NCBI GenBank assembly: GCA_013388645.1
Contig: JACAEV010000125.1
Location: forward strand, 1 to 52,842
Length of the DNA: 52,842 nucleotides
DNA from: Syntrophaceae bacterium
Lineage (GTDB): Bacteria > Desulfobacterota > BSN033 > UBA1163
Direction: 5' to 3'
Position numbers and translations under genes: made by a program. Of this stretch, positions 1 through 52,842 are shown in pieces (the stretch's first letter is position 1; each line of letters starts with the position of its first letter). A model generated the notes under the pieces. That model did not search any database and had not been told where the DNA came from. It worked only from the letters and a program-made list of their open reading frames with translations.

Positions 1-93
1 TACTTTATTAAAAATACATGACTCCCTTTGAGGCTTTTAAGGCAGTTAAATTTTTTTCCCATATATTTTTAAAAACATTTTTCAAAACCAGGT

Positions 94-169
<76 letters not shown>

Positions 170-183
170 ATTATTTTTTTCTC

Positions 184-429
184 ATGCCTTATTTCTTATA
201 TATCCTCAGGAGTGAACCCACCGGCTCCTCCTATGTAGGACATACTTCCAACCTGAATAAAAGATTGATTGAACATAACAGAGGGAAAAGTTTATCAACG
301 CGGGGGAAAAGACCTTGGAGGCTTATTTATAAAGAAGAACTTCCAACACGCTCTGAGGCTATCGCAAGGGAAAAGTATTTTAAATCTATTCAAGGTAGGC
401 TCGATCTAAAGGGAAAAGGGATTCTGTGA
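184..429 (+). CDS. Small GIY-YIG family nuclease (UPF0213/YhbQ-like)
   Basis: The product is 81 aa, the size of stand-alone GIY-YIG proteins. The core is visible: the GIY strand as LYI (Tyr6), the YIG strand as YVG (Tyr17-Gly19), a conserved Arg27 in the following helix, and the downstream helix AIAREKYFKS with the likely metal-binding Glu63. I start it at the ATG at 184, just past the tRNA; the reading frame stays open upstream through the tRNA, and a longer start would translate tRNA sequence. Family members are single-domain DNA endonucleases, many with unknown targets. It lies alone between two copies of the tRNA 3' end, which suggests a homing or tRNA-targeting role. The substrate is unknown. 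Confidence 0.85.
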   Translation: MPYFLYILRSEPTGSSYVGHTSNLNKRLIEHNRGKSLSTRGKRPWRLIYKEELPTRSEAIAREKYFKSIQGRLDLKGKGIL

Positions 430-450
430 AAATTTCATTTTTTTAGAGAA

Positions 451-500
451 GAGGAGAGCGGTCGGATCGACTCGGTCGTACCGCACCGACTCGCAACGAG
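451..500. other. GC-rich palindromic tract at the right end of the GIY-YIG cassette
   Basis: Three small hairpins lie in a row: GTCG-gat-CGAC, TCGGT-(8-nt loop)-ACCGA and CTCG-caa-CGAG, the last abutting the second 28-bp repeat. The 8-mer GGAGAGCG at 453-460 matches the D-arm of the tRNA (112-119). It could be a scrambled tRNA remnant, a nuclease recognition site or a terminator. It does not fold as a working tRNA because the 5' T-stem strand no longer pairs. Confidence 0.5.
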
Positions 501-527
501 TTCGATCCCGTTCAGCTCCACCAATTA
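500..527 (+). repeat. 28-bp direct repeat, distal copy (att-like)
   Basis: Perfect second copy of 146-173, the tRNA-Ala T-loop to CCA plus four bases. The sequences on both outer sides differ from the first copy, so the repeat length is exact. No tRNA 5' half precedes it. From here to 679 there is no gene and no further structure that I can support. Confidence 0.93.
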
Positions 528-679
528 ACCTCCCATCAGAACACTTCCTCAAATGAGATAAGAAGTCACCAACCAGCAAATCACCTCAGATGCTTTCCAT
601 TGGGATAAGCGGTCCGATATTGATTCCAATTCGGATTCGTGTTAATTCAAATCCTGAAGGTTAAGGAGATCTCCGGAAG

Positions 680-1525
680 ATGATAGAGAAGAATTTACTC
701 CCCAAAAGGCCCCTTGGCAAGACAGGGGTGGAGGTCACCATCCTTGGGTTAGGTGGGGAGGGGATCTTACGAACCTTTGATCAAGAGAAAGAGGCCGTTC
801 CCCTCATCCATCGGGCAATCGATTTAGGCATCTCCTATTTTGAATCAGCTCGAGCGTACTCTGGCAGTGAATCCTACTATGGGATGGCCCTAATGGAAAG
901 GCGAAAGGATATCTTCCTTGCCAGCAAGTCTCATGAACGCACGGCGGAGGGTGCATGGAAACATTTAGAGACCACCCTCAAGATGATGAAAACCGAATAC
1001 CTTGACCTCTGGATGGTTCATGATATCAGGTCCATCAACGATCTCGATCTCATCTTCAGCCCCCAAGGGGCGATCAAAACTTTTGAAAACGCGAAACGCA
1101 ATCATATGGCACGGTTTATCGGGATCACTGGACACAGAAATCCAACCATCCTCTCACGTGCCCTTGACCTCTTCTCTTTCGATACCCTTCTCATCCCTGT
1201 CAATCCAGCCGAACCTCATTATTGGTCCTTCTTGAAAGACGTCTTGCCCAAAGCTCAAGAAAAGGGGATGGGAGTTCTTGGGATGAAGACTCTCTCCCGA
1301 GGGGTCAGCATCAAAATCTTTGGGGCGGAATCCGTAGAAAACTTCCTCCGCTATGCCTTAACGCAACCCATCTCAACTGCTGTGATCGGCTGTGATTCCA
1401 TTGAGCAATTGGAGATGAATGTGCGGATTGCCCGATCCTTTCAACCGATGCCGAAAAAAGACCAGGATATTCTCGTCCATAGAGTAAAACCCTACGCCCG
1501 TGAACTCATGTATTACAAGTTGTAA
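680..1525 (+). CDS. Aldo/keto reductase, atypical tetrad
   Basis: 281 aa with the TIM-barrel aldo/keto reductase pattern: N-terminal PLGKTGVEVTILGLGG, ARAYSGSE, LASKS, WMVHD and a C-terminal AVIGCDSIEQL segment for the NADP site. In the family the catalytic tetrad is Asp-Tyr-Lys-His. Here Tyr60, Lys83 and His114 are in place but the Asp is replaced by Glu55 (motif FESARAY instead of FDTARAY). There are no C-terminal Fe-S cysteines, unlike the second AKR at 21.8 kb. An AAGGAG-like ribosome site (aaggttaaggaga) precedes the ATG. The substrate cannot be read from sequence, and activity may be altered by the Asp-to-Glu change. Confidence 0.85.
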   Translation: MIEKNLLPKRPLGKTGVEVTILGLGGEGILRTFDQEKEAVPLIHRAIDLGISYFESARAYSGSESYYGMALMERRKDIFLASKSHERTAEGAWKHLETTLKMMKTEYLDLWMVHDIRSINDLDLIFSPQGAIKTFENAKRNHMARFIGITGHRNPTILSRALDLFSFDTLLIPVNPAEPHYWSFLKDVLPKAQEKGMGVLGMKTLSRGVSIKIFGAESVENFLRYALTQPISTAVIGCDSIEQLEMNVRIARSFQPMPKKDQDILVHRVKPYARELMYYKL

Positions 1526-1618
1526 TTCCAATTCGTCCGTAACCTTGTTTTGTGAAACTCCCATTTCATTTGAAAGCACATCCTTATTGGGGTTATGATT
1601 TAGACAATATAGAGGAGA

Positions 1619-2035
1619 ATGATGATGAAACCCATTCGCTTGGAAATTATCACCAGAGTGGTCACCTTTTTGGGTACCTGTCGTCGTTGTCAGATCTTTT
1701 TTGACCAGGCAGGGCTCGATAAAAAGATCTATCAAAAAGAGATGGAGGAGTATCCTCCGGATTTAAAAGAAGAGTATATGAAACTCTCAGACTGGATCCG
1801 AGAATTAAGTCGACTCTATAAACATCGGCTCCTGATTAAATTGATCGATGTTCAATCACCCTTAGGAATCTATAAATCCTTGCGCCATCGGATTCGAACT
1901 TATCCGACATTTATCGTGGAAAATAAAGACACCTACGCAGGATGGGATAAAAGCCAGCTCGAAAATCTTCTGGATAAATACATCCAGGATGCACTCCAAT
2001 CAAAACGTCGAACTCTTCAGACTTCTCTCCCTTAG
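1619..2035 (+). CDS. Thioredoxin-fold protein with CRRC motif
   Basis: 138 aa. After a short N-terminal strand comes GTCRRCQ, a CxxC pair (Cys21, Cys24), then a helical insertion, and later TYPTFIV whose Pro96 sits where thioredoxins have the cis-Pro. The end AGWDKSQLENLLDKYI is the typical last strand and helix. This points to a thiol/disulfide or arsenate-reductase-like fold; partner and role are unknown. It has no signal peptide, so it is probably cytoplasmic. Three ATGs stand in a row (1619, 1622, 1625) behind a GAGGAG site; the third has the better spacing. It is downstream of the AKR but separated by 93 nt. Confidence 0.7.
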   Translation: MMMKPIRLEIITRVVTFLGTCRRCQIFFDQAGLDKKIYQKEMEEYPPDLKEEYMKLSDWIRELSRLYKHRLLIKLIDVQSPLGIYKSLRHRIRTYPTFIVENKDTYAGWDKSQLENLLDKYIQDALQSKRRTLQTSLP

Positions 2036-2125
2036 AAGAGTTTTCACAGACCGCTTCACGCTTTCCCGATTGCGTAGATCTCGAGAGACGGTGACACCAA
2101 TTTCAGAGTTCTCTTTGTCTGTCAT

Positions 2126-2311
2126 ATGGGAAAAGGCGGACGATTCGGTAAGTATGGCGAGATTAAAAGATTCGGACGATTGCGTCAAAAACGGCGTGGC
2201 ACCTTTCCTTTAAAACCTCTTAAAAAACTGACTGGAAGGAAACCCAAAAACGAAAGAAGTCCACAGCCTCCTCATGCATCGGATCAGCGATTTAATTTTC
2301 AAAATAGATGA
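2126..2311 (+). CDS. Possible small basic protein, unrecognised
   Basis: 61 aa, very rich in Arg, Lys and Gly (start MGKGGRFGKYGEIKR), with no cysteine and no membrane segment. I see no Shine-Dalgarno sequence upstream (gtctgtcat precedes ATG). The composition resembles small nucleic-acid-binding proteins, but this is not a domain assignment. It converges with the minus-strand gene at 2323-2826 with an 11-nt gap. If it is not a gene, the 287 nt from 2036 to 2322 are non-coding. Confidence 0.35.
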   Translation: MGKGGRFGKYGEIKRFGRLRQKRRGTFPLKPLKKLTGRKPKNERSPQPPHASDQRFNFQNR

Positions 2312-2322
2312 GCAGGACAAAG

Positions 2323-2826
2323 CTATAAGGTTTTGAGCATCTCTTCCGCATAATCTCTCAGATCGCTATCACTGGCAGTCATCGCTAAAATGTCGACCTT
2401 GGCTTTGAACCCCTGCTTTTCAACCGGAGACCTCGTTTCATAAAGTCCCTTCATCGCAGCAAGGGCCTGCAAAACGCTCTCAGAATCCGAGTAATCTAAT
2501 ATCAGAGAGAGCGTGCTCCAATCGTCGGGCAGACCGTACTGTTCTAAATAGGTCTTGACCGCTGTTTCGAATTGATCAGTGCCATGAAAACGATCGATGT
2601 CATTATGTGCCTTTTGATGTTTCTTCGTTCCTTTCTTCCCCATGAAAAGTTTATCGGCCTCCTTTCGATACTTTCTCATGATCCATTCGGAACGACGAGA
2701 TTGGTTGCGATCTTTGGGAATTTCCTTGGGAGCATATGGGCTACGATCTTTCCGCCGATCGATCTCTCTCCAAGAAAGTTTCTCCCTTTCACCTTCGTCG
2801 CGATCCCGAGCCACTGTTTTCTCCAA
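2323..2826 (-). CDS. Conserved-type hypothetical protein, charged N-terminus
   Basis: 167 aa in two parts. Residues 1-60 are highly charged and low complexity (REKLSWREIDRRKDRS, then RRSEWIMRKYRKEADKLF). Residues 75-167 look like a compact helical domain, with FETAVKTYLEQYGLPDDW, a Leu-rich DYSDSESVLQALAAMKGL and the end DLRDYAEEMLKTL. I recall similar charged-head proteins in Geobacter-type Deltaproteobacteria, all of unknown function; I cannot verify that here. No catalytic motif is visible. An internal start at Met51 is possible. Confidence 0.65.
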   Translation of the reverse strand: MEKTVARDRDEGEREKLSWREIDRRKDRSPYAPKEIPKDRNQSRRSEWIMRKYRKEADKLFMGKKGTKKHQKAHNDIDRFHGTDQFETAVKTYLEQYGLPDDWSTLSLILDYSDSESVLQALAAMKGLYETRSPVEKQGFKAKVDILAMTASDSDLRDYAEEMLKTL

Positions 2827-3057
2827 CCCGTTAGGACTTTAATTTCTTTATATCACCCCTTTGAAAAAAGTCAAATGGTTTAAGCGATTCATTAAAAATG
2901 ATGAACTGTAAATGGCAAGGGATGAGTTGATTCCAAACTTTTATCCTTAATTTATCCATTCTTAACTCTGAATTCATGCATTGATCTTTTTTCATTGAGG
3001 GAGTATGATTCTCTCAATTTGAGTCAGTGACCAATTCATCTAATGGAGGCTTACTGC

Positions 3058-3501
3058 ATGAAACAAGAGAGTGATTTAAAACAGATAAAGAAGATGACCA
3101 ATCTTTCCCCTTTCTACCAACTTCTCGGGATGAAGGTCTTAGAGATCAAAGAGGGGACCAGCCGAATTGAAATGCCCTTTAGGAAAAAACTGACTCATCC
3201 CTTAGGGATCGTCCATGGTGGAGCCATTGCCTCTCTTGCTGATTCGGCGGTGGCCATGGCTCTGATCAGCCTCGTAAAATTAAGCAACCGAATTACTACG
3301 ATTGAATTTAAGATCAATTTTTTTATTCCTGTCAGCAATGGAAAACTGACAGCCCAAGCCAGGATCATTCACAAGGGGTCCAAAATAGCCGTTGGCGATG
3401 TGGAGGTCAGAAACGAGCATGGCCAGTTGGTGGCAAAAGTGATGGCCACTTACCACATTTCAAACCCTATTTCAATTCAACATACTAAAGGAGAATTTTA
3501 A
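3058..3501 (+). CDS. PaaI-family hotdog thioesterase
   Basis: 147 aa single hotdog domain. The diagnostic loop GIVHGGAIASLADSA holds the HGG (53-55) and the downstream Asp62 that in PaaI-type enzymes polarise water for acyl-CoA hydrolysis. The rest (TIEFKINFFIPV, GDVEVRNEHGQLVA) follows the family. I chose the ATG at 3058 because GGAGG at 3045-3049 is ideally spaced for it; an ATG at 3043 overlaps that ribosome site and is unlikely. The substrate is probably an aryl- or acyl-CoA, but nothing nearby defines it. Confidence 0.88.
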   Translation: MKQESDLKQIKKMTNLSPFYQLLGMKVLEIKEGTSRIEMPFRKKLTHPLGIVHGGAIASLADSAVAMALISLVKLSNRITTIEFKINFFIPVSNGKLTAQARIIHKGSKIAVGDVEVRNEHGQLVAKVMATYHISNPISIQHTKGEF

Positions 3502-3542
3502 ATTGCAAAATGTAGTGAGCCTTTATTTTTGACATTAATATT

Positions 3543-4463
3543 TTATTCCTGCACAGGCTTTGGTTTTTCGTGACGCTTTACCTCTACCCCTTGGGAGGTG
3601 ATCAAGACCGTTACTACCTCCCCTGATTTTCCAAACTTGTCCAAGGCCTTTCCACCCAAGATCAGTTCAAGTCCCCCCGCATTTCCAATAATCATGCGAA
3701 TTTGATTGGAGGCCTGAAGGGAAATCCCTTGCTCTGGCTGAAAGGTCATTTCTTTTCCGGGTTGATCATCCACCTGAACGCTCACCCACGTTTCTTCAAC
3801 CGCTTTCAGTCGAAGGGCAAAGGGTTTTATTTCTGGAATAGCAGGAGGAGGGGTAACCGTAGGAGAAGGAGTAGGAAGTGAGACAGATGAAGTTTCAAGA
3901 GTAGGAGGAGAGGGGGTAAGAGAAGGCTTTCCTTCTGAAGGAGGTTTTCCTGGGACGGAATCCAAGGGAAGTTTAGAAGAGTGTGGATAAAAAAAATAAA
4001 AAATGATGAGACTTACCACAATAACTCCACCAAGCACCGCCACCTGTCTTGTATTCCATAAAATTTTTTGTTTGGACCGAGGGGCGCGAAGGGAAGGAAT
4101 TTCCTGTTTGGCTACTGGGGCGGAAGTGGGTGAAACTTCTGCTTTGGTTTCAGGAGGAGGTGAAGGTGTTGATTCTTGCTCTGGCTTTGATAGCGGAGAA
4201 GGGCCGGAGGGGATGGTTTCCCCTCTTAGGGTTCGCTCATAACGGAGAAGGACATCATTGGGATTAAGATGAAGATATTTGGCATAGGATAAAAGAAACC
4301 CTTTGACATAGGTCGCCGCTGGAAGAAGGTGATGTTGATCCTCTTCAATGGCCCTGAGGATGTTTTCTCTCACCTTCGTACTTTTTGCCACTTCTCTTAA
4401 AGAGATCTTTTTAGACTCTCGCTGTTGCTTAAGATATTTCCCTAAGGTCTCCCCTTCATTCAC
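3543..4463 (-). CDS. rodZ: RodZ-like cytoskeletal membrane protein
   Basis: 306 aa with the RodZ layout: cytoplasmic helix-turn-helix (about 1-75, GETLGKYLKQQRESKKISL), linker, one transmembrane helix (about 141-159), a Pro/Ser/Thr-rich periplasmic spacer (163-213) and a C-terminal beta domain (DUF4115, 214-295). In other bacteria RodZ binds MreB and couples it to wall synthesis. Here it lies 12 nt behind era, with lon upstream, and about 9 kb from the mreBCD-mrdA-rodA operon on the same strand. Confidence 0.88.
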   Translation of the reverse strand: MNEGETLGKYLKQQRESKKISLREVAKSTKVRENILRAIEEDQHHLLPAATYVKGFLLSYAKYLHLNPNDVLLRYERTLRGETIPSGPSPLSKPEQESTPSPPPETKAEVSPTSAPVAKQEIPSLRAPRSKQKILWNTRQVAVLGGVIVVSLIIFYFFYPHSSKLPLDSVPGKPPSEGKPSLTPSPPTLETSSVSLPTPSPTVTPPPAIPEIKPFALRLKAVEETWVSVQVDDQPGKEMTFQPEQGISLQASNQIRMIIGNAGGLELILGGKALDKFGKSGEVVTVLITSQGVEVKRHEKPKPVQE

Positions 4464-4475
4464 AGATGAACTCCC

Positions 4476-5387
4476 TCAGGACAGATGGGTGAATGTGAGC
4501 GGATAGCCTAATTGATCTAAGACTTGGGAGTTTTGGGTCCAATTTTTTTCCACGCTTACCCACAATTCCAGATAGACCTTTGTCCCTAAGAAGGCCTCCA
4601 CTTCTTTCCGTGCAGCTTCCCCAATCTTCTTAATTTTTTCTCCCCCTTTCCCGATGAGAATCTTCTTTTGAGAATCTCTCTCGACGTGAATCGTCGCCTT
4701 GATGAGCACCAGCTTTTTTTCGGGATTCTCTTTAAACGCCTCGATGGTGACAGCTGTGGAATAGGGAATTTCTTGGTAGCAGTGGTGGATCACTTTTTCT
4801 CGAATGACTTCAGAAACCCAGAAGCGTTCGGTTTGATCGGTCACCATGTCTTCAGGATAATAAGGTGGGGATTCGGGGAGAACCTTCACAATTTCCTCTA
4901 AGAGAATGTCTATCCCCTCTCCCGTCAGGGCGGAGACGGGAATGATCTCCTTGAAAGGATAATATTTTTGATATCGATCCATGATGGGAAGTAGACGTTC
5001 CCTTCTCACCAGATCCATTTTATTAATCACCAGAAAGCGGATCCCTTTGCTTCCTCTGAAAGATTCGATCATGGATTGGTCTTTTTCTACCAGTGGGGAA
5101 TTCGCCTCAATGAGAAAGAGGAGAACATCCGCGTCTCGACCGGAGGCAATTGCCGTTCGCACCATCCGCTGGTTCAATTCAGACCGTCCTGAATGGATTC
5201 CAGGGGTATCCAAGAAGATGAGCTGTCCTCCACTCATCGATTTGATGCCGAGAATTCGGTTACGTGTGGTCTGTGGCTTTTCAGCGACGATGGCTACTTT
5301 ATCACCGATGAGGCGATTGAAAAGGGTCGACTTTCCAACATTGGGTCTTCCCAAAATTGAAATAAAACCAGATTTGAAGGGACCCAT
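4476..5387 (-). CDS. era: GTPase Era
   Basis: 303 aa, usual Era length. G1 is GRPNVGKST (13-21), the switch region is KPQTTRNRI, G3 is DTPGIH (60-65) and G4 is NKMD (122-125). The C-terminal KH domain has the GxxG loop (ILIGKGGEKIKKIG). Era binds the 3' end of 16S rRNA and is needed for 30S assembly. It lies between lon and rodZ on the same strand, 12 nt before rodZ, so those two are probably co-transcribed. Confidence 0.96.
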   Translation of the reverse strand: MGPFKSGFISILGRPNVGKSTLFNRLIGDKVAIVAEKPQTTRNRILGIKSMSGGQLIFLDTPGIHSGRSELNQRMVRTAIASGRDADVLLFLIEANSPLVEKDQSMIESFRGSKGIRFLVINKMDLVRRERLLPIMDRYQKYYPFKEIIPVSALTGEGIDILLEEIVKVLPESPPYYPEDMVTDQTERFWVSEVIREKVIHHCYQEIPYSTAVTIEAFKENPEKKLVLIKATIHVERDSQKKILIGKGGEKIKKIGEAARKEVEAFLGTKVYLELWVSVEKNWTQNSQVLDQLGYPLTFTHLS

Positions 5388-5434
5388 ACTTTTCCGACTT
5401 CAAATGGCTGATCGCGGTTTGTAGAACTTATTAG

Positions 5435-5454
5435 ATTCCTGCCTTCGCAGGAAT
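5435..5454. repeat. REP-like hairpin between lon and era
   Basis: Perfect 8-bp inverted repeat ATTCCTGC / GCAGGAAT with a CTTC loop, in the 92-nt gap between lon and era. The form (ATTCCTGC...GCAGGAAT) is like the short REP hairpins dispersed in many proteobacterial genomes. There is no T-run on either side, so it is not a simple terminator; it may modulate lon-era mRNA. Confidence 0.7.
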
Positions 5455-5479
5455 GGCCCACTGGTCTATAACTGCTTCG

Positions 5480-7813
5480 TCATGAGGGTAACGTCAGATC
5501 CAATACCTCTTGGATATGCTCAACTAAAACAAAGGTCATTTCTTTTTTGACATAATCAGGAATATCCTCAAGGTTCTTCTCATTCTTTTTAGGAAGAACA
5601 ATGGTCTTCACCCCAGCCCGACGTGCTGCCAAGATCTTCTCTTTAATCCCTCCCACCGGTAGCACTCTCCCACTCAACGTTATCTCACCGGTCATCGCAA
5701 TATCATGAGGGACAGGCTTTGCTTTTAAAAGGGACAGGACCGCTGTGGCGATGGTGATTCCAGCCGAAGGACCATCTTTGGGGGTTGCCCCAGAAGGGAT
5801 GTGAATGTGAATATCACATTGCTGATAAAAATCCTCAGGGATCTGGAGGGCGGGAGCATTGGTTCGAATATACGAAAGGGCAGCCTGAGCCGACTCCTTC
5901 ATCACATCACCCAAGGATCCTGTCAGGATGAGTCCTTTATCTCCACTCATCTTAGACGTCTCAATAAAGATGAGGTCTCCCCCATTTTCTGTCCAGGCCA
6001 ATCCGGTGGCCACACCAATCCGGTCTCTCTCCTGCGCGACTTCTCGGAAGAATTTTTGAGGACCCAGAAGTTCCTCAACCGCTATGTCATCGATCACCTC
6101 TTTAGGTCTATGTCCCATGGCCAATTCTTTCGCGATCTTTCGACAAATGGTCGCAATCTCTCTCTCTAAATTTCGAACCCCTGCCTCCCGAGTATATTCC
6201 CGAATGATTTTAGAGAGAGCCTCTGGAGTAAAGGAAAGGGAATGATCCGTCAACCCATTTTCTTCTTTTTGGTGGGGGATCAGAAATTGAAAGGCAATCT
6301 TCTCTTTTTCCTCTTCTGTATATCCTGACAGATGGATCACTTCCATCCGATCCAACAAAGCAGGGGGAATTGGCGACAGGGTGTTGGCCGTCGTAATAAA
6401 CAAAACACGGGAGAGGTCAAACGGGACGTCTAAGTAATGATCGGTGAATGAAAAATTCTGTTCCGGATCGAGCGTCTCAAGCAGGGCAGCTGCCGGGTCC
6501 CCACGGACATCCTGACCAATTTTATCTACTTCGTCGAGCATAAAGACCGGATTGGAGGTCTCTGCCCTCCGGATTTCTTGAATGATCCGACCTGGAAGTG
6601 CTCCCACATAAGTTCGGCGGTGTCCTCGAATCTCCGCCTCATCCCTTACCCCCCCCAAGGATATACGGATAAACTTTCTCTCCAAAGCGCGGGCGATCGA
6701 CCGCCCCAAGGAGGTCTTCCCTACTCCGGGGGGCCCCACAAAACAGAGAATGGGTCCTTTCATGGGATCTTTCAATTTTTTTACAGCCAAAAACTCTAAG
6801 ATTCGTTCTTTCACCTTTTCAAGATCATAATGGTCTTCGTTAAGGATAACCTGAGCCCGGGTGAGGTCCAGGTTGTCCTCTGTTCTCTTATTCCAAGGCA
6901 TCGTGATGAGGTAGTCGAGATAGGTTCTTGAAACAGTATATTCTGCAGAAATTGGATTCATCCGTTCCAATCGATTGATCTCTTTATAGGCGATCTCTTC
7001 TACCTTTTGGGGCATTCCAACGTGTTGGACTTTATCTCGAAGTTCATGGAGTTCAGCTAAATAAGGGTCTTCGTCAGGTGCCTCCCGTTGACCGCGGAGG
7101 GATGGGCGTAGTGGATGATCTTTTAAAAATTTTCCTGCCTCTTTTCCAGCGTGAAGGAAGGGGTGGGGCCTCGCCGCAGTGGATTGGATTTCCCGATTGA
7201 AATGCTGGAATACCTTTTTCAATCGTTCCAGGGGGTCGATGGTCTCAAAAATTTCTTGTTGCTCCTTTGACCCCAAATGGAGTGTCATGGCAATAAGGTC
7301 GGCAAGCCGCCCTGGATGGTCAATCTTATCCAACGTCCTCAATAGTTCCTCAGGGAGTGGTTTCCCCATAGAGAGGGAAATCTTAAAAAGGGTCCCGATG
7401 CTCTGGACAAGGGTTTCAGAGAGGACGGTTCTCTCTTGCCGTTCGTTAATCTCATTGACATCCGCCTTGAAATAAGGGGTCTCATAGGTAATGTTCTCAA
7501 GAAACACTCTGGAAAGCCCTTCGACAAGGATTTTTATTCCCCGATTGGGCAACTTGACTAATTGGAGAATTTTGCAGACCGTCCCAATGGAAAGAAGATC
7601 TTTGGGCTGGGGGGCTTTGAGAGAAGGATCACGCTGGCCCACACATCCAATGAGACTGTTTTCTAATAACACCCTATTCAAAATCGCTAAGGCCTCATCC
7701 GACTGAAAAAATAGAGGAACGACTACATAAGGAAAGATGACTATCTCTTTCAGGGGAATGAAGAGCAGTCTCTGCGGGATAGAAATATTTTCTGATTTGT
7801 AAAGATACCTCAC
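5480..7813 (-). CDS. lon: ATP-dependent protease Lon
   Basis: 777 aa, full length for a bacterial LonA. It has the N-terminal substrate domain (about 12-215), AAA+ module with Walker A GPPGVGKT (360-367) and Walker [10 protein letters not shown], and the C-terminal protease domain with the Ser-Lys dyad: Ser683 in PKDGPSAG and Lys726 in GGIKEKI, the 43-residue spacing seen in E. coli (679/722). It degrades damaged and regulatory proteins in the cytoplasm. A GGAG site lies about 9 nt before the start. Confidence 0.97.
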
Positions 7814-7874
7814 AATAAACTCCGGCTTGAAATGGACGATCAGAGATGATTATACGAAAATGAGGGTGTCAGTG

Positions 7875-8447
7875 TCAACGAAGCGCAAAAAGTTCTTTGA
7901 GGCAGGCCCACGCTTCTGGTGAGCACCAATCCCTCTGTCCTACAATCTTTCCCACTAACATCCCTTCTCGATCGATGAGGAATGTTTGAGGGACCCAGCC
8001 CCTCACCATATACTGGTCCATGACCTTCTCTTTCAAAAGCAAGAGCACAGGGAGGGATATTTTATTTTCTCTGATAATTTTTTCAGCCGCTTTCTTCCTT
8101 TCGCCATCGATGGTGATCAAAAGGATGGTTAATTGATCCCTCCTCCCAGTCAAAAATTTTTCCAATAAAGGGATATCTTCTTTACAGGAAGCGCACCAAG
8201 TCGCCCAGAAAGTTAACAGGACAGGTTTCCCTCTAAAATCACCTAGGGAGATCAGTTTCCCATCCATACTATTTAGAGAAAAAGTAGGCGCTTCCTTCTT
8301 TTCCTGGAATCTCTGGACGCCGAAAGATTGACAAGAAGGATAATCAGCCTGAACGGCGGAGGCCGTTCTTCCAACCTGGGGAAGGAGGAAAAGCAACGTG
8401 GCAATTCCGATCATCATGGATAGGACAAAAAGATTTCTTTTTATCAT
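7875..8447 (-). CDS. TlpA/ResA-like thiol-disulfide oxidoreductase, exported
   Basis: 190 aa. An N-terminal signal peptide or anchor (KRNLFVLSMMIGIATLLFLL, about 4-23) is followed by a thioredoxin fold: APTFSLNSMDGKLISLGDFRGKPVLLTFW, then WATWCASCKED with the active CxxC Cys85/Cys88, and cis-Pro segment VPQTFLID. Proteins of this type keep apocytochrome c or other exported proteins reduced. That would fit the ccsA gene at 16.3 kb, but the two are not adjacent. Extra cysteines (Cys39 and near the C-terminus) are present. Confidence 0.87.
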   Translation of the reverse strand: MIKRNLFVLSMMIGIATLLFLLPQVGRTASAVQADYPSCQSFGVQRFQEKKEAPTFSLNSMDGKLISLGDFRGKPVLLTFWATWCASCKEDIPLLEKFLTGRRDQLTILLITIDGERKKAAEKIIRENKISLPVLLLLKEKVMDQYMVRGWVPQTFLIDREGMLVGKIVGQRDWCSPEAWACLKELFALR

Positions 8448-8606
8448 CTTCGTCTCCAGAGAAACACCTTAACAAAACCCTAAAATATATTTCTTCACCC
8501 GTCAATATATTCTTGAAAAGAGGTTTGAGAAGTGATAAGGTTAAAAACCAGGACGGGTTGTCCTTTAATCAAATGGCATCATTTCGTGCGAAAGAAGGAG
8601 GGGTCT

Positions 8607-9029
8607 ATGGTGGGAGTAAACAAAGTCATCCTCATCGGTAATCTGGGCGCAGATCCAGAGGTCAAATACTTAAGCAATGGCACCACGGTGGCCAATTTTC
8701 GGATGGCGACGACCGAAAATCGGGTAAATCGATCAGGTGAGAAGACTGCCCTGACCGAATGGCATCGCATCGTGGCTTTCGGCCGATTAGCCGAGATATG
8801 TGGTGAATATTTAAATAAAGGAAAACAGGTCTATGTGGAAGGACGGCTCCGAACTCGAACCTGGGAAGACAAAGATGGAAACAAAAGATCGACGACCGAG
8901 ATCGTGGCGACCCGAATGCAAATGTTAGGGGCGGCCGGAGCCCAGGGCGAAATTCCCGATAAGGGAGGAAGAGATTTTGATATCGACCAAGAAGCCCCCC
9001 CTGGACCTGATGAGGATGTCCCCTTCTGA
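8607..9029 (+). CDS. ssb: Single-stranded DNA-binding protein
   Basis: 140 aa: OB-fold from [18 protein letters not shown] to about residue 112, short linker, and the acidic tip DEDVPF that recruits partner proteins in bacterial SSBs. I chose the ATG at 8607 because AAGGAGGGG at 8594-8602 is well placed and SSBs begin at this point; an upstream in-frame extension to 8532 has no such signal. It coats ssDNA in replication and repair. It is monocistronic and convergent with rodA. Confidence 0.96.
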
Positions 9030-9047
9030 ATCGTAATGAATTCGGAC

Positions 9048-9089
9048 TTGGGAGTTCGGAGTCTAATACCAAATACTCCTAACTCCCAA
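9048..9089. repeat. Heptad repeat folded as 15-bp inverted repeat between ssb and rodA
   Basis: Arm TTGGGAGTTCGGAGT (9048-9062) pairs with 9075-9089 at 14 of 15 positions across a 12-nt loop. The arm itself is a 7-nt repeat (GGGAGTT, CGGAGTC). It sits between the convergent ends of ssb and rodA, where it could act as a bidirectional terminator, but no T-run follows on either strand. The 11-mer AGTTCGGAGTC recurs after polA (35764-35774). Confidence 0.8.
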
Positions 9090-9106
9090 CTCATAACGCC
9101 GAACAG

Positions 9107-10207
9107 TTAAAAGAGATACCTCCTCATGCTAACGCTTAGGAGAACTCCCACTCCGATGAGCGTGGAGATCATAAAAGACCCACCATAACTGAGCAGGGGG
9201 AGAGGAATTCCAACTACTGGCATCATACCCAATACCATTCCAATGTTGATGAAGATGTGCCAAAAGAGCATGGCCACTACCCCAAACGCGAGAATGGCAC
9301 CAAAGCGATCTTTCGCCTGGACAGCAATGCGAAGCCCCCACAGAATGAATAAAAAATAGAGCCCCAAGACGAAGAGAGAGCCGACCAATCCCCATTCCTC
9401 TCCTAAGGCAGAAAAGATGAAGTCGGTTTGCTGCTCAGGGAGAAATCCTAATTTGCATTGCGTCCCTTTCATAAACCCCTTCCCAATGATTCCCCCTGAG
9501 CCCACTGCAATCTTCGATTGAATCAGATGATACCCAGAACCTAACGGATCCAAATCAGGATTGAAAAAAGTAAGGATACGCTTCTTCTGGTATTCTTTGA
9601 GAAAACCCCAGAGAAGGGGAACGGCAGAGGCTCCGGCCAATCCAATCGTCAGTAGTGAGGTCCACCGAATTTTAACAAAAATCAAAATCGAGAAAAAAAC
9701 CAAGAGAAGGATGATCGCCGTCCCAAGATCGGGTTGTTTAAGGATTAAGATCATCGGCACAAAAAGGAGGAGGAAAGGGAAAGGCAGATGTTTCAACGAA
9801 TAACCTTTCCGCTCCGGTGGCCGATGAAAAAACTTTGCCAGCGCTAAGATGAGAGAGAGCTTGACAAACTCCGAAGGTTGAAAGGAAAGAGGGCCTATTT
9901 TCACCCACCGCTGAGCCCCTGAGGTGATGATCCCGTAAACCAATACAACGATTAAAAGAAATAAGGCAATGGAATAAATGACATAAGCCATATCCGAAAA
10001 AGAACGATATTCGATGAAAGCGATCGTCACCATCACCATCAAACCGATCAGCAGCCAGAAGATCTGTTTAAGATATAGGGGCGTCCCAGACACTTCCATC
10101 TTCGCTGTAGCACTATAAAGGTTGAGGATTCCGATCGCAGCAATAGCCAAGACCATCCCTAACAGAGTCCAGTCAAAATGAATCAAGAGGCGTCGGTCAA
10201 TCTGCAT
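9107..10207 (-). CDS. rodA: RodA, SEDS-family peptidoglycan glycosyltransferase
   Basis: 366 aa polytopic protein (about 10 membrane helices) of the FtsW/RodA/SpoVE family, with LNLYSAT near helix 1, QPSEFVKLSLILALAKFF, LKQPDLGTAIIL and the C-terminal MMPVVGIPLPLLSYGGSFM that marks SEDS proteins. It polymerises lipid II during elongation together with PBP2. I start at the ATG at 10207 (MQIDRRLLIHFDW), which overlaps the end of mrdA by 11 nt; a start 23 codons upstream would add unconserved residues. Confidence 0.95.
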   Translation of the reverse strand: MQIDRRLLIHFDWTLLGMVLAIAAIGILNLYSATAKMEVSGTPLYLKQIFWLLIGLMVMVTIAFIEYRSFSDMAYVIYSIALFLLIVVLVYGIITSGAQRWVKIGPLSFQPSEFVKLSLILALAKFFHRPPERKGYSLKHLPFPFLLLFVPMILILKQPDLGTAIILLLVFFSILIFVKIRWTSLLTIGLAGASAVPLLWGFLKEYQKKRILTFFNPDLDPLGSGYHLIQSKIAVGSGGIIGKGFMKGTQCKLGFLPEQQTDFIFSALGEEWGLVGSLFVLGLYFLFILWGLRIAVQAKDRFGAILAFGVVAMLFWHIFINIGMVLGMMPVVGIPLPLLSYGGSFMISTLIGVGVLLSVSMRRYLF

Positions 10208-12071
10208 AATCGAATTCGCTTTGTTTCTCCAACATCTTGATCGGAGGTGAAGGCTCTGCGTTGAGGTATTTTGCAATCACCTTTTTCGCAATCGGGGCAG
10301 CGGCAGAGGCTCCGAATCCTCCGTGTTCAACCAAAACCGCAACGGAGATCTTGGGGTCCTCAAAGGGGGCATAAGCCACAAACCAGGCATGATCCCGAAA
10401 TTTTAAGGGCATACGATTCATATCCCCCTTTTTAAAATTTTCGGGTAATCTGACGACTTGGGCGGTCCCTGTCTTCCCTGCCACTTTCACGTCTTTTAAC
10501 TGACAATTCCAACCGGTTCCATGGGGATCGTTCACCGCACCCCGGAGAGCCTCCTGAACGATTCGAAGCGTTTTTTCTGAAACGTTCACTCTTCTCAACT
10601 CCACTGGGGGATATTCTTTTAATTTGTTCCCATAGATATCTTCCACCTTATCCACTACCTGTGGCAGAAAAAGCTTTCCTCCATTGGCAACCCCTGAAAT
10701 GAGCATTAAGAGTTGCAAAGGGGTCGTATTCAAGTACCCCTGGCCGACAGAAAAAGAAAGAGTTTCGCCACTATACCAAGGAGCCCCAAATCGTTTCTTT
10801 TTCCACGAACTGGACGGAACGGTCCCTGATTTCTCATGAGGCAGGGAGATCCCGGTTACCTGACCCAACCCAAATTCATTGGCATAATGAGCAATGAGAT
10901 CCACCCCCACTTTCAATCCAACTTGGTAGAAATAAATATCGCAGGATTCAACGATGGCACGGTGGAGGCTGATCGCTCCATGGCCCCCTTCTTTCCAACA
11001 TCGAAAGTCCCGATTCCCGTAGTGAAAGGCCCCTGTGCAGAAAAATTGGGTGTCCGGTGTGATCATCCCCGATTCCAAACCTGCAATGGCGGTGATGATT
11101 TTGAAGACCGACCCAGCAGGGTATTGTCCTTGAATCCCTTTATTTTGAAGGGGGTGATGTGGATTTTCGACAAGGGATTTCCACTCTTCCGGTAAAATAT
11201 TCCTTGCAAAAATGTCCGGCGGAAATGAAGGTTTGCTCACCATGGCCAAGATCCGTCCTGTTTTGGGATCCATCGCGATAAGGGCTCCACTCTTATCCTG
11301 ATAGGCTTCCTCTGCAATTTTCTGGAGGTCCAAATCGATGGTGAGATAAAGATTGTTTCCGGGGGAGGGTTCAACGGTTCCCAAGGGTCTGATTTCCCTT
11401 CCCAAGGCATCGACCTCAATCTGCCGACCTCCGTCCACCCCTCTGAGAACATCTTCCCATCGATATTCTACACCATATTTTCCAATCAGAGTCCCCATCC
11501 GATAGGTCGCTTCCTTAGCCTGCTTCAATTCATTTTCATCAATTTCTCCGAGATAACCGATAAGATGGGAAGCCAACTCCCCATGATCATACGCTCTCCT
11601 TGGCCTGACATCTACGAAAAGTCCTGGATGATGAATCCGGTTTGATTCGAGTCGGACCAGTTCATTCCAATTGATATCCGATTTAATCTTCACTGGTTTG
11701 AAAGGCGCTCGTCGCTTTTGAGCTCTTAATTTCTCCTCAATCTCTTCAGGAGGTATATTCAACAACTTCGCTACTTCGTGGACGACTCCTGGATTCATTT
11801 TCAGGTCTTCCGGAATCAGATAAACTTCATACGAAGGCCGATTATGAGCTAAAATGCGCCCTTTTTGATCGAAGATGATCCCTCGATCCGCGGGGTTCTC
11901 TCGGAGTCGAATACAATTATTCTCAGACAATCGCCGAAGATCGGTTCCCTTGATGACTTGAAGAGACCACAGTCGAATGAAGATCATAAAAAAGCCCAAA
12001 CCAATAAAAATCACCAGGTACTTATAAATTCCTTTGAAGTCTTCCATCCTCTGGGTATTCAATTCCATCAT
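10197..12071 (-). CDS. mrdA: Penicillin-binding protein 2 (elongation transpeptidase)
   Basis: 624 aa class B PBP: cytoplasmic start, membrane anchor (about 15-37), pedestal domain beginning NPADRGIIFDQKGRILAHN, then the transpeptidase domain with Ser321 in AGSVFK, SCD (376-378, in place of SxN) and KTGT (533-536). It cross-links peptidoglycan in the periplasm during lateral growth, in complex with RodA encoded immediately downstream. Two ATGs (12071, 12068) are possible starts. Gap to mreD is 3 nt. Confidence 0.96.
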   Translation of the reverse strand: MMELNTQRMEDFKGIYKYLVIFIGLGFFMIFIRLWSLQVIKGTDLRRLSENNCIRLRENPADRGIIFDQKGRILAHNRPSYEVYLIPEDLKMNPGVVHEVAKLLNIPPEEIEEKLRAQKRRAPFKPVKIKSDINWNELVRLESNRIHHPGLFVDVRPRRAYDHGELASHLIGYLGEIDENELKQAKEATYRMGTLIGKYGVEYRWEDVLRGVDGGRQIEVDALGREIRPLGTVEPSPGNNLYLTIDLDLQKIAEEAYQDKSGALIAMDPKTGRILAMVSKPSFPPDIFARNILPEEWKSLVENPHHPLQNKGIQGQYPAGSVFKIITAIAGLESGMITPDTQFFCTGAFHYGNRDFRCWKEGGHGAISLHRAIVESCDIYFYQVGLKVGVDLIAHYANEFGLGQVTGISLPHEKSGTVPSSSWKKKRFGAPWYSGETLSFSVGQGYLNTTPLQLLMLISGVANGGKLFLPQVVDKVEDIYGNKLKEYPPVELRRVNVSEKTLRIVQEALRGAVNDPHGTGWNCQLKDVKVAGKTGTAQVVRLPENFKKGDMNRMPLKFRDHAWFVAYAPFEDPKISVAVLVEHGGFGASAAAPIAKKVIAKYLNAEPSPPIKMLEKQSEFDYAD

Positions 12072-12074
12072 GGT

Positions 12075-12599
12075 TTATCCTTTTTCTTTGACTCCTTTAC
12101 CAGGTTGAGAAAACCATAACAGAGATCCCTTCCCAAATAGGAAAAAAAAGAGCGGGGTGAAGAGACCTGTAAAAAACGATTGGGGGAGAAGCGAGGTAAA
12201 GAATAAGGGGTGGAATTTCGCAAGAGGCACAGATTGGAAGGTATTCATCAGAATTAAGATGAAAACCCCCTCCAAGAGGGCAAACAGGAAGGCGAAAAGG
12301 AACTGAGAATAAAATCCCTCCAGATAGATTCGTCCTTTCAAAAAGTATGCGGTAAAAAAAACAAGGGATCTGGAAAAGACGTAAAAACCCATGGCATTTC
12401 CAGAAAAAAGGTCGGTGAGATAACCCATGATGAAGGCCAGGATTCCACCGGAGATGGGTGGAAATAAAAAGGCTAAATAAAAGGTGAAGATGAGAAGAAG
12501 ATCAGGCCTGACCCGATGGATGGGAAAGAAAGGGAAACAGCTGGCTTGAAGGATAAGAAAAAAGATTCCGACTAAAAGCAGAAGGACGATACGTTTCAT
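12075..12599 (-). CDS. mreD: Rod shape-determining protein MreD
   Basis: 174 aa, five or six hydrophobic helices, with RPDLLLIFTFYLAFLFPPISGGILAFIMGYLTDL, the best conserved part of MreD. It is an integral inner-membrane partner of MreC. The call rests on the fold and on its place between mreC (4-nt ATGA-type overlap) and mrdA. Confidence 0.9.
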   Translation of the reverse strand: MKRIVLLLLVGIFFLILQASCFPFFPIHRVRPDLLLIFTFYLAFLFPPISGGILAFIMGYLTDLFSGNAMGFYVFSRSLVFFTAYFLKGRIYLEGFYSQFLFAFLFALLEGVFILILMNTFQSVPLAKFHPLFFTSLLPQSFFTGLFTPLFFFLFGKGSLLWFSQPGKGVKEKG

Positions 12600-13483
12600 T
12601 TTTTGGTTTTCTTTTCTTTTTTCCCTTTTTCTTCTTTGGGCGGAGAGGGAAGGAGTGGTTCCATGATGACAAAGACCTCTTCCAATTGAGTTAAATCCAC
12701 ACTGGGCACTAACTCCGCATATTGGAAGACACCGTGACCCCTCTTGTCGACCCTCCTGACTTCACCGATCCTCAGTCCCTTTGGAAAATTACCGCCCAAT
12801 CCAGATGTGATGACAACATCTCCTACCGCCACCTCATCCGTACGAAGCAGATATTTCAATTGGCATCGGTTTTCTCCTTTCCCTTCAACGATGGCCTTGG
12901 CGCGGGTTCGCTGAACCACAGAATCGATGGCACTATTATAATCGGTCAGCAGAAGGACCACAGCATAATCGGGGGCCGTCTTCAGAATTTGGCCGACCAC
13001 CCCTGTTGGCGAAATGACCGCCATCCCTTTTTTCACTCCATCCCGTTCTCCTTTATCAATCGTGAGGCTCTTAAACCAGGAAGAGGGATCCTGACCGATT
13101 ACTTCGGCCCCAACCATTGATGAAGGTTTTTTTTCTCGAAATTGGAGAAGCTCCCTCAGCCGTTCATTGGCTAATTTTATCTCCTTCATCTGGTGATTCT
13201 CTTCTTGGAGTTGAGCTATTTTCTGTTTGAGGATCCTGTTCTCTTCTTCAAGGTTGATTAAAAAGAGGTATCGCTGGAAGGTCCCTTGGACAGTCTTGAT
13301 GGCCAAGGTAGCCCCTTTCTGGAAAGGAGAGCAGATCTCCATCAATAGGGCATCGAAAAAATCGACTCCTTTCCTCTGTTTCGCTCTCAACGACATCAAA
13401 ACGAGGGCGAACAACAAAAAGAGGACGATGAAAATGGGAAGGCTATATCTTCGGGAGAGGAAAAAATCACGAATCCTCATCAA
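12596..13483 (-). CDS. mreC: Rod shape-determining protein MreC
   Basis: 295 aa: N-terminal membrane helix (about 14-31), coiled coil (about 72-112, EENRILKQKIAQLQEENHQ), then two beta-barrel periplasmic subdomains with DKGERDGVKKGMAVISPTGVVGQI, typical of MreC. The C-terminus ends in a Lys/Glu tract. It scaffolds PBP2 and MreD. It starts 3 nt after the mreB stop. Confidence 0.93.
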   Translation of the reverse strand: MMRIRDFFLSRRYSLPIFIVLFLLFALVLMSLRAKQRKGVDFFDALLMEICSPFQKGATLAIKTVQGTFQRYLFLINLEEENRILKQKIAQLQEENHQMKEIKLANERLRELLQFREKKPSSMVGAEVIGQDPSSWFKSLTIDKGERDGVKKGMAVISPTGVVGQILKTAPDYAVVLLLTDYNSAIDSVVQRTRAKAIVEGKGENRCQLKYLLRTDEVAVGDVVITSGLGGNFPKGLRIGEVRRVDKRGHGVFQYAELVPSVDLTQLEEVFVIMEPLLPSPPKEEKGKKEKKTKK

Positions 13484-13485
13484 TC

Positions 13486-14538
<1,053 letters not shown>

Positions 14539-14557
14539 CTAATGTTAAAACGTTAAC

Positions 14558-14586
14558 ATCTTAACAAATACTTCAATGTGATTCAA
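14558..14586 (-). promoter_or_regulatory. Candidate sigma70-type promoter for the mreB operon
   Basis: On the minus strand TTGAAT (14586-14581) and TAAGAT (14563-14558) are 17 nt apart, 35 nt upstream of the mreB start. The -35 matches 5 of 6 and the -10 matches 4 of 6 of the consensus. A palindromic GTTAAC lies just downstream of the -10. Confidence 0.45.
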
Positions 14587-14963
14587 GAAAATTCATTCAT
14601 TCCGGAAATAAACCATCCATGACGAGGTCTGAAATCAATAAATGGTCACTATTATTTAAGCAATAATCATGCCGAAAATTGGCAATTTTAAGAAGGACTC
14701 CATTTTCGAGAGTACCCCCTCAGTTGTGGGGTAATATTGGACCTTAAAGAGTCGGGAAATTCCCCCTTTAAAACCTTGTAAAGCGGTCTTTAAGATCATA
14801 CCGATCGGCTGTTCTACTATTGGCACCGTGATTTTGGGAATCGAACCCTATAGAGGTGATGAGATAGAGGTTTGTTCTGCTTCAATAACAGGGATTACTT
14901 TCGAGAAAAGCCTTCGGTTAGGTGGCGTTGACCCTTTCCTGCGTAATAGGTTAAATAAGAAGC
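14587..14963. other. Gene-free leader between divergent mreB and the radical SAM gene
   Basis: No coding region I can support. It holds three hairpins in a row: TGCC/GGCA around GAAAATT near 14670-14685, TACCCC/GGGGTA with a 9-nt loop (14713-14733), and TTAAAG-GGG / CCC-CTTTAA nested (14744-14771), followed by a CCGATCGG palindrome near 14802. None has a T-run. It could be a structured 5' leader for the radical SAM gene. I looked for cobalamin-riboswitch boxes and did not see them. Confidence 0.45.
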
Positions 14964-16310
14964 ATGAAAATCCTCTTGATCTCACCCGAACGCGAGAGAA
15001 AAAAGGAAGAGGCCTTCCTCTTTAAGCTGAGTTTCTTAAACCTTCCTTACCTGGCGTCGGTGACCCCAGCAGGCGTGGAGGTAAAGATCGTAGATGAAGC
15101 CTTTGAAAAAATCGATTTCGAAGAAAAAGTGGACCTGGTCGGGGTGACGGCTCAGACGCCGGCCGCCCCTCGCGCTTATCAAATTGCAAAAGAATTTAAA
15201 AAGAGAGGAATTCCTGTAGTTATGGGAGGGGTTCACGCCAGCATGCTTCCTCAAGAGGCGATTCAACACGTTGATTCGGTTGTGGTGGGGGAAGCAGAAG
15301 AGGTCTGGCCAGATCTCATTAAGGATCTGAAAAGAGGCCAATTGAGACGGATTTACGTAGCCAGCGAGCCGTCCCATTCTTCTCACCTTCCCTTTCCCAG
15401 AAGAGAGCTTCTCAATGAAAAATTTTATTTCCCATTGAAACTACTCGAAACCACGCGAGGATGTCCCCATCACTGTGATTTTTGTGGAGTCTCAAAATTT
15501 TTTGGTTTTCGATACCGCCACCGCCCGATCCCTGAAATTGAGAGAGAACTCTGCACCCTTTTCCAAAAGGGACCGGTGATGAGTCCCAGATTAAAAAAAA
15601 TCCTTTCTCTCGTTAGCATAGACCTTCCCTACTTCCTTAAAAAAAAGCTTCTCTATATTATCGATTCGAATATCGCAGGGGATAAACGTTTTTGCCTTGA
15701 ACTTCTTTCCCTCCTTAAAGAATTTGATCTCCTCTGGTACGGCCATGCCCCTGTTTCGATTGCCTTTGATCAAAGCCTCCTTAAAGGGTTTGCCAAAAGT
15801 GGTTGTATTGCGATCAATATTGGCTTTGAGTCTTTCTCACCCAAGAATCTGAATGACATGGGGAAAGGGTTCAATCAGCCGGATCATTATGCAGAGGCGG
15901 TCCATCGGATTCATGATCAAGGAATTGGCATCATGGGGACCTTTATCGTCGGCTTGGATGATGATGATCCTAGCGTTTTTCAAAGAATCATCGATTTTTG
16001 CATCGGTTCAAAGCTCGACTGGGCCCTGACCTTCATCATGGCTCCCTATCCCGGGACGAATTCTTATCTTCGATTAGAAAAAGAAGGGAGGATATTCTGC
16101 AGGGACTGGGAAAAATACGATTCCCTTAATGCGGTCTATCAGCCCCTCCAAATGTCTGTGGAAGAATTAGAAAGTGGGATGAGGAGAACCTGGAAAGAGG
16201 TTTTTTCCATCTCTTCCATCTACAAGAGAATCCTCAAAAGGCCTTGGATCCATCCTCTTTTTTATTTGGGAATGAACTGGCAGTTTCACAAATTGACAAG
16301 AAAATGGTAG
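14964..16310 (+). CDS. B12-binding-type radical SAM protein, function unknown
   Basis: 448 aa. An N-terminal Rossmann-like cobalamin-binding-type domain (1-135; VDLVGVTAQTP, VVMGGVHASMLP, VVVGEAEEVWPDL) is followed by a radical SAM barrel with TTRGCPHHCDFCGVS carrying Cys167, Cys171 and Cys174 for the [4Fe-4S]-SAM cluster. The DxHxxG motif for base-off cobalamin is absent (QTPAAPRAY stands where it would be), so B12 may bind loosely or not at all. The C-terminus ends in basic, aromatic helices (RILKRPWIHPLFYLGMNWQ). It is close upstream of ccsA (5-nt gap), so they are probably co-transcribed. Substrate unknown. Confidence 0.83.
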   Translation: MKILLISPERERKKEEAFLFKLSFLNLPYLASVTPAGVEVKIVDEAFEKIDFEEKVDLVGVTAQTPAAPRAYQIAKEFKKRGIPVVMGGVHASMLPQEAIQHVDSVVVGEAEEVWPDLIKDLKRGQLRRIYVASEPSHSSHLPFPRRELLNEKFYFPLKLLETTRGCPHHCDFCGVSKFFGFRYRHRPIPEIERELCTLFQKGPVMSPRLKKILSLVSIDLPYFLKKKLLYIIDSNIAGDKRFCLELLSLLKEFDLLWYGHAPVSIAFDQSLLKGFAKSGCIAINIGFESFSPKNLNDMGKGFNQPDHYAEAVHRIHDQGIGIMGTFIVGLDDDDPSVFQRIIDFCIGSKLDWALTFIMAPYPGTNSYLRLEKEGRIFCRDWEKYDSLNAVYQPLQMSVEELESGMRRTWKEVFSISSIYKRILKRPWIHPLFYLGMNWQFHKLTRKW

Positions 16311-16315
16311 AATGA

Positions 16316-17143
16316 ATGTTAATGAATATCCAGTTTTTTAAATTCGCTGCCTTCCTCTATTTTTTTGGGACATTGGCCTACTTAGCGTATATTATTTTTC
16401 TGAAAAGAGGTCTTTCTAAAATAGCTCTGATCGTCATATCCGTTGGATTTGCCTCCCACACACTGGCCCTCCTCACAAGATATATCGAAGCTGGCTATAC
16501 TCCTGTGACGAATCTTCATGAGTCCCTCTCCTTTTTTGCGTGGATGATCATTGGAATACTTCTGATAGCAACCCTCAAATATAAGGTCAAGGTTTTGGGT
16601 TCCTTTCTCGCCCCCATTGCCCTCATCCTCATGCTATTTGCCTTTGCTCTTCCCAAAGAAATCCTCCCTCTGGCCCCCGTTTTAAAAAGTTTCTGGCATC
16701 CCTTTCATGTCATCTTCGCCTTTCTGGGCAATGCCATGTTCACCCTTACCTTCTGTTGTGGCGTGATGTATCTCATTCAAGAACACCAGCTCAAATCGAA
16801 AAAGATAGGAGCAATGACCAAGAGACTCCCTTCTTTAAATCTCCTGGATGATTTGAGCTATCAGTCCCTCAAGTTCGGATTTCCGCTTTTAACCTTAGGA
16901 ATTATTACCGGGGCAGTCTGGGCAGAATACGCATGGGGAAGATATTGGGGGTGGGATCCGAAAGAGACTTGGTCCCTCATCACCTGGTTCCTCTATGCGG
17001 CATTGCTACATCAGCGTTTAACCGTTGGATGGAGAGGGCGAAAGGCGGCCATCATGGCCATTGTTGGGTTTTTAGCCGTTCTCTTCACCTTTTTAGGCGT
17101 TAACCTCATCCTGCCCGGACTTCATACCTATTCGAATTGGTAG
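16316..17143 (+). CDS. ccsA: CcsA/ResC-like cytochrome c assembly protein
   Basis: 275 aa with about eight membrane helices. The tryptophan-rich heme-handling loop WGWDPKETWS is at 211-220, with conserved histidines at 48 (ASHTLAL), 68 (TNLHES) and 128/131 (WHPFH). System II CcsA carries heme across the membrane for attachment to c-type cytochromes, with CcsB (ResB), which is not in this window. Start is either the ATG at 16316 or 16322; neither has a clear ribosome site. It precedes hemA, a common arrangement in Deltaproteobacteria (older names HemX or CcsA-like). Confidence 0.88.
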   Translation: MLMNIQFFKFAAFLYFFGTLAYLAYIIFLKRGLSKIALIVISVGFASHTLALLTRYIEAGYTPVTNLHESLSFFAWMIIGILLIATLKYKVKVLGSFLAPIALILMLFAFALPKEILPLAPVLKSFWHPFHVIFAFLGNAMFTLTFCCGVMYLIQEHQLKSKKIGAMTKRLPSLNLLDDLSYQSLKFGFPLLTLGIITGAVWAEYAWGRYWGWDPKETWSLITWFLYAALLHQRLTVGWRGRKAAIMAIVGFLAVLFTFLGVNLILPGLHTYSNW

Positions 17144-17211
17144 GATTAACGGTAACTTCAACATTACTAAGGAGTCCATAATTGGAAAGACATATCGTTC
17201 TGAAAATCTCC

Positions 17212-17242
17212 CCAAATCCCTCTTTGCCAAAGAGGGATTTGG
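17212..17242. repeat. 14-bp perfect inverted repeat in the hemA leader
   Basis: CCAAATCCCTCTTT (17212-17225) and its exact complement AAAGAGGGATTTGG (17229-17242) are separated by GCC. It is in the 149-nt gap between ccsA and hemA. It resembles short dispersed palindromes (AAATCCC...GGGATTT) that I recall from intergenic regions of related genomes. It could block or stabilise read-through from ccsA to hemA. Confidence 0.85.
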
Positions 17243-17250
17243 TCTTCAAT

Positions 17251-17268
17251 GTCCATACAATTATGGAC
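17251..17268. repeat. Second hairpin directly before hemA
   Basis: GTCCATA (17251-17257) pairs perfectly with TATGGAC (17262-17268) over a 4-nt loop. A further GTCCATA copy lies at 17174-17180, so two alternative pairings with the same right arm are possible. The position, 24 nt before the hemA ATG, is where a structure would affect translation. Confidence 0.7.
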
Positions 17269-17292
17269 TGATTGGTAACCTTTATATTGAAT

Positions 17293-18624
17293 ATGGAACT
17301 TCTTGTTGTCGGACTCAATCACCATACCGCACCCATCGCCATTCGTGAATGTTTGGCCTTCTCAGAAGATCAATTGGAAGAAGCCCTTGCCAAGGTTCAT
17401 GCCCTTTCCTCTGTCAAAGAAAACATGATCGTATCCACTTGCAATCGTGTGGAGGTTTATGCAGCGACCCGTGAAATAGAAAAGGCAATTCATGATCTGA
17501 AAGATTTTCTCTCCCGATATCATCAACTGCCCTTAAAAGAATTTGATAGAAGTCTTTACGCTCATATTGGGGAAGAGGCGGTGAGGCATGTCTTCCGAGT
17601 GGCTTCCAGCCTGGATTCCATGGTGGTGGGCGAACCTCAAATTTTGGGCCAGATCAAAGACGCCTATGATCGAGCGCAACAGTCCAAAACCTCCGGTCTC
17701 ATCCTCCATCGTCTTCTTCACCGGGCTTTCCATGTGGCGAAAAGAGTCAGAACGGAGACGAAGATTGCGATCAGTGCGGTATCTATCAGTTCCGTGGCAG
17801 TGGAGTTAGCTGAAAAAATTTTTGGGTCACTCGAAAAGAAAACCATTTTGCTCATTGGCGCTGGGGAGATGTGTGAGCTGGCAGCCCGGCACCTCGTCTC
17901 CGGGGGGGCAGAAAAAATTTTAGTAACAAACCGCACTGATGAAAGAGCGATAGCACTCGCTCATCAATTCCGGGGAGAGGCCATTCCATTTGAAGAGATG
18001 GGAAGAGGTCTGAGGAAAGCTGATATCGTGATCAGCGCTACCAATTCCCCCCGATACCTGATCGACCATGACCAAATCATCAAGGTGATGAGGGACCGCA
18101 AGCAACGGCCCATCTTCTTTATTGATATCGCAGATCCTCGAGATATCGAACCCAAAGTCGGTGAGATCGAAAACGTCTACCTTTACAATATCGATGACCT
18201 TCAGAAAGTCGCCCAAGAAAACATCAAAGATCGCGAAAAGGAAGCTCAAAAGGCAGAGGAGATTGTTAAGGAAGAGGTCGTCAAATTCGTCAACTGGTAC
18301 CATTCTCTCGACGTCACACCGACCATCGTCGCCTTAAAGAAAAAGTTTGAGGAGATAAGAAAGAAGGAACTCGAAAAAACGCTCTCTCTTCATCCGGACC
18401 TTTCCGATAGGGAGAAAAAGTCCTTAGAGGCTTTAACCGCTGCTATCGTCAATAAAATTCTCCACACCCCCATCACCCTTTTGAAGCGAACCGATGAGGA
18501 AGGGATGTCGGACCTTTATCTTGACACCCTCCATGTCGTTTTTGGTCTACCAGAAAAATCATCAGAACCCTCTGGAGAAGAACTCGAGGAGGAGAAAAAG
18601 GAACTCACAAGCGAAGATGCCTGA
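17293..18624 (+). CDS. hemA: Glutamyl-tRNA reductase
   Basis: 443 aa from the ATG at 17293 (MELLVVGLNHHTAPIAIRE). It has the catalytic Cys50 in STCNRVEVY, the NADPH site LLIGAGEMCELAARHL, and a long C-terminal dimerisation helix region rich in Lys and Glu. It reduces glutamyl-tRNA(Glu) to glutamate-1-semialdehyde, first step of C5 tetrapyrrole synthesis. A TTG seven codons upstream is an alternative start, but family members begin at the ATG. It overlaps hemC by 8 nt; the leader holds two strong hairpins. Confidence 0.96.
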   Translation: MELLVVGLNHHTAPIAIRECLAFSEDQLEEALAKVHALSSVKENMIVSTCNRVEVYAATREIEKAIHDLKDFLSRYHQLPLKEFDRSLYAHIGEEAVRHVFRVASSLDSMVVGEPQILGQIKDAYDRAQQSKTSGLILHRLLHRAFHVAKRVRTETKIAISAVSISSVAVELAEKIFGSLEKKTILLIGAGEMCELAARHLVSGGAEKILVTNRTDERAIALAHQFRGEAIPFEEMGRGLRKADIVISATNSPRYLIDHDQIIKVMRDRKQRPIFFIDIADPRDIEPKVGEIENVYLYNIDDLQKVAQENIKDREKEAQKAEEIVKEEVVKFVNWYHSLDVTPTIVALKKKFEEIRKKELEKTLSLHPDLSDREKKSLEALTAAIVNKILHTPITLLKRTDEEGMSDLYLDTLHVVFGLPEKSSEPSGEELEEEKKELTSEDA

Positions 18625-19564
18625 TGAACTCAAAATCGGAACTCGTGGAAGCCAACTTGCCCTTTACCAAGCCAATTGGGTCAAGGGGGAACTCATCCGT
18701 GGTCATCCCGACCTCAATGTCACGCTGATCCAAATTAAAACGACGGGAGATAAAATTCAAGATGCCCCTTTAGCCAAGATTGGGGGGAAAGGTCTTTTCG
18801 TCAAAGAAATTGAAGAGGCCCTCATTCAAAAGAAGATTGACCTCGCCGTCCATAGCATCAAAGATGTCCCCACGGATTTTCCGAAGGGGCTCCATCTCTC
18901 GGTCATCACCAAGAGAGAGGACCCTCGAGATGTATTCATCTCCAGAGAGGGGAGACCATTGATGGACCTTCCCCAAAAGGCAAAGATAGGAACCAGCAGC
19001 TTAAGACGGCAAGCCCAACTACTTCATCTCAGGAGCGATTTTGAGCTCATCCCTTTGAGAGGGAATTTAGATACCCGGCTGAGGAAATTAAAAACGTTGG
19101 ATTTAGATGGGATTGTCCTGGCTCTCGCAGGGGTCAAGAGATTAGGCCTTGAAGAAAAGATTACCGAGATCCTCCCTCCAGAAATCTCTCTGCCCGCCAT
19201 CGGCCAAGGGGCATTGGGTATCGAAACAAGAAAAGGGGATGAAAGGGTTGAAGAACAAATCCAATTCCTGAAAGACCAAGATTCCTGGATTGCTATCGCC
19301 GCCGAGAGGGCCTTCTTAAAAAAATTGGAGGGGGGGTGCCAAGTTCCCATTGCGGCGTTTGCACGGACCATTGGAACTGCTCTCCACATCGATGGGTTGG
19401 TGGGAACGATCGATGGAAAGAAACTGGTCAGACATCATCTTACGGGCCCCATTGAGAAGGCAGAACAGCTCGGCATCGAACTGGCTGAAATCCTCTTGAA
19501 AAAAGGAGCCAGAGAAATTCTCAACGACGTTTACCAAAAATCTGGGCCGACGATCCAAATATGA
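18617..19564 (+). CDS. hemC: Porphobilinogen deaminase (hydroxymethylbilane synthase)
   Basis: 315 aa starting MPDELKIGTRGSQLALYQANW at 18617, inside the hemA end. The dipyrromethane cofactor Cys is Cys241 in LEGGCQVPIAAF; arginine patches SSLRRQAQL and PLRGNLDTRLRKL and the loop HSIKDVPTDFP are present. It joins four porphobilinogens into hydroxymethylbilane. It overlaps hemD by 4 nt, so hemA-hemC-hemD is a tight operon. Confidence 0.97.
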   Translation: MPDELKIGTRGSQLALYQANWVKGELIRGHPDLNVTLIQIKTTGDKIQDAPLAKIGGKGLFVKEIEEALIQKKIDLAVHSIKDVPTDFPKGLHLSVITKREDPRDVFISREGRPLMDLPQKAKIGTSSLRRQAQLLHLRSDFELIPLRGNLDTRLRKLKTLDLDGIVLALAGVKRLGLEEKITEILPPEISLPAIGQGALGIETRKGDERVEEQIQFLKDQDSWIAIAAERAFLKKLEGGCQVPIAAFARTIGTALHIDGLVGTIDGKKLVRHHLTGPIEKAEQLGIELAEILLKKGAREILNDVYQKSGPTIQI

Positions 19565-20391
19565 AGACGAATCATAACAACCTCCCCCCGCCCTCTTCTT
19601 CTTCCCTTGAGGAAGAGGAAGGGTTGAAGGGAAAGAAAATTCTTATCACTCGCGCCCGTGAGCAATCAGGTGAATTTAAAGCTCTCCTTAAAAAATATGG
19701 GGCAGAGGTGGTGGAATTCCCCACGATTGAGATTGCCCCTCCCCTTCGTTGGAAAGAACTCGACAAAGCCATCGATCGATTCGAATCCTATGATTGGATC
19801 ATCTTCACCAGTGCCAATGGAGTTCATTTTTTCTGGCAAAGGCTAAAAGAAAAAGGGAAACCAAATCTTCCTTCTTCCTTGAAAGTGTGTGCAATTGGAC
19901 CGGCGACTTCCCGCCAATTAAAGAAGAAGAAAGTTTCAGTGGCTTATATGCCGAAGGAGTATATCGCCGAGTCTATTCTGAAAGGATTTGAGAAGAGGCC
20001 GATGAAGGGAAAACGGGTCCTTCTGGCCCGTGCTAAAACGGCACGGGACATTCTCCCAAAAGGGCTAAAAAAAATGGGGGCAAAGGTCAAGGTGGTGGAG
20101 GCTTATCGAACGATCAGACCAAAGGGTGGGGCGAAAAGACTGAGGGAACTCCTGGCCAAGGAAAACATTGACGTCATCACCTTTACTTCCTCTTCGACGG
20201 TAGACCATTTTGCTCAATTCCTAAATAAAAAGAACCTCAAAAAACTGTTAAAGGAGAGGGTCATTGCTTGCATCGGACCGGTTACCTCTGCGACCGCAAA
20301 AAAATGGGGAATGAAAGTCCAGATTCAACCAAAGGTTTATACGATTCCTGCCCTGACTCGATCGATTGCTTTATACTTCTCGAAAAAGTGA
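19561..20391 (+). CDS. hemD: Uroporphyrinogen-III synthase
   Basis: 276 aa two-lobed HemD-type protein: ILITRAREQSGEFKALLKKYGAEVVEFPTIEI, DWIIFTSANGVHFF, CAIGPATSRQLKKKKV, then DVITFTSSSTVDHF and CIGPVTSATAKKWG, the repeated phosphate-like loops of the family. It cyclises hydroxymethylbilane. It stands alone, not fused to a SUMT (cobA) domain as in several Deltaproteobacteria. The start codon is the ATGA overlap with hemC. The first 20 residues are low complexity (PPPSSSSLEEEEG). Confidence 0.93.
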   Translation: MKTNHNNLPPPSSSSLEEEEGLKGKKILITRAREQSGEFKALLKKYGAEVVEFPTIEIAPPLRWKELDKAIDRFESYDWIIFTSANGVHFFWQRLKEKGKPNLPSSLKVCAIGPATSRQLKKKKVSVAYMPKEYIAESILKGFEKRPMKGKRVLLARAKTARDILPKGLKKMGAKVKVVEAYRTIRPKGGAKRLRELLAKENIDVITFTSSSTVDHFAQFLNKKNLKKLLKERVIACIGPVTSATAKKWGMKVQIQPKVYTIPALTRSIALYFSKK

Positions 20392-20413
20392 ACTTAGCGA
20401 TTTTAAATTTTTC

Positions 20414-20441
20414 GGAATGCGGATTGTGGAATGCGAAATCA
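20414..20441. repeat. Heptad degenerate repeat over the HAD gene start
   Basis: Units GGAATGC, GGATTGT, GGAATGC, GAAATCA follow each other with exact 7-nt period. The ATG of the HAD gene (20431) lies in the third unit, so its first residues are written by the repeat. One of several short-period tracts in this window. Confidence 0.65.
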
Positions 20442-21075
20442 AAAGAAAACAGTTGAAGTCATCCTTTTTGATCTCGGAAATGTCGTTCTTCCTTTCAACC
20501 ATTACCCGATTGCAGAAAAGCTCTCTCGATGGACCCAAAATAAGGAATTTCAAGATCCTCAAAAGATATTTTCTTTTCTTTTTGATTTTCAAAAAGGAAT
20601 CATCAATGACTTTGATATAGGGAAACTGTCTCCCCAGGAATTTTTTCATACCATCCAGAAGCATCTCGATCTTTCCATCCCCTATGAGGAGTTTATCCTC
20701 ATTTGGAATGACATCTTTATAGAAGATCACGAGGTCTCTCAGATCATCCTTTCGTTAAAGGGGAAATGGAGACTCGGCCTTCTCTCCAACACCGATCCCC
20801 TCCATTTTCATTACATCCTCTCAACGTTTCCCATCCTGCAAACCTTTGATCGACGGATTTTATCGTATGAGGTTGGGTTTAAGAAACCCGCGTTCGAAAT
20901 CTACCAAAAGGCCATTCAGTGGGCATCCGTTAATCCAGAAAAAATTCTTCTCATCGACGATATCAAAAAATATGTTGAAGTGGCCATCTCCCTCGGCATG
21001 CAGGGAATTCATTTCACCTCTTCTGCCCATCTCAAGAAAGAGTTACATAAAAAGCTGGGAATAAAGGTGGAGTAA
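20431..21075 (+). CDS. HAD-superfamily phosphatase, YihX-like
   Basis: 214 aa. Motif I is FDLGNVV with nucleophile Asp14 and Gly at the usual second Asp position, the DLGNV variant seen in YihX-type sugar phosphatases. Motif II is LLSNTDPLH, motif III GFKKPAFEIY (Lys), and motif IV LLIDDIKKYVEVA. The closest recalled relative is E. coli YihX (alpha-glucose-1-phosphate phosphatase), but the substrate is open. It follows hemD by 39 nt on the same strand. The first residues overlap a 7-nt repeat tract, so the true start may lie a few codons in. Confidence 0.83.
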   Translation: MRNQKKTVEVILFDLGNVVLPFNHYPIAEKLSRWTQNKEFQDPQKIFSFLFDFQKGIINDFDIGKLSPQEFFHTIQKHLDLSIPYEEFILIWNDIFIEDHEVSQIILSLKGKWRLGLLSNTDPLHFHYILSTFPILQTFDRRILSYEVGFKKPAFEIYQKAIQWASVNPEKILLIDDIKKYVEVAISLGMQGIHFTSSAHLKKELHKKLGIKVE

Positions 21076-21327
21076 CGTGGAAACAATTCGGGATTTTTAG
21101 GAAATTTCCTTCCCACTTTTACCTTTTTTCGACAGGAAACAGGAAACTTAAAATAGAAAAGCATTTTATCTCAATTGTCTCGAATTACCCTCTATTTTCA
21201 GCAATTGAATTCAAGGGAAAAAGGAAGAGGATTCGGTATGAGTTTTGCTCATTATCAATTCAAATGAAAATTGCGGACGTTTGGAGAAAATCAGAAAATA
21301 GTAAATTCCGAAGGGGGACCGATTGAG

Positions 21328-21582
21328 ATGGTCGTTTATGAATTTTACTGGCGAGATCCAATAAAGGGATACCAACGGATTGGGAAATTACCGGAAAGAA
21401 GAAAGAGCCCGGTCAGAATCACCCAAGAATCCATCATCAATTGGGGGAAAAAGATGATAGGTGAGAATGTCAATGCCAATGACCTCTTCTTTATTAAGAC
21501 CACAGCCAATGAAAAAATAAAGGGACTTCCTCCGATTCATCCTACTTACAAGCCACTAAAAGAACTTGAAGAAGAGTATTAA
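21328..21582 (+). CDS. Small hypothetical protein, unrecognised domain
   Basis: 84 aa from the ATG at 21328, chosen because AAGGGGG (21311-21317) stands 10 nt before it; an upstream frame start at 21271 has no ribosome site. Features: aromatic start VVYEFYWRDPIKGYQRIGKLPERR, then SIINWGKKMIGENVNANDLFFIKTTAN. It has no cysteine, no membrane helix and no signal peptide. The YxFYWxDPxxGYxxIGxLPERR pattern looks like a conserved small protein of anaerobic Deltaproteobacteria, from memory only. The 252 nt upstream hold a 12-bp palindrome AGGAAATTTCCT (21099-21110) and nothing else seen. Confidence 0.6.
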   Translation: MVVYEFYWRDPIKGYQRIGKLPERRKSPVRITQESIINWGKKMIGENVNANDLFFIKTTANEKIKGLPPIHPTYKPLKELEEEY

Positions 21583-21787
21583 TTCATACCATTGTTGCTA
21601 AATAATGGATCGATCCTTACTCCCCCCTATCTTTTTGCAAAGAATTTAAGAGCACAACTTCATCCCACAACTGCATAAAAATAATTTAAAATCCAAATCA
21701 TGCGATTCTGATGATGGGTATCTTCAATTCAAGCCCAATGTTAGAAATGGAAAGAGATTTGTATTATATTTGATCTTAGGAGTGGCG

Positions 21788-22807
21788 ATGGAAAAGGTTA
21801 GGCTGGGCAAAACAAATTTAATGGCGACAAAATTGGGGTGGGGTGGAATTCCCATCCAACGGGTCGATGAGCGTGATGCAGTTTCCGTCATAAGGGCGGT
21901 GATTGAAATGGGAGTCGATCTCTTGGATACCGCCCGTGCTTATACCAACAGTGAGCATCGAATTGGATTGGCCCTTCAAAAAATAAATAGGCGGGTCATT
22001 CTTTCAACAAAATCTCTTGTCCGTACAGCGAAGATTTATAACGAGGTGCATGAAAGTCTCAAACAGTTGAGGGTTAAAAAAATCAATATCTACCATCTTC
22101 ACGGTGTCTCCAGCTTCGAAGAGTATGAGAAAGTCATGGCTCCCGAAGGGGCTTATGAAGGATTAATCCGTGCACGAGACGAAGGATTAATCGACCACAT
22201 CGGCATCACCAGCCACAACCTCCCTGTATTGGAGAAGGCGCTCATGGAGGGGCATTTTGAAACCATCATGGCTTGTTATAGCTTTTTAGAACCAGAGGCA
22301 GCTCAAAAAGTATTTCCATTGGCGAAGCAAAATGATGTGGGTGTATTGACCATGAAGCCATTCTCTGGTGGGGTGATCGAAGAGGCCGGCCCTGCCCTGA
22401 GGTTCGTCTTATCTACACCGGGCATCGTACCCATCCCAGGATCAGAGACACTGGAAAGGGCCAGTGAGAATTGGAAGGTTTTTGCAAGGGGGTATACCCT
22501 CACAGAGCATGATAAGGAGCGAATCGAAAACATCAAAAAGGAATTCCATCAGCGATTCTGCAGGCGTTGCGACTACTGTCAACCCTGCACGGAAAAGATC
22601 AATATTCAATTTATCATGGGATTGAAGACGATTGTCAAACGATTCGGTGGTCATGTTCAGGAATTAAAATGGATGACAGATTTAATTGAGAGAGCCCGAA
22701 ATTGCTCAGAATGCGGAGAATGCTTACCCCGTTGTCCTTACCAGTTGCCCATTACCGAAATGATCAAAGAAAATTTGGCTTGGTTTGATAATCTGAGGAA
22801 GCAGTAA
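21788..22807 (+). CDS. Aldo/keto reductase with C-terminal ferredoxin-like cysteines
   Basis: 339 aa. The AKR tetrad is intact (Asp47, Tyr52, Lys75, His105). After the barrel comes a C-terminal domain with Cys258-x2-Cys261-x2-Cys264-x2-Cys267 and Cys306-x2-Cys309-x2-Cys312-x3-Cys316, enough for [4Fe-4S] clusters. AKR/Fe-S fusions are common in strict anaerobes and probably pass electrons from ferredoxin to a carbonyl; the substrate is unknown. Start at 21788 is set by TAGGAG 7 nt upstream. It is convergent with pyruvate kinase. Confidence 0.9.
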   Translation: MEKVRLGKTNLMATKLGWGGIPIQRVDERDAVSVIRAVIEMGVDLLDTARAYTNSEHRIGLALQKINRRVILSTKSLVRTAKIYNEVHESLKQLRVKKINIYHLHGVSSFEEYEKVMAPEGAYEGLIRARDEGLIDHIGITSHNLPVLEKALMEGHFETIMACYSFLEPEAAQKVFPLAKQNDVGVLTMKPFSGGVIEEAGPALRFVLSTPGIVPIPGSETLERASENWKVFARGYTLTEHDKERIENIKKEFHQRFCRRCDYCQPCTEKINIQFIMGLKTIVKRFGGHVQELKWMTDLIERARNCSECGECLPRCPYQLPITEMIKENLAWFDNLRKQ

Positions 22808-22864
22808 AAACAGGATAGTCGAAATGGGCGAAAATGATCACGAGCCTTTTAAAGCCACCCCCAC

Positions 22865-24292
22865 CTATTCTACGATCTCCACTTTGATGAGGTTGGTCGT
22901 TCCTCGAATGCTGATCGGAACTCCCGCGATGATGACGATCCGGTCTCCTGTTGAGGCCATCCCTAATTCCTTAGGAATTCTTTTCGACCTCTCCAACATC
23001 TCATCCGTATCTTTCCACTCAGAGACAAGGATGGGATAGACTCCCCAGCAGAGATTAAGCCTTCTGACCGTTGATAGATGTCTGCTTAAAGCCAGAATGG
23101 GTTGTTTGGGCCGAAGTCTTGACACCCAGCGAGCTGTGCTTCCCGATTCGGTTGGCGTTGTGATCACCTTTGCCTCCACATCCTGCGCCAGTAACGAAGC
23201 TGCATAGGTGATCGCCTGCTGGAGATTCATTTCCTCATCTTTCTCCTTCCTCAAAAATAGGGGGTGAGGAAATTCTTCTTCTGCTGATTGAACAATCTTT
23301 GCCATCATCTGGAATGCTTCAACGGGGAATTGGCCGCTGGCTGTCTCCTCCGAGAGCATGACCGCATCGGTCCCATCGTAAATGGCGTTGACGACATCAG
23401 TCACCTCCGCCCGGGTGGGTTGGGTATGGTCCACCATGGAACGAAGCATCTGGGTGGCCGTGATCACAGGTTTTCCTGAGGTGTTAGCCTTCCGAATCAA
23501 TTTCTTCTGAACATTCGGAATCTTTTCAATCGGAGTCTCCAAACCTAAATCACCTCGGGCCACCATAATGCCATCTGAGGCCGAAATAATCTCGTCGATA
23601 TTTTCCAATGCCTCTTTTCTCTCAATCTTTGCAATGATCGGCAGATTTGCTGACTCTTTCTTTAAAAAATTTCTTACCCTCTCGATGTCGGAAGCTTTTT
23701 GAATGTAAGAAAGGCTCACCAAATCCACGCTCTGCTGAATGCCGAACAGAAGGTCTTCATGATCCTTCTCTGTAAAGGTCGAAACCAGAGGGGTCCGGGT
23801 GGGAAAGTTCATCCCCTTATGAGAAGTTAACACCCCCCCTACCATGACCCGACATCGAACATTTCTTCCGTCGCTATCCAATACCTGAAGGTCAATCGTT
23901 CCATCTGCTAGCAGGATTCTATCGCCTGGTTTGACATCGTTGGGAAGAGCAGAATAAGTGACCGTCGCCTTGGTTTCGTCGCCGATGAGTACCTGGTTGG
24001 TCAGATAAAACTCCTTCCCTCTTTTTAACTCTGCCCCACCTTTTTTCATCATGCCGATCCGAATTTTAGGACCACCGAGATCTTGAAGGATGGCCACGGG
24101 TTGTTTCAATCGCTCAGAGATTTGCCGGATGGCTTTGATCTTCTTTAAATGCTCTTCATGGGTCCCATGAGAAAAGTTGAGGCGTGCCACATTCATCCCA
24201 CCTTTAATCATCTCTTCAAGAATCTGTGGCGACTCACTTGCCGGACCAATGGTGCAAACAATCTTCGTCTTTCGCCTTTCCACTTGATTCAT
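22865..24292 (-). CDS. pyk: Pyruvate kinase
   Basis: 475 aa from the ATG at 24292, which has GAGGGGAAG just before it; a GTG four codons upstream is less likely. It has KIVCTIGPAS, LNFSHGTHEEH, the catalytic segment IAKIERKEALENIDEII, ARGDLGLETP and PTRAEVTDVVNAIYDGTDAVMLSEETASG. It converts phosphoenolpyruvate and ADP to pyruvate and ATP. The C-terminal domain is of normal length. Confidence 0.96.
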   Translation of the reverse strand: MNQVERRKTKIVCTIGPASESPQILEEMIKGGMNVARLNFSHGTHEEHLKKIKAIRQISERLKQPVAILQDLGGPKIRIGMMKKGGAELKRGKEFYLTNQVLIGDETKATVTYSALPNDVKPGDRILLADGTIDLQVLDSDGRNVRCRVMVGGVLTSHKGMNFPTRTPLVSTFTEKDHEDLLFGIQQSVDLVSLSYIQKASDIERVRNFLKKESANLPIIAKIERKEALENIDEIISASDGIMVARGDLGLETPIEKIPNVQKKLIRKANTSGKPVITATQMLRSMVDHTQPTRAEVTDVVNAIYDGTDAVMLSEETASGQFPVEAFQMMAKIVQSAEEEFPHPLFLRKEKDEEMNLQQAITYAASLLAQDVEAKVITTPTESGSTARWVSRLRPKQPILALSRHLSTVRRLNLCWGVYPILVSEWKDTDEMLERSKRIPKELGMASTGDRIVIIAGVPISIRGTTNLIKVEIVE

Positions 24293-24387
24293 TCTTCCCC
24301 TCACTATTTGAAACGAGACGGAATTATTCCCATATTTAAAAATATTATCTTAAAGCTTCTTCCCTGTCTATAAAATTATAGCCATTC

Positions 24388-24623
24388 GTAATCCCACAGT
24401 GATGGGTTAGCACTCCATTGTCCCAACAGGAATGCTTTCGAAAATCTTAGAATTCGGGTTGGAATATTATCTTTCATGTTAAGGCTGGATTCGCCGATGG
24501 AATGGAGTCGTGAGATAGGCTGAGTGAACCGATCAAGTGAAAGAACGAAGCGAAGGTTCCCCCTCTAACATTTTCTCCAGCCTCCCTATCGGTCCTGTTT
24601 GGTACCCGAAACGGAGGGATGAC
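24388..24623. mobile_element. MITE-like element, copy 1 (236 bp, non-coding)
   Basis: Flanked by a perfect 14-bp direct repeat (24374-24387 and 24624-24637), the sign of target duplication. Its ends are imperfect inverted repeats: GTAATCCCACAGT at the left against the complement of the right end, GTCATCCCTCCGT (10 of 13), with a second matching block further in (CCCAACAGGA versus CCAAACAGGA). It aligns over its whole length, at roughly three-quarters identity by eye, with 41325-41563. No reading frame of note. It fills most of the 430-nt gap between pyk and the SDH protease; the rest is AT-rich. Confidence 0.8.
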
Positions 24624-24642
24624 AATTATAGCCATTCTTTAT

Positions 24643-24670
24643 TTGCAAAATTTATTTTTATGGATATAAT
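24643..24670 (+). promoter_or_regulatory. Sigma70-type promoter for the SDH protease gene
   Basis: TTGCAA (24643-24648), a 16-nt spacer and a perfect TATAAT (24665-24670), 52 nt before the ATG. The -35 begins 5 nt after the target duplication of the MITE-like element. Confidence 0.65.
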
Positions 24671-24722
24671 TTCTCGTTGAATAATCTTATTAAAAAATTA
24701 AAAGAAACCTCGAGGGGGAGGT

Positions 24723-25577
24723 ATGAACAATATTCTCAACATCCTGTGGATCATCATTTTGATTCAGATCTTCATCCCCTTACTCATGAAACGCTTTTTG
24801 GCCGCCAAACGACTGAAGATCATGCGGGATATCGAAAAAAAACGCGAATCCCGAGTCGTCACAATGATCCATCGACAGGAAACCATGAACTTTTTGGGCT
24901 TTCCCATCGCACGATATATCGACATCGAAGACTCAGAGCATCTGCTTCGAGCCATCCGCATGACCCCCATAGATATGCCCATCGATCTTGTCCTGCATAC
25001 CCCGGGTGGACTCGTCCTTGCTTCGGAGCAGATCGCCTGGGCTTTGAAACGTCATCAGGGGAAGGTCACCGTCTTTGTCCCGCATTATGCCATGTCGGGC
25101 GGGACGCTCATCGCCCTTGCTGCGGATGAAATTGTTATGGATCCTGATGCCGTCTTAGGCCCCGTCGACCCCCAGTTGGGAAGCCCTCAGACCGGATACT
25201 ACCCTGCTGCTTCGATCCTAAAGGCACTGGAACAACCGAACCCCAATCGCGATGACCACATCCTCATTCAGGGTGATATCGCCAAGAAAGCCATTGCACA
25301 GGTTTATCAAACGATCTACAGGCTGCTCTTGGAACATCAGACCCCAGAAAAGGCTTCGGAATTAGCCAAAATGTTTAGCGAGGGACGTTGGACTCACGAT
25401 TATCCAATAGATTTTGAAGAGGCAAAAGCTATGGGGCTTCCAGTCAGTGAACAGATGCCAGAAGAAATATACCAATTGATGGAACTTTTTCCTCAAGCAA
25501 AACCGCAACGCCCTGGGGTAGAATTTATCCCGATCCCTTATCGGACTCCTGGGGCCCCGGGCAAGGGGGAGAAATAG
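24723..25577 (+). CDS. Membrane-anchored SDH-family (ClpP/crotonase-fold) serine protease
   Basis: 284 aa of the serine dehydrogenase proteinase family (PF01972). An N-terminal membrane helix (about 3-21) anchors a ClpP-like domain: DLVLHTPGGLVLASEQIA (oxyanion loop), HYAMSGGTLIALAADEIVMDP with the nucleophile Ser125, and LGPVDPQLG. As in SppA, a Lys downstream (Lys188 or Lys189 in GDIAKKAIAQVY) could be the general base. The C-terminal WTHDYPIDFEEAKAMGLPV is family-like. It probably faces the cytoplasm. An AGGGGGAGG site and a TATAAT promoter precede it; a zinc-ribbon gene follows by 105 nt. Confidence 0.87.
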   Translation: MNNILNILWIIILIQIFIPLLMKRFLAAKRLKIMRDIEKKRESRVVTMIHRQETMNFLGFPIARYIDIEDSEHLLRAIRMTPIDMPIDLVLHTPGGLVLASEQIAWALKRHQGKVTVFVPHYAMSGGTLIALAADEIVMDPDAVLGPVDPQLGSPQTGYYPAASILKALEQPNPNRDDHILIQGDIAKKAIAQVYQTIYRLLLEHQTPEKASELAKMFSEGRWTHDYPIDFEEAKAMGLPVSEQMPEEIYQLMELFPQAKPQRPGVEFIPIPYRTPGAPGKGEK

Positions 25578-25682
25578 ATTTACACGAATGACGAAGATTG
25601 ACCTCGTCGTGAAATGGTCTGAACTTAAAACAGGAGTTGAATGGGGCAAAATAGAATTTAAAACCGGAGGAGGTATTCGGAG

Positions 25683-25988
25683 ATGGTATGGAAGCCAAGT
25701 GAGAGAGAAGAAGAGTATTTCGTCAGAATGGACTTTGAGAAAAAGAAGAAAGCCGAAGAAGAAAAACAGAAAAAACTTGCAGAAGGAGAAAAAAAGAAGC
25801 TCAAAGAGCTCCATTATATGAAATGTCCGAAGTGCGGGATGGACTTACTTGAGATCGATTACAAAAACATCAAAATCGATAAGTGTTCCGGATGCGAAGG
25901 CGTTTGGCTTGATCCGGGCGAATTGGAAACGGTTTCACACCTTGAAAAAACAGGTCTCGACAAATTATTTAGTGTCTTCAAGAAGTGA
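25683..25988 (+). CDS. TFIIB-type zinc-ribbon protein
   Basis: 101 aa. A charged coiled-coil-like N-terminus (FEKKKKAEEEKQKKLAE) is followed by a zf-TFIIB domain: MKCPKCGMDLLEIDYKNIKIDKCSGCEGVWLDPGELE, with two CxxC knuckles for one zinc. The family is widespread in bacteria and of unknown function. Start at 25683 behind GGAGGAGG. It follows the SDH protease on the same strand. The gap to the convergent lapA-like gene is 90 nt with no clear terminator. Confidence 0.85.
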   Translation: MVWKPSEREEEYFVRMDFEKKKKAEEEKQKKLAEGEKKKLKELHYMKCPKCGMDLLEIDYKNIKIDKCSGCEGVWLDPGELETVSHLEKTGLDKLFSVFKK

Positions 25989-26078
25989 ACCCCTACCTTG
26001 ACTTCGATGATGGCCGTCCGGGTGGAGTCGAGACCCGATCTTGATTATCCAGCTCTACCTTTTTTAAAGAAGCGACGG

Positions 26079-26324
26079 TCAGGTTGAAGGCGTTTTTTGA
26101 TCTGTCATGTTTGGCCGAAGCGACGTTCGTAAGGCCTTGGGAATCCAAACAAGAAGAGTAAGGATGATCCCCAAAAGAATCGATCCCAAAATGGTATACA
26201 CGAGGGAGGTCTCAAATTTCCATAAAAGGAATCTGATCGTTACCGGTGGGGCGCCTGAATTTTGCACTGCAAAGATGGCAAGACCGATCGCCATTAGAAA
26301 AATGAACCAGTAAAGCACCTTCAT
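26079..26324 (-). CDS. LapA-domain (DUF1049) inner-membrane protein
   Basis: 81 aa with two membrane helices (about 3-19 and 40-61) joined by a short loop containing AVQNSGAPPVTIRFLLWKFETS, the signature of the LapA/DUF1049 family. E. coli LapA takes part in LPS assembly control with LapB; no lapB is seen here. AAGGAGGGA lies upstream of the ATG on the minus strand. Confidence 0.82.
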   Translation of the reverse strand: MKVLYWFIFLMAIGLAIFAVQNSGAPPVTIRFLLWKFETSLVYTILGSILLGIILTLLVWIPKALRTSLRPNMTDQKTPST

Positions 26325-26360
26325 CGATTTCCCTCCTTCCAGTTAGGTTAGACGAAATGG

Positions 26361-26972
26361 TTAATAGGGATGGGACAAGAAGCCATCAAAGATATCGGCC
26401 AGAATCTGATTGATCATCGCCTCCACCTTTTCGGGGGTTGACCGAGCCACGGTCATCTCCCTCTCCGCCTCCACATTTCGCGTAAAGACTTTACCTTCTT
26501 TCTTCACCCCCAAATGGAGGGTCAGTTGGACCGCGACCTTCATCTTGGTTTTAAAGGTGGAAGCCTCCCCATCCGTCCAGAATTTTTTGATTTCGACCAT
26601 CAGCACGGAGTCAGTCTCCATGTTTTTTAGAGATTCGGGTCTTCCATCCCAGTGAGAGAGGGGAAGGATCTTCACGCCATAACGGATCAGGACATTTGAT
26701 AAAGACTCCTGGATGGCCTTCTCCAATGGAAAGGGATCACTCTTGAAATAATGAGCCTCTCCACGAGCAGTGGTATGAAGACCAATATATAAAGTATCCG
26801 ATCTTTGGTCCTCAAACGGAGCCATGGCAAGGGTGGAGCCGATCTTCTGCTGAAGAGATGAAAATTCTTTTGTGGGTTGATATCGAAGAGAGAGCGAATG
26901 CGTCCCTGCCTTGGCGCACCCCAACACATAGAAACCTAAACAGAGAATAAACAACCTACGATTTGGTTTCAT
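26361..26972 (-). CDS. YajG-like lipoprotein
   Basis: 203 aa with a lipoprotein signal (RRLFILCLGFYVLGC, lipid-attached Cys19). The mature part has LAMAPFEDQRSDTLYIG, EKAIQESLSNVLIRYGVKIL and VEIKKFWTDGEASTFKTKMKV, in line with the YajG family of small outer-membrane-type lipoproteins. Function unknown. It is followed by the lapA-like gene 36 nt away on the same strand. Confidence 0.75.
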   Translation of the reverse strand: MKPNRRLFILCLGFYVLGCAKAGTHSLSLRYQPTKEFSSLQQKIGSTLAMAPFEDQRSDTLYIGLHTTARGEAHYFKSDPFPLEKAIQESLSNVLIRYGVKILPLSHWDGRPESLKNMETDSVLMVEIKKFWTDGEASTFKTKMKVAVQLTLHLGVKKEGKVFTRNVEAEREMTVARSTPEKVEAMINQILADIFDGFLSHPY

Positions 26973-27011
26973 CCCATGCTCTCCTTTCTTTTAAATTATC
27001 TTATCACACTT

Positions 27012-28157
27012 CTAAAAAATTTTCTCTCCCTCTAACCAAGTGGCTTTGACGATGAGTTCATTATGGTATTCAAACAGGACTAAATCAGCAGACTCGTCGG
27101 GAAGGATTTGGCTTACCGATCCGGGGAATAATGTTTGAGGGTTTTTCGTTGCCATGTGAATGGCCGAAGCCAGATCAACTCCAGCAAACCGAATCACATT
27201 GGTGATGGCGCGATCCATGGTTAGGGTCGAACCTGCCAGACGAGCACTTCCAGCTAATCGTGCGGTTCGATCAAGACCCACTTCTACATCTAACTCACCC
27301 AAGGTATATCTTCCCGGAGGAGCCTCTGCCCCAGCCATGCTATCGGTAGTGAGTAAAATCCGATCAATTCCTTTTCTCCAAATGTACTTTTTTAATAAGG
27401 GTGCGGGGAGGTGAACCCCATCAGCGATGAGGCTCGCCATCAATTGGGTCATGGTCAATTGCTTTTGGATGAGGTTTTGATATGGAGGAGAAATGCCCGA
27501 AGGAGCATTCCCAAGATGAGAGCAGAGACGAGCCCCTGCCTGAACAGCTTCTTCAATCATATTTTCAGGGGCATGAGAATGTCCGATTCCAACTACAATC
27601 CCCTGGGCAACTGCTTTCTCGATAAAAGGGATCGCTCCTTTCAACTCGGGCGCTAACGTAATACACTTGATCCGGCCTTCACATGATTCCTGAAACTTTT
27701 CCAATTCTTCCCACTCTGGGAGGCGAACAAACTCATGAGAGTGAACCCCTCTTGGCCCTTCCTCAGGAGAGATATAGGGCCCTTCGAGATGGATACCAAG
27801 ACACATCTTCTTTGAAAAAGGATCATTGCTTATTGCCTTGGCAAGCTTTTTTAACTGCTGAACCATCCTTTCATGGGAGGAAGTGATGAGCGTAGCAAGA
27901 AAGTGAGTGACACCGGTGGAAGCCAGCAAGCGGACTGCCCGATGAAACCCTTCATGGGTCAAATAAGGACTATTAAAATCTACACCTGCAAAACCATTGA
28001 CTTGAGGATCGAAAAAACCTGAGGAGAGATAAAGATTGGTCCCACCGAAATCATAGGCCTTACCTTTTTGATAGGGTTCAATCTGAGTGACCTTCCCATC
28101 CTCAATGACGATGGTAACGAATAACTTCGTTTCTGGTATTTTCCCAAGAACAATCAT
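27012..28157 (-). CDS. nagA: N-acetylglucosamine-6-phosphate deacetylase
   Basis: 381 aa amidohydrolase-fold enzyme. Metal and substrate residues are Glu125 in HLEGPYISPEEGPRG, His193 in GIGHSHA, His214 in LCSHLGNA, and catalytic Asp272 in LLTTDSMAGAEAPPG; ADGVHLP is also typical. It removes acetyl from GlcNAc-6-P in amino-sugar recycling. No nagB or sugar transporter is adjacent. The gene diverges from hemB. Confidence 0.92.
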   Translation of the reverse strand: MIVLGKIPETKLFVTIVIEDGKVTQIEPYQKGKAYDFGGTNLYLSSGFFDPQVNGFAGVDFNSPYLTHEGFHRAVRLLASTGVTHFLATLITSSHERMVQQLKKLAKAISNDPFSKKMCLGIHLEGPYISPEEGPRGVHSHEFVRLPEWEELEKFQESCEGRIKCITLAPELKGAIPFIEKAVAQGIVVGIGHSHAPENMIEEAVQAGARLCSHLGNAPSGISPPYQNLIQKQLTMTQLMASLIADGVHLPAPLLKKYIWRKGIDRILLTTDSMAGAEAPPGRYTLGELDVEVGLDRTARLAGSARLAGSTLTMDRAITNVIRFAGVDLASAIHMATKNPQTLFPGSVSQILPDESADLVLFEYHNELIVKATWLEGEKIF

Positions 28158-28282
28158 GATGGTTTCTCAATAAAATGAGATAGGGTACCGAATGGTTTTA
28201 AAATATGGCCCTTCACCTTATTCATAGACAATTAATTTAAAATATTGTAAAAAATAAAAAAAGACAACGTCAAGGAGGTCAA

Positions 28283-29284
28283 ATGAAGTTTCCCCAATAT
28301 AGACCGAGAAGGTTGCGAAAAGATGAGATATTTCGTAGTCTGGTCCAAGAAACTCATCTCAGACCGGATGACCTCATCCTTCCTTTCTTTGTCCGCCCTG
28401 GGAAGGGAATGAGACAACCTATTTCCTCCATGCCCGGGCATTTCCAATTCTCTATCGACCTCTTGGTTAAAGAGGTAAAAGAGGCTAAATCCTTGGGAAT
28501 TCCAGGAATCATTCTTTTTGGAATTCCGGAAAAAAAGGATGAACTTGGATCAGAGGCCTATGCAGAGGATGGGATCATCCAGAAAGCGATCAGGCGTATT
28601 AAAGAAAAGGTGGACGGCATCCTGGTGATCACCGATGTCTGTCTTTGTGAGTACACCAGCCATGGTCATTGTGGCGTTGTTGAGGGAGGAAGAATTTTAA
28701 ATGATGAAACACTTGACCTTTTAGCCCGTCAAGCCCTCTCTCATGCCAGGGCTGGAGCAGATATGGTGGCACCGTCAGATATGATGGATGGAAGGGTGGG
28801 GACCATCCGAAAAATCTTGGATGAAAATCAATTTGAAGATCTTCCCATCCTGGCCTACTCAGCAAAATATGCCTCCAGTTTTTATGGACCTTTTCGGGTG
28901 GCTGCTGAATCAAAACCCCAGTTCGGTGACCGAAAATCTTACCAGATGGATCCAGCCAATGGGGAGGAGGCTTTAAGAGAGGTTCGTCTTGATATCGAAG
29001 AGGGCGCGGATATCATCATGATCAAACCCGCCCTTCCTTATTTAGACATCATCTATCGGGTGAAGCAAACCTTTAACATACCAATGGCGGCTTATCAGGT
29101 CAGTGGTGAATTTGCTCTGATCAAAGCTGCTTCGCAGCTCGGTTGGGTGGATGGAGAGCAGGTGATGATGGAATCGCTACTCTCCATTAAAAGAGCAGGT
29201 GCTGATTTCATCCTCACCTACTTCGCCAAAGAAGCAGCTCGAAAACTCGATAGGGGAAAATCGTTTCTGGGTCCGGAGCGATGA
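28283..29284 (+). CDS. hemB: Porphobilinogen synthase (5-aminolevulinate dehydratase)
   Basis: 333 aa. The zinc-type metal site is intact (Cys120, Cys122, Cys130 in [14 protein letters not shown]); Schiff-base lysines are Lys195 ([14 protein letters not shown]) and Lys248 ([11 protein letters not shown]). It condenses two aminolevulinates to porphobilinogen, between HemA/L and HemC. AAGGAGG stands 6 nt before the ATG. It overlaps ahbD by 4 nt (ATGA), so the two are translationally coupled. Confidence 0.97.
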
Positions 29285-30384
29285 GTCACGAGTCAATCAA
29301 TAAAGCGAAAGCTTCACCCCTTGCATCTCACGCCTCATCCCTCACGAATCATCCATTAAGGATGATCGCATGGGAATTGACCCGAAGTTGTAATCTCGCC
29401 TGCGTTCACTGTCGGGCTTCTGCAGAAGTTGGGCCCTATGAAGGAGAACTCTCAACCCAAGAGGTTTTCAGGGTGATGGATGAAATTGCCTCCTTCAGCC
29501 AACCTGTAATCATTCTGACAGGTGGGGAGCCATTGCTTCGTTCAGATGTCTTCGATCTGGCCTCTTATGGAACAGCCAAAGGGTTTCGAATGGTGATGGC
29601 GACCAATGGAACATTATTCAATGAAGAAATTGTCCAAAAAATAAAGACATCGGGGATTCAACGAATCAGTGTCAGCCTCGATGGCCCTACGGCTGAGACA
29701 CACGATGCCTTCCGTAATGTCAAGGGTTCTTTTGAGGGCTCCCTTCGGGGAATCGAGATGGCAAAGAAGGGGGGTATCGAATTCCAGATCAACACCACCA
29801 TTACTCGGATCAATCTCCATTTGATTCCGGATATCCTCCGCCTGGCAGTCGATCTGGGGGCAGCCGCTCTCCATATCTTTCTTTTGGTGCCGACCGGGAG
29901 GGGTAAGGAATTAAAAGACCAAGAAATCTCGGCACAGGATTATGAAAAAACCCTTCATTGGTTTTACGATCAGATCGATAACGTTCCTCTCCAACTCAAG
30001 GCGACCTGTGCTCCTCATTATTACCGCATTCTCCGCCAGCAGGCAAAAAAGGAAGGGAAGAAGGTCACTCCAAAAACGCATGGGTTGGATGCCATGACCC
30101 GGGGATGTTTAGGTGGTATTTCCTTTTGCTTCATCTCCCATGTCGGCCAGGTTCAGCCCTGTGGTTATTTAGAGTTAAAGGGGGGAAACGTCAGAGAAAA
30201 ACATTTCAGAGAGATTTGGGAAAAATCGCCTATCTTCAAAAATCTTCGAAATACCGATGGCTATCAGGGAAAATGTGGAAGGTGTGAGTTCAGAAAAGTC
30301 TGTGGAGGGTGTCGGGCACGGGCCTACGAACTCTCCGGCGATTATATGGCGGAAGAACCCTATTGCATCTATGAACCGCTTTAA
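29281..30384 (+). CDS. ahbD: Radical SAM heme synthase AhbD-like protein
   Basis: 367 aa. The radical SAM cluster is [13 protein letters not shown] (Cys37, Cys41, Cys44), with [15 protein letters not shown] and [13 protein letters not shown]. The C-terminal SPASM-like part has [18 protein letters not shown], and [18 protein letters not shown] for auxiliary cluster(s). In sulfate reducers and archaea AhbD makes heme b from Fe-coproporphyrin III by removing two carboxyls; NirJ and PqqE-type maturases are relatives, so the exact role is inferred from hemB linkage. Residues 10-26 are low complexity because a 7-nt DNA repeat runs through them (29315-29356); Met28 is an alternative start. Confidence 0.84.
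29315..29356. repeat. Heptad degenerate repeat inside the 5' end of ahbD
   Basis: Six consecutive 7-nt units: CACCCCT, TGCATCT, CACGCCT, CATCCCT, CACGAAT, CATCCAT. They encode the unconserved residues before the radical SAM core. Either the repeat has entered the reading frame or the true start is the ATG at 29362. Confidence 0.65.
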
Positions 30385-30486
30385 CTCGATAGACCTCTTG
30401 AAGAGGTGGTCTACAAACGATACATTGAAAAGATTCGATTCACTCGCCTCTTTCATTTTGTTGCCCGAGAAGATTGGGTGCCCGGT

Positions 30487-32025
30487 ATGAAATTATTCTC
30501 TAAATCCTACTTTCGTTTCCGAATGAGCTTAACTTTCAAATTCATCCTCGCCATGTTCTATTTGGTGTTAATGAGCGCGGTGGCATTTGGATATTTCTTC
30601 GCAGCGAGAGAGAGCACTCTTCTTCGAACCCATTTGGAAGACCAGGGAAAATTAATTGCCAATTCGATCAGCCAATTCTCGGATCAGGGCATCATGCATG
30701 CTGATCCATTTTTTTTGCAACACCTTGCAGAGAAGATCGTTGAGGATGAAGACGTGATCTTCTTTTCGGTCTCTGACCAAGATGGGAAACCGTTGATCCA
30801 TGTCATTAAAAAGGGAGCCGCCTTCGAGCCAACCTCCACCTATCTGGTCACCCAACCGATCCGATCAGAAACCGGCCAGCAGATCGGATCCTCCCAAATT
30901 GGATTTTCTCTCTTTAAATTAAACCAACGAATGTATGAAATGAGGAGAGAGATTCTTCTGGTCACCTTAGGGGTGATCGGGATGGGAATTTTATTCACCC
31001 TCATTTTGACTCGAGTTCTCCTTCGACCGATCGAAAAGTTAGCGGAAGCGACGGAAAGGGTGGCAATGGGAAAATTGGTCCAGACGGTGGATATCCGCTC
31101 GAAGGACGAAATAGGAGACTTAGCCAGAGCGTTTAACCAAATGACTCTCCAGCTAAAAGAATCGAGGGATAATCTTGAAAAAAAAGTGGAGGAGAGAACT
31201 CACCAGTTGGAGGAGAACATCGCAGAATTGAACCAGGCCAGGACGTCCACCCTTAAGATGCTTGAAGAGCTCCAGGCCGCCAAAAAGGAATTGGAAAGGG
31301 TCAATTGTGAGTTGCAGGAAATGGACGAAGCGAAAATGAAATTCATCGGCATGGCCTCCCATGAATTGAAAACCCCCCTCACGGCAGTGAAGGCCAATAT
31401 TGACTTCATCCTTTCAGAAAAAGAGGGGAAGGTCCCCGACTATTTAAAATCTTATCTTCTCACCATCCAGAGGAATACCAATCGCATCCAGATGAGAATG
31501 GACCAAATGTTAGACCTCAGCCGGATTAAATCCGATCGGCTCCTCTTCAACCGGGAGCCCCTCCGGCTTTCCGAGCTCATCGGAGGGGTGATCAACGAAG
31601 TGACCCCTGTGGATAAAACCCTCTCCGTCCAGATCGACATTCCATCCGAGCTTCAACTTTATGCAGATAAAAATGCCCTTCACGATATTCTCATTAACCT
31701 CCTTTCAAATGCTTTCAAATTCACCAGCGATGGAGGACAGATTACGATCATTGCCAAGCAGAGCGGCCAATCTACTCTCGTCCAGATTAGAGATACAGGG
31801 ATCGGTATTCCGGAGGATAAACTCCAAATGATTTTTGATGAATTTTATCAGGTCGAAGGGGGAAAGCATGGCGGGACGGGCTTAGGGCTCGCCATTGCCA
31901 AGCGATTAGTTGAAGAACACGGTGGACAACTTTGGGCAACCTCTAAATTGGGAGAGGGCTCTATCTTCTCCTTCACCCTCCCCCTCTCCAAGGAGAATGA
32001 AGATGGAAGAATCAATCAATCGTAG
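30487..32025 (+). CDS. Membrane sensor histidine kinase
   Basis: 512 aa. TM1 (16-38), periplasmic sensor region with PAS/Cache-like [19 protein letters not shown]...[15 protein letters not shown] (45-150), TM2 (155-177), HAMP (178-230), coiled coil (225-285), then HisKA with His292 in ASHELKTPL and HATPase_c with [15 protein letters not shown] and [13 protein letters not shown]. The input signal is unknown. I start at the ATG at 30487; the ribosome site is weak. The downstream REC-GGDEF gene starts inside its last codons, so the two form a kinase/regulator pair. Confidence 0.9.
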
Positions 32026-32917
32026 AGAAGGAAAGGGGAAAGTTCTCATCGTGGATGATGCACCCGATACTTTGGAAATCATCCAGAAACTTCTCTATTA
32101 TGAAGGATACGAGGTCTTGGTCGCTTCAAGCGGTGAAGAGGGGATCAAGAAGGTGGAGCAGGAAAAACCCGATGTCGTTTTAATGGATATTAACCTCCCG
32201 GGAATCGATGGTACGGAGGCCCTGAAGAGAATCCGTCTGATCAATCCAATTCAGTGCGTCATCATCCTGACGGCATTTGCAACCGTGGACAATGCCATTC
32301 AGGCCCTCAAAGAAGGGGCTTCGGATTTCGTCAAAAAGCCTTTTGAGAATGAGCATTTGATTCACATCGTTAACCAGGGCTTGGAAAAGTTTAGGACCCT
32401 GAAGGAGAAAGAAAAATTAGAGGAAGATGTGAAGAGGCTTTCTATCACTGATGATTTGACGGGCCTTTTCAACCACCGCCACTTTTACGAGAAATTAGAA
32501 ATTGAACTGACTCGAGCAAAACGTCAGAAGACCTCCCTCTCCCTTTTAATGTTCGACCTCGACCATTTCAAAAGATATAATGACCTCAAGGGCCACTTAG
32601 AAGGGGACAAGGTATTAAAAAGGATCGGGGAGATCGTCAAACGCTCGATTCGATATCATATAGATTCTGGCTATCGCTACGGAGGAGACGAATTTGCCGT
32701 TTTACTCATCGGGGCCTCTCTGGATCAAGCTTTAGCCATTGCAGAACGTATTCGATCTTCCATCGAACAAACCGAACTTCAAAACATCACAGTCAGCATT
32801 GGTTTGTCAGAATACAGAGACTCCTATGATATAGAGGATTTTGTCAAATCTGCCGACGATGCCATGTATCGGGCCAAGAATGCAGGGGGCAATCAAATCC
32901 ACAGAAATATTCCCTAA
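32003..32917 (+). CDS. Response regulator with GGDEF (diguanylate cyclase) output
   Basis: 304 aa. REC domain (13-128) with Asp18/Asp19, phospho-acceptor Asp62 in [17 protein letters not shown] and KKPF. GGDEF domain (about 146-300) has the intact active loop GGDEF (227-231). The inhibitory RxxD site five residues before it is not matched (YHID), so product inhibition may be missing. It would make cyclic di-GMP when phosphorylated by the kinase it overlaps. AAGGAG sets the start at 32003 rather than 31997. Confidence 0.92.
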
Positions 32918-33057
32918 CCAGACGAGATCGAATCGTCGGATGGTCGTTGAGTGAGATCGTCTTGGAGTCGTCAGTTCAGTCGCCTTTTAGTCGACAATCT
33001 GCCGATTTCACTGAAAGACCATTTGGCTAATGGATTCCCAGACGAAGGGACTTTCTC

Positions 33058-35739
33058 ATGATGTCGGATCGTCCAAAACTGTTTTTAATCGATGGCTCAT
33101 CATATATCTTCCGCGCCTTCTATGCCATCGGCCATCTCTCGAATTCAAAAGGCCTCCCTACCAATGCCATCTATGGCTTTACTCAGATGCTTCTCAAAGT
33201 GATCAAACAACATCAACCAACTTACCTCGCTGTGACCTTTGACTCCAAAGCGCCTACCTTTCGAAGCGAGGTCTATAAAGAATACAAGGCTAATCGGCCG
33301 ACCATGCCAGAGCAGCTCATTCCACAGATTCCTTATATTAAAAAGATCACAGAGGGGTATGGGATTGCCATCCTCGAGAGGGAGGGGTACGAAGCCGATG
33401 ATCTGATCGGAACCGTCGCTAAAGGTGTTGGGCCAGAGGTCGATGTCATCATCATTACGGGGGACAAAGATATCCTTCAATTGGTCGATGACCGAACCCA
33501 AGTCTATGACCCCATGAAGGAAAAAACGTTAGGGGTGCGAGAGGTGATGGAACGTTTCGGCGTTTCTCCTGAGCAGGTGGTAGAAGTGATGGGGTTGGCC
33601 GGAGATCCCGTCGATAATATCCCTGGCGTTCCAGGAATTGGAGAGAAGACGGCCGTTCAACTGATCCAGACCTATGGATCGGTGGAAAATCTTCTGGCCC
33701 ATGTGGACCAAATTCCCCAGAGGAGATTGAGAGAGAATTTAAAGACCTATGGGGATCTCGCACGTCTCAGCCGACAGCTTGCAATCATTCAAACAGATGT
33801 ACCTATCGAATACCAGTTGAAAGATTTTTCCCTCCTTTCTCCTCCGGATTTGAAGAACCTTAAAGAAATATTTAAGGAGTTGGAGTTTAATAAACTTTTA
33901 AGAGAGCTTCTCGAAGAGAAGGAGCCCTCTACCGCAGGAAGGGATTATCGCTTGGTGATCGATCAAAACGAATTTCTCGTTTTAATTGAAAACTTGAAAA
34001 AGGCATCCTCTTTCTCCATCGATCTGGAGACCACTTCTCCTTATCCGATGTGGGCTGATCTGGTGGGAATCAGTTTCTCTTATGCCCCCCATCAAGCTTT
34101 TTACATCCCCCTTGGCCACCAACCTTCAAAGACAACTCAGCAGCTTCCCCTCTCTTGGGTATTGGAGCAATTAAAGCCTGTATTAGAAGATAACGACATC
34201 AAAAAAGTTGGACAAAATATCAAATATGAATGGATTGTCCTGAAACGATATGGGATTCATCTCCAAGGAATACAGGGCGACACCATGATCGCCTCCTACC
34301 TCCTGAACCCGACGAAACATAACCACAATTTGAGCGAAATTGCCCAAGAATATTTGGACCGGTTTGTCATGAGTTACAAAGAGGTTGTCGGCAGCGGATC
34401 CAAAGCCATCTCCTTTGACCAAGTCGATCTGGAGAGGGCAAAAAATTATGGTTGCGAAGACGCCGATGTGACGCTTCAACTTTTTCACCTCCTACTTCCC
34501 AAACTGAGGGAAGGGGGATTTAAAGAGCTCTTTGACGAGGTGGAGATACCCCTTGTGATGGTCTTGGCTAAAATGGAAATGAATGGAGTGAAAATCGATT
34601 TAGACCTCCTCCAGGAATATTCGAAAGAAATTGAAATCCAACTTCAACAAAAGATGGAACGAATCTACAGGTTCGCTGGAGAAGTCTTCAACATTAATTC
34701 TTCCCAACAATTAGGAAAAATTCTCTTTGACAAATTGAAGTTGCCTGTGGTCAAGAAAACCAAAACCGGTTACTCCACCGATGTCGAGGTGCTGGCCAAA
34801 CTCTCCCTCCAGCATGAACTCCCCTTCGAGATTCTCGGTTATCGTAACCTAACCAAGCTCAAGTCGACTTACATCGATGCCCTTCCCAAATTGGTCCATC
34901 CCAAGACCGGGCGAATCCACACCTCATACAACCAAACGGTGACGGCGACGGGGAGGCTCTCCTCAAGTGATCCCAACCTTCAGAACATTCCAGTCCGCGC
35001 AGAAGAGGGAAACCGGATTCGTCAGGCCTTCATCCCGGAGAGAGGGTGGGCCATCGTTTCAGCGGACTATTCCCAGATTGAATTGAGGTTGTTGGCCCAT
35101 CTCTCTCAAGATGAAATCCTGATCAAGGCCTTTCAACAGGACGAAGACATTCATGCCAGAACGGCTTCAGAGATCTTCCGCGTTCCGATCGAACAGGTGA
35201 CCCCTCCGATGCGGAGAGAGGCGAAGGTCATCAACTTTGGCATCATTTATGGAATGAGTGCCTATGGCCTTTCGCAACAACTCGGTATAGAGCCGAAAGT
35301 GGCACAAGCCTACATTGATGAATATTTTAAAAAATACTCTGGCGTTCAAACCTATATCGAAAACAGTTTGGAAGAGGCCAGACAGAAGGGATACGTAACA
35401 ACCCTATTCCGTCGCCGCCGCTATTTACCGGACATTCACTCACCCACCGTTTCGATCCGACAGGCAGCTGAGAGGATGGCCATCAATACGCCTCTTCAGG
35501 GGACAGCGGCGGATATCATTAAGGTGTCGATGATCCACATCCAGAACCGGATTGAAGAACTCAACCTTTCCACCAAAATGGTCATGCAGGTTCACGACGA
35601 ATTGGTCTTCGAAGTCCCTATAGAGGAACTTCAAAAAGCGATCCCCATGATTCAGACCGAAATGGAGACGGTGATGGACCTCTCCGTGCCACTCAAAGTC
35701 TCGATCCATTCTGGAAAAAATTGGGCAGAAGTGCATTAA
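33058..35739 (+). CDS. polA: DNA polymerase I
   Basis: 893 aa with all three modules: 5'-3' exonuclease (PKLFLIDGSSYIFRAFYAI; ITGDKDILQL; GDPVDNIPGVPGIGEKTA), 3'-5' proofreading with Asp322-x-Glu324 (SIDLETT) retained, and polymerase with Asp670 in DYSQIELR and Asp847 in VHDELVF, 177 residues apart as in E. coli. It fills gaps in repair and lagging-strand processing. Two ATGs (33058, 33061) are possible. The 140-nt gap upstream has no strong promoter that I can name. Confidence 0.97.
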   Translation: MMSDRPKLFLIDGSSYIFRAFYAIGHLSNSKGLPTNAIYGFTQMLLKVIKQHQPTYLAVTFDSKAPTFRSEVYKEYKANRPTMPEQLIPQIPYIKKITEGYGIAILEREGYEADDLIGTVAKGVGPEVDVIIITGDKDILQLVDDRTQVYDPMKEKTLGVREVMERFGVSPEQVVEVMGLAGDPVDNIPGVPGIGEKTAVQLIQTYGSVENLLAHVDQIPQRRLRENLKTYGDLARLSRQLAIIQTDVPIEYQLKDFSLLSPPDLKNLKEIFKELEFNKLLRELLEEKEPSTAGRDYRLVIDQNEFLVLIENLKKASSFSIDLETTSPYPMWADLVGISFSYAPHQAFYIPLGHQPSKTTQQLPLSWVLEQLKPVLEDNDIKKVGQNIKYEWIVLKRYGIHLQGIQGDTMIASYLLNPTKHNHNLSEIAQEYLDRFVMSYKEVVGSGSKAISFDQVDLERAKNYGCEDADVTLQLFHLLLPKLREGGFKELFDEVEIPLVMVLAKMEMNGVKIDLDLLQEYSKEIEIQLQQKMERIYRFAGEVFNINSSQQLGKILFDKLKLPVVKKTKTGYSTDVEVLAKLSLQHELPFEILGYRNLTKLKSTYIDALPKLVHPKTGRIHTSYNQTVTATGRLSSSDPNLQNIPVRAEEGNRIRQAFIPERGWAIVSADYSQIELRLLAHLSQDEILIKAFQQDEDIHARTASEIFRVPIEQVTPPMRREAKVINFGIIYGMSAYGLSQQLGIEPKVAQAYIDEYFKKYSGVQTYIENSLEEARQKGYVTTLFRRRRYLPDIHSPTVSIRQAAERMAINTPLQGTAADIIKVSMIHIQNRIEELNLSTKMVMQVHDELVFEVPIEELQKAIPMIQTEMETVMDLSVPLKVSIHSGKNWAEVH

Positions 35740-35742
35740 AAT

Positions 35743-35774
35743 AGTTCAGAGTTTTGAGTTCGTAGTTCGGAGTC
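35743..35774. repeat. Heptad degenerate repeat after polA
   Basis: Units AGTTCAG, AGTTTTG, AGTTCGT, AGTTCGG, AGTC in exact 7-nt register, beginning 3 nt after the polA stop. The last 11 bases (AGTTCGGAGTC) also occur in the ssb-rodA inverted repeat at 9053-9063. Confidence 0.7.
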
Positions 35775-35882
35775 ATTAACACAGACACATTAAAAAATAT
35801 CATGATGAGGAACGAGGGGACAAGGTAATCTCATTTTTTCCTTTTTGGTATATAACTCAGATGTTTTAAATGGAGGACTGAC

Positions 35883-36473
35883 ATGAAAAGAAAGCGTCTC
35901 ATTATTATAGCAGCCTTGTTACTTTTTGCTTCGGCCGCCTTCGGTCAGGAGATCTACCGATGGGTGGATGAAAAAGGGACCCTCCATTTCACTGATGACT
36001 TGGAGCAAATTCCAGAAAAATACCGAGAAAAGGTCCAAAAGGAAAAATCCCCACAAGAGCCCACTCCCGCCCCACCGGTTTCTCTACCCACTCCGCCCCC
36101 AAAAGGGGGAAAACCTGGGAAGGAATCCAAACCGGCGCCACCTCCTCAGGAGAAAGATATCTTTGGCCGTGGAGAAGAATGGTGGGGGGCAAAGGCCCGC
36201 GAGTGGAATGAAAAATTCAAAACGGCTCAGAAAAATTACGAAAAAACCAATCAGGAATGGAAATCAAAAGAGAAAGAATTAGAAATCTCTACATTCAAAC
36301 CCGATAGTTTCAAAAGGAAGTTGAAGGCGGAGATCAAAGTTCTCGAAGAGAAAGTAAAGGATTGGGAAAAACAGATGCAGGAGTCGAAGAACATGCTTGA
36401 GCATGTTCTCCCAAAACAAGCTCGTGAGGATGGGGCAAACCCGGATTGGCTCAAAATCGAAGAGAAGAAATGA
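35883..36473 (+). CDS. Exported DUF4124-domain protein with coiled coil
   Basis: 196 aa. Signal peptide (1-21, LLLFASAAFG) then a DUF4124 domain (EIYRWVDEKGTLHFTDDLEQIPEKYREKV), a Pro-rich linker with PPPKGGKPGKESKPAPPPQ, and a Lys/Glu coiled coil (105-185). DUF4124 proteins are periplasmic or surface proteins of unknown role in Proteobacteria. TGGAGG precedes the ATG; a TATAAC-like -10 stands about 30 nt upstream. It converges with the TPR/GH153-like gene (5-nt gap). Confidence 0.83.
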   Translation: MKRKRLIIIAALLLFASAAFGQEIYRWVDEKGTLHFTDDLEQIPEKYREKVQKEKSPQEPTPAPPVSLPTPPPKGGKPGKESKPAPPPQEKDIFGRGEEWWGAKAREWNEKFKTAQKNYEKTNQEWKSKEKELEISTFKPDSFKRKLKAEIKVLEEKVKDWEKQMQESKNMLEHVLPKQAREDGANPDWLKIEEKK

Positions 36474-36478
36474 CCCAT

Positions 36479-38014
36479 TCACTTCGAAGGAGAGACCCAT
36501 TTCCCCTTTATCGAATGGAGAGGAAATTTCTCGATATAGGGGAAAAAGGCTAAACTCACCTCTCCGTGATTCAAAATTCCATTTAATATTCCTTCCACCT
36601 CTTTAGGGGGAAGGATCTCGTTATTCTTCCAATCGAAAATTTGGACTTTCATCAACACCTTTGAGGGATTCCCAACTGACCGGACGACTTTTTGTGCTAC
36701 CACTGCCATCAATTCCATGGCCTCCTTCAGGTCTATTTTTCGATCTCTCATCGCCTGACGATGGTAAGCCATGACGGCATAGTAGTCAAAATCATTTTTC
36801 AGCGCCTCAGAGAGCGTTTGTGAGAACCAGGCCATGCCATTAAAATCATCGAGGATCGCTTCAAAATAGAGATTGAGAGCAAATTGTAAGTTGGGATTGG
36901 TTTCTCTTGCAGCTTTCATCAGTTGTTGGGCCACATTCATTAACCACCGGTTCTTCCAGTTTGCCCAGGACCGAAAACGGTCGGTATATCCCTTAGTATA
37001 ATATTTCCCCGACTCTGATTGATAAGGGTTAATATAAAAGATGTCCGGATGGGGTAGATATCCAAACTCTTTTAGAAAAGATTGATTCGCTTCAGCGCTA
37101 AAATCTTCATTATGATAAAGAATGAGATCGTCCTGAAATAAGATCCCTTCGATCGGGTAACGGCCCAGATCTCGAAAAAGTCCCTCCAGCCGTTTCAGAA
37201 CATCGGGGTGAAAGAGATTAAAACCCCTCGCGATCTCTATTTTTCTCGTTTCGAAATTATACCTTTTACACCGATATTCAGGCGGCCCCTCTGGGCCGAA
37301 ATGGGCATAACGGGTAGTGACCCAGGCAAAGATGTCCAGCCCATTTCGGTGAGCGATTTCTGAAATGTTTCCTAAGATATCATCGACGATCGGGGCGTGC
37401 TCCGTTTTGAAATAGACGCCCTCTTCCTGACGGGTGGCCACAAATTTATACACGCGGTCTCCTTTATTTTGAAAAACTCTAAAAAGGATCGTATTCACCC
37501 CAGCATTTTTTAATTCCTTCACCCTCTTCTCAACTTCCTCAAGGTTTTTCCCCTCCAGGTGGGAGATTTGAGCACAGATCCGTCTCTTTGGATCCTTTCC
37601 CTCACGAGGGATTTTTTTCATAAAGGGTTGGGCAGCAGTGAGCGGATACGAAGATTTCTCCTTGACGTATTCCTTGGCAATCTGTATTCCCTTTTCTGCC
37701 TCCCGAATACGGTCACCGTCTGGATAAGTCTTGACATAGAGTTCGAGTTGTTGAACAGCCTCTTCATATTTTCCCATTTTGAGGTAGCAGAGTCCGATCA
37801 TGTATTGGGAGTAGGAGACCAAAGTGCTGGTTGGGACAGATTGGACGATTTTGGAAAATCCCTCTATCGCTTCATCATATTTTCCTTTGTAATAGAGGGT
37901 GATAGATGAATCATACAGTTCACCTGGGTTCAGAAATTTTTCTTGCCCAGGAACATGAATCATGGGTAAAAAAATAAAAAAGACTAAAATCAAAAAACCG
38001 ACCCATTTTTTCAT
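36479..38014 (-). CDS. Secreted TPR protein with PgaB-like (GH153) hydrolase domain
   Basis: 511 aa. Signal peptide (about 1-23), two or three TPR-type repeats (30-118: LYYKGKYDEAIEGFSKIV, IGLCYLKMGKYEEAVQQLELYVKTYP), then a TIM-barrel-like domain (145-505) resembling the C-terminal glycoside hydrolase of PgaB. Key segment is GILFQDDLILY with Asp295/Asp296, matching the FHDD of PgaB; also GLDIFAWVTTRYAHFG and FDYYAVMAYHRQA. The PgaB deacetylase domain is absent and no pga synthase is nearby, so it may cut an exopolysaccharide of its own or a neighbour's. Family call is from motif memory. Confidence 0.75.
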   Translation of the reverse strand: MKKWVGFLILVFFIFLPMIHVPGQEKFLNPGELYDSSITLYYKGKYDEAIEGFSKIVQSVPTSTLVSYSQYMIGLCYLKMGKYEEAVQQLELYVKTYPDGDRIREAEKGIQIAKEYVKEKSSYPLTAAQPFMKKIPREGKDPKRRICAQISHLEGKNLEEVEKRVKELKNAGVNTILFRVFQNKGDRVYKFVATRQEEGVYFKTEHAPIVDDILGNISEIAHRNGLDIFAWVTTRYAHFGPEGPPEYRCKRYNFETRKIEIARGFNLFHPDVLKRLEGLFRDLGRYPIEGILFQDDLILYHNEDFSAEANQSFLKEFGYLPHPDIFYINPYQSESGKYYTKGYTDRFRSWANWKNRWLMNVAQQLMKAARETNPNLQFALNLYFEAILDDFNGMAWFSQTLSEALKNDFDYYAVMAYHRQAMRDRKIDLKEAMELMAVVAQKVVRSVGNPSKVLMKVQIFDWKNNEILPPKEVEGILNGILNHGEVSLAFFPYIEKFPLHSIKGKWVSPSK

Positions 38015-38038
38015 AAAATTATCCTTCTCCAGGAATCG

Positions 38039-38115
38039 AAAATTTCAAAGTCCTATCCCCCCCATTGAACACATCCTTTATGAATTGGGATTTGAATTTT
38101 GACATTTGGATTTGA
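38039..38115. repeat. Heptad repeat with imperfect inverted partner before the TPR/GH gene
   Basis: Units GGATTTG, AATTTTG, ACATTTG, GATTTGA (38088-38115) have 7-nt period. Their complement is echoed at 38039-38053 (AAAATTTCAAAGTCC against AAAATTCAAATCCC, with two single-base gaps). It fills the 102-nt space between radA and the TPR/GH gene. Confidence 0.55.
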
Positions 38116-38116
38116 T

Positions 38117-39484
38117 CTATTTAAAGAGGTCCTTCATCGCTTCCTGAATGGTCATGATCCCGATCAATTCAATCCCTTTGGTTCCCCTCATTTTCTCTTG
38201 ATTTTGTTTGGGTAGAAGACATCGTTTAAACCCCAGCCTCGATGCCTCCTTCACTCTCACCTCGGATTGGCTCACCCCTCTCACTTCGCCCCCCAGCCCC
38301 ACCTCTCCAAAGACCACCATTTCCGGATCAATGAATTTATCCTTGAAATTGGAGGCAATGGCGGCAATCACTCCTAAATCCGCGGCAGGTTCCTCCACCC
38401 GCATCCCCCCGGCGATGTTGAGAAAAATATCCTGTTGATTTAGATGAACTCCCAATCTTTTCTCCATGACAGCCACCAAAAGGGAAACACGGTTGGCATC
38501 CATGCCTTGAGCTGTTCTCCGTGGTACACCCAAGTGGGTGGGAACAACCAGAGCTTGAAGTTCAATCAAGATGGGCCTTGACCCTTCGATACTGGGCATG
38601 ACGACCGAACCAGAGGTGGATTGGCTCCGCTCGGAAAGGAAAAATTCCGAAGGGCTGACCACTTCCACCAACCCCGAATCCTTCATCTCAAAGACACCGA
38701 TCTCATTGGTCGAACCAAAACGATTTTTCACTGCCCTCAGGATGCGAAAGGCGTGAGTGGCTTCCCCCTCGATGTAAAGAACCGTATCCACCATGTGCTC
38801 TAATACTTTAGGCCCGGCAATAAAACCCTCCTTGGTCACATGACCGACGAGAAAGATGGGAATGGAGAGATGCTTCGCCAGATAGAGCAAACGGCTTGAT
38901 GCCTCCCTCACCTGACTGATCGATCCGGGCGTCGAAGGAAGGTCAGAAGAATAGATGGTTTGAATGGAATCCACCACCACGGTCGATGGTCTGAGTGCTT
39001 GGATGTCCTGGAGAATTTTTTCTAAGGAGGTCTCTGAAACCACTAAGAGATGCTCTGAGGAAACTCCTAACCGATCCGCCCTCATCTTGGTCTGCTGAAG
39101 CGATTCTTCTCCGGAGACATAAAGCACTCTTTTCCCCTTTGAGGCTAAACGGTTCATCATCTGGAGGAGAAGTGTGGATTTGCCAATGCCTGGATCGCCT
39201 CCGACCAAAATCACTGATCCAAATACAATTCCTCCTCCCAGCACCCGATCAAATTCTCTAATCCCGATCTGAAATCTTTCCTTTTCCCCGCCAATAATTT
39301 CGGTGAGTGGGGTTGGAACAGCCTCGCCTTCAAAACCCAGCAGGTCTCGTTCAGGAGCTTTCTCCTCAATCACCCGCTCCTCAACGAAACTGTTCCACTC
39401 CTGACATCCCGGGCACCTTCCCAACCATTTGGGAGCCTGGTACCCGCAGGACTGACAAACAAAATGGGTCTTGACTTTGGTCAT
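38117..39484 (-). CDS. radA: DNA repair protein RadA
   Basis: 455 aa. N-terminal zinc ribbon (Cys10, Cys13, Cys24, Cys27), RecA-like core with Walker A GGDPGIGKST, the RadA-specific KNRFG motif (RAVKNRFGSTNEIG), and a C-terminal Lon-protease-like domain (DLGVIAAIASNF, FGEVGLGGEVRGV) without a Ser nucleophile. It drives branch migration in homologous recombination. Divergent from the HerA-like gene. Confidence 0.96.
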   Translation of the reverse strand: MTKVKTHFVCQSCGYQAPKWLGRCPGCQEWNSFVEERVIEEKAPERDLLGFEGEAVPTPLTEIIGGEKERFQIGIREFDRVLGGGIVFGSVILVGGDPGIGKSTLLLQMMNRLASKGKRVLYVSGEESLQQTKMRADRLGVSSEHLLVVSETSLEKILQDIQALRPSTVVVDSIQTIYSSDLPSTPGSISQVREASSRLLYLAKHLSIPIFLVGHVTKEGFIAGPKVLEHMVDTVLYIEGEATHAFRILRAVKNRFGSTNEIGVFEMKDSGLVEVVSPSEFFLSERSQSTSGSVVMPSIEGSRPILIELQALVVPTHLGVPRRTAQGMDANRVSLLVAVMEKRLGVHLNQQDIFLNIAGGMRVEEPAADLGVIAAIASNFKDKFIDPEMVVFGEVGLGGEVRGVSQSEVRVKEASRLGFKRCLLPKQNQEKMRGTKGIELIGIMTIQEAMKDLFK

Positions 39485-39562
39485 AAAATGATTTGAATTA
39501 ACTTAAAAAATAAAATTTTCCCCAATGGTTATGGTTATAACGCCCGTTTCATTATTACGATA

Positions 39563-39632
39563 AACATTAAACGATGAACAGCAATATTCTCTTTTTTGTT
39601 CATAGTTCATTGTCCGTCGTTCATTGTTCAAA
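39563..39632. repeat. Heptad repeat with inverted arm
   Basis: Units GTTCATA, GTTCATT, GTCCGTC, GTTCATT, GTTCAAA (39598-39632) are in exact 7-nt register. The segment 39611-39628 is complementary to 39563-39580 at 14 of 18 positions across a 30-nt spacer. Confidence 0.7.
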
Positions 39633-39765
39633 ACAGACTTCGTCATTCTAACCCAAAGACATGAACTTCATACGATTCATAGCGTGATGTATGAGGGGCA
39701 TTTTAACAGAAAAACATTTTAGAGGTCAAAAAAGAAATAAAGGCGGAAGAAAATGTAAGGAGTGA

Positions 39766-39795
39766 TTGACAGTGGAAATGATAACCTTATATACT
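39766..39795 (+). promoter_or_regulatory. Sigma70 promoter for the HerA-like ATPase
   Basis: Perfect TTGACA (39766-39771), 18-nt spacer, TATACT (39790-39795; 5 of 6). The ATG follows 42 nt later behind a GAGGAGG ribosome site. Confidence 0.75.
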
Positions 39796-39836
39796 AAATT
39801 CACACATATTGGGTTAAGAAATTCGAGGAGGTTATT

Positions 39837-41303
39837 ATGGCAACCGCTCCATCACCTCTTTTAATTGCCAAAGGAAAAAACAATATTTTCTTGATGCCCA
39901 AAATGGCAAACCGTCATGGCCTCATCGCGGGCGCTACGGGCACGGGAAAAACAGTTACCCTACGAGTACTGGCTGAACAGTTTAGTAAGATAGGAGTTCC
40001 CATTTTTATGGCGGATGTCAAGGGAGATCTCTCCGGTTTGCCTTTTTTAGGAGGCGAAAATCCGAAAGTGGTTGAAAGGATTAATAAACTCGGTCTTAAA
40101 GATTTCGAATTTGAGAGTTATCCGGTCACCTTCTGGGATGTCTTTGGAGAGCAGGGCCATCCTGTCCGGACGACTATTTCAGAAATGGGTCCCCTACTGT
40201 TAAGTCGCATTCTTAATCTCAATGAGATTCAAAGCGGTGTACTCACCCTCATCTTCAAAATCGCAGATGATCATGGCCTCTTACTCCTTGACTTAAAGGA
40301 CCTAAGATCCATGGCCCAGTTTGTGGGTGATAATGCAGAACAATTTAAAACCCAGTATGGAAACATCTCCGCAGCCAGCATCGGCGCCATTCAGCGGAGC
40401 CTTTTAACCCTCGAGGAACAGGGAGGAGACAAATTCTTTGGAGAACCTGCCTTGAATATTCAGGATTTCATACAGGTTGATTCGAATGGCAGAGGAATCA
40501 TTAACATTCTAACTGCGGATAAGCTGATGCCATCACCAAGGGTTTATGCCACTCTCCTCCTCTGGCTTCTTTCAGAACTTTTTGAACAGCTTCCAGAAGT
40601 AGGTGATCCTCCCAAACCCAAACTCGTTTTCTTTTTTGATGAAGCCCACTTACTTTTTGATGATGTTCCGAAGGCCCTCGAAGAGAAAATTGAGCAGGTC
40701 GTTCGGCTGATCCGCTCCAAAGGGGTAGGTGTTTATTTCGTGACACAGAATCCACTCGATCTTCCCGATACGGTTTTGGGGCAATTGGGCAATCGAGTGC
40801 AACATGCCCTCAGAGCTTTTACTCCCAGGGACCAGAAAAATGTTAAGTCAGCTGCAGAGACCTTTCGTCCCAATCCAAAGTTGAATGTCATAAAGGCAAT
40901 CACTGAACTCGCAGTTGGCGAAGCCCTCATCTCTGTACTTGACGACAAAGGATCTCCAACCATTGTGGAAAGGGCTCTGGTTTGTCCTCCTCACAGCCGA
41001 CTCAGTCCTCTGACTCCAGAAGAACGAAGCCAATTGATTCGGGGGTCGGTGCTATATGGCCATTACGAGAACATGGTCGACCGTGAGTCTGCTTATGAGA
41101 GATTAAAGGTGAAGGCTGAGCAGATGAGAGTGGAATCCCAGGAGCAAGCGGCTAAGAAACGCCAGGTGGCTGAGCCCAAATCACAGGCAGAACAGCTCAT
41201 AGGGGCCGCCGTAAAGAGTGCGGCGCATGCGATAGGCAGTCAACTTGGACGCCAGATCATCCGAGGAGTACTGGGCTCTATCTTCGGAGGTGGCCGGAAG
41301 TGA
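39837..41303 (+). CDS. HerA-like ATPase (DUF853/YjgR family)
   Basis: 488 aa. Walker A GATGTGKT (32-39), followed by [15 protein letters not shown], the Walker B block [15 protein letters not shown] and [36 protein letters not shown], all typical of the DUF853 group (E. coli YjgR) within the HerA/FtsK superfamily. The C-terminus is a Lys/Gln/Ala-rich helix ending in a Gly-rich tail ([10 protein letters not shown]). Archaeal HerA works with NurA nuclease; no nurA is near. The cellular role of the bacterial group is unknown. No defence genes adjoin it. Confidence 0.9.
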
Positions 41304-41324
41304 TAAGGACAATGATTCAGAGCG

Positions 41325-41563
41325 ATAAGCCCTCACTGATGAGTTTTGCGTTCCATCGTCCCGACAGAAATGCTTTTGAAAATCTTAGAATGCGGATTGG
41401 AATATTATCTTTAAAATGGTAAGATTGGATTCACTGATTGAATGGAGAAGTAAGACATGTTAGATGAACCGATCCAGTTGAAGAGCGAATCTAAGGTTCC
41501 CGCTCTAAAATTTTCTCCAGCATCCCTGTCGGTCCTGTTTGATACCAGAAACGGAGGGATGAC
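41325..41563. mobile_element. MITE-like element, copy 2 (239 bp, non-coding)
   Basis: It aligns end to end with copy 1 (24388-24623). Shared blocks include GAAAATCTTAGAAT, TTGGAATATTATCTTT, GAACCGATC, GGTCCTGTTTG and the terminal AAACGGAGGGATGAC. It is flanked by the 8-bp direct repeat TCAGAGCG (41317-41324, 41564-41571). Most of the 339 nt between the HerA-like gene and the small secreted protein gene is this element. Confidence 0.78.
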
Positions 41564-41582
41564 TCAGAGCGTAATTTTTAAA

Positions 41583-41612
41583 TTGACAAACTTTTTTTCG
41601 TTATAATATTAT
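41583..41612 (+). promoter_or_regulatory. Sigma70-type promoter for the small secreted protein
   Basis: TTGACA (41583-41588), 18-nt spacer, TATTAT (41607-41612, 5 of 6). A perfect TATAAT at 41602-41607 is also present but only 13 nt from the -35. It starts 11 nt after the target duplication of MITE-like copy 2. Confidence 0.6.
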
Positions 41613-41642
41613 TACAAAAAATTTCAATCAAGGAGGTCTATG

Positions 41643-41930
41643 ATGAAACGTACTTTGATCGTGATCGGCGTAATCATGATAGTAGTGGCTTTTGCCTTTG
41701 CTCGTCCTCCAAAGAGCGATTATCAGTGGACGGGTTCTGTGGTCGAAGTGGATAATGATCACCTCGTCGTCCAAAAAGGAGATGAAAAGTGGGAATTTGC
41801 CCATGACAAGGATACAAAAATCACCGGAACGTTGAAAGCGGGGGCGAAGGTGACGGTCAAGTATTTGATGAAAGCTACCAGCATTGAGGTGAAAGAAGAG
41901 GCCAAGAAACCAGAACCTAAGAAAAAGTAG
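41643..41930 (+). CDS. Small exported protein, OB/beta-barrel-like, unknown function
   Basis: 95 aa: signal peptide (about 1-20, VIGVIMIVVAFAFA), then a short all-beta stretch (YQWTGSVVEVDNDHLVVQKGDEKWEFAHDKDTKITGTLKAGAKVTVKYLMKATSIEV) and a Lys/Glu/Pro tail. The pattern resembles DUF5666-type or other small periplasmic beta proteins. The second of two ATGs (41643) is better spaced from AGGAGG at 41631-41636 than the first (41640). Strong promoter just upstream. Confidence 0.7.
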   Translation: MKRTLIVIGVIMIVVAFAFARPPKSDYQWTGSVVEVDNDHLVVQKGDEKWEFAHDKDTKITGTLKAGAKVTVKYLMKATSIEVKEEAKKPEPKKK

Positions 41931-42137
41931 TGAAGCTCCCCGTGCCTCCGCACGGGGCATCTTCACAGCTTCGGCGAAACCCACCGAAGCATATCGTCCT
42001 ACGCTGAGATATTCGCCAAACATAACTTCGCCAAAATGCTTTGCGCTGGCAGGTGAGTTTTTTAGGTATCCAAGAGCTTCGGAGAATACCCTTTTCGCAT
42101 TCATCCCCGTCCTTCCGGAGGGGGCATTCTGCGTAGG
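41931..42137. repeat. Highly structured non-coding block
   Basis: It begins with a long hairpin 41931-41965 (TGAAG..CCCCGTGC / GCACGGGG..CTTCA, loop CTCC). Next come GCTTCGG/CCGAAGC (41968-41990), twin copies of TTCGCCAAA (near 42012 and 42028), GGTA-TCC/GGA-TACC (about 42066-42090), a CCCCGTCC/GGAGGGGG hairpin (near 42103-42124) and a closing pair CCTACGC (41998-42004) / GCGTAGG (42131-42137). Reading frames through it are by-products of the repeats. It may be a dispersed repeat or a structured RNA. It lies between convergent genes; the rest to 42216 shows nothing. Confidence 0.6.
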
Positions 42138-42216
42138 CGGGTAAAATTTTCTCAAGATGATAAAGGGTTGGTGGCTCCATAAGTTGAACGGGGACGCTGC
42201 GAAAACCTCCTTTTCC

Positions 42217-42933
42217 TTACTTCCCAAAAACCTCTTTTAGAAGGTCGGTGGTTCGAGCAGCAGGGTTTTTTCGAATCTTCTTTTCTTCCTCGCCGACCAT
42301 ATGAAAAAGCCCATCGAGAGCTTTGGTCACGACATACTGATCCAAGTCGAAACTCTCTTTCTTGACAAAGGGAATGCTCTCATAGCGTCCCACCAGCTCT
42401 TTGTATTGTCGGGTGACCCCCACCTCATTCATCGACTTGCTGACGATCGGTTTGAATAAAGTGATCAGTCTGTTTGTCGTTTTACCCTTAAAATATTCGG
42501 TGGCTGCTGTATCACCACCTGCCAATATCTTCCGGGCATCATCGAAGGTCATTTCCTTAATCGCCCCCCAGAAAATATCTTTTGCCAAAGGAGCTGCCTT
42601 TTCAGCCGCCCGATTCATGCTTAGGACAAACTCATCAACTTGTGGACCATAGCCCACCGCCCTCAGACCTTTCTCAAAGGTTTTTAGTTTTTCGGGCATG
42701 AGGATCTTAATCACCTGATTCAGGAAATATCCATCCAATTTACCTGTCAAACTGACAGCATTGTCCGTACCGATTTGCAAGGCTTCCTTCAACCCCGATA
42801 CAATTTTTGAATCGCTCAATACAGACTCCTGCTGTCCGATTCCCAGACCTTTAAATATCTTGTCAAGTTGGGCTGATGCGGGAACAGCAACAACCAAAAT
42901 AAACATTCCAACCATGATCCATCGAATAGCCAT
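42217..42933 (-). CDS. Exported DUF4197-family protein
   Basis: 238 aa: signal peptide (about 1-22, [15 protein letters not shown]) followed by an all-helical domain with [49 protein letters not shown] and the end [43 protein letters not shown], which is the DUF4197 pattern. Function unknown; probably periplasmic. GGAGG lies upstream of the ATG on the minus strand. Divergent from rsmG. Confidence 0.88.
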
Positions 42934-43060
42934 CCTTTGCCTCCTTTCTCTCTTTCATCTCGCCGGTGTAAAGTATTAATAAAATCTTAATCAATTTTGG
43001 CTCCTAAAATCAATAAAAATTGGAAAGCATGGCGTATGGTAAAAGAGGTCTTTTTATGAT

Positions 43061-43729
43061 ATGTGTTTTTCAATGGAAACGGAAAACAAGAATCTTCTTA
43101 TTGAAGGGGCAAAGACCTTTGGAATCCACTTGGATGGAAAAGCGACGGAGGCGTTTGACCTTTACCTGAAGGAACTCCTGAAGTGGAATAAAAAGATCAA
43201 TCTAACTTCTATCCGAATAGAGAAAGAAATTGTCCTAAAACACTTTCTCGACTCCCTATCCGTCTCCCCCCTTCTCCCAAAATGTTCTTCCATTTTAGAT
43301 ATCGGGTCCGGAGCAGGTTTTCCTGGTATCCCTTTGAAAATCACTCAACCTCATCTTGAGATGACGTTGATCGACTCCGTTCGTAAAAAAGTGGATTTCC
43401 AAAGACATATCATTCGAATGCTCAGCTTAAAAGGAATCGAAGCCATCCATGGTCGAGTTCAAGATAAAGAAATCCTCCAAAACTGGGGAGGACAATTTGA
43501 TGTCACCCTCTCAAGGGCTTTTTCTGATCTTCAAACCTTTCTCGTCCTGAGTTACCCTCTTTTGAAAAAAAAGGGATGGGTCATTGCTATGAAAGGGGAG
43601 ATAAAGAGGGATGAGATGGAGTTGATCGCTGCGACAGAGGAAATCCGATATCAGTTGAAAAGAACGGTCTCTTTCATTCTCCCCGCCAGCACTTTGAAAA
43701 GAACCTTTCTCCTGTTTGAAAAGAGATGA
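43061..43729 (+). CDS. rsmG: 16S rRNA (guanine-N7) methyltransferase RsmG (GidB)
   Basis: 222 aa Rossmann-fold methyltransferase with WNKKINLTSI, HFLDSLS, the SAM loop ILDIGSGAGFPGIPLKI and VTLSRAFSDL. It methylates G527 of 16S rRNA. Start at 43061 follows AGAGG by about 12 nt; Met5 (43073) is an alternative. It heads rsmG-parA-parB, an order often close to the origin of replication in bacteria, though here the ATP synthase operon follows. Confidence 0.95.
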   Translation: MCFSMETENKNLLIEGAKTFGIHLDGKATEAFDLYLKELLKWNKKINLTSIRIEKEIVLKHFLDSLSVSPLLPKCSSILDIGSGAGFPGIPLKITQPHLEMTLIDSVRKKVDFQRHIIRMLSLKGIEAIHGRVQDKEILQNWGGQFDVTLSRAFSDLQTFLVLSYPLLKKKGWVIAMKGEIKRDEMELIAATEEIRYQLKRTVSFILPASTLKRTFLLFEKR

Positions 43730-43784
43730 CTTTTATCTTTTCATCCATCCCTCTTTTATGCTATAAAGAGCTTAATTTGAAATA

Positions 43785-43858
43785 CTGGAAGAATGGAATA
43801 GTGGAATAATGGTTTTTTACTTGGCATGAGATCGTATTCCAATATCCCGTCATTCCAG
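43785..43858. repeat. Octad degenerate repeat folded back on itself (rsmG-parA gap)
   Basis: Units GGAAGAAT, GGAATAGT, GGAATAAT (43787-43810) have exact 8-nt period. The stretch 43785-43809 is complementary to 43834-43858 at about 19 of 25 positions, leaving a 24-nt loop. The same unit family recurs singly after atpA (50411-50434). Confidence 0.7.
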
Positions 43859-43867
43859 AGGATTTTT

Positions 43868-44644
43868 ATGGCAAGAATCATTTGCATTGCCAATCAAAAA
43901 GGAGGAGTGGGAAAAACCACGACGGCAGTCAATCTCTCAGCCTCTATGGCTGCCGCGGAAAAGAAAGTTCTTCTCATCGACATAGATCCACAGGGAAATT
44001 CAACCAGCGGGATGGGATTGAATAAAGAAGGGGCCAATGGGACCATCTATCATGCCCTGCTCCGCGGTTCAGGGCTAAAGGACATCATCCAGAAGACCGA
44101 TCTTGCCTTTTTGGATGTAGTCATCTCTAATACAGATTTAATTGGGGCGGAGGTGGAATTGATCCAAGAGAAAGATCGAGAGTGGAAATTGGACCGATTG
44201 ATCAAGGAGGTCGAGAATGACTACGATTATATTTTCATTGATTGCCCCCCCTCTCTGGGCCTTCTGACCATTAACTCCTTGACCGCCGCCCACTCGGTCA
44301 TCATCCCTCTTCAATGCGAATACTATGCACTGGAAGGGTTAGGCCAACTTCTCAAGACGATCCGCTTGATCAAACAGTCCCTCAATCCAAAACTGGAAAT
44401 CGAAGGGATTCTGCTCACCATGTTTGACGGTCGGAATAACCTCTCTCATCAGGTCGCCGATGAAGTGAAAAAACACTTTAAGGACAAAGTGTTCCATACG
44501 ATCATCCCTCGAAATATTCGATTGAGTGAAGCCCCCAGTCATGGAAAACCTGTTCTGTTATATGACATCCATTCGAAGGGGGCGGAAAGTTATTTAAACT
44601 TGGCTCGGGAAATCATGATGGATGGTGGGATCAATGGCAACTAA
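43868..44644 (+). CDS. parA: Chromosome partitioning ATPase ParA (Soj)
   Basis: 258 aa. Deviant Walker A KGGVGKTT (11-18), [33 protein letters not shown]. It binds DNA non-specifically as an ATP dimer and is stimulated by ParB. The ATG at 43868 follows AGAGGA; a longer in-frame start would translate the upstream repeat. It overlaps parB by 11 nt. Confidence 0.96.
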
Positions 44645-45497
44645 AAGAATGGCCTTAGGAAAGGGTTTGGGAGCACTTCTCCCGGAATTTGCACAAACAG
44701 AATCAAAGGCACTTCTCTATTGCGGAATTGAAGAGATCATCCCCAATCGATCTCAACCCCGAAAGCAATTTGATGAATTAAAACTCCAAGAATTGGCGGA
44801 CTCCATCAAAGAGAAGGGGATTTTGGAACCACTCATAGTTCGTAGAATGGATCAGGGCTACGAATTGATTGTGGGAGAACGCCGCTGGCGTGCAGCTCAA
44901 AAGGCAGGACTTAAAGAAGTTCCGGTCGTCGTCAAAGAGGTGGAGGGAAGAGATGTTTTAGAAATTTCCCTTATCGAAAACCTCCAGAGGGAGGACCTCA
45001 ACCCCATTGAAGCAGCGGAAGGGTTTAAACATCTATTGGAGGAGTTCAACGTCAGTCAAGAGGAGTTAAGTAAACGGATTGGAAAGGACCGAACGACCAT
45101 CACCAACACTCTCCGCCTATTAAAACTGCCCTTAGAGATAAGAAATCAAATCCTCCAAAATCACATCACCTCTGGACATGCGAGAGCCATCCTCAGTTTG
45201 GAAAACAAAGAAAAGCAGAAAGAACTCTGCGCTATCATCATCAAAAAAGGTCTTTCGGTGAGGGAGGCGGAAGCCCTGGCGAAACGTTGGTCAGAGAAAT
45301 CCAAAAAGACGACTCCCCTGGCCAAACGCGAGGAGGATTTGGAAAGTCAACTCAATAGCCTTCAGGATTCTCTCCGAAAGTATTTGGGAACAAAAGTTCA
45401 GATCATGCCTAAAGGTAAAAAGGGAAAAATTGAAATTGAATACTACTCCCCTGAGGATTTGGAAAGGATTGTAGAAGCCATACTAAAAACTGCATAG
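44634..45497 (+). CDS. parB: Chromosome partitioning protein ParB (Spo0J)
   Basis: 287 aa. N-terminal basic tip [18 protein letters not shown]-binding core with GERRWRA (81-87) and [12 protein letters not shown], a helix-turn-helix ([26 protein letters not shown]) that reads parS, and a C-terminal dimer domain with a [13 protein letters not shown] tail. I saw no parS 16-mer in this window. ATG at 44634 is preferred to 44622 because the family begins MATKR. Confidence 0.95.
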
Positions 45498-45512
45498 GGC
45501 ATAGTGTAAGCC

Positions 45513-45593
45513 AAGGTTGAGGTTGAGGTTTAGGTTAAAAGCAGGAGACCTGAGTATTCATGTTAGTCTTAACCTCAACCTTACCCTTAACCT
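45513..45593. repeat. Hexad telomere-like repeat folded back (parB-bactofilin gap)
   Basis: Units AGGTTG, AGGTTG, AGGTTT, AGGTTA (45514-45537) are mirrored on the other strand by TTAACC, TCAACC, TTACCC, TTAACC (45569-45592). The 12-mer AAGGTTGAGGTT (45513-45524) pairs perfectly with 45571-45582. A small CAGG-AGA-CCTG hairpin sits in the loop. It fills the gap before the bactofilin ribosome site. Confidence 0.75.
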
Positions 45594-45610
45594 GCTGAAA
45601 GGAGTTTAAG

Positions 45611-46051
45611 ATGTCAGGAGGGAAATCTTTTTTTTCAAAAGGCAGTTCTCCCCCACCCTCTCCCTCAGAGGAAATAAGTGCTTATCTTGGAAAACAAACT
45701 CTCTTTGAGGGAAAAATGACCTTTGAAGGTGTATTTCGTTTGGACGGAAAATTTGAGGGGGAGATCTTCGAAAGCGGGACATTAATCGTGGGTGAAACAG
45801 CAATCGTGAAAGGTAAAATTGGGCTTCATACCATCATCATCAATGGCATGGTCGAAGGGGAAATATTTGCCAAGAAACGGGTGGAAATCCACTCTACAGG
45901 TAAAGTATACGGAAATCTATATGCTCCCATCCTAACAATTAATGAAGGAGGAATTTTCGAGGGCCATTGTAAAATGGAGGAAGGGATCGATAGAAAAGAA
46001 GAGAATTTAGACCTGCTTTCGATAAAAACGGACCATTCTCTATCTGCTTGA
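45611..46051 (+). CDS. Bactofilin (polymer-forming cytoskeletal protein)
   Basis: 146 aa. Low-complexity Ser/Pro head (FFSKGSSPPPSPSEE), then the right-handed beta-helix typical of bactofilins: GKMTFEGVFRLDGKFEGEIFESGTLIVGETAIVKGKI, INGMVEGEIFAKKRVEIHSTGKVYGNLYAPILTINEGGIFEGHCKM. It forms filaments without nucleotide and often marks sites of wall synthesis or partitioning; here it directly follows parAB. AAAGGAG precedes the ATG. Confidence 0.92.
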   Translation: MSGGKSFFSKGSSPPPSPSEEISAYLGKQTLFEGKMTFEGVFRLDGKFEGEIFESGTLIVGETAIVKGKIGLHTIIINGMVEGEIFAKKRVEIHSTGKVYGNLYAPILTINEGGIFEGHCKMEEGIDRKEENLDLLSIKTDHSLSA

Positions 46052-46072
46052 AATTAAAAAAGAAAAAAATGA

Positions 46073-46101
46073 TTGACAACTGGTTGGATTCATGTTAACT
46101 A
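46073..46101 (+). promoter_or_regulatory. Candidate promoter of the ATP synthase operon
   Basis: Perfect TTGACA (46073-46078) followed after 16-17 nt by TTAACT/TAACTA, a weak -10 preceded by TG (extended -10 type). It is 23 nt before the first gene, so the leader would be very short. Confidence 0.45.
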
Positions 46102-46123
46102 ATTCACATTTTATTGCTCCCTA

Positions 46124-46354
46124 ATGTCTGCCGATCAAAAACAGAAGGGAACTCTTGGCGAATGGCTGCGCTATGCCAATATTGGCATAGAAATGATGGC
46201 GTCGGTTCTGATCGGGGCATTTGGCGGATATGGTTTGGATTATCTATTCCATACCAAACCGTGGCTGATGATCGTTGGCTTTATCCTCGGTTCGGTGGCC
46301 GGCTTTCGTAGCCTATTTCGACTCCTCGAACAAGAAAATAAGAAAAAGAATTAG
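46124..46354 (+). CDS. atpZ: ATP synthase-associated protein AtpZ (AtpQ-type)
   Basis: 76 aa with two membrane helices (about 25-43 and 47-66): IGIEMMASVLIGAFGGYGLDYLF and PWLMIVGFILGSVAGFRSLFRLL, the F0F1-ATPase_gene1 family signature. Proteins of this type sit at the head of atp operons and help assembly or Mg/Ca uptake. No clear ribosome site, consistent with a near-leaderless start. One nucleotide separates it from atpI. Confidence 0.85.
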   Translation: MSADQKQKGTLGEWLRYANIGIEMMASVLIGAFGGYGLDYLFHTKPWLMIVGFILGSVAGFRSLFRLLEQENKKKN

Positions 46355-46355
46355 A

Positions 46356-46667
46356 ATGAACCCTTTTCTTCTGGGAATAATCATTGGGGTAGGTTTGGGT
46401 CTGTTTAATTTCTTAGCCTCTGGATTTTATACCTCCAAGATCCTCACCCATTCCAAGATGACTTCTATGGTCCTTGTCCTTTTAGGATTTATCTGTCGAC
46501 TCACCCTAATCGGCATCATTTTTTATGTTCTCACCAAAGTAAAGTGGAGCCATTTTCAAACATCCCTAATTACCTTTGTCCTCTTTTTTACGCTCTGCAC
46601 GATATGGAAAGCGACCCGGATTTATCGGAATGCAAAACCACTGAACAAACCACAAACCGAGATATGA
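46356..46667 (+). CDS. atpI: ATP synthase subunit I (AtpI)
   Basis: 103 aa with four membrane helices (FLLGIIIGVGLGLFNFLASGF; MTSMVLVLLGFICRLTLIGIIFYVL; TSLITFVLFFTLCTIW). AtpI acts as a chaperone for c-ring assembly in other bacteria. ATG at 46356 is 1 nt after the atpZ stop, indicating coupling; the upstream in-frame extension overlaps atpZ and is rejected. Confidence 0.85.
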   Translation: MNPFLLGIIIGVGLGLFNFLASGFYTSKILTHSKMTSMVLVLLGFICRLTLIGIIFYVLTKVKWSHFQTSLITFVLFFTLCTIWKATRIYRNAKPLNKPQTEI

Positions 46668-46677
46668 GGGATAACTT

Positions 46678-47448
46678 ATGAACTTAATGGAACATCTTCA
46701 ACCCCATGTGATCATCCCACTCAAAATTGGTGGCCTTGATATTTCGATAACCAATGCTGTGATCATGATGTGGATTGCCTGCATCCTGGTCTTTTTGACT
46801 CTCACTCTGGCAGGCCGGATTGGAAAGCTCATTCCAAGAGGATTACAGAATTTGATGGAATCGCTTGTCAGTTTTACAAAACAGAGTCTGATCCATGAGA
46901 TTCTGGGTGAAGAAGGGATGAGTTGGTTTCCTTTTATCGCCACCCTCTTCTTTTTCATCCTCTTCTGTAATCTGCTCGGACTTGTACCGATACCTAAAAT
47001 TGGATTTACCGCCACTTCCAATATCAATGTCACGGCTTCTCTGGCAGCAGTTGTTTTTATTTGTACTCAAGGTGCCGGAATCGTTAAACATGGTCTGGTA
47101 GGATATGGAAAGACCTTTGTCCCAAAAGGAATGCCCCGTGGCATCATGGGAGGAATCCTCATCGGTTTTATGATCATTGTTGAGATCATCAGTCAGCTGG
47201 CGAGACCCTTTTCTCTTGCCGTCCGGCTTTTTGCAAACATGACAGCGGGACATATGGTGATTTTGGTCTTTATCTCCATGATTTTCATGTTTCAGGGGAT
47301 CATCGCAAAAATCTTTGTCACCCCTATGTCGGTAGTCATGGCAGTGGTCATGATGGCTTTTGAGATCTTTGTCTCTCTATTGCAGGCTTTTATCTTTGCT
47401 ATTTTGGCTTCAATCTACATTAGCCTTTCAGTACATCCAGAACATTAA
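46678..47448 (+). CDS. atpB: ATP synthase Fo subunit a
   Basis: 256 aa, five or six helices. The essential Arg is Arg183 in RPFSLAVRLFANMTAGHM; the last helices have VSLLQAFIFAILASIYIS. It forms the proton half-channels against the c-ring. GAGGG precedes the ATG, 10 nt after atpI. Confidence 0.96.
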   Translation: MNLMEHLQPHVIIPLKIGGLDISITNAVIMMWIACILVFLTLTLAGRIGKLIPRGLQNLMESLVSFTKQSLIHEILGEEGMSWFPFIATLFFFILFCNLLGLVPIPKIGFTATSNINVTASLAAVVFICTQGAGIVKHGLVGYGKTFVPKGMPRGIMGGILIGFMIIVEIISQLARPFSLAVRLFANMTAGHMVILVFISMIFMFQGIIAKIFVTPMSVVMAVVMMAFEIFVSLLQAFIFAILASIYISLSVHPEH

Positions 47449-47490
47449 TCCCAGTCCATCCTTAGAAGGGTTGGATTGGACCAATTTTAA

Positions 47491-47745
<255 letters not shown>

Positions 47746-47840
47746 TCATCTCGTTACTCAACCATCCTTAAACATGACACCCCTGCTGGCTGTATGGCCA
47801 AATCGAGGCAGGGACGGGGTGAATAAAGAAGGAGCAAAAT

Positions 47841-48335
47841 ATGTTTAAAGCAGAACCCGGATTGATTATATGGACACTTATCTCCTTCTTCCTCCTTCTC
47901 ATCCTTCTGAGGAAGGTGGCCTATCCCCATATACTCAAAGGGATGAAGAAGAGAGAAGAAACTATTAAACAACAACTGGAAGAGGCACAAAAGACGAAAA
48001 AGGAAGCGGAGGATCTCTTGGAGGATTACAAACGCCAGCTCGCGGAGGCACGTTCAGAAGCCCAGAAGATCATCAATGAAGGAAAATCATTGGGCGAGAA
48101 CATGCGAAAGGAGATCGTCCAGAAAGCCCAGGTCGAATCCAACCAGATTGTCAAAAGGGCCCAGGAAGAAATCGAACTCCAAAAACAGAAGGCCATCCTC
48201 GAACTTCAGGAAAAGATTGCCGATCTCTCCATCATGGCGGCAACAAAGATCATCAATAAATCTCTCAATACCGAAGATAACCGCCGTCTGGTGGAAGAAT
48301 ATGTCTCTAAGGTAGGTGAGCATTATGGCAAGTGA
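47841..48335 (+). CDS. atpF: ATP synthase Fo subunit b
   Basis: 164 aa: N-terminal membrane helix (about 8-26, LIIWTLISFFLLLILLRKV) and a long charged peripheral-stalk helix (EEAQKTKKEAEDLLEDYKRQLAEARSEAQ). Only one b gene is present here; no separate b' was seen. AAGGAGC precedes the start; it overlaps atpH by 11 nt. Confidence 0.95.
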   Translation: MFKAEPGLIIWTLISFFLLLILLRKVAYPHILKGMKKREETIKQQLEEAQKTKKEAEDLLEDYKRQLAEARSEAQKIINEGKSLGENMRKEIVQKAQVESNQIVKRAQEEIELQKQKAILELQEKIADLSIMAATKIINKSLNTEDNRRLVEEYVSKVGEHYGK

Positions 48336-48867
48336 TCTATTGGTAAAATCCTATGCAGAGGCTCTTTTCCAGGTAGCCCGCGCTGAGGAGATGCTCGATC
48401 GGGTAGAAGAGGAGCTGACCCGATTGAATAAATCCCTGGATTCGAACGCAGAGCTGAGGGAGTTTCTGAGCAATCCCCAGATTTTTCCCGAAGGAAAGAA
48501 AAGTGCGCTTTCCGAGATCTTCGGTGGGAAAATCTCTCCGATCACCCTCCATTGGATCAATATGGTGATCGACCAGGGAAGACAAAGAAGATTACCGATC
48601 ATCATCGAGACCTTCTTCACATTGGCACAAGAGGCCCGCGAAAAGGTGACTGCAGAAGTGATCACTTCGATCCCTCTTCCAGAGGATTTGGCAACCCGCC
48701 TGGAACAGGAGCTTAGCAAAGTTACCAAAAAACGAGTCTTTCTGAAGCCGATGGTGGATGACTCGATCTTAGGTGGGGTGATCGTGAAGATAGAGAATAA
48801 GGTGATCGATGGGAGTGTCAAACATCGTCTTGAAGAGATTAAGAACGAGATGATTAAAACTGCTTAG
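48325..48867 (+). CDS. atpH: ATP synthase F1 subunit delta
   Basis: 180 aa from the ATG at 48325 ([18 protein letters not shown]), within the end of atpF. The C-terminal strand region [29 protein letters not shown] is characteristic. It links F1 to the b stalk. A GTG three codons upstream is a weaker start choice. Confidence 0.95.
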
Positions 48868-48887
48868 TTGAAAGAGGAGCAAAGACC

Positions 48888-50405
48888 GTGGAACTGAAGA
48901 TCAATCCAGAAGAAATATCAGCGATCCTGAAAAAACATATCGAACAATATCAGGTCAAGATGGAAATGGAGGAGGTGGGCGAAGTCATTGAGGCCGGTGA
49001 TGGAATTGCCCGCATCAAAGGCCTTCCGAGCTGTATGTCTGCCGAGATGCTCGAATTTCCGGGAGGAATCTATGGAATGGCTCTCAACCTCGAAGAGGAC
49101 CAGATCGGGGCCATGATCTTAGGCGATATTGCCCACATTGAGCAGGGGGATCCGGTCAAGCGAACAGGTAAAGTGCTTTCTGTTCCAGTGGGCGATGCCT
49201 TGGTGGGAAGGATCGTGAATGCCGTGGGTCAGCCCATCGATGGAAAAGGGCCCATCCATACCGATAAGTTCCGTTTGATCGAAGGGGTGGCTCCTAATGT
49301 TATTGAAAGGCAACCGGTGAAGGAACCCCTCCAGACCGGATTGAAATGCATCGACTCTATGATTCCCATTGGAAGGGGTCAACGGGAGTTGATCATCGGT
49401 GACCGCCAGACTGGAAAAACCGCAATTGCTGTGGATACGATCCTCAATCAAAAAGGGGGGGATGTTTTTTGTATCTACGTTGCCATTGGACAGAAGCAAT
49501 CGACTGTGGCCGCTGTGGTCAATACGTTTCAAGAGTTCGGGGCCATGGAATATACGACTGTCGTCGCTGCAACCGCAAGCGACCCAGCACCCATGCAATA
49601 TGTCGCTCCTTATGCAGGATGTGCTATGGGTGAAGAGTTCAGAGATAGTGGCCGTCATGCTCTGGTCGTTTATGACGACCTCTGGAAACATGCCGTGGCC
49701 TATCGACAGGTTTCACTTCTACTCAGAAGGCCACCGGGACGAGAAGCTTTTCCAGGAGATATCTTCAATCTCCACTCCCGGCTGCTCGAAAGGGCTGCGA
49801 AGCTGAGCGATGAAAAAGGAGGAGGATCTCTCACGGCATTGCCCATTGTAGAGACTCAGGCAGGTGACTACTCGGCTTACATCCCTACGAATGTCATTTC
49901 GATCACCGATGGTCAGATCTATCTTGAAACCGACCTTTTCTATGCTGGAGTGCGACCCGCTGTCTCGGTCGGCCTCTCCGTTTCTCGTGTGGGTGGAAAT
50001 GCACAGATCAAAGCGATGAAGAAAGTAGCAGGGATGCTCAGGCTCGACCTTGCCCAGTATCGAGAACTCGTCACTTTTGCAAAATTCGGCTCTGAATTGG
50101 ATAAAGCCACTCAAGCACAGATCACTCGTGGAGAACGTCTGGTGGAGGTTTTGAAACAACCCCAGTACGTTCCCATGCCGGTGGAAGATCAGATCATGAT
50201 CATTTTTGTGGGAGAAAATGGCTATCTCGATGACCTTCCGATCGAGAGGATTAAAGACTTTGAGGCAGGTTTCTACCCCTTTATCCGCGAAAAGTATCCT
50301 CAGATCCCTGAAGGGATTCGGAAACAGAGGGAGCTTTCCGAGGATCTGTCAAAACTGCTTCATCAAGCTGCTCAAGAATATAAGAAGAATTTCATAACGA
50401 CATGA
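48888..50405 (+). CDS. atpA: ATP synthase F1 subunit alpha
   Basis: 505 aa starting with GTG at 48888 behind AAAGAGGAG. Walker A GDRQTGKT (171-178), [12 protein letters not shown]-like region, and the arginine-finger region [15 protein letters not shown] are present. It forms the catalytic hexamer with beta. The TGA is followed after 44 nt by atpG. Confidence 0.97.
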
Positions 50406-50410
50406 AGCCT

Positions 50411-50434
50411 GGAATAATGGAATGATGGAAGGAT
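50411..50434. repeat. Octad degenerate repeat between atpA and atpG
   Basis: GGAATAAT, GGAATGAT, GGAAGGAT in exact 8-nt register inside the 44-nt space. Same unit family as the rsmG-parA repeat, but without an inverted arm here. Confidence 0.65.
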
Positions 50435-50449
50435 AGGGGTTTTAGGGCC

Positions 50450-51331
50450 ATGCTCGGAACCAAAGAGATCAGACGAAGGATTCGAAGCGTCATCAGCATC
50501 CAGCAGATCACCCGCGCGATGCAGATGATTGCTGTCTCCCGACACAAACGGGCGGAGGATCGACTTCGTTCGGCCAGACCTTATGCACAAAAGATCCGCG
50601 AATTTATGGAAACCTTAGCTCCCTCCCTTTCAACGATCCGCCATCCTCTGCTGGTCAAGCGGGAAGTCAATAAAATTGGGCTCGTCCTCCTCACCGCCGA
50701 CAAAGGACTCTGCGGCGGCTATAATGCGAATGCCATCAATCATGCCCAAAAATTCTTAGAACAATATTCTGACAAGGAGATCCATCTCATCCTGGTCGGA
50801 AGAAAGGGATATGATTTTTACAGAAGAAAAAAATATCCCATTGACCATACCCTCCTCCAAATCTCAAAGGAGATCACCCTTCAGGAGGTCAAAGAGATTT
50901 CAGGAGTTGTCATTAAAGGTTTCGAAGAGGCACGTTACGATGAAGTCGACCTGATTTATACCCGGTATATCTCCGCTATGAATACGCGACCCACGACGAT
51001 GAAATTATTGCCCCTTGAAAAATCAGAAGTGCTTAAAACAGGAGGGGGGATCAAAGGGGAGCCCCTGTTCGAGCCTGATCCAGAAGAGATCATGTCTCTT
51101 TTACTCCCAAAATATCTTGAGGCTCAAATTTATAATGGAATGGTTGAGTCTGTGGCGAGTGAGCAGGGAGCTCGGATGGTATCAATGAAGTCTGCTACGG
51201 AAAATGCTGAAGAGATGATCTCTTCACTGACCTTGAGTTATAACAAGGCACGACAGGCCTCTATTACCAAAGAGCTCTTGGAGGTGACCACTGGTGCAGA
51301 GGCTCTCCGGCATGCCAAGGGAAAAAGGTAA
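50450..51331 (+). CDS. atpG: ATP synthase F1 subunit gamma
   Basis: 293 aa central stalk. N-terminal helix EIRRRIRSVISIQQITRAMQMIAVSRHKRAEDRL, middle LTADKGLCGGYNAN, C-terminal helix EQGARMVSMKSATENAEEMISSLTLSYNKARQASITKELLEV, all diagnostic. A 141-nt gap, unusual for an atp operon, separates it from atpD. Confidence 0.96.
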   Translation: MLGTKEIRRRIRSVISIQQITRAMQMIAVSRHKRAEDRLRSARPYAQKIREFMETLAPSLSTIRHPLLVKREVNKIGLVLLTADKGLCGGYNANAINHAQKFLEQYSDKEIHLILVGRKGYDFYRRKKYPIDHTLLQISKEITLQEVKEISGVVIKGFEEARYDEVDLIYTRYISAMNTRPTTMKLLPLEKSEVLKTGGGIKGEPLFEPDPEEIMSLLLPKYLEAQIYNGMVESVASEQGARMVSMKSATENAEEMISSLTLSYNKARQASITKELLEVTTGAEALRHAKGKR

Positions 51332-51445
51332 AATAGTATGTCGCTTATGGGTTACGAAGCTCGTATTGTTGATCGCTTGTTTTCGAATGAATAACGTTAC
51401 CTTCCAACGAAACGGGCATCGTCACCCTAACCTTTAAACGACTGA

Positions 51446-52842
<1,397 letters not shown>

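Follow-up and report, generated by a model that had tools for sequence, protein, structure and literature searches.

Between the divergent genes for pyruvate kinase (22868-24304, minus strand) and an SDH-type protease (24723-25574, plus strand) of this Syntrophaceae genome lies a 236-bp non-coding unit that is flanked on both sides by the same 14-mer, and the question raised by this locus is what kind of unit it is and which enzyme moves it. The sequence-only reading had taken it for a MITE. We conclude, with a probability of roughly 0.93, that it is a copy of a dispersed non-coding MITE whose long imperfect inverted repeats are a transposase substrate. The window, that is, the whole stretch of 52,842 nucleotides that was analysed, is contig C247 of a draft genome that comprises 3.95 Mb and 250 contigs and is called the own genome below.

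Structure and setting of copy 1

Direct reading of the sequence placed the unit (copy 1) at 24388-24623, and no ORF of at least 60 aa was present within these bounds. When its two ends were aligned, 10 of the outer 13 bases agreed, as the sequence-only reading had described, and 12 of 13 agreed in another copy of the own genome (L002). It is clear from the alignment of both ends that the inverted repeats reach about 75-78 nt inward and carry an inner AAAATCTTA-type box. A sequence profile built on 11 copies (profile R1) also matched well-preserved full-length copies on the opposite strand, indicating that a large part of the element consists of inverted repeats. The left ends of the elements start with GTAAT, GTAAC or GTAAG, and in the own family the right ends mostly read GTCAT.

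The 14-mer AATTATAGCCATTC abuts copy 1 exactly on both sides, and no extension of the repeat was possible either way; the perfect 14-bp direct repeat outside the unit was therefore as the sequence-only reading had it. Two promoter-like sites flank copy 1, and both were left whole by the insertion, as judged from consensus matches only. The earlier observation that the window holds no transposase gene also held, since Pfam detected no transposase in any of the 48 non-overlapping window ORFs of at least 100 aa. The coordinates of the features are collected in Table 1.

Table 1. Positions of copy 1, copy 2 and their associated features in the window, and of a second element on other contigs
Feature	Position	Strand	Basis
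Copy 1 of the MITE, 236 bp, non-coding	24388..24623	+	sequence; own-genome matches; alignments
Left 14-bp target duplication AATTATAGCCATTC of copy 1	24374..24387	+	sequence, duplication scoring
Right 14-bp target duplication AATTATAGCCATTC of copy 1	24624..24637	+	sequence, duplication scoring
Left long imperfect inverted repeat, ~78 nt, outer GTAATCCC	24388..24465	+	end alignment; R1 opposite-strand matches
Inner box GAAAATCTTA of left inverted repeat	24440-24449		end alignment
Right long imperfect inverted repeat, outer GTCATCCC	24546..24623	-	end alignment; R1 opposite-strand matches
Inner box TAACATTTTC of right inverted repeat	24566-24575		end alignment
Promoter-like site TTGCAA-16-TATAAT, between copy 1 and SDH-type protease gene	24643..24670	+	consensus match only
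Promoter-like site TAGACA-17-TAATAT, between copy 1 and pyruvate kinase gene	24342..24370	-	consensus match only
Copy 2 of the MITE, 239 bp, same family	41325..41563	+	82% identity to copy 1 over nearly whole length
Left 8-bp target duplication TCAGAGCG of copy 2	41317..41324	+	sequence, duplication scoring
Right 8-bp target duplication TCAGAGCG of copy 2	41564..41571	+	sequence, duplication scoring
Second element, 102-103 bp, own genome	C158:14478-14580, C32:5857-5958, C83:9334-9436
Second element, 103 bp, Syntrophaceae UBA2208 (the 19-mer matches)	L147:3022-3124, L151:6621-6723

Copies, target duplications and an empty site

The whole-length match between copy 1 and copy 2 that the sequence-only reading had reported was confirmed. 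Far from these being the only two copies, a blastn search of the own genome with copy 1 returned 23 matches, of which 11 measured at least 215 bp. They represent about 20 places, as three match pairs were each counted as one (C6, C132 and the C116/C231 contig overlap). Further diverged copies were added beyond blastn when profile R1 was run on the same genome.

Several other observations were made in the own genome. Copies were found to overlap the 3′ ends of two genes, at L013:1634-2425 and L014:1642-2424 (both minus strand), giving them their last codons and stop; by eye, the genes appear tRNA methyltransferase-like and TsaB-like. One copy (L012, own contig C6, about 12924-13022) has been interrupted by an insert of about 100 bp that is palindromic and GC-rich. 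A pair of half-elements on the same strand of C223, 2 kb apart, was considered as a longer element and rejected, as it had no shared duplication and ordinary-looking genes lay between the halves. A further repeat, about 150 bp long and containing GTAATTCCTCCCTTT, is dispersed over own contigs C37, C17, C28, C39 and C82 (L128-L131, L133, L134) with 90-98% identity between copies.

Abutting direct repeats were scored at boundaries set by alignment, for 16 own copies and for 73 end pairs in fetched relatives, the truncated own copies (L006, L010, L013, L016, L019, L020, L021, L023) being left out. A scorable repeat was observed at 12 of the 16 own copies. It measured 8 bp in eight of them, perfect in five and with a single mismatch in three, 7 bp in two, and 6 bp and 14 bp in one copy each. 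Among the relatives, 48 of the 73 end pairs scored, with 40 repeats of 8 bp, four of 7 bp and four of 9 bp. A score of at least 4 was reached at 60 of 89 element boundaries as against 30 of 2000 random positions, which shows that the direct repeats are not due to chance; no random position of the 2000 reached a score of 8. The boundaries without a scorable duplication (4 of 16 own, 25 of 73 in relatives) include some that were mis-set or came from spurious end pairings: several of the 25 were alternative pairings of one right end, and L015 was counted as a miss owing to a wrong left boundary, an 8-bp GATCTGAG repeat being visible in its sequence.

A duplication of 8 bp is the rule of this family, and since this is the mode in both the own and the relatives' copies, the 14 bp at copy 1 are an outlier. 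The earlier claim of a 14-bp duplication, long for common IS families, therefore stands for copy 1 itself and fails as a family trait, the 8-bp rule being a common IS length. Most simply, the 14-bp repeat would reflect one aberrant case of staggered joining. Its origin in an 8-bp event, either with a later local rearrangement or in a target with a pre-existing repeat, seems unlikely; the duplications of all other scorable copies measure 6-9 bp, which speaks for such an event, whereas the two 14-mers have the same sequence and directly adjoin the element at either end, so that a canonical end would result from neither 8-bp reading of copy 1.

An empty site was sought in 16 relatives. The own copy on contig C215 lies between nadD and rsfS (genes named by eye from the sequence) and is flanked by an 8-bp GAACCCAT duplication. 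The rsfS gene was found in 14 of the 16 relatives, with nadD directly upstream in all 14, and none of these 14 carried the element in the nadD-rsfS spacer. In a relative of the same genus (G002), the sequence past the insertion point (TCATTTTTTATTTGT...) directly follows the short nadD side. Counterparts of the gene downstream of copy 1 were found in 5 of the 16 relatives, none of them beside pyruvate kinase. As there was no synteny at copy 1 in these relatives, the empty site is shown for the C215 copy and not for copy 1.

The many copies, the terminal inverted repeats, the target duplications and the empty C215 site together identify the unit as a MITE, bearing out the earlier reading; the case that would have refuted that reading, just two copies and no empty-site form, is contradicted by these results. 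With 236 and 239 bp, dispersed, and devoid of a transposase gene, copies 1 and 2 also lie within the MITE size range of 50-500 bp given in the excerpt of PMC10969869. That the stretch is instead a conserved non-coding RNA or regulatory element is scarcely credible as a full explanation: the intergenic copy 1 does adjoin promoter-like sites, but it folded no better than shuffled sequences on either strand (z 0.48 and -0.53), the covariation term was unfavourable (+1.08), Rfam gave no match at the element, and the target duplications and empty site speak against it. A secondary RNA or regulatory role may exist beside its transposon nature.

For the MITE, the following course of movement is proposed. 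A transposase made elsewhere would most likely bind the outer GTAAYCCCTCAGT end of the element and probably also the inner AAAATCTTA box, in a two-site binding. The bound transposase would then cut or copy the element, which would be joined to a staggered cut, and repair would leave a direct repeat, normally of 8 bp. The element itself would thus be a cis-only substrate, moved in trans. The full-length IS sharing the termini, for which the sequence-only reading had suggested a search, was not found in the genomes searched, and movement in trans is for this reason something that we infer.

Diverged relatives and the mobilising enzyme

When 98 other genomes were searched by blastn, two short matches and no full-length one were obtained. 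In 14 of the 16 same-family genomes, by contrast, profile R1 detected diverged elements, often of full length, at E ≤ 0.1, several of them at 1e-11 to 1e-15; full-length relatives are therefore detectable by profile only. Marginal matches (0.03-0.07) were seen in 3 of 23 more distant genomes, and among the 40 genomes scanned no match better than E 0.03 lay outside the own bacterial family. Among the relatives, copies were most numerous in G008, where the end motif GTAAYSCCTCASTKA gave 130 matches as compared with 2 for the reversed control; nearly all of the 20 loci fetched from it were elements of 217-230 bp with both ends and 8-bp repeats.

An exact 19-mer of the relatives' end was also sought in a collection of 84,980 species. 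Its hits, in a search that may pass over the own genome, were confined to Deltaproteobacteria bacterium CROMO_BS_46_3 (three contigs) and Syntrophaceae bacterium UBA2208 (two contigs), which makes a host of Syntrophales type most likely. A second, palindromic element of 102-103 bp was noticed, in which ends of this kind (GTAATGCGTCACTGA type) enclose a common GC-rich core; its UBA2208 copies are flanked by perfect 8-bp direct repeats.

The mobilising enzyme was sought through elements with the ends of the MITE. Four transposase families were searched, namely PF03050 (IS66), PF01609 (DDE_Tnp_1), PF03400 (IS1) and PF12762 (IS1595), and no IS with two matching ends was present in the loci returned. 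Forty stretches at unpaired or selected ends were further fetched from G008, G006, G009, G010 and the own genome, 39 from the relatives and one own. Many of them proved to be MITEs with more mismatches in the second end and the rest looked like truncated or lone ends without a transposon, and no autonomous element was found in the 39 stretches from relatives. A facing end pair on contig C25 of G008, 4.5 kb apart, was tried as an autonomous element and rejected, because ordinary genes lay inside.

The odds are about even that the partner belongs to another transposase family (e.g., ISL3 or IS256) or is encoded on contigs that the draft assemblies lack. None of the four families searched matched the ends, and the assemblies are fragmented drafts in which multi-copy IS break contigs, as the multi-copy IS66 does at 12 contig ends of G009 (L107, L110, L112, L114-L122).

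Somewhat less probable, and put forward tentatively as the best lead, is a mobilising enzyme of IS66 type. By this account, which we rate a little below even, the MITE was derived from and moved by an IS66-family element, either ISBst12-like with a single gene or classical, that has since been lost or was left unassembled. GTAA terminal bases are the rule in IS66, and one end of ISDge4 as well as the IS66 copies in G010 and G011 start with GTAA; one end of three of the latter reads GTAACAGTTTAGT[TC]C. The MITE combines this start with an 8-bp duplication as in IS66 members, of which ISPpa5a and ISPpa7 are listed with 8 bp (PMC3281130). Its end in G008 is identical to the ISDge4 end GTAACTGCTCAGCA at 10 of 14 terminal bases, and 9 of 15 bases are shared with the IS66 end in G011. 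This likeness, however, spans 14-15 bases and was spotted after several families had been tried, and the end of the multi-copy IS66 of G009, GTATCACTTTAGC, is likewise a weak match. No PF03050 match was found in G008, the genome richest in copies, or in 7 of the 10 other same-family relatives searched, and in the loci examined no IS66 transposase gene carried the ends of the MITE. The two PF03050 matches of the own genome are RecB-like fusions, and matching ends were not found beside them. As no IS66 transposase was found to be bounded by the same ends, the MITE was not filed as an IS66 member.

The two fusions lie on own contig C133 (L123:2487-5333 and L124:2374-5232, both minus strand) as ORFs of 949 and 953 aa, in which a TM0106-type RecB-like nuclease region (TIGR03491, RNase_H_2) is followed by a C-terminal IS66 transposase domain.

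An IS1634-like element on contig C37 of G008 is an improbable partner. Here an exact GTAACCCCTCAGTTA end is followed, about 70-85 bp further inward, by the start of a 581-aa DDE_Tnp_1 frame (L157), but there is no matching second end and the sequence beyond the first 17 bases is unlike the MITEs of G008. Moreover, IS1634-type elements have 5-6 bp repeats and C-starting ends in the excerpted Table 1 of PMC2266710, as against the 8-bp mode of the MITE. The gene may belong to an IS that inserted into an old MITE. IS1595 was rejected as partner, since PF12762 had no match in the own genome and G008. IS1, tried for its similar ends and variable duplications, was rejected on the same result for PF03400 (0 matches in both genomes).

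Comparison with known systems

No description of this MITE family was found in the open-licence papers searched. Our data define an apparently undescribed MITE superfamily of deltaproteobacteria-type genomes, with clear ends and an 8-bp rule, and the element accounts for the short repeats with which genes of these genomes terminate or which lie between promoters. One genome with dozens of copies offers a tractable case for MITE spread without a visible autonomous partner. That the superfamily has persisted and diversified with one bacterial family and kept a conserved two-box 75-nt inverted repeat over the whole element, with no surviving autonomous IS and moved by a host-resident transposase in place of a parent IS, is highly improbable, and current knowledge of transposition is left unchanged by this family.

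Geobacter uraniireducens, the host of the Chunjie MITE, was formerly placed in the Deltaproteobacteria. Chunjie is 235 bp long and has 38 copies, mostly intergenic, according to the excerpt of PMC10969869; like the MITE reported here it is non-coding, of similar size, and bears terminal inverted repeats and direct repeats, the two being likened by description only. MITEAba12 is presented in the excerpted part of PMC6382973 as a mobile element derived from an IS, non-autonomous and widespread in a bacterial family; it resembles our MITE, again by description only, in being non-autonomous and family-wide, and differs in its host. ISDge4, an IS66-family member of the ISBst12 group, has an 8-bp repeat and a 449-aa transposase in the portion of PMC12898284 that was available. 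It shares with the MITE the GTAAC start, CTCAG at positions 8-12 and the 8-bp direct repeat, whereas it encodes its own transposase, agrees only at the terminal bases counted above and resides in a distant host (Deinococcus). Judged by its structure, and with Chunjie and MITEAba12 compared by description only, the element of the present study is a new family of a familiar MITE kind.
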